From: a virus
Direction: 5' to 3' (one strand)
Virus record (IMG/VR): IMGVR_UViG_3300024520_004448
Location: 1-21,373 of that record
DNA length: 21,373 bases
Below the pieces are notes generated by a model that made no database searches, was not told the origin of the DNA, and saw only the letters and a list, made by a program, of their open reading frames with translations. Within the stretch, counting starts at the first letter, position 1, and each line of letters starts with the position of its first letter. Below, one piece after another: positions 1 to 21,373 of the stretch. A program made the position numbers and the translations under genes.

Positions 1-2
1 CC

Positions 3-938
3 ATGAACACCGTTCTAGCCGCCTACCCGCCGGCGCTGATTGACCGGCTGGAGCTCTACGGGAGCCGCGACAGCTGGCTCGCAGCCTTCCACCGAACCGA
101 GCCGACCTACAGCATCGGAGGCACAGCCGCGGCGGGGATCCTGCTCGGTGACGGGTGGCGCGTGTGGTCGCGGGCCCACGAGCTCGACGAAGACGATGGC
201 CCGCGCAACGTGGACGCGTTGGAGTCGGGGCTGTGGTGGGAGCCTCACCTGATCGCGTGGTGGGGATACAAGCTCCTCCGCGGCCCTGTGTGGTCTCCGC
301 TGTCCAGGGCAGTGCATCCGTCCTACCCGTGGCTGCGAACGTCTCCAGACGGCTTCGGGACCGACTCAGACCGCGGTGTGGGGCTGGTCGAGATCAAGAC
401 CCGCCGGAGTCGGGCGGGCTGGGGAAAGGGTGAGGTCATGCACGAGAAGGCCGGCGCCGCTGTGCTCAGCTCGATGCCGCCGAACGTGGCGATCCAGTGC
501 TATGGGAACCTGGCCGCCTCGGGGCTGCCCTATTGCGATGTGGTGGTCGCCTTCGGGATCCGCGACATCCGCCGCTATAGGCTACTGGCGGACGAGAGCT
601 ATCAAGGCTGGCTCGTGACCCAGCTCGACGCATGGCGCACCCGTCACCTCGTCGAGCTGCACCACCCGCCGCTGGATCCCTCTGTCGATTGTCGGGACTA
701 CTTGTCACGCCAGGAGCGCGGCACAGCCACCCGAGAAGCCACCGACGCCGAAGCGGTGAAGGCTGCCCGCTATGCGGTGCTCGGGCGAGCTCTCAAGGCG
801 GGCAAGGCTGAGCGTTCGCAGCTGTTCGCCGAGCTCGCCGCCGCGATGGGCGAGATCAAGACGCTGACGATCCGCCAACAGGGCAAGCCCGGCCGGTTTA
901 CGAACGTCGGCAAATTCGGCAAGACCTCGAATCTATGA
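3..938 (+). CDS. YqaJ-like viral recombinase / lambda-Exo-type exonuclease
   Basis: Predicted 5'-3' double-strand DNA exonuclease of the YqaJ (PD-(D/E)XK) group. Such enzymes resect DNA ends so that a partner annealing protein can load on the single strand. Visible hallmarks in the expected order are: SIGGTAAAGILLG near residues 37-49 (family N-terminal GGS-type motif), a conserved Glu in WWEP at about 80, SPDG with Asp about 116, VEIKT with Glu 130 and Lys 132 (the E-x-K catalytic motif), and Gln about 165 in NVAIQCYG followed by a SGLPYCDV segment. The 311-residue length fits the family. The start is uncertain because it lies 2 bases from the window edge and its ribosome binding site cannot be seen. 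The next gene, 37 bases downstream, is a RecT-like annealase, so the pair looks like a phage recombination module. The last 60 residues are basic and could contact DNA (inference). Confidence 0.85.
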   Translation: MNTVLAAYPPALIDRLELYGSRDSWLAAFHRTEPTYSIGGTAAAGILLGDGWRVWSRAHELDEDDGPRNVDALESGLWWEPHLIAWWGYKLLRGPVWSPLSRAVHPSYPWLRTSPDGFGTDSDRGVGLVEIKTRRSRAGWGKGEVMHEKAGAAVLSSMPPNVAIQCYGNLAASGLPYCDVVVAFGIRDIRRYRLLADESYQGWLVTQLDAWRTRHLVELHHPPLDPSVDCRDYLSRQERGTATREATDAEAVKAARYAVLGRALKAGKAERSQLFAELAAAMGEIKTLTIRQQGKPGRFTNVGKFGKTSNL

Positions 939-944
939 CCACCC

Positions 945-957
945 GCGGCGATGCCGC
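945..957 (+). other. small hairpin in the exonuclease-recT spacer
   Basis: GCGGC, then a 3-base loop GAT, then GCCGC, in the 37-base spacer between the exonuclease stop and the recT ribosome binding site (GGAG at 965-968). It has no T-run, so it is not a classical terminator. It may be chance in GC-rich DNA. Confidence 0.3.
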
Positions 958-975
958 AACCCCCGGAGAGCACAC

Positions 976-2355
976 ATGCCAGACCCCAACCAGACCACCA
1001 CGGCGATAGCGCCGGTCGAGACCACCGCGCGACCCCTCGCGCACGTCGGATCGTTTACCGACCTCCTCTTCGACTCGAAGGCGCTCGCGCACGCTCAGCG
1101 GCTCGGGATGATGTTCGCCCGCTCGATGCTCGTGCCCAAGCACATGCGCGCCAACGGCTCCAACCCGGGCGCGAATGAAGAGGCAATTGCTAACTGCACC
1201 CTCGCCCTTCTAATGGCGGTTTCGATGGGTGAGAATCCGGTCACGGTGATGCAGAACATCGTAGTAGTCCACGGTTCCCCCGGGTGGAGCGCGAAGTATG
1301 TCTATGCCCGCGCTGCGAAGTCGGGCGTCTTCTCGGGCCGCATCACCTGGCGCGAGTACATTGGCGGCGATGCCGACGCGCCCGCCCGCTACCGGGCCCA
1401 GCCGAAGACCATCGAGCTCGGGCGCCACACGGTCGCGAATCTCGTAGTCGAAGCCATCGCGGTGCTCGCCGACAGCGGCGAAGAGATCACCTATGCGGTC
1501 TCGATGCTGGACGCCCAGAGAGAAGGCTGGACCCGGAACGAGAAGTACTTCTCACTCCCTCACCTGATGCTCCGCTACCGGAGCTCCACCCTGCTCGTGC
1601 GCCTATACGCGCCCGAAGTCATGCTCGGCATGCGAACCGATGCCGAGATCATCGACGCGCCAGAAGTCTACGTTGTGCCCGAGCCCTTGCCGGCTCCGTC
1701 CCCGGCTGGCGATGCCCGAGCTGCGGCAGCGCACGCGATCGGCATGGGCCCCGCCCCAGTGCCAGCACCCGAGCCCGAGCCCGAGCCGGCGCCCGTCAAG
1801 GTCTCCGAGCCCGAGCCCGAGCCCGAAGCCCCCGAAGGGCCGCCCGGCTATTCCGACCAGATCGCTATCCTCGCCGGGATCCAGGGTGTCCGAGAGCTAA
1901 AGCGCACCTATCGGGGCATCGCTGGATCGAGCGCCAAGAGGGAATGGACCCGAGAGCAGACCATCAGCGCCATCCTCGCCGAGCTGCACCCCGAAGAGCA
2001 CGCGGAGCGCCTCGCAGCGGCTCCGCAGCCCGAGCCCGCCCCAGTAGCCACCGCAGCCCCGGAAGCCGCCCCAGAGCCCGCCACGGGCGAAGATGGCCCC
2101 ACCTTCGAGCCCTCCGAGACCGAAGACGACAGCTACACATGGGGACAGCTGCCCGACCACCTGCGCGAGATCAAGCTCGCGAAGGCTCTGGAGCGGCTGC
2201 AGGACCAGCACCGGACCAGCAGCACCGGCCACATCGCCGCGGCCTTCGCGGAGACCTCGGGGCGCGGCACCGTTGAGCTTCCCCGCGATCGGCACGAGCT
2301 CCTGGCAGCCTTCGCCCTGTGGTCTGCTCAGCAGGATCACGCGGATAGCATGTGA
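976..2355 (+). CDS. recT: RecT-family single-strand annealing protein with extended C-terminus
   Basis: Predicted single-strand DNA annealing protein, the partner of the upstream exonuclease in phage recombination. The family core is in residues 30-225. LLMAVSMGENPVTVMQNI, then VVHGSPGWSAKYVYARAAKSG, matches the RecT-type pattern of a helix followed by a GxPGWSAKF-like strand. SLPHLMLRYRSSTLLVRLYAPEVMLGM and TDAEIID match the family's 'ML.yRA.s...R.fyPdvl.G..t.eE..D' stretch. After the core come repeated Pro-Glu dipeptides (about residues 258-292), a predicted helical block (about 293-350), another Pro/Ala/Glu linker, and a last helical block (about 385-455). Usual RecT proteins are about 270-350 residues, so this one (459) carries extra material. 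The start at 976 has GGAGAGCA at 965-972. The stop overlaps the next start. Function is known for the family; roles of the extra blocks are not. Confidence 0.82.
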   Translation: MPDPNQTTTAIAPVETTARPLAHVGSFTDLLFDSKALAHAQRLGMMFARSMLVPKHMRANGSNPGANEEAIANCTLALLMAVSMGENPVTVMQNIVVVHGSPGWSAKYVYARAAKSGVFSGRITWREYIGGDADAPARYRAQPKTIELGRHTVANLVVEAIAVLADSGEEITYAVSMLDAQREGWTRNEKYFSLPHLMLRYRSSTLLVRLYAPEVMLGMRTDAEIIDAPEVYVVPEPLPAPSPAGDARAAAAHAIGMGPAPVPAPEPEPEPAPVKVSEPEPEPEAPEGPPGYSDQIAILAGIQGVRELKRTYRGIAGSSAKREWTREQTISAILAELHPEEHAERLAAAPQPEPAPVATAAPEAAPEPATGEDGPTFEPSETEDDSYTWGQLPDHLREIKLAKALERLQDQHRTSSTGHIAAAFAETSGRGTVELPRDRHELLAAFALWSAQQDHADSM

Positions 2356-2657
2356 GGCGATCCATCGCCGTCTGCGACTTCTGCGAGCGTCCGATCTCGC
2401 CCGGAGAGATCCGGGTAACCCTCGGAGAGAGTGTCCACGTCTGTGTGATGCCGGAGTGTCAGGTGCAATTCGGCGTGTGGCGTGCTCTCCGAGACGAGGC
2501 AGAAGCCGAGTGCAAAGCCATAGAGCGTGAAATCAAGCAGCGGTTTCGGCGGTCTCGGGAGCTGCTGGAGAGGCGAGTTCGGAAAGCCTACAGCGAAGCG
2601 ATATGGCCCGAGCCGCCGCTAACGCCAGGCCAGCGCCCGAAGACGGGCGAGGAATGA
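2352..2657 (+). CDS. small CxxC/CxxxxC putative zinc-binding protein
   Basis: 101 residues, starting at GTG 2352, which overlaps the recT stop (GTGA). No separate ribosome binding site is evident, so translation is probably coupled to recT. Residues 8-11 are CDFC and residues 31-36 hold a second cysteine pair (C-VMPE-C), the layout of a small zinc ribbon. A charged, helix-rich stretch follows from about residue 42 to 85 (RALRDEAEAECKAIEREIKQ), ending in a Pro-rich tail. I do not recognise a named family. Its place between a RecT and another coupled small gene suggests an accessory role in recombination or replication, but that rests on position only. Confidence 0.65.
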   Translation: MRRSIAVCDFCERPISPGEIRVTLGESVHVCVMPECQVQFGVWRALRDEAEAECKAIEREIKQRFRRSRELLERRVRKAYSEAIWPEPPLTPGQRPKTGEE

Positions 2658-2902
2658 TCCAGCTCTTTCCGTCGAATGCTGTCCGAGAGTGCCGGCTATC
2701 GCTGTCGGTGCTCTCGGGAGCGCTCGACAACGTGGCGGCGATGCGTGTGGGCGGTGATGCGGTGCTGCAGGATCAAGCGCTTGACGAGCTCCGCGAAGCG
2801 TGCGAGACGGTCGAAGAGCTCGCCGGGTCGGACGGCATGCCCGCCCGGCTGCGAGGCGCCCTGCTCACAGCTAGCAACGGGGCGCGGGCCCTGCTCGTCT
2901 GA
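2654..2902 (+). CDS. hypothetical protein, 82 aa
   Basis: I chose the ATG at 2654 because it overlaps the previous stop in an ATGA arrangement and has AGGA directly upstream. A longer in-frame version starting at 2603 would overlap the previous gene by over 50 bases. The protein is probably all-helical: residues 8-35 and 35-80 are rich in Leu, Ala, Arg and Glu (DQALDELREACETVEELAG). No motif, signal or membrane segment is recognised. It is the last gene of the + strand block, and its stop is 2 bases from the last stop of the opposing late operon. Confidence 0.6.
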   Translation: MIQLFPSNAVRECRLSLSVLSGALDNVAAMRVGGDAVLQDQALDELREACETVEELAGSDGMPARLRGALLTASNGARALLV

Positions 2903-2925
2903 GGCTACGGCGTTGGGCCCTGCGC
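2882..2925. terminator. candidate hairpin across convergent stop codons
   Basis: The arms are GCGCGGGCCC (2882-2891) and GGGCCC-T-GCGC (2915-2925). They pair over 10 bp with one bulged T, around a 23-base loop holding both stop codons (TGA 2900-2902 on +, TAG 2907-2905 on -). There is no T-run on either side, so intrinsic termination is doubtful. It is the only structure seen between the two converging blocks. Confidence 0.35.
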
Positions 2926-3156
2926 GAAGCCCGGGGCTGCAGTGTCTGGCCCGATGTCGGCTACCACCGGGGCCACGGGAGAGCATCCCTCTAGCTGCTC
3001 GCACATCGCCTCGATCAGAGCTTGTTGCCGCTGTGCGCTGTCCGCGAGCTCTTCCACTGCAGCCACCAGATCGGGCGGGGGGGGCGCTTCATCCGCGGCC
3101 GGGTCGGCCGCCGCCGGAGTGCATGCAAGCAGATAGGCCAGGGTGAACGCGCGCAT
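2905..3156 (-). CDS. small lipoprotein, candidate outer-membrane spanin (Rz1-like)
   Basis: 83 residues, starting at ATG 3156. A longer in-frame start at 3225 would overlap the upstream gene and bury the signal peptide. The N-terminus MRAFTLAYLLAC is a very short lipoprotein signal with a Leu-Leu-Ala-Cys lipobox, so Cys 12 would be lipidated. A Pro-rich segment (AAADPAADEAPPPP) follows, then a short amphipathic helix (about 30-56) with Cys 52 and Cys 58, then an Ala/Pro-rich tail. A short Pro-rich lipoprotein directly after a membrane-anchored coiled-coil protein, at the end of a lysis region, is the usual picture of an o-spanin. That protein fuses the inner and outer membranes in the last step of Gram-negative lysis. 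It could instead be an unrelated phage lipoprotein. Confidence 0.6.
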   Translation of the reverse strand: MRAFTLAYLLACTPAAADPAADEAPPPPDLVAAVEELADSAQRQQALIEAMCEQLEGCSPVAPVVADIGPDTAAPGFAQGPTP

Positions 3157-3170
3157 TGAAATCCCGATCG

Positions 3171-3665
3171 TTAGCGGCGGCTGCAGTCTACCCCGAGAGA
3201 TAGCGCGGCATTCATGCCAACGCACAGCCCCACGGTAGTGGCCTCCATGCCTGACACTACGTCGCGAACGGCTTCGACCTTCACGCTGCCCGCCTCGACT
3301 TCTGCGCTCAGCTCCTCTAGCTGCTTTGCCAGCCGCTCCTGCTGATCGATGCCGGCGACATGGGCAGGAAGGAGCGCGTGCGCTTCGAGGTCTGCGCCCG
3401 CGGTGATCTCGGCCTCGCGAATGTCCAGCAGCCGATCGAGGTAGCTGCCGAGCGCGTAGTCGATGGCAAAAGGCCCCACCCCGAGCGCAGAGATCAGCAG
3501 CAGCAGCATCGCCGCGGGCCCGGGGTACCGGGTGAGAGCCTGGCGCACCACGTCGAAGGCGAGGCTAATCGCGCCGGCTCGTGTAGGCGCGGCAGCCACT
3601 GCGGGCGGTGCCGGTGCCGGTGGTTCTGTGGGTTCTGTGGCGGGCGTCGTTGGCTGGTCGGGCAT
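3171..3665 (-). CDS. membrane-anchored coiled-coil protein, candidate inner-membrane spanin or holin
   Basis: 164 residues. The first 48 are Pro/Thr/Ala-rich. One clear hydrophobic segment (about 50-72, AAMLLLLISALGVGPFAIDYAL) is followed by a charged helical region from about 73 to 140 with heptad-like spacing (IDQQERLAKQLEELSAEVEAG). The C-terminus is mildly hydrophobic with Cys 148 and Cys 161. One transmembrane segment plus a coiled coil followed by a lipoprotein gene 14 bases downstream fits an i-spanin/o-spanin pair. Against this, i-spanins usually have the membrane segment at the very N-terminus, whereas here it follows a 48-residue Pro-rich leader. No other gene in the block looks like a holin, so a holin role is also open. 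Confidence 0.5.
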   Translation of the reverse strand: MPDQPTTPATEPTEPPAPAPPAVAAAPTRAGAISLAFDVVRQALTRYPGPAAMLLLLISALGVGPFAIDYALGSYLDRLLDIREAEITAGADLEAHALLPAHVAGIDQQERLAKQLEELSAEVEAGSVKVEAVRDVVSGMEATTVGLCVGMNAALSLGVDCSRR

Positions 3666-3681
3666 GGCTATAGGTCCGCGG

Positions 3682-3706
3682 TACTAGTCGAGGATGTCGA
3701 CTAGTA
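3682..3706 (-). repeat. perfect 10-bp inverted repeat with 5-base loop
   Basis: The arms TACTAGTCGA and TCGACTAGTA are separated by 5 bases. Pairing continues outward with a G-T, a G-C and, across a one-base bulge, three more pairs (to about 3677/3712). It covers the last codons and stop of the 60-residue gene and lies just upstream of the membrane protein gene. It has no T-run. It is AT-richer than its surroundings. Confidence 0.7.
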
Positions 3707-3866
3707 TCCGCGCCCCGAGCCTGAGCGACAGCTTGCCGATCTTGCGCGCCTCGCCGCGGCTGACCTTTCGGCCCCGGGGCCCGTCCTCATCGAATGCAGC
3801 CCGCAGCGCGGCTACGAGCTCGATGGCTAGCGGGGCGATCCCCGCGAGCTCGTCAGATTTCAACAT
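3684..3866 (-). CDS. hypothetical protein, 60 aa, in the lysis region
   Basis: Start ATG 3866 is preceded by GGGAGAGCTGCC, a close variant of the leader motif before several other genes here, which supports translation. The protein is mostly helical: a hydrophobic first half (ELAGIAPLAIELVAALRAAF), then DEDGPRGRKVSRGEARKI, then a second amphipathic helix. The middle 'D-E-D-G...S-x-x-E' stretch loosely recalls EF-hand-like loops seen in small phage proteins, but this is weak. There is no convincing membrane segment, so I do not call it a holin. It sits 21 bases after the amidase and 18 bases before the membrane/coiled-coil gene, so a lysis-related role is a guess from position. Confidence 0.6.
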   Translation of the reverse strand: MLKSDELAGIAPLAIELVAALRAAFDEDGPRGRKVSRGEARKIGKLSLRLGARILVDILD

Positions 3867-3887
3867 GGCAGCTCTCCCGTGGAGTCT

Positions 3888-4433
3888 TCATTGTACCCGC
3901 CGGATCCGGCATAGCAGAGCGCGCCGCAGCTCGGCGGGATCATATCCGGGGCAGAGCGTCGGGGTGCTGGCGGGCTCGTTCTCTGCGTGCCCCTCGACAG
4001 CGGCGACGGGTAGCCGGTATCGGCGGCAGAGCTCCGCCACATGGATCACCAGCACATCCCACCCGTCTGCAGGTACCGGGTCCTCGTGGTACCGGCCGGC
4101 GATGGACACCCCGATCGTGCCTTGATTCTGGCCCTTGTCGTGCGCGCCCGTCTTCGACTCGGGCCGCATCGGGGAGACCGTCCAGGGTCCGCCCTCGAAG
4201 TGCCGGTGGACGAGCCAGTGGTAGCCCCCGGGGCGGCTGATGCCGCGGGCGGCGTGGAGCTCCTCGATCACTGACGGCCCTGCGTGCTCATCGGTGACGG
4301 TGTGGTGCAGGATGATCCCGGTGATGGCTCTCACACTGGCACCGATGGCACCAGCACCGCGAGAAGTGCACGGCGGCGAATCATAGGGAGCTCCAGGCGG
4401 GTAGTCACTGGCATTCCAGACTAAGGGCAACAA
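3888..4433 (-). CDS. N-acetylmuramoyl-L-alanine amidase (Amidase_2/PGRP-type endolysin)
   Basis: Predicted zinc amidase that cuts the bond between muramic acid and the peptide stem of peptidoglycan, the phage lysin. Family marks: GIILHHTVT with His 43/44 as first zinc ligand, PGGYHWLVHRHFEGG at 68-82 (the Y-H-W/F strand), GQNQGTIGVSIAG at 101-113 (the 'N...igI...G' strand), VEGHAE with His 149 as likely second ligand, and STPTLCPG with Cys 161 as likely third. At 181 residues it is a single catalytic domain with no cell-wall-binding domain and no signal peptide, as usual for Gram-negative phage endolysins. The start is uncertain: the first in-frame candidate is TTG 4433, overlapping the previous gene by 29 bases and without a good ribosome binding site. 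GTG at about 4334 would begin right at the first core strand. Confidence 0.85.
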   Translation of the reverse strand: MLPLVWNASDYPPGAPYDSPPCTSRGAGAIGASVRAITGIILHHTVTDEHAGPSVIEELHAARGISRPGGYHWLVHRHFEGGPWTVSPMRPESKTGAHDKGQNQGTIGVSIAGRYHEDPVPADGWDVLVIHVAELCRRYRLPVAAVEGHAENEPASTPTLCPGYDPAELRRALLCRIRRVQ

Positions 4434-5028
4434 CCCGGGCGGTCTGGTTTAGGGTGTCGGATGCGTGTGGGCCTTCGCGCCCGAACACCACGAAAACCGG
4501 CTTCGACGCAGTGTATCCGGTGATAGTCGCGTCTAGGACGGTCTCCTGACAGTCGTTGGTTGCCGCTGTCAACGTGACATCAGCCACCGCAGTATATGGC
4601 GAGCCCATGCCCGCCTCTGTGTAAGTGGCCCCGGCTGCCTGGTAGACACGGAGGTGCCAACGGGCGGCGAGGCTATTGGAGCTGGCTGTCACGCCCCACA
4701 TGCACCGCACGCGGAGGGTCGTCAATCCAGCGGGCAAGTAGAACCCACCGGATCGGCCTGCATCGCCGTGGTGCGAGGCGTTGACCCAGTCTTGAGCTCC
4801 GGCATTGAAGCCCCAGCAGCCGATAGTCAGCACCGCCGGCGAGCTATCAACCTGCAGGGTCAGGTTCGCCGGAGCAAAACTGGCATTGCCCGACCAGCTC
4901 ACAGCCACCGGGGCCCAGCCGCTCACAGCACCGCCTAGGGTCGCCGTTGTCTCGTCGGTGCCACCACCGCCGCCCGATGCGGCGATAGCCGCGACAACGG
5001 CCGATAGGGGGCTCTTAAGCGTGGCCAT
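4405..5028 (-). CDS. beta-rich tail tip or receptor-binding-like protein, 207 aa
   Basis: Start ATG 5028 overlaps the preceding stop by one base (TGATG). After a helical leader and a five-Gly stretch (about residues 1-24), the rest is a run of short alternating polar/hydrophobic strands with many Thr, Ser, Trp and Asn. Examples are WHLRVYQAAGATYTEAG and ITGYTASKPVFVVFGREG. This composition is typical of jelly-roll or Ig-like domains in phage tail tips and lectin-like receptor-binding proteins. No family is recognised. The position after the hub gene and before the lysin is where host-recognition proteins usually lie. Confidence 0.5.
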   Translation of the reverse strand: MATLKSPLSAVVAAIAASGGGGGTDETTATLGGAVSGWAPVAVSWSGNASFAPANLTLQVDSSPAVLTIGCWGFNAGAQDWVNASHHGDAGRSGGFYLPAGLTTLRVRCMWGVTASSNSLAARWHLRVYQAAGATYTEAGMGSPYTAVADVTLTAATNDCQETVLDATITGYTASKPVFVVFGREGPHASDTLNQTARVVALSLECQ

Positions 5029-5417
5029 CAGGCTACCCTCCCACGTCTCAATCGGATCCGAACGTGGATGCCATCGCCGTCGAATCCGGCATCAGACGAC
5101 GCCATCGACAGCCCGAGCAACGTACCCGCGGCCATGGTGCGATCCGATACCGACGAGGACAGAACCAGAGAGGTCACCACGTCGGCCGTCAGAGCCGCCA
5201 TATTGTAGCTACTCGCGACCAGAATGCTCTTCGCGGGCCCGGTGTTCGTCGCGCTAAACGTGTACGTTCCGACCGTGTGCTTCGTTCTCATCAACACTTC
5301 GACGTGGTCGATGTAGGCCGCCTCGGCGACCCAGACCGCAGCCTCGATCGTGTCACCACCGGCGACAGCCACACCGGGCCACTCGATGTGCTCCCAGTAG
5401 AAAGGGGGCTGCGCCAT
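5028..5417 (-). CDS. small beta-rich tail-associated protein, 129 aa
   Basis: I chose ATG 5417 because it overlaps the hub stop codon by one base (TGATG). A longer in-frame reading from 5585 would overlap the hub gene by 169 bases and has an Arg-rich, shadow-like sequence. The protein starts MAQPPFYWEHIEWPG. It then shows strand-like segments (YIDHVEVLMRTKHTVGTYTF, VVTSLVLSSSV, GIHVRIRLRRG) with a repeated polar/hydrophobic pattern suggesting a single beta-sandwich domain. Unrecognised. The coupling on both sides (hub upstream, 207-residue protein downstream) suggests all three are made together as a tail-tip assembly. Confidence 0.55.
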   Translation of the reverse strand: MAQPPFYWEHIEWPGVAVAGGDTIEAAVWVAEAAYIDHVEVLMRTKHTVGTYTFSATNTGPAKSILVASSYNMAALTADVVTSLVLSSSVSDRTMAAGTLLGLSMASSDAGFDGDGIHVRIRLRRGRVA

Positions 5418-7057
5418 CAGAGCGCCCGTACATCGTGGGCCGGATCGTCGTCTCGCATCACAAGGAACTCCCACCCGGTATCGCTGGGTTGTCGCTTGTA
5501 GACCGTGACCCGCTGCGAGACCCACGCGGCCGCTTCGTCTGTGATCGTGAGCTGGTCGCCGACTTGGATCCAGCCTTCGGACCATGCTGTCGCATAGGGT
5601 GCGCTCTCCAGCTGCAGCGACCCGAAGCGCACAAGATCGGCGGCGATGCCTTGCGCGCTGGCGTCCTCCCAGAGCACCGCCGACGATAGCGCCGAGCCCG
5701 AGACCCCGTAGCGCTCCTGCGAGATCCGCGCGTAGTTGGTGTGGGTTTCGTCTGCGTCGTCTGTGTTCCGCGCCCCGGTCACGAGCACCATCCGCGAGGA
5801 TTCCTCGTGCCCGATCGCATAGGAGAGCTCGAGCGCGTTTACCACGTCGTCGCGGTTCCTTTCAGCCTGGATCGCGCCGACGCGCTTCCACGCCTCGCCC
5901 GCGGTGACATGTAGCACGGACTGCGAGGCGGGCAGATCGGGATCGAAGTGCACGGGGTAGAGCCCATCGGGGCCTCGCATGACCGAGATAGGGGCGAGCG
6001 GCAATAGGTGCTCCACCGCGAAGTCGAAGGGCAGCACGTCGGGGTCGTTAATGTAGCCGCCGACCTTGCGACCGTTAAGCATCCCCGCCACGGCGGCCCA
6101 CCGGCCATAGTCAACCGGGATCGTGCCGAGTGTTAGCACCCACTGCAGAACGTCGCCGAGCTTCTCTAGGGCGCCCGACCCGAACGGGTTGGCAAGCCCG
6201 CCGCCGCCATCCCAGCAGACCCAGTATTCCGACTCGGTGCGACTGATGGCCCCGGGCGTGGTGATGTCCACGAATGCGACCTGCTGCCCGTGATCGGTGA
6301 ATCCGGCCTCCGTCTGATGTGACACGGCGAAGGACTGCGAGGTGGTCGAGTCAAAGATCGTCACCGTGCTAGCTAGCACCGGGTGTCCCGCTATCAGGAG
6401 CTTATTCACGTTCCCGCCGGCAATCTCGATGATATAGGCGGGTGTCGCGCCTTTCTTTTGCGTAGCGCCCGCGCTGTCTGTGTAGACACCCGGGCTCCCG
6501 AATACCCACGGGTAGACCTTGCCGACTTGATCTAGCGATGCCAGGGTCCAGCTCTCCAGCGTGATCCGCCACGACAGCGGAACAGCAGTCTGTGTGTCCT
6601 GCCAAGCCTCCTCTCGCAAGGTAAACGCCATCCAGCCCGCCGCCTCTTCGGGCTCGCTCCACTGGGGATTGACGAGGCGCCCGACGAGCAGCCGGTACCG
6701 CTGCTCATAGGTCTGGCGCGGAGTCGGGTAGCCCGGTCGCCCGGTCACGAGCACCATAGACAATTCGCCGGTGGCCGCGACGGGATCGTAGCCCTTCTGC
6801 CGCTCTGCCGCGACATCGACCGGGAACACAACACGCATGCTCGCGGAGGATTCGGCCGGCTCCGTCTCTAGCCTGTCGAGGCTCTGCTCTAGTTGGGGGG
6901 CTGTCATTGGATTGTGAAAGGGCAGATCCATACCAGCGGCATCGGTGAGCGATAGCGGCTCGGTCGAGAACCGGTAGACCCTAGACGCCCATGTGATCTG
7001 GAGCAGCCACACGGGGCGGCTATCTACCAGATCGGCGGGGTGGAGGGGCATGGGCAT
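5417..7057 (-). CDS. tail hub / baseplate-like protein
   Basis: 546 residues, third large gene after the chaperones. The N-terminus (VDSRPVWLLQITWASRVYRFSTEPL) is a beta-rich domain of the sort found in siphophage tail-tip proteins. The middle (about 150-330) contains GSPGVYTDSAGATQKKGATPAYIIEI and a long strand-rich region. The C-terminal part (about 330-546) has alternating helices and strands ending in QLTITDEAAAWVSQRVTVYKRQ, reminiscent of gp27/Tal-type hub domains where a late beta-barrel carries 'vGD.i.v.d' strands (here VGDQLTITD). The assignment rests on gene order plus these features. Start ATG 7057 is 2 bases after the upstream stop, whose codons supply GAGGAG as ribosome binding site. 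Confidence 0.6.
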   Translation of the reverse strand: MPMPLHPADLVDSRPVWLLQITWASRVYRFSTEPLSLTDAAGMDLPFHNPMTAPQLEQSLDRLETEPAESSASMRVVFPVDVAAERQKGYDPVAATGELSMVLVTGRPGYPTPRQTYEQRYRLLVGRLVNPQWSEPEEAAGWMAFTLREEAWQDTQTAVPLSWRITLESWTLASLDQVGKVYPWVFGSPGVYTDSAGATQKKGATPAYIIEIAGGNVNKLLIAGHPVLASTVTIFDSTTSQSFAVSHQTEAGFTDHGQQVAFVDITTPGAISRTESEYWVCWDGGGGLANPFGSGALEKLGDVLQWVLTLGTIPVDYGRWAAVAGMLNGRKVGGYINDPDVLPFDFAVEHLLPLAPISVMRGPDGLYPVHFDPDLPASQSVLHVTAGEAWKRVGAIQAERNRDDVVNALELSYAIGHEESSRMVLVTGARNTDDADETHTNYARISQERYGVSGSALSSAVLWEDASAQGIAADLVRFGSLQLESAPYATAWSEGWIQVGDQLTITDEAAAWVSQRVTVYKRQPSDTGWEFLVMRDDDPAHDVRAL

Positions 7058-7059
7058 GG

Positions 7060-10000
7060 CTACAGCTCCTCAGCGATCACGACCTCGGCGACCCGGACTA
7101 CCTCGTCGGCGAGCTCGCCGCCCTGGATCGACTCGACTCGCACCGGAGACCGGATCGATCCATAGAGCTGCTCATGCCGGCGCCGGAGGTAGATCACATC
7201 GGTGCCCGGGTCTGTGCTCCGCGGGATGCGCGGGAGGTAGACCACCGGGTCGGCCTGCACGCGATCGATCACGCCCTCGAGCTCGTATGCTGTCGCGACC
7301 TCTGCCCCGGCTGGCTCCATGTTCGCAGTCGTGGTCGTGGTGATGTAGTTGGGATCGGGATCGGAGCCCGAGACGTTCGCGAGGTCGATCCCGTCAGTCC
7401 ATGCGATCTGCGCTGTTCGCCGGCTCGGGGCTGCAGCTCGGGCGGAGGTCGAGCCATCGGGATGGGTATCGAGCTGGTAGCCGGGCTCCATCTCATTCAC
7501 CCGACCCCAGGCATTCGGGAACCCGAAGACGTGCACCGGCCCGAAGACGAGCGCGCCGATCTCGAAATATGGCTCGGCTGTGGTCTGTGCGTCGATCGTG
7601 AGGCGCCACCCGCGAGAGGTCTCAAGCGAGTGGAATAGGATCGTGACGTTCCGCGGAATGATGCGGAGCGTGCTTGTGCCGCTCGCCGGGTCGCCGGTCG
7701 CCGGGTCTACCAGGAACATTCGACAGATCCGGCCACTGTAGCCTCCGTCGAGCTTGCCTTCGGTGTTGCCGCTCAGCCGGCGGAACGTGCCATTGAGATC
7801 AACGATCGCGCCGGCGAGCTCGTGGGCGAACATGTACGAATCGGCGGGGTTTACCGTTCCGACTTCGACCGTGGAGCCGGTGCGGGTGAAGTCGAAAGCG
7901 CCTCCTTCGAGGCTCGTGTCGATCGTTACCACTGTGACCCACGCCGCTGTCCCTTGATCGTAGCGCTCGATCAGACCGGTGCGGAAGTTTACGCCCTGCA
8001 GCGACAGCCCGAGCAGGGTCGCCCCGTGCTCGCTTTCCTGCGTGGTTAGCGCTGCGTCATATTCGAGCGCGATCCGCTGGACTGTGGTGTCGGCGCTACG
8101 CCACGTCGTTCGCGGAGACCGGCTCTCCGCCGGAAAGATTCGCTCTATCGGGTAGAGATAGCGGGTGTCGATGTGGTGGGTATCGCCCCGGATAGCGGGC
8201 CCGTCTGTGGCTCGGAGATAAACGCCATCATCGACATAGACCGGACTCGGAGAGTAGGGGCGCGATGGCAAGCGGTCGGGGTTGTCAACCTCCACGATCC
8301 ATCGGGGCCACGAGCCGAACGCGCCCGCATTGGAGACGTTCGCTAGGTCGTTGCCGATCGTGAACGATGGCTCCATATACCACCAGCTCTTGTTCTGAGT
8401 CACCGCACCGGAGCTGGTTATGTGCCCGTGCCGGACCCAGTCAGTGCCGGCCGTGGAAGGCTGGCTGGCCACACTGTAGGTTCCCAGGTGAGTCCATTGT
8501 TTCGAGCTCGCCTGGTTCCATGGGCGATACCAAACAACCAGCCCGCCGCCTGCATCATTCGCGGACATGCCTACGCGCCACTCGCGCGCCTCGGCGGCGA
8601 GCGCTGTCGAGGTGACTAGCGTAGCGCCCGAGACTGCGTCATAAACCCGGAATTGCGTCGCCGTGAACCGGAACGTGATTACCGACTCCCTTACCGAGTC
8701 GTCCAGACGGAGCTGCAATGCGATCGACTCGTCCGAGAGGCTGCCACCCGTCTTCACTTCCATAGCCCAGTGGACCAGCATCACTTGCGGTAATGCAGTC
8801 GGACCCTCGCTATAAGTGGTGTAGGACACTCCATTATTGGAGCCGCCGAGCCCGTCCCCGGTCGTGATCTGTACGGGGCCGTTGCCCAGTAGCGCATGCG
8901 TCTGAGTGCCCGAGCTCGTGAATACGCGATTGCTCATTCCCCGAGCCTTCGCGTATGGGATGCAAGTCTTCTCGAAGCAGGCCCGATCGCTCGGCAGATC
9001 GCCCCGATCTACCCAGGGCATGCATACGTCATGGTATCCGCCCAGATACAAAGCACTAAGGTAGCCGTCATAGGTCCCGGCATCGGTGTTTCCATTCGTC
9101 AGCAGCACCACCCTGCCCTGCTGCCACGTCGCACAGAAGTGCGTCGGGTGGCTGTTGCCCGTGTCGCCGGTGTACCACCAATTCCCCGACTTGTCGGTAT
9201 CGGTAAACGCTAGCGGGTCGCGGCCCCATCGACTCCATGTCTGGCCGCCATCATCCGAATAGCCCAAGACACACTGGTCGTCTTCGGCGGGCGTGCCCGT
9301 GTCGGCCTTCCGAACGAATACCCAGAGTACCCCGGCATCATCGACACAGCTAGCGAGATCCGAGTCGGTGATATCCTCTCGGCTAGAGCCGCCCGCCGTC
9401 TGCGTAGTATGGGCCCCGAGATCTTCGGCCCAGCTATTGCCCGGGGCCGTGATCCAGTCCGAAGCAGCGGTAACCGCTGTGCTCGACAGCGGGATCGTAG
9501 CCGAGCCCGAGCGCCTACAAGCGAATTGCACATCATTAGCCGCAGCATCCCACTGAATATACGTCAACACGAAGTGCCGATCTGCAATCACTAGATCGTG
9601 GTATCCGCCCACATCATTGCCGCTGGAGGAGGCTCCGGCCCAGGTCTCCACTACGTCGAGATTCATCCCGTGATCCGTCGCAGCGTATTGGCGCAGCACA
9701 TCCACCCCGCCCGAATTGGGCGTCGTGTTTTCGTCTTTCAGGTGCGCTACCACGAGCGTCTGACCATTGAAATACCGAGCACGAAGACGGCCGCCGCCGG
9801 TGGCGATCCCAAGCGCGTAGGTAGTGGCCCCGAGCGCATAGCTAGGGTTTAGAGCCAGTGCCTCAGAGCTGCACCATTCATTTGCAATTGCCCACGTTGC
9901 ACCCTTGTCGGTGCTTACACAGCACCGGATCGCATAGGTTGCGTCGATGTACGTCCGATACCAAAAGAAACAGAAGAGGCGCTCTCCGGCGATCATAATC

Positions 10001-10545
10001 GCCGGTCGATAGCAGTCCTGCCCGAAGCTAGACTGCTCATGTACGATCACCTGCGAGCCCCACACCCCCGCCGCGGTGCGGGTATAGCTGACGATGCCCC
10101 GCTTCGATCCGGTGTTATCGAACCACTGAGCGACCACCACGACCTGGCCATCTTCTAGCGTCACGGCGTCGGGGTGCGTCACCGTGTCGGATGAGGCGAG
10201 AGACCACGCGGGTTGATCCCACCCGCTGATGATCTGCGGTGCCTCCCACCCGCGATAGCCGTTCACGCTGTCGTGGTTGTCGCGCCACACGAAGCCGCCG
10301 CCTCTGGTCAGGCGGTGCGGGTTGCCGCCCTGGTTCGCCTGGATGCGGAGCGCCTGCGCTGCAGTCTGCTCGCCGGAGGTGTGGAGCACCAGCTCGTAGT
10401 CGCCCTGCGCCGCTGGCACCCCCGGCTTCGGGGTTGCCTGTCCATAGGTAGACTCGGCACCCCATAGGGACGAAGACCCCCGAAGGCGGGCGTCTGTGAC
10501 CAGCAGTCCTTGGTATTCCGATCGGCTCTTATCAGACGCTGCCAT
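7060..10545 (-). CDS. large tail protein with N-terminal sialidase-type Asp-box propeller
   Basis: 1161 residues, directly after the tape measure and in the place usually held by distal tail or tip genes. Two perfect Asp boxes (S-x-D-x-G-x-T-W) occur at residues 211-218 (STDKGATW) and 430-437 (SDDGGQTW). They lie in a region (about 110-520) with recurring blade-like units such as THPDAVTLEDGQVVVVAQW and YRPAIMIAGERLFCFFW, so a BNR/sialidase-like beta-propeller is likely. I see no clear FRIP arginine motif, so sialidase activity is not claimed; glycan binding is as likely. Residues about 560-760 look like a lectin-like beta-sandwich. The C-terminal 300 residues (SRGWRLTIDAQTTAEPYFEIGALVF onward) look like a tail-attachment domain. 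Start ATG 10545 overlaps no gene; GGGG lies upstream. Confidence 0.6.
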   Translation of the reverse strand: MAASDKSRSEYQGLLVTDARLRGSSSLWGAESTYGQATPKPGVPAAQGDYELVLHTSGEQTAAQALRIQANQGGNPHRLTRGGGFVWRDNHDSVNGYRGWEAPQIISGWDQPAWSLASSDTVTHPDAVTLEDGQVVVVAQWFDNTGSKRGIVSYTRTAAGVWGSQVIVHEQSSFGQDCYRPAIMIAGERLFCFFWYRTYIDATYAIRCCVSTDKGATWAIANEWCSSEALALNPSYALGATTYALGIATGGGRLRARYFNGQTLVVAHLKDENTTPNSGGVDVLRQYAATDHGMNLDVVETWAGASSSGNDVGGYHDLVIADRHFVLTYIQWDAAANDVQFACRRSGSATIPLSSTAVTAASDWITAPGNSWAEDLGAHTTQTAGGSSREDITDSDLASCVDDAGVLWVFVRKADTGTPAEDDQCVLGYSDDGGQTWSRWGRDPLAFTDTDKSGNWWYTGDTGNSHPTHFCATWQQGRVVLLTNGNTDAGTYDGYLSALYLGGYHDVCMPWVDRGDLPSDRACFEKTCIPYAKARGMSNRVFTSSGTQTHALLGNGPVQITTGDGLGGSNNGVSYTTYSEGPTALPQVMLVHWAMEVKTGGSLSDESIALQLRLDDSVRESVITFRFTATQFRVYDAVSGATLVTSTALAAEAREWRVGMSANDAGGGLVVWYRPWNQASSKQWTHLGTYSVASQPSTAGTDWVRHGHITSSGAVTQNKSWWYMEPSFTIGNDLANVSNAGAFGSWPRWIVEVDNPDRLPSRPYSPSPVYVDDGVYLRATDGPAIRGDTHHIDTRYLYPIERIFPAESRSPRTTWRSADTTVQRIALEYDAALTTQESEHGATLLGLSLQGVNFRTGLIERYDQGTAAWVTVVTIDTSLEGGAFDFTRTGSTVEVGTVNPADSYMFAHELAGAIVDLNGTFRRLSGNTEGKLDGGYSGRICRMFLVDPATGDPASGTSTLRIIPRNVTILFHSLETSRGWRLTIDAQTTAEPYFEIGALVFGPVHVFGFPNAWGRVNEMEPGYQLDTHPDGSTSARAAAPSRRTAQIAWTDGIDLANVSGSDPDPNYITTTTTANMEPAGAEVATAYELEGVIDRVQADPVVYLPRIPRSTDPGTDVIYLRRRHEQLYGSIRSPVRVESIQGGELADEVVRVAEVVIAEEL

Positions 10546-10546
10546 A

Positions 10547-12571
10547 TTAATACCCCAGGATCCCGATTGAGCGGCCCTTGCGGAGCTCTCGCCTCAGTGG
10601 GCCGCGAGCTCGGACAGAGTCCCGCGCGAAGCGATTAAAGTGCTCATAGACCGGCATGGGGATCACTTGAGGCGCCGGGGGATCGCCGCGATTCATCGCC
10701 GCGACACCCTGCGGCCCGATGCGCTCAGTCGCCGACCTGGACAGCACAGCCTCTCCGGGCAGCACTCGCGCGGTGATCTGGTCGGGAGTGCGCGCCATGA
10801 CACCGCCACTCGCGCGGACCACGCCACCGATATCGAAGGCGGGCTGCTCGGCTGCGATAACCGCGACTGTGGCGGCGGTCGTGAGACCGATACCGATAGC
10901 GGCGACAGCACCGGCCACCGGCCCGAGCTGGGCTAGCGCGGTCATTACTGCCACGGCGCCCTGAATGACAGCCTCGGAGATCCCCGCAGCCTTCTGGGCG
11001 GCGAACAACCGCTTAGCGGCTTGGATATTAGTCTCCGCGGCTCGATCGGCTGCTACGCCGAAGGCCGCCGACATTCCGCTCGCCAGCTGTGCCGAGCTGT
11101 TGAGCGCATCATTAGCGCGGGCTCGCCGCTTAGCGGCTACCGACTCCTCGTAGGCTTCGAGCCGCTCTGCCTCTCGGCGCTCTGCCTCTCGGCGGGCCGC
11201 CTCGACTTCGGCGAGCTCCGCCTGGAACTCTATCTGTGAGGCTGCCCGAGCCTCGTCGGCGCCCGCTGCGTCCCCGGTGGCTTGTGCGAGCTCATCGATC
11301 ACCGCTAAGCGCTGCACGTATGCCTCGAAGACGAGGTCTTCGGCGGAGAGCTGTGTAGCCCTCGACGCTGCGATCAGAGCGGCGAGCTCGCCTTCTGCAG
11401 TGAGGATCGCTGCCTGGTTCGCCTGCCTTGCCGCCTCTACCTCGGAGAGAGTGTCAAGGGCGGCCGTGGCTGCGACCGTGGCGTCGGTGCCGTCCCTCGT
11501 AGCCGCCGTGTGGACCGTGACTGCGCCCGTGGCGTCTCGGACAGCCTGGCGGGCCGTCCAGAAGGCCTGCGCTTCGTCGAGCGCTGCGTCTCGGGCAGTC
11601 CCGAGAGCATCGCCCATACCCACGATCCCGAGAGAGAAGATGTCCAGCGCGCTCGAAAAGTCGCCCGAGAGCATCGCCGACAGCGCACCGGCTACAAGCC
11701 CCGCGCGCTCGATGATCTCATTGAAAGTGGTAGCTACGAATTGGCCCATGAAGACGAAGCCGAGAGTGAAGCCATCCACGAGCCCCGCCACGTCGAGCGT
11801 GTCGATCAACCGAGCCTTCGCGCCGTCCAGGCTATTGTCGAGCTCCGCCATGGAGCGTTGCCAGTCGCCCGCCGCCTTCGCTGCATCGGGCCCGACACCC
11901 ACGCCGAATTCGGTGGCCAGGGTGACGAAGTCGTCGAGCGGCCCAGCACCCGCGAAGGCTTGCAAGAGCTTGGTTCCGCTTGCCCCGAAGAGATCCGCCG
12001 CCGCCGCGGCTTTTCCGGTCTTCCCTTCCATCTCGGAGAGCGATCCGATCACGTCGCGGAAGATTGCATCGCCTTCGCGGAGCTCGCCGGAGGTCTCGTG
12101 CGTCTCGACTTCAAGGGCGGCGAATGCGTCCACCGTCCGCTTCGTCTCGCGCTCCACATCGCCGAGCACAACGGGCAGCTTCGTAAGAACTCGACTCAGC
12201 CCCGAGAAGTCTTGCCCACTGCCCTCCGCTGCGAGACGGAGACCGGCGAGGGTGTCTGCAGCGATACCCGTGCGCGTGCTCATGTCGGTGAGCTCGTTTC
12301 TCAGATCGGCCACTTCCTGACCGAACTTCCCGACCGCTACCCCGGCGCCAAGAATTGCCCCGCTGGCCACTTTCAGGAAGTCGCCCCACGCCTGCTTGCT
12401 CGCCGCGGCGGTGCGTTTCGCCTCTTTCTCCGCCTTCTGGAGTTGCCGATTCAACGACCGCACCATCTTCTTCGCTTCTTTCTCGCTGATCCCCGGCATC
12501 TTCGCCAGCTCAGCTTGAAGGTCGCGGATGTCCGCCTGTACAGACAGAACTACCGAGCGCCTACGAGCCAT
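10547..12571 (-). CDS. tape measure protein
   Basis: 674 residues. Tape measures set tail length and line the tail tube. The order of features is typical. A basic helical N-terminus (ISEKEAKKMVRSLNRQLQKA) is followed by a TMP-core-like region with TRTGIAADTLAGLRLAAEGSG and LFGASGTKLL, then hydrophobic segments (about 265-330). Next come long Ala/Glu/Arg-rich coiled coils (about 340-490, EVEAARREAERREAERLEAY) and Gly/Ala-rich membrane-like helices (about 530-580). The C-terminal signature AFDIGGVVRASGG then TARVLPGEAVLSRSA is common in tape measures. Start ATG 12571 has GGGAGGG about 7 bases upstream and overlaps the previous gene by 11 bases. The chaperone genes lie upstream, as expected. Confidence 0.9.
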   Translation of the reverse strand: MARRRSVVLSVQADIRDLQAELAKMPGISEKEAKKMVRSLNRQLQKAEKEAKRTAAASKQAWGDFLKVASGAILGAGVAVGKFGQEVADLRNELTDMSTRTGIAADTLAGLRLAAEGSGQDFSGLSRVLTKLPVVLGDVERETKRTVDAFAALEVETHETSGELREGDAIFRDVIGSLSEMEGKTGKAAAAADLFGASGTKLLQAFAGAGPLDDFVTLATEFGVGVGPDAAKAAGDWQRSMAELDNSLDGAKARLIDTLDVAGLVDGFTLGFVFMGQFVATTFNEIIERAGLVAGALSAMLSGDFSSALDIFSLGIVGMGDALGTARDAALDEAQAFWTARQAVRDATGAVTVHTAATRDGTDATVAATAALDTLSEVEAARQANQAAILTAEGELAALIAASRATQLSAEDLVFEAYVQRLAVIDELAQATGDAAGADEARAASQIEFQAELAEVEAARREAERREAERLEAYEESVAAKRRARANDALNSSAQLASGMSAAFGVAADRAAETNIQAAKRLFAAQKAAGISEAVIQGAVAVMTALAQLGPVAGAVAAIGIGLTTAATVAVIAAEQPAFDIGGVVRASGGVMARTPDQITARVLPGEAVLSRSATERIGPQGVAAMNRGDPPAPQVIPMPVYEHFNRFARDSVRARGPLRRELRKGRSIGILGY

Positions 12572-12980
12572 CTAGAACCCTCCCGAGAGCTTCGGCGAGC
12601 TCGTCTTCTAGAAGAGCGATGCTCTTTCGCCCCGGGGTATCTACCAGCGCTTCCCATGCCCGCCGATCGGTACCGGCGAACTTCACCGCGTAGGGGTAGG
12701 GAAACTCGCGCCCGTCGCCCGTCTTGACGGTCGCATCATTGAAGATCACCGATTCGAGCCGCGTCGTTCCGACAAGCCGCTCCTCGCGCTGCAGTCGATC
12801 TTTAGAGACTCCGCTCTTCACCGGCCAAGCCCGTTTGGCCGGATCATAGACGCGGGAGGTGTGCTTGCGGAGCCCCTTCACCACTTCGGGGTTGGCCTGC
12901 TCCACTGCGTCTCGGACCATCTTCTCCAGCCCGCCGCTGATCGAGATTGACGCTCTACCGCTGCGGACCTTTAGCGCCAT
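12561..12980 (-). CDS. HK97-gp10-like neck/tail protein
   Basis: 139 residues. The pattern is a helical N-terminal half (SGGLEKMVRDAVEQANPEVVKGLRKH), then WPVKSGVSKDRL, strands around RLESVIFND, then FPYPYAVKFAGTD and a C-terminal helix (SIALLEDELAEALGRVL). This resembles the HK97 gp10 family, whose members contain 'P..TG.L..S' and 'YA.yvE.GT' elements. Those proteins act at the head-tail joint or tail completion. The resemblance is by eye only. The location between the tail chaperones and the tape measure is unusual for that family, which normally sits before the major tail gene. The start overlaps the end of the frameshifted chaperone frame by 26 bases. Confidence 0.5.
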   Translation of the reverse strand: MALKVRSGRASISISGGLEKMVRDAVEQANPEVVKGLRKHTSRVYDPAKRAWPVKSGVSKDRLQREERLVGTTRLESVIFNDATVKTGDGREFPYPYAVKFAGTDRRAWEALVDTPGRKSIALLEDELAEALGRVLDGS

Positions 12981-13538
12981 CGGACAGCCCCCAGAACTCC
13001 GCAGCGCTCTGGCTCTCCACCTCGATGCCTGCGACCGGCGGCGGGCGGAAGCTCTCGCCGGTGGGATCGCATTTCACGCGGTACCACGCGAAGAGCCGAG
13101 TCTGTGCCGCGCGGTCTAGGGTCGCGAACCATCCGGGGGCTTGTGACCATAGGCGCTCGATCTCCGCAATGCTGAAGTCTAGGCCGACGAAGCCTCTCCG
13201 CCGGCCTCTGAATTTCCCTCCTCTTCGGCGACCTCGTCAACCTGGACCAGATCGTCGGTAGCGAAGTCGAAGGCTGCGAGCCCCGCGGCCTGCAGCTGCA
13301 CCAGCTTGATACCCCGACCGACGAGCTCATCGATCACGTTCCCGCCGTAGATGGCGACGTTGTGGCCGTAGCGCCCACCGGGGCGCCCTGGGCCCGTCCA
13401 GCAGAGCCCGAGAGCCGCTGCCCATGCCCGGGTCGGATTGACGGCAAAGCCGACGAGGAGGTCATATCGGACAGCATAGGAAGTGGGGATCCGTAGGGGT
13501 ATCTCTCGATCCCCGACTGTGACGGTGCGGGTGGACAT
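12955..13538 (-). CDS. frameshifted tail assembly chaperone (gpGT equivalent), 194 aa
   Basis: Product predicted from a programmed -1 frameshift: 109 residues in the zero frame, then 85 residues in the -1 frame, ending at TAG 12957-12955. The extension begins FRGRRRGFVG and continues LDFSIAEIERLWSQAPGWF, then FAWYRVKCDPTGESF and AAEFWGLSDG. It reads like a real soluble protein. In the -1 frame there is a TGA at 13239-13237 and no ATG, GTG or TTG before the conserved-looking core, so independent translation is unlikely. In lambda and many siphophages, chaperones G and GT, made by the same kind of slip, load the tape measure for tube assembly. The location between major tail and tape measure genes matches exactly. 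Confidence 0.85.
13179..13538 (-). CDS. tail assembly chaperone, zero-frame product (gpG equivalent)
   Basis: 119 residues, starting at ATG 13538 behind GGAGAGCAGCC. It begins with a strand-rich part (MSTRTVTVGDREIPLRIPTS), then a helical part with RAWAAALGLCW and VIDELVGRGIKLVQLQAAGLAAF, and an acidic tail (EVAEEEGNSEAGGEASSA). The size, position directly after the major tail protein, and the slippery site near its end identify it as the short tail assembly chaperone. Most ribosomes would stop at TAG 13181-13179 and make this product; a minority would shift and make the longer one. Sequence similarity to known chaperones is not obvious by eye, which is normal for this group. Confidence 0.8.
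   Translation of the reverse strand: MSTRTVTVGDREIPLRIPTSYAVRYDLLVGFAVNPTRAWAAALGLCWTGPGRPGGRYGHNVAIYGGNVIDELVGRGIKLVQLQAAGLAAFDFATDDLVQVDEVAEEEGNSEAGGEASSA
13181..13207 (-). promoter_or_regulatory. frameshift-stimulating hairpin
   Basis: In the mRNA, AGGCCGGCGGA pairs with the segment ending in CGGCCT. There are six Watson-Crick pairs at the base, then G-U, C-G, G-C, G-U and A-U, and possibly G-C, closing a 3-base loop. It starts 4 bases after the slippery heptamer and contains part of the zero-frame stop. Such a stem pauses ribosomes at the slip site. Confidence 0.75.
13212..13218 (-). promoter_or_regulatory. -1 slippery heptamer GGGAAAT
   Basis: Read on the - strand as G GGA AAT, with GGA as codon 108 and AAT as codon 109 of the chaperone frame. 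This is the canonical X XXY YYZ form and differs from the lambda G-T site (GGGAAAG) only in the last base. A purine-rich GAAGAGGAG directly upstream could act as an internal Shine-Dalgarno-like stimulator. Confidence 0.85.
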
Positions 13539-13560
13539 GGCTGCTCTCCATGGGTGTGGC

Positions 13561-14052
13561 TTAGGCTGCGGTCACTGTGCCGTAACAGGTGAAATTGCAG
13601 CTGAGGGTATTGGGCTCGCCCTCGGCGAAATCGGCGAGGACGTGGCAGTCGGTGAGCGTGATGGTCCTGTCGGTATCGCCGTGATCAGATCCCTCTACCG
13701 CGAGCTCCACATCTACGGTGTATACCTCCGCACTCGCTCCGAGCGTGGAGACGTTGGCCGAGTAGCCTGCGGTCTTCCTGACGAAGTCCATCGCCACACC
13801 GACAGCGGCATCGGTGAGCTCTGCCAGCTGCAGCGAGAAGCTGCCCGTGGGCGGAGCGATCGACGTGTGACGGACACCCGTCAGAACACCGCGCGCCTCG
13901 TAGGCAACCACGTTTCGGAGGGTCTCCTGTAGACCGGAGATAGACAGGTCTCCGACGGTGAAAGGCAAGGTGAGGGTAACCGGTGTCCCGGTACCGTCTG
14001 AAAGCTTGATCGCACCATCGAACAGGTGTTTTATTGTAGAGCCGACAGCCAT
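13561..14052 (-). CDS. major tail (tube) protein
   Basis: 163 residues, strand-rich. It begins MAVGSTIKHLFDGAIKLSDG, followed by PVTLTLPFTVGDLSISGLQ, a typical tube-protein opening where a beta-sheet core is built around a short domain. Later segments (GSFSLQLAELTD, YTVDVELAVEGSDHGDTDRTITLTDCHV) match the pattern of alternating strands. The gene order supports it: tail terminator before, chaperones and tape measure after. The start ATG 14052 lies 2 bases after the previous stop, with GAGGAGGGC supplied by the last codons of the upstream gene as a strong ribosome binding site, fitting a highly made protein. It polymerises into the tail tube. Confidence 0.75.
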   Translation of the reverse strand: MAVGSTIKHLFDGAIKLSDGTGTPVTLTLPFTVGDLSISGLQETLRNVVAYEARGVLTGVRHTSIAPPTGSFSLQLAELTDAAVGVAMDFVRKTAGYSANVSTLGASAEVYTVDVELAVEGSDHGDTDRTITLTDCHVLADFAEGEPNTLSCNFTCYGTVTAA

Positions 14053-14054
14053 GG

Positions 14055-14261
14055 TTAGCCCTCCTCGGGCGTGGTTTCTGTGGGGGGCTTGGCGCCTTTA
14101 TAGAGCTCGTTCGCTGCCTCGAAGAGCCCCGGGAGCCGGGGGACTAGCCGCCAAATAGCTTGGCGGCATTCGGTGTAACTGTGGTCGGCCGGGTCGATGC
14201 CCGCGGCCTGCAGCGCTTCGACAGCGTCTTCCGCTGTCCAGGGTGTGCGGCGGCGCGTCAT
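14055..14261 (-). CDS. hypothetical protein, 68 aa, before the major tail gene
   Basis: I chose ATG 14261 because it overlaps the preceding stop in an ATGA arrangement. A longer reading from 14312 overlaps more and has a weaker N-terminus. The sequence starts MTRRRTPWTAEDAVEALQAAG and looks helical, ending in a Pro/Thr/Glu-rich tail. It is unrecognised. Its last codons (GAG GAG GGC TAA) form the ribosome binding site of the major tail gene, so it is tied to it at the level of translation. Confidence 0.6.
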   Translation of the reverse strand: MTRRRTPWTAEDAVEALQAAGIDPADHSYTECRQAIWRLVPRLPGLFEAANELYKGAKPPTETTPEEG

Positions 14262-14701
14262 TGCAGTGCCAGGGTGTGGATGATTCGGAGCCCGATCGTA
14301 CCCAGAAACCACTCGCCGGTCTCGGATACTTGACGATCGATCGCCTCGAAGACCACGTGGATGTCTGCGCCGGAGATAGCCATTAGCGTTTTAGTTAGCG
14401 TCGCCTCTTCGGCGAGCGCCGTGGCGAAGTCGGCGACCTGGCCATCCGCTCGGAGCATGTGCGCCCACTCCACCAGCACGATCGTATTGCAGAGCGCGCC
14501 TTCGGTGATCTTCTGGCGGCGGGCTTCGGGATGGATCGGTGTCTGTGGGATGTCCACCGCAAAGCTCAGGTGCTGCACCCGGGCGGCATCCTGCCCGAAG
14601 TCGAAGACCCGGTTGCTCTCCTTCCATGCGCCCGAGCCGCCGATCGCAGCGATAGCCGTGGCGATGCGGCTCCGAATCGCTGCGATGGTGATCGTGCTCA
14701 T
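14258..14701 (-). CDS. tail terminator / neck-like protein
   Basis: 147 residues from ATG 14701, 8 bases after the connector stop. A longer in-frame reading to 14818 would overlap the connector by more than 100 bases and has an Arg-rich shadow-like start. The sequence has an N-terminal helix (ITIAAIRSRIATAIAAIGGSGAW), then strands and helices ending with WFLGTIGLRIIHTLALQ. This is the mixed alpha/beta layout of tail terminator proteins (lambda gpU, SPP1 gp17 type), where a final strand follows a long helix. Its place between head-tail connector and major tail protein is the normal place for such a protein. Identity by eye is moderate. Confidence 0.55.
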   Translation of the reverse strand: MSTITIAAIRSRIATAIAAIGGSGAWKESNRVFDFGQDAARVQHLSFAVDIPQTPIHPEARRQKITEGALCNTIVLVEWAHMLRADGQVADFATALAEEATLTKTLMAISGADIHVVFEAIDRQVSETGEWFLGTIGLRIIHTLALQ

Positions 14702-14709
14702 AGCGCGGC

Positions 14710-15462
14710 CTAAAGCCGGTCGAACCCGCCGAGCCACACCGAAGGGGCTAGCCGCTTCCGCCGGAGGTCTGCGCGACCGTCCTCGTCTGCGTCGGGCACA
14801 TAGGTGAGCCTGCGCCAATACTCGCGATACTCGTCTCGGTGTCGAGCTGCGACGGCCGCATAGCCATCATTCAGTCGCGTCTCCAAGTCCTCGAAGATCA
14901 GAGCCAGCACTAGCGCCATGTGCGCGTCATGGAGCGCAGACGGGCTCGTGATTAGGTCGGGCCGCTCTCCGGAGTTGAGGATCGATCGGATGATCATTCC
15001 CCACGCAAGATCGATCTTGTCCTGCCAGTTAGTTACCGAGCTCAGCGCCGTGGTCGCCGACGGATCGAGCCCGCCATAGCGCCGGACCAGATCGGCTTGG
15101 GCGACCGTGGGATAGACGCCTCGGCGGATAAGCGCAGCGTCCGAGACGATGACCTCGGGCGTCACTCCCGACGCGAAAACGAGCGTCCACACCACTTGCC
15201 ACCGGGCTCCGAAGCTCTCGGAGGTAGGCAGCTCTGCCGCGGTGACAGATCGGGTCGCGATGCTGCCCGTGACCGTGACCGCTTCGTCTTCGATGATCGT
15301 GGTGCCATCGGGCCGCTCAATGGTGACCGTTCCCGAGCTCGGGGCTACCAGCGATCCCGACGCATAGATCGGGCAGGTGATGTCTTGCGCCTGATCTCGG
15401 ACCAGCATGTACGGCGCCAGAAGACGCGCGGTGCGGGTGGTCGTGGCGGCTCCGTCAGGCAT
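14710..15462 (-). CDS. head-tail connector-like protein
   Basis: 250 residues. The N-terminal half (about 10-115) is strand-rich and Ig-like: TCPIYASGSLVAPSSGTVTI followed by RPDGTTI. The C-terminal half is helical: YPTVAQADLVRRYGG, then DLAWGMIIRSILNSGERPDLI, SALHDAHMALVLALIFEDLE, RHRDEYREYWRRLTY. The helical half matches the small helical bundle of phage head-tail adaptors that bind the portal ring (gp6/gp15 types). The N-terminal Ig-like part is an addition not present in the minimal adaptors. Start ATG 15462 follows the previous stop immediately. Confidence comes from position plus the helical pattern. Confidence 0.55.
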   Translation of the reverse strand: MPDGAATTTRTARLLAPYMLVRDQAQDITCPIYASGSLVAPSSGTVTIERPDGTTIIEDEAVTVTGSIATRSVTAAELPTSESFGARWQVVWTLVFASGVTPEVIVSDAALIRRGVYPTVAQADLVRRYGGLDPSATTALSSVTNWQDKIDLAWGMIIRSILNSGERPDLITSPSALHDAHMALVLALIFEDLETRLNDGYAAVAARHRDEYREYWRRLTYVPDADEDGRADLRRKRLAPSVWLGGFDRL

Positions 15463-15675
15463 CTATCGCCGCCCCTCGTCTCGCATCTGCCGATCTACTC
15501 GTGTCATGGACTGCCGCGCCGCCTTGACTGCGTCACCTGCTGGAACCCCGCTCCCCATCATGCGCTTCGTCATGCGGTCGATCACATCGCGATCATTAGA
15601 GCGCTCGCCGCCGCTCGTGGGCGGCTGCTTGCGACGGGCGCGGCTGGCTGCGCTATCTCTGCGGTCGCGGCTCAT
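15463..15675 (-). CDS. hypothetical basic protein, 70 aa
   Basis: ATG 15675 overlaps the preceding stop (ATGA). The protein is very basic and polar at the N-terminus (MSRDRRDSAASRARRKQPP), then helical with DVIDRMTKRMMGSGVPAGDAVKAARQSM. It is unrecognised. The tight coupling with genes on both sides supports it being real. Its charge suggests binding to nucleic acid or to an acidic partner, but this is only inference. Confidence 0.55.
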   Translation of the reverse strand: MSRDRRDSAASRARRKQPPTSGGERSNDRDVIDRMTKRMMGSGVPAGDAVKAARQSMTRVDRQMRDEGRR

Positions 15676-16610
15676 GGCGCAGCCTGCAGCTCAGCGAAGG
15701 CGGCTGCTGCCTCTTCGGCGGCGAGCTCTGCCACGGCGATAGCGTCTGCGTCCCCGCTTTTCTGGACGGTTCGCAGCGTCTTGCGGGCTGCCTTCGCGGC
15801 CTTGTCGGCTGCGACGATCGCCGGGGGACGCCTCCGCCGGGCGGGTGGCGCGGCGGCGGGCGCGGGTGCGGCGACATCGGATAGCGCTGCGTCGAGCTCG
15901 ACGCCTCCAACCGATGCCACCGGGGCGTGATCCATGTCCTCGATCTCGGTCTCCAGCACGGCGATCTCCGCGCGGGCTGCATTCGCCGCCGGGGCCACCG
16001 AATCCTGGCCCTTTGATAGCCGCTCTTCGTAGCGCTCAAGGCGCCCCCGGGCCTTCTCCAGAAGCTTCTCTGCCTCGTGTGGCGGGCAGGGTGTCACATG
16101 CCCGGCGAGGACGAGAGAGAGCAGCCAGGCGGCATAGCCGCGGGAATCGCTATCGACGTTGGCCGAGCCGGCGAAGTAGGTTTCCCAGGGCGTGTGGTAG
16201 TGCGCGAGACGGGCGCGGCCCTGCCCGTGTGGGTCTACCAGCGTCCGTCGCATGTACGAGCCATCAGGACCCAGACTGTGTGGGATCATGGAGTAGCCGC
16301 GCTCCTCCAGTTTGGCCTTCGCCATCGCGAACGTGATCCGCCCGTCCCGGGTCCGACCGACACCACGCACTCCCGGCTGTAGGTCGATGCGGAGCAGATC
16401 GGGCACGAGCTCGCCTGCGTGAATCATCCAGCGGCGCGGATGCCAGCCGAACACAAATTGCGGCCGCGGGTACCGGAGCGGCAGCGGTGCCGCTCTCGAC
16501 TCTGTGGCCACCTCGGGCACGACAACCTCGGAAGGTTGCGCTCCCCGGCGGGCCATGGTGGTCGCTTCGGTGGCCCCGATCGGGGCCGTGCCGTGTAGCT
16601 CTTTTCCCAT
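15672..16610 (-). CDS. unknown structural-region protein, 312 aa, following the capsid gene
   Basis: 312 residues. The first 60 are variable and Ala/Pro-rich. Residues about 60-180 are a compact mixed region with distinctive motifs (RTRDGRITFAMAKAKLEERG, GSYMRRTLVDPHGQGRA, ARLAHYHTPWETYFAG) and a helix ending at AGHVTPCPP. Residues about 183-228 are a charged coiled coil (AEKLLEKARGRLERYEERLS). The last 80 are Ala/Pro/Arg-rich and low complexity. I do not recognise the family. The middle part looks folded and the ends flexible, as in some decoration or internal head proteins. It has its own leader with AGGAGAGCAGC before ATG 16610, inside an inverted repeat that could control its translation. 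Confidence 0.55.
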   Translation of the reverse strand: MGKELHGTAPIGATEATTMARRGAQPSEVVVPEVATESRAAPLPLRYPRPQFVFGWHPRRWMIHAGELVPDLLRIDLQPGVRGVGRTRDGRITFAMAKAKLEERGYSMIPHSLGPDGSYMRRTLVDPHGQGRARLAHYHTPWETYFAGSANVDSDSRGYAAWLLSLVLAGHVTPCPPHEAEKLLEKARGRLERYEERLSKGQDSVAPAANAARAEIAVLETEIEDMDHAPVASVGGVELDAALSDVAAPAPAAAPPARRRRPPAIVAADKAAKAARKTLRTVQKSGDADAIAVAELAAEEAAAAFAELQAAP

Positions 16611-16614
16611 AATA

Positions 16615-16668
16615 GCTGCTCTCCTATGTAGGGGTGGAGGGAGCCCGAGAGAGAACCCGGAGAGCAGC
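16615..16668 (-). promoter_or_regulatory. inverted repeat sequestering the ribosome binding site of the 312-aa gene
   Basis: In the - strand transcript, GCTGCTCTCC (16668-16659) is followed 34 bases later by GGAGAGCAGC (16624-16615), a perfect 10-bp match extendable by one G-U pair. The second arm contains the GGAG ribosome binding site of the gene starting at 16610. Forming the stem would hide the site. Confidence 0.55.
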
Positions 16669-16685
16669 CGAGAGGCGCCCCCGGG
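16656..16685 (-). terminator. GC-rich stem-loop after the capsid gene
   Basis: In the transcript CCCGGGGG pairs with CTCTCCGGG over about 8 bp with two G-U pairs, loop about 14, followed by TTCTCTCTC rather than a T-run. It may be a weak terminator or processing site that lowers expression beyond the capsid gene. It shares bases with the 16615-16668 stem, so the two structures exclude each other. Confidence 0.3.
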
Positions 16686-16700
16686 CCCCGCTCCGGATTC

Positions 16701-17636
16701 CTATGCGTCGGATCGAACTCGGCAGCCTGCGCCGTCGATTCCCTCAATCACGCCCATGACAGTCCGCATGACATGCGAGGTCAGGCCGCTGCGGCCGTCG
16801 CGGTCGCGCTCAAGGCGGGCCATGACAGGTGCGCCGGGGATCGCCAGGTCGAGGATATTCGGATCGGCTTCGGGCACGAATTGCCCTTTACCGAGCAGCA
16901 GAGCACCCGACCCGAAGATTACGCCGTTCTCATTCGCGGCGGCGTCGGAGTCTGGGCAGCGGCTCGAAACGAACGTATCAACGCCGAATACCGAGCCCTT
17001 GTAGCTCTGGCCCGCGTAGCTGGCCAGACCCTGCACATCGGGACGGTGCTCGACTGCGCCGGCGAGGGTGAGCGAGTTGGTCCGCATGTCGCCCCACTGG
17101 CGCGGGTGCAGCACGGCGGCGAGAGAGCCCGCCACATTCGCGACCTCGAGCAGCGTGATGCCATCGGTGAAATCGGAGACGGTCAGATCGACGCCCGAGC
17201 TGCCAACCACGTTGGTGCTAAACCCAGTGGAGAGCGCAGCGAGGATCGAGATCAGAGTCTGCGCTGTGGTGACCGCGAGGTCTTCCGCGAACATGGCCGT
17301 GTCTAGGAACCCGTAGGCGTCGGTCATGCGAGCAATATCGCCGTTCTGGTAGATTTTCTCGTAGATCGCCAGGGTGATCGAGCTGCTGCCATCGGTCAGC
17401 GCGGTATTGGACGGGGCGGTGCCCTCGGTGCCGCTGGCCATCAGGTCATAGCCGAGCATTCCCAGCTGAGGCACCTGCATGACAATGCTACCAGGTGTCG
17501 CGAATCCTGCGTCGAAGATCGCGGGATGCCCCAAGAAGGAACTGTCGCGAGCGGCGAGCAGAAGGTGGAAGCGGGAAGCGAGGTTCGCGGCGGTCGTCAG
17601 ATCGCCCAAGCCCGAGTAAAGGATCTCATTGGCCAT
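16701..17636 (-). CDS. major capsid protein
   Basis: 311 residues, placed after portal and scaffold-like genes, the usual site of the capsid gene. It has no charged N-terminal scaffolding arm, consistent with a separate scaffold gene. Features include a helical N-terminus (ILYSGLGDLTTAANLASRFH), IVMQVPQLGMLGYDLMASG, and ITLAIYEKIYQNGDIARMTDAYGFLD (the elongated strand and long helix of HK97-type capsids). VLHPRQWGDMRTN then resembles the P-domain 'l.n...w..l' motif, with the strand GSVFGVDTFVSSRCP next. The start ATG 17636 has AGGAG 8 bases upstream, a strong site. The upstream 136-base leader is structured and may help high expression. Confidence 0.75.
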   Translation of the reverse strand: MANEILYSGLGDLTTAANLASRFHLLLAARDSSFLGHPAIFDAGFATPGSIVMQVPQLGMLGYDLMASGTEGTAPSNTALTDGSSSITLAIYEKIYQNGDIARMTDAYGFLDTAMFAEDLAVTTAQTLISILAALSTGFSTNVVGSSGVDLTVSDFTDGITLLEVANVAGSLAAVLHPRQWGDMRTNSLTLAGAVEHRPDVQGLASYAGQSYKGSVFGVDTFVSSRCPDSDAAANENGVIFGSGALLLGKGQFVPEADPNILDLAIPGAPVMARLERDRDGRSGLTSHVMRTVMGVIEGIDGAGCRVRSDA

Positions 17637-17772
17637 GGTGATGGCTCCTGTAGATCCGGCTTCGCGACGCTTTTACGGGTGGCGACCCGAGCTCTGCCAG
17701 AACGGTAGTGGTGTAGAACGGTCGCGCGGAGGCGACCCGGTGACCGTACCGCAGCGCACCAGCTGCCGCAAG
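17637..17772 (-). promoter_or_regulatory. structured leader / spacer before the capsid gene
   Basis: The longest non-coding gap of the late block (136 bases). It holds two GC hairpins: 17720-17737 (6-bp stem GGTCGC/GCGACC) and 17676-17689 (5-bp stem CGGGT/ACCCG, then TAAAA in the transcript). It also has two direct repeats: AGAACGGT at 17699 and 17715, and GGCGACCCG at 17681 and 17731. I see no convincing sigma-70 promoter. It may be a binding site, an mRNA-stabilising leader or a promoter of unknown type. Confidence 0.45.
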
Positions 17773-18411
17773 CTACCCGCGCCGCGCCGTCGCCGCATCA
17801 TACTGCTCCTGCGTGATCTCCCCGGTCTGCCGCTGCCTCGCCAGGTCGAAGATCGACTCCGCGCTGATCGGCTTGCCGCTCGCGGGCTGATGGGTCCGCC
17901 CTGCGTGCCCGCCTCGCCGCTGCTGGCTCTGTCCGGTGTCTGGGCTCCATGCCGCCTCGAAGTGCGGGCGCAGCAGCACCGGAGCGCTTGCGAGCCGCGC
18001 TGCGTCGGCTTCGGCGTCCTCCCCGCCCGGCCGGAAGGCATCGATCCATGCCCCGAGCTCGGGCCGGTCCTTTTTCGGGAGCCCGGCGTGCGCCTGCTCG
18101 ATGGCGGCTACGAGTGTGGCGTCTGTGATGCCCCGCCCGGCGATCGTCTGATAGCTCCCGTAGCGCGCCTCGGCTGCAGCCTGGCCGGCCTGCGCTGCGG
18201 TTACTTGCGCGGTGAGCTGGTCAACCGTCGCGGCTTTGTTGGTCGCCTGCGCTAGCTGCGACTGCAGATCGGCAACCTGGGCTCGGGCAGCATCGCGCTC
18301 GCCGATCACACCATTGAAGCGCGCGAAGGGCACAGTCTGCCCGCCGGTGCTGCTCTCGATGCCATTCCCGCCGCCGTTATCGCCGGGCTCCTCTTCATGG
18401 ATCGGTACCAC
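17773..18411 (-). CDS. scaffolding-like protein
   Basis: 212 residues from GTG 18411, which has GGGGAG about 8 bases upstream and overlaps the portal gene by 17 bases. A polar N-terminus is followed by a predicted coiled coil at about 30-80 (ERDAARAQVADLQSQLAQAT, then VDQLTAQVTAAQAGQAAAEA), a middle part with GITDATLVAAIEQAHAGLP, and a C-terminus (KPISAESIFDLARQRQTGEI) rich in charge. Coiled coil plus acidic helices, between portal and major capsid protein, is the classic picture of a phage scaffold that guides head assembly and is then removed. No protease motif is visible, so the scaffold would leave by exit rather than by cleavage, or a host protease would act (inference). Confidence 0.65.
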   Translation of the reverse strand: MVPIHEEEPGDNGGGNGIESSTGGQTVPFARFNGVIGERDAARAQVADLQSQLAQATNKAATVDQLTAQVTAAQAGQAAAEARYGSYQTIAGRGITDATLVAAIEQAHAGLPKKDRPELGAWIDAFRPGGEDAEADAARLASAPVLLRPHFEAAWSPDTGQSQQRRGGHAGRTHQPASGKPISAESIFDLARQRQTGEITQEQYDAATARRG

Positions 18412-19681
18412 TGCTGCTCTCCCCGGGCGCCTCTATCGGGGCGCCCAACTGGTAGACGATATCGGCCGGGTCTTGCCGCGTTGGGCCGCGGCGGGTGGGC
18501 CACCTGCTCGGGTACCGCTGCCCGCGATCCACTGCCAGCAGATCAGACCAGACCGAGAGCGCTTGCCGATCTGCCGACCGGAACTGCGGAGCAAAGCGCC
18601 TTTGCTGCTGCAGCTGCGCTTCTCGCCCGACTGCCAGCGAGTAGCCGCTCCGGATATCGCTGCTCTCCCGGGTAACCTCGATCCCGCCGCTGGCCTGCTC
18701 GACTAGCCGCCGCTCGTAGACTCGAATCGAGCCGATCATGTCTTCGAGATCCACCGGCTGATCGAGTGTGCCGATCATTGGCTGGGCCACGCCCTCGTCT
18801 GCGTCGAGCTGCAGAATGGTGGCCGGGTCGGCGATCACCTGCTGCGGTCGCCCCGGTTCCACGTCGCCGGTTCTGACCGAAGCGCCAAGCGTGTACTTCT
18901 GTTTCCACGAAGCTTGTCGGACTGCGTGGGAGTAGCTCGTATAGAGAATGCAGAGCGATAGCGATCCGTCCACGACCTCAAAGAACGAGTAAGGATCCCA
19001 GCACGCCCCGGTGATCTCCCGGTGGTACATCACCACCGGCATCACCGGCCCATCCTGCCCGATCCATGGGTAATCGGTCGCGCCGTGGCGGAGCTCCGCT
19101 GTCACGTCTGTGCCGTCCGGTTCCATCGCCGTGTAGGCCGGATCGATCTCGCCCTGGCTATTGCGGTGCTGGATCGTCCAGCGGATCCACCGCGCCGGAG
19201 CTCTCGGGTCGGGCTCCCAGAAGTGCACCGCTCGCAGCACCCGCGGGCGCCGGGGGTCGCAGTCTACGGTCGCGAGATCCGGGTGGATGACATGGGCAGT
19301 CGGCGAGCCATCAGCGTCGAGCTCGCAGAGCTTGAGCTCTTCGCCTAGCCCTAGGGTGTCGCGCTGCACCCGCTGCATCAGAGACCACTGCCCAGCCTCG
19401 GCGACCGCCTCTATCACGTCCGGGTGTGGCCCTGCGATGTCGGGCTCCTCTCGGTACAGCGCGGACAGTGATCGCCATGTCGTCGCGTATGGGTTCGCCG
19501 ACATGTCCAGCGGGCGCCATGCGCGGGCCCGCTCGTAGCCGACCGACCGTACCAGCCGCTCCCACACATCGCCGCTGTGCTGCGAGTAGAGCAGACGGCG
19601 CCGGAGCGCGGTCTCGTGGACCCGTGCGCGATCGGCTGCGTCGGTCGGTAGAGGTGGCCGGGCGTCGGCTGTCATCGACAT
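18395..19681 (-). CDS. portal protein
   Basis: 428 residues. Portals form the dodecameric ring at one head vertex through which DNA passes. The N-terminal 130 residues are helical with LLYSQHSGDVWERLVRSVGYER and NPYATTWRSLSALYREEPDI. A strand-rich middle (TAHVIHPDLATVDCDPRRPRVLRAVHFWEPD, WTIQHRNSQGEIDPA) follows, as in SPP1 gp6-type wing domains, then a helical region (LSLCILYTSYSHAVRQASWKQK). QVIADPATILQLDADEGVAQ and LEDMIGSIRVYERRLVEQASGG are like the stem and tunnel segments. The sequence family is remote by eye, but gene order (terminase, portal, scaffold, capsid) is the standard one. The start is 4 bases after the terminase stop. Confidence 0.75.
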   Translation of the reverse strand: MSMTADARPPLPTDAADRARVHETALRRRLLYSQHSGDVWERLVRSVGYERARAWRPLDMSANPYATTWRSLSALYREEPDIAGPHPDVIEAVAEAGQWSLMQRVQRDTLGLGEELKLCELDADGSPTAHVIHPDLATVDCDPRRPRVLRAVHFWEPDPRAPARWIRWTIQHRNSQGEIDPAYTAMEPDGTDVTAELRHGATDYPWIGQDGPVMPVVMYHREITGACWDPYSFFEVVDGSLSLCILYTSYSHAVRQASWKQKYTLGASVRTGDVEPGRPQQVIADPATILQLDADEGVAQPMIGTLDQPVDLEDMIGSIRVYERRLVEQASGGIEVTRESSDIRSGYSLAVGREAQLQQQRRFAPQFRSADRQALSVWSDLLAVDRGQRYPSRWPTRRGPTRQDPADIVYQLGAPIEAPGESSSGTDP

Positions 19682-19685
19682 GCGC

Positions 19686-21137
19686 TTAGCCTACTCGTAT
19701 GGCGCGATGTACGCCAGACCATCGACCTCGCCCCAGGATCCACGGCTTAAGGCAATATCTGAGGGCATCTACCGGATCCTTGTAGCTCTCCGTCCAGTCC
19801 CACTTGCCGAGAGCCTCGATTACCACCTTGCACCGGGAATCTACCAGCAGGTGACCTTCGCGTATCATCGACTCGTGTAGCCACCGCGCGCCGGCGTATT
19901 TCGCCCCGTGCCCGGCTCCCTTGCCGCGCTTCGCGGAATGGATGGGCGGCGAGAGCCTCACCGGGCCCATGCCGAGCGCGTCACCGACTGCCCGGTGCAA
20001 GAGCTTGTTCGACTTCAGAGTGATGCCGCCACGGCGGCCCATATAGCGCTTGTCCCCGTGTACGAAGTTCAGCTCGGACCACTTGATCCCGTGCCTTCCG
20101 ATCATAGCCAGGATGTGGTCTGCGTCTTGATCGGTCGTGGTGCGTCCATCGCTCGCGTACTCGTCCAGCACCCAGACGCGCGGATAGCGGCCTGCGTCGT
20201 CGATGGCACAAAGCACCGCGACCTGGCGATGGGTGTCGTCACCGTAGTCGATGCCCACCGCGAGCTTGACCTTGTGGCGGGGGAAGCCTGCGCTGTTGAC
20301 CACCCGCCCGCGGCAGACGTGCAGCGCGGGATCCCATGCCGGGAACACCTGCCCGGCGGCGCGGAACTCCCACTCTCCGTCAAGGATTACCGGAGCCTCC
20401 CACGGGAGCACGAGCGCCCGCTGTCCGGCGATCCACTCCGCATCCATGGGCGTGCCGTCGTTTAGCTGCAGCGGCTCCGAGCGGCCCAACGGGATCAGGT
20501 TCTCTGCGGTCAGCGAGTAGTGCAGATCGACCACCTGCCCGGCATCGCAGAGCTCGCGGAGGTAGTCCACGGGAGCATTAACGGGCGTTAGCGTCATGCG
20601 AAGCCAGCCCCCGGTGCGGGTTAATCTCCGCTCCACCTCGCGAAAGGCTCGCTGCGTGGCTGGCGGCTCATCGAAGAGCACCCCGTCAAGTGTGGCGCCA
20701 GCGAGGTTCAAGGTGCGCTGTCCGGTCCACCTGAAGTAGATCCGAGACCACCCGCCGCTTTTGTGCCGGATCCCGATGCTTGGATATTTGCCGCGGAAGT
20801 GCCCCTTCTCGGAGACCCACTCGCTCGCCGGGTGAATCCACCCGGGCGGGCAGAGCTTGAAGAGCTTCCCAGCGAGCACCCCGCTCTGCTGCTCGGAGCT
20901 CGAAACGATCCAGTAGATGCCGGGCTTGTGCGAGACCGGCCGGAACGGGTGCTCTCCCCGAGCTGTCCAGAGGGTATCGGCGACCCCCACAGTCGTCTTG
21001 CCTAATGCCTGGTTGCCAGCCCTCAGCAGCACGTTGCGGTCGTGCGTGTGGAGGTATTGCGACTGGCTCGGTAGCCAGTCCACATAATCCAGCGGGGTGC
21101 GCTCGGAGAGATCCACAGCGGCGGAGAGCATCGACAT
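19686..21137 (-). CDS. terL: terminase large subunit
   Basis: 483 residues: DNA-packaging motor with an N-terminal ATPase and C-terminal RNase-H-like nuclease. Walker A is GNQALGKT (41-48). Walker B is GVLFDE with Asp 156 and Glu 157. The coupling motif is LTPVN (183-187). In the nuclease half, GIDYGDD (Asp 297), HGDKR (Asp 362) and KDPVDALRY (Asp 454/457) form the expected acidic triad. All residues needed for both activities appear present. The gene starts at ATG 21137, 2 bases after the previous stop, with GAGGAGGGC from that gene's last codons as ribosome binding site. It packages concatemeric DNA into the prohead through the portal encoded next. Confidence 0.92.
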   Translation of the reverse strand: MSMLSAAVDLSERTPLDYVDWLPSQSQYLHTHDRNVLLRAGNQALGKTTVGVADTLWTARGEHPFRPVSHKPGIYWIVSSSEQQSGVLAGKLFKLCPPGWIHPASEWVSEKGHFRGKYPSIGIRHKSGGWSRIYFRWTGQRTLNLAGATLDGVLFDEPPATQRAFREVERRLTRTGGWLRMTLTPVNAPVDYLRELCDAGQVVDLHYSLTAENLIPLGRSEPLQLNDGTPMDAEWIAGQRALVLPWEAPVILDGEWEFRAAGQVFPAWDPALHVCRGRVVNSAGFPRHKVKLAVGIDYGDDTHRQVAVLCAIDDAGRYPRVWVLDEYASDGRTTTDQDADHILAMIGRHGIKWSELNFVHGDKRYMGRRGGITLKSNKLLHRAVGDALGMGPVRLSPPIHSAKRGKGAGHGAKYAGARWLHESMIREGHLLVDSRCKVVIEALGKWDWTESYKDPVDALRYCLKPWILGRGRWSGVHRAIRVG

Positions 21138-21139
21138 GG

Positions 21140-21373
21140 CTAGCCCTCCTCCTCGATCACGAGCCGGATCCGATCCCGAACCCGGGCGGGGAGCTTCTGC
21201 CAGTCGAGCCGGAACGCCTCGATGATGTCGTCTTCAGTGCCGGGCGCGGTCGCCTCCCGCGCGGCCTTCTCCCGCGCCTTGATCTCGGAGAGCTCTGCGT
21301 GGAGCGGCCCGAGCGCCTTTAGCGAGTGCAGGAAGGCGATCGATCCGGGGCGGCCCACCGACATCGCGTGCTG
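21140..21373 (-). CDS. possible small terminase subunit, upstream end cut by window
   Basis: The reading frame is open to the window edge. An ATG at 21364 gives 74 residues (MSVGRPGSIAFLHSLKALGP onward), but the true start may lie outside. The visible part is helical: ELSEIKAREKAAREATAP, a short acidic loop (GTEDDI), then FRLDWQKLPARVRDRIRLVI and an acidic end (EEEG). It lies directly before the large terminase, where the small terminase is normally encoded. No helix-turn-helix is visible in the part seen. Function is inferred from position only. Confidence 0.45.
   Translation of the reverse strand, partial: QHAMSVGRPGSIAFLHSLKALGPLHAELSEIKAREKAAREATAPGTEDDIIEAFRLDWQKLPARVRDRIRLVIEEEG

Follow-up and report, generated by a model that had tools for sequence, protein, structure and literature searches.

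A probable programmed −1 ribosomal frameshift in the tail assembly chaperone gene of an uncultivated tailed phage

Introduction

Does the tail assembly chaperone gene of an uncultivated tailed phage encode one protein or, by a change of reading frame, two? In the lambda model, the tape measure protein has two binding partners, a short chaperone form and a fusion; the T part of the fusion recruits tube subunits, and the frameshift sets the ratio of the two forms (PMC5009743). The locus that raises the question here lies on IMG/VR record IMGVR_UViG_3300024520_004448, a single contig of 21,373 bases, which was analysed over its whole length and is referred to as the window. With a probability of about 95%, we propose that the heptamer GGGAAAT is the site of a programmed −1 ribosomal frameshift, as in lambda G/GT, which yields two forms of the chaperone.

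Slip site and reading frames

The elements of the locus are all encoded on the minus strand:

13179–13538, minus strand: zero-frame open reading frame of 119 aa, predicted tail assembly chaperone (gpG-like), based on the open reading frame, homologues and a structural model
13212–13218, minus strand: slippery heptamer GGGAAAT, read G_GGA_AAT, codons 108–109, based on sequence and phase
13179–13181, minus strand: zero-frame stop codon TAG
12955–13212, minus strand: −1 frame extension (putative T-like domain), 85 codons and TAG, conserved in relatives
13217–13222, minus strand: AGGAGG, Shine-Dalgarno-like motif overlapping the 5′ end of the heptamer, recognised from its sequence

Six codons 5′ of the heptamer the −1 frame becomes open, and it stays so up to a TAG at 12957–12955. 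Because it opens only at the former point, the two frames overlap for just 55 nt, with the heptamer inside the overlap and 30 nt before the zero-frame stop. The sequence of the frame 13538–13179 bears out the preliminary description in placing the heptamer in slippery phase at codons 108–109, and translation confirms its fusion length of 194 residues (MSTRT...EEEGN-FRGRR...GPQR), of which 85 would follow the slip. These 85 residues had been counted as codons past the zero-frame stop, a number that is corrected to 74. The −1 frame had likewise been described as filling the gap before the next gene; its end (12955) in fact overlaps the start of that gene (12980) by 26 nt. As described earlier, it has no start of its own ahead of its core: from the upstream stop to codon 47 after the heptamer, beyond the conserved core, no ATG, GTG or TTG occurs in this frame, and the first possible start is at codon 47.

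In the remaining genes on the minus strand of the window, 9 canonical XXXYYYZ heptamers lie in phase among 5,057 codons. For the window locus taken alone, finding an in-phase heptamer in the permitted 55-nt overlap has a shuffle p of 0.083.

Proposed mechanism

Most ribosomes would read 13538–13179 and produce the 119-aa chaperone (G form). In a minority, tRNA-Gly on GGA and tRNA-Asn on AAT would move back by one base onto GGG AAA, and reading would continue as TTC AGA GGC..., so that a T-like helical domain would be added to the chaperone in a 194-aa fusion (GT form). The ribosome would probably be made to pause by a 12-bp hairpin that begins 4 nt after the heptamer. As in lambda, the tape measure protein would be a partner of the G form and of the fusion alike, and tail tube subunits would be recruited through the T part, with a fixed ratio of the forms that the efficiency of the slip would set.

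Compared to the lambda G/GT site (GGGAAAG), the window likewise combines a short zero-frame product with a −1 extension, but the A-site codon is AAT instead of AAG, the proteins have no detectable sequence similarity and, in the window, chaperone and tape measure are separated by a 139-aa gene. According to a review, AAG is preferred in E. coli (PMC5009743), and bacteria with this preference may allow tRNA-Asn to slip from AAT to AAA only weakly. Slip sites described for the chaperone genes of other phages, the majority of them predicted, are GGGAAAC, GGGAAAA and GGGTTTT (PMC3556154, PMC3483164, PMC11749239, PMC7266877). GGGAAAT was not found as a named slip site in the literature searched, which is of limited coverage, and this is not a sign of novelty.

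Downstream hairpin

13181–13207, minus strand: hairpin of 12 pairs with a 3-nt loop, candidate stimulator, 4 nt 3′ of the heptamer

The stem consists of 12 uninterrupted pairs, G-U counted, in agreement with the hairpin of about 12 pairs, starting 4 bases after the heptamer, that had been proposed from first inspection. The same proposal had the hairpin embracing the zero-frame stop. Since the last base of the stem is the T of the TAG (13181), the hairpin abuts the stop codon instead, and contact with it is limited to that base. The folding energy of the 40 nt 3′ of the heptamer lies in the lowest 0.4–0.9% of the background; that of 70 nt is unremarkable compared to dinucleotide shuffles (z −1.3).

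A downstream RNA structure common to the relatives introduced below was looked for and not found. Their folding energies 3′ of the heptamer were mixed and not consistently above background strength (Stouffer z about −2). As simple hairpins of equal strength are not found throughout this group, the stem of the window is regarded as a candidate stimulator only. In the lambda G/GT class, a downstream stimulatory structure is not essential.

The frameshift might therefore operate with no role for the hairpin, its efficiency being set by the heptamer alone or by the AGGAGG motif on its 5′ side. The absence of a consistently stronger structure in the relatives would fit this variant, but stems of at least 12 pairs are rare near codon-phased sites on the coding strand of the window (4 of 4,470) and the present one is suitably close to the heptamer. 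We consider a frameshift of this kind a possibility, and on the whole an unlikely one.

Conservation of both frames in relatives

The −1 domain and the zero-frame domain, each used as a query, yielded relatives that are all IMG/VR contigs and collapse to ten lineages, the window counted in. Both frames are kept in every one of the ten. Zero-frame homologues in the nine other lineages share 30–43% identity with the window, and the −1 extension shares 27–40%. The preliminary description had named a lack of −1 frame conservation in relatives as the result that would speak against a frameshift; the frame is present in 10/10 lineages.

When the zero-frame proteins are aligned, an in-phase slip motif is found at one and the same column in all ten lineages, with the following codons:

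Window: GAG GGA AAT
L006 and L014/L015: CTG GGA AAC
L007/L018: GAG GGA AAC
L017: CAG GGA AAC
L001–L003 and L005: CGG GGT TTT
L010/L011 and L016: GAG GGT TTT
L009 and L012: GAG GAT TTC (candidate heptamer GGATTTC, non-canonical)
L008: GCG GAC CCT (candidate heptamer GGACCCT, non-canonical)

The non-canonical candidates are located at L009:3330-3336 and L012:3321-3327 (G_GAT_TTC) and at L008:2968-2974 (G_GAC_CCT). In three contigs, GGGAAAC is immediately followed by the zero-frame TAG (GGA AAC TAG at L007:2989-2998, L017:3327-3336 and L018:3330-3339), after which a small stem is present (AAGGGC...GCCCTT in L018). GGGAAAC also abuts the zero-frame stop in gp18/gp19 of Burkholderia phage KL1, where the slip site is a prediction too, whereas the heptamer of the window precedes its stop by 30 nt (PMC3483164). 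Burkholderia phage PhiE067 (GGGTTTT, ORF16/16.1; PMC7266877) and Caulobacter phage Colossus (GGGAAAC; PMC3556154) share their chaperone slip sites with relatives of the window; the window proteins have no sequence match in the phage record collection.

A canonical XXXYYYZ is found in the overlap of 7 of the 10 lineages, with P about 9e-5 in dinucleotide shuffles, a value that treats the lineages as independent, which is true only in part. The wider pattern GG[AG]YYYZ, which was framed after the sites were known, fits all ten; its in-phase occurrences number 26 among the 28,707 codons of long open frames in the relatives and 2 among the 4,898 codons in the other genes of the window. The residues encoded at the slip site vary (GN, GF, DF, DP), the codons being swapped and the YYY slip motif retained. 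Without selection for slipping, such variation of residues under a constant slip geometry would be difficult to account for.

In three lineages (L008, L009 and L012), the P-site codon is imperfect for XXXYYYZ. The known shift site G_GAU_UUU of pea enation mosaic virus (PMC5009743) makes GGATTTC plausible as a slip site. Its P-site GAU is non-canonical, as is that of G_GAT_TTC in L009 and L012, but it belongs to the polymerase gene of a plant RNA virus read by eukaryotic ribosomes, unlike a phage chaperone gene. By analogy, GGACCCT may be a slip site as well. The codon pair (GGA AAT/AAC, GGT TTT, GAT TTC, GAC CCT) would then have been swapped repeatedly at a fixed position, with GAT and GAC outside the canonical rule, and selection would preserve the A-site YYY run and not the P-site triplet; we judge the odds of this reading to be even.

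Selection on the extension

L017 and L018 form the most informative close pair. Their −1 extensions differ at 6, 2 and 21 sites in −1-frame codon positions 1, 2 and 3, respectively (n = 29), which corresponds to a dN of 0.062, a dS of 0.83 and a dN/dS of about 0.075. Among L001, L002, L003 and L005, the 31 nt from the heptamer to the zero-frame stop are identical, and differences in the 300 nt 5′ of the heptamer are mostly at third positions. Judged by such comparisons, the −1 extension is under purifying selection in close pairs. The extension core common to the relatives (I..IER.W..PGWF..L....Q..L.A) is predicted to form two helices (helix-PGWF-helix), with pLDDT above 90 over residues 11–40.

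Explanations other than a ribosomal slip

Independent initiation, transcriptional slippage and an indel artefact were considered as well and were all found to be poorly supported. Two separate genes, with independent initiation on the second or re-initiation there once the first stop has been reached, would have a parallel in Microbacterium cluster EA, in which the chaperone ORFs are expressed separately with no evident frameshift (PMC7302621), and an AGGAGG is found just 5′ of the heptamer. Nevertheless, we regard this arrangement as very improbable. The −1 frame of the window lacks any of the three start codons ahead of the conserved core, the downstream starts of relatives lie mostly within or after that core, and nothing would then explain why a slip motif has stayed at a single codon throughout the ten lineages.

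Still less probable is a real change of frame by transcriptional slippage. This process is generally known as another way in which overlapping frames can be fused in bacteria (PMC5009743), but the site of the window is only GGG AAA, with no long homopolymer, and the relatives have at most five T.

The lowest probability, close to nil, is given to a one-base indel from sequencing or assembly error, or to gene decay, as the cause of one split chaperone frame: one indel could mimic a frame break in a single uncultivated contig, but the break recurs at the same codon, always with the slip motif, in independently assembled contigs from many samples, so that the relatives already refute an artefact barring one error common to all, and the purifying selection on both frames argues against decay.

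Gene neighbourhood

The proposed ribosomal frameshift lies among the following genes:

13561–14052, minus strand: upstream gene of 163 aa, probable tail tube protein, based on position and relatives
12561–12980, minus strand: open reading frame of 139 aa between chaperone and tape measure
10547–12571, minus strand: tape measure protein of 674 aa, based on matches to PHROG tape-measure families (best E 3.6e-20)

A homologue of the 163-aa gene is located directly 5′ of the chaperone in every relative (29–54% identity). No family match was obtained for it in PHROGs or Pfam, and its position is what suggests that it probably encodes the tail tube. The 139-aa gene has a weak head-tail connector match (PHROG 1929, E 0.019), and homologues are found at the same place in L010/L011, L012 and L014/L015. 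The order tail tube, chaperone, tape measure is retained in the relatives, the window having the additional 139-aa gene between the latter two.

Elsewhere in the window, a 1161-aa protein (7060–10545) shows one weak BNR/Asp-box match (E 4e-4, under the cut-off of Pfam), and relatives have a conserved counterpart of its N-terminal ~200 residues 3′ of the tape measure. An N-acetylmuramoyl-L-alanine amidase at 3888–4433 (Amidase_2, E 1e-13), which starts at TTG, is a probable endolysin. A YqaJ-like recombinase at 3–938, just below the Pfam cut-off, is encoded on the plus strand, opposite to the structural genes.

Identity of the chaperone

Searches of Pfam and PHROGs with both frames of the window and of each relative gave no match to a named chaperone family. 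Weak matches to DUF4921, a membrane protein PHROG and others were obtained for single members only and taken as chance. No relative of either part was found in 50,697 phage records (tblastn), and none of the chaperone frames in two genome-contig scans or among PDB sequences. Tail assembly chaperones are a class noted for low sequence similarity (PMC5009743).

The zero-frame product, modelled with AlphaFold2 at pLDDT 87, has its best three solved matches in YqbN (3klu, Z 7.1), 5ir0 (Z 5.5) and the HK97 chaperone (2ob9, Z 4.4), followed by the next solved match at Z 2.4. The fold scores are modest overall and the Foldseek E-values not significant. The predicted fold resembles those of the HK97 chaperone and YqbN with moderate scores, at a sequence identity of 8–12%. 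YqbN is presumably a member of the XkdN-like chaperone group. N15 protein GT and several proteins annotated as tail assembly chaperones are on the list of matches, a weak one, among viral predicted structures. Taken singly, gene position, resemblance of the fold and conservation of the frameshift are each weak; in combination they make the assignment of the zero-frame product as a predicted tail assembly chaperone firm.

Conclusions

The agreement with the chaperone frameshift strategy of siphophages, which had been pointed out in the preliminary description, is supported by the conserved dual frames, the slip column, the fold matches and the proximity to the tape measure gene. The mechanism put forward is the ordinary, textbook one of lambda G/GT; what is new is the sequence family, which carries no annotation. 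Mildly surprising is only that the slip codons have been exchanged while their position is fixed, three lineages departing from the canonical heptamer rule. For this uncultivated siphophage group, two putative gene products are named that automated annotation would miss, and the natural series of candidate slip sites at one homologous position would be useful for testing tRNA pairs in phage −1 slippage.
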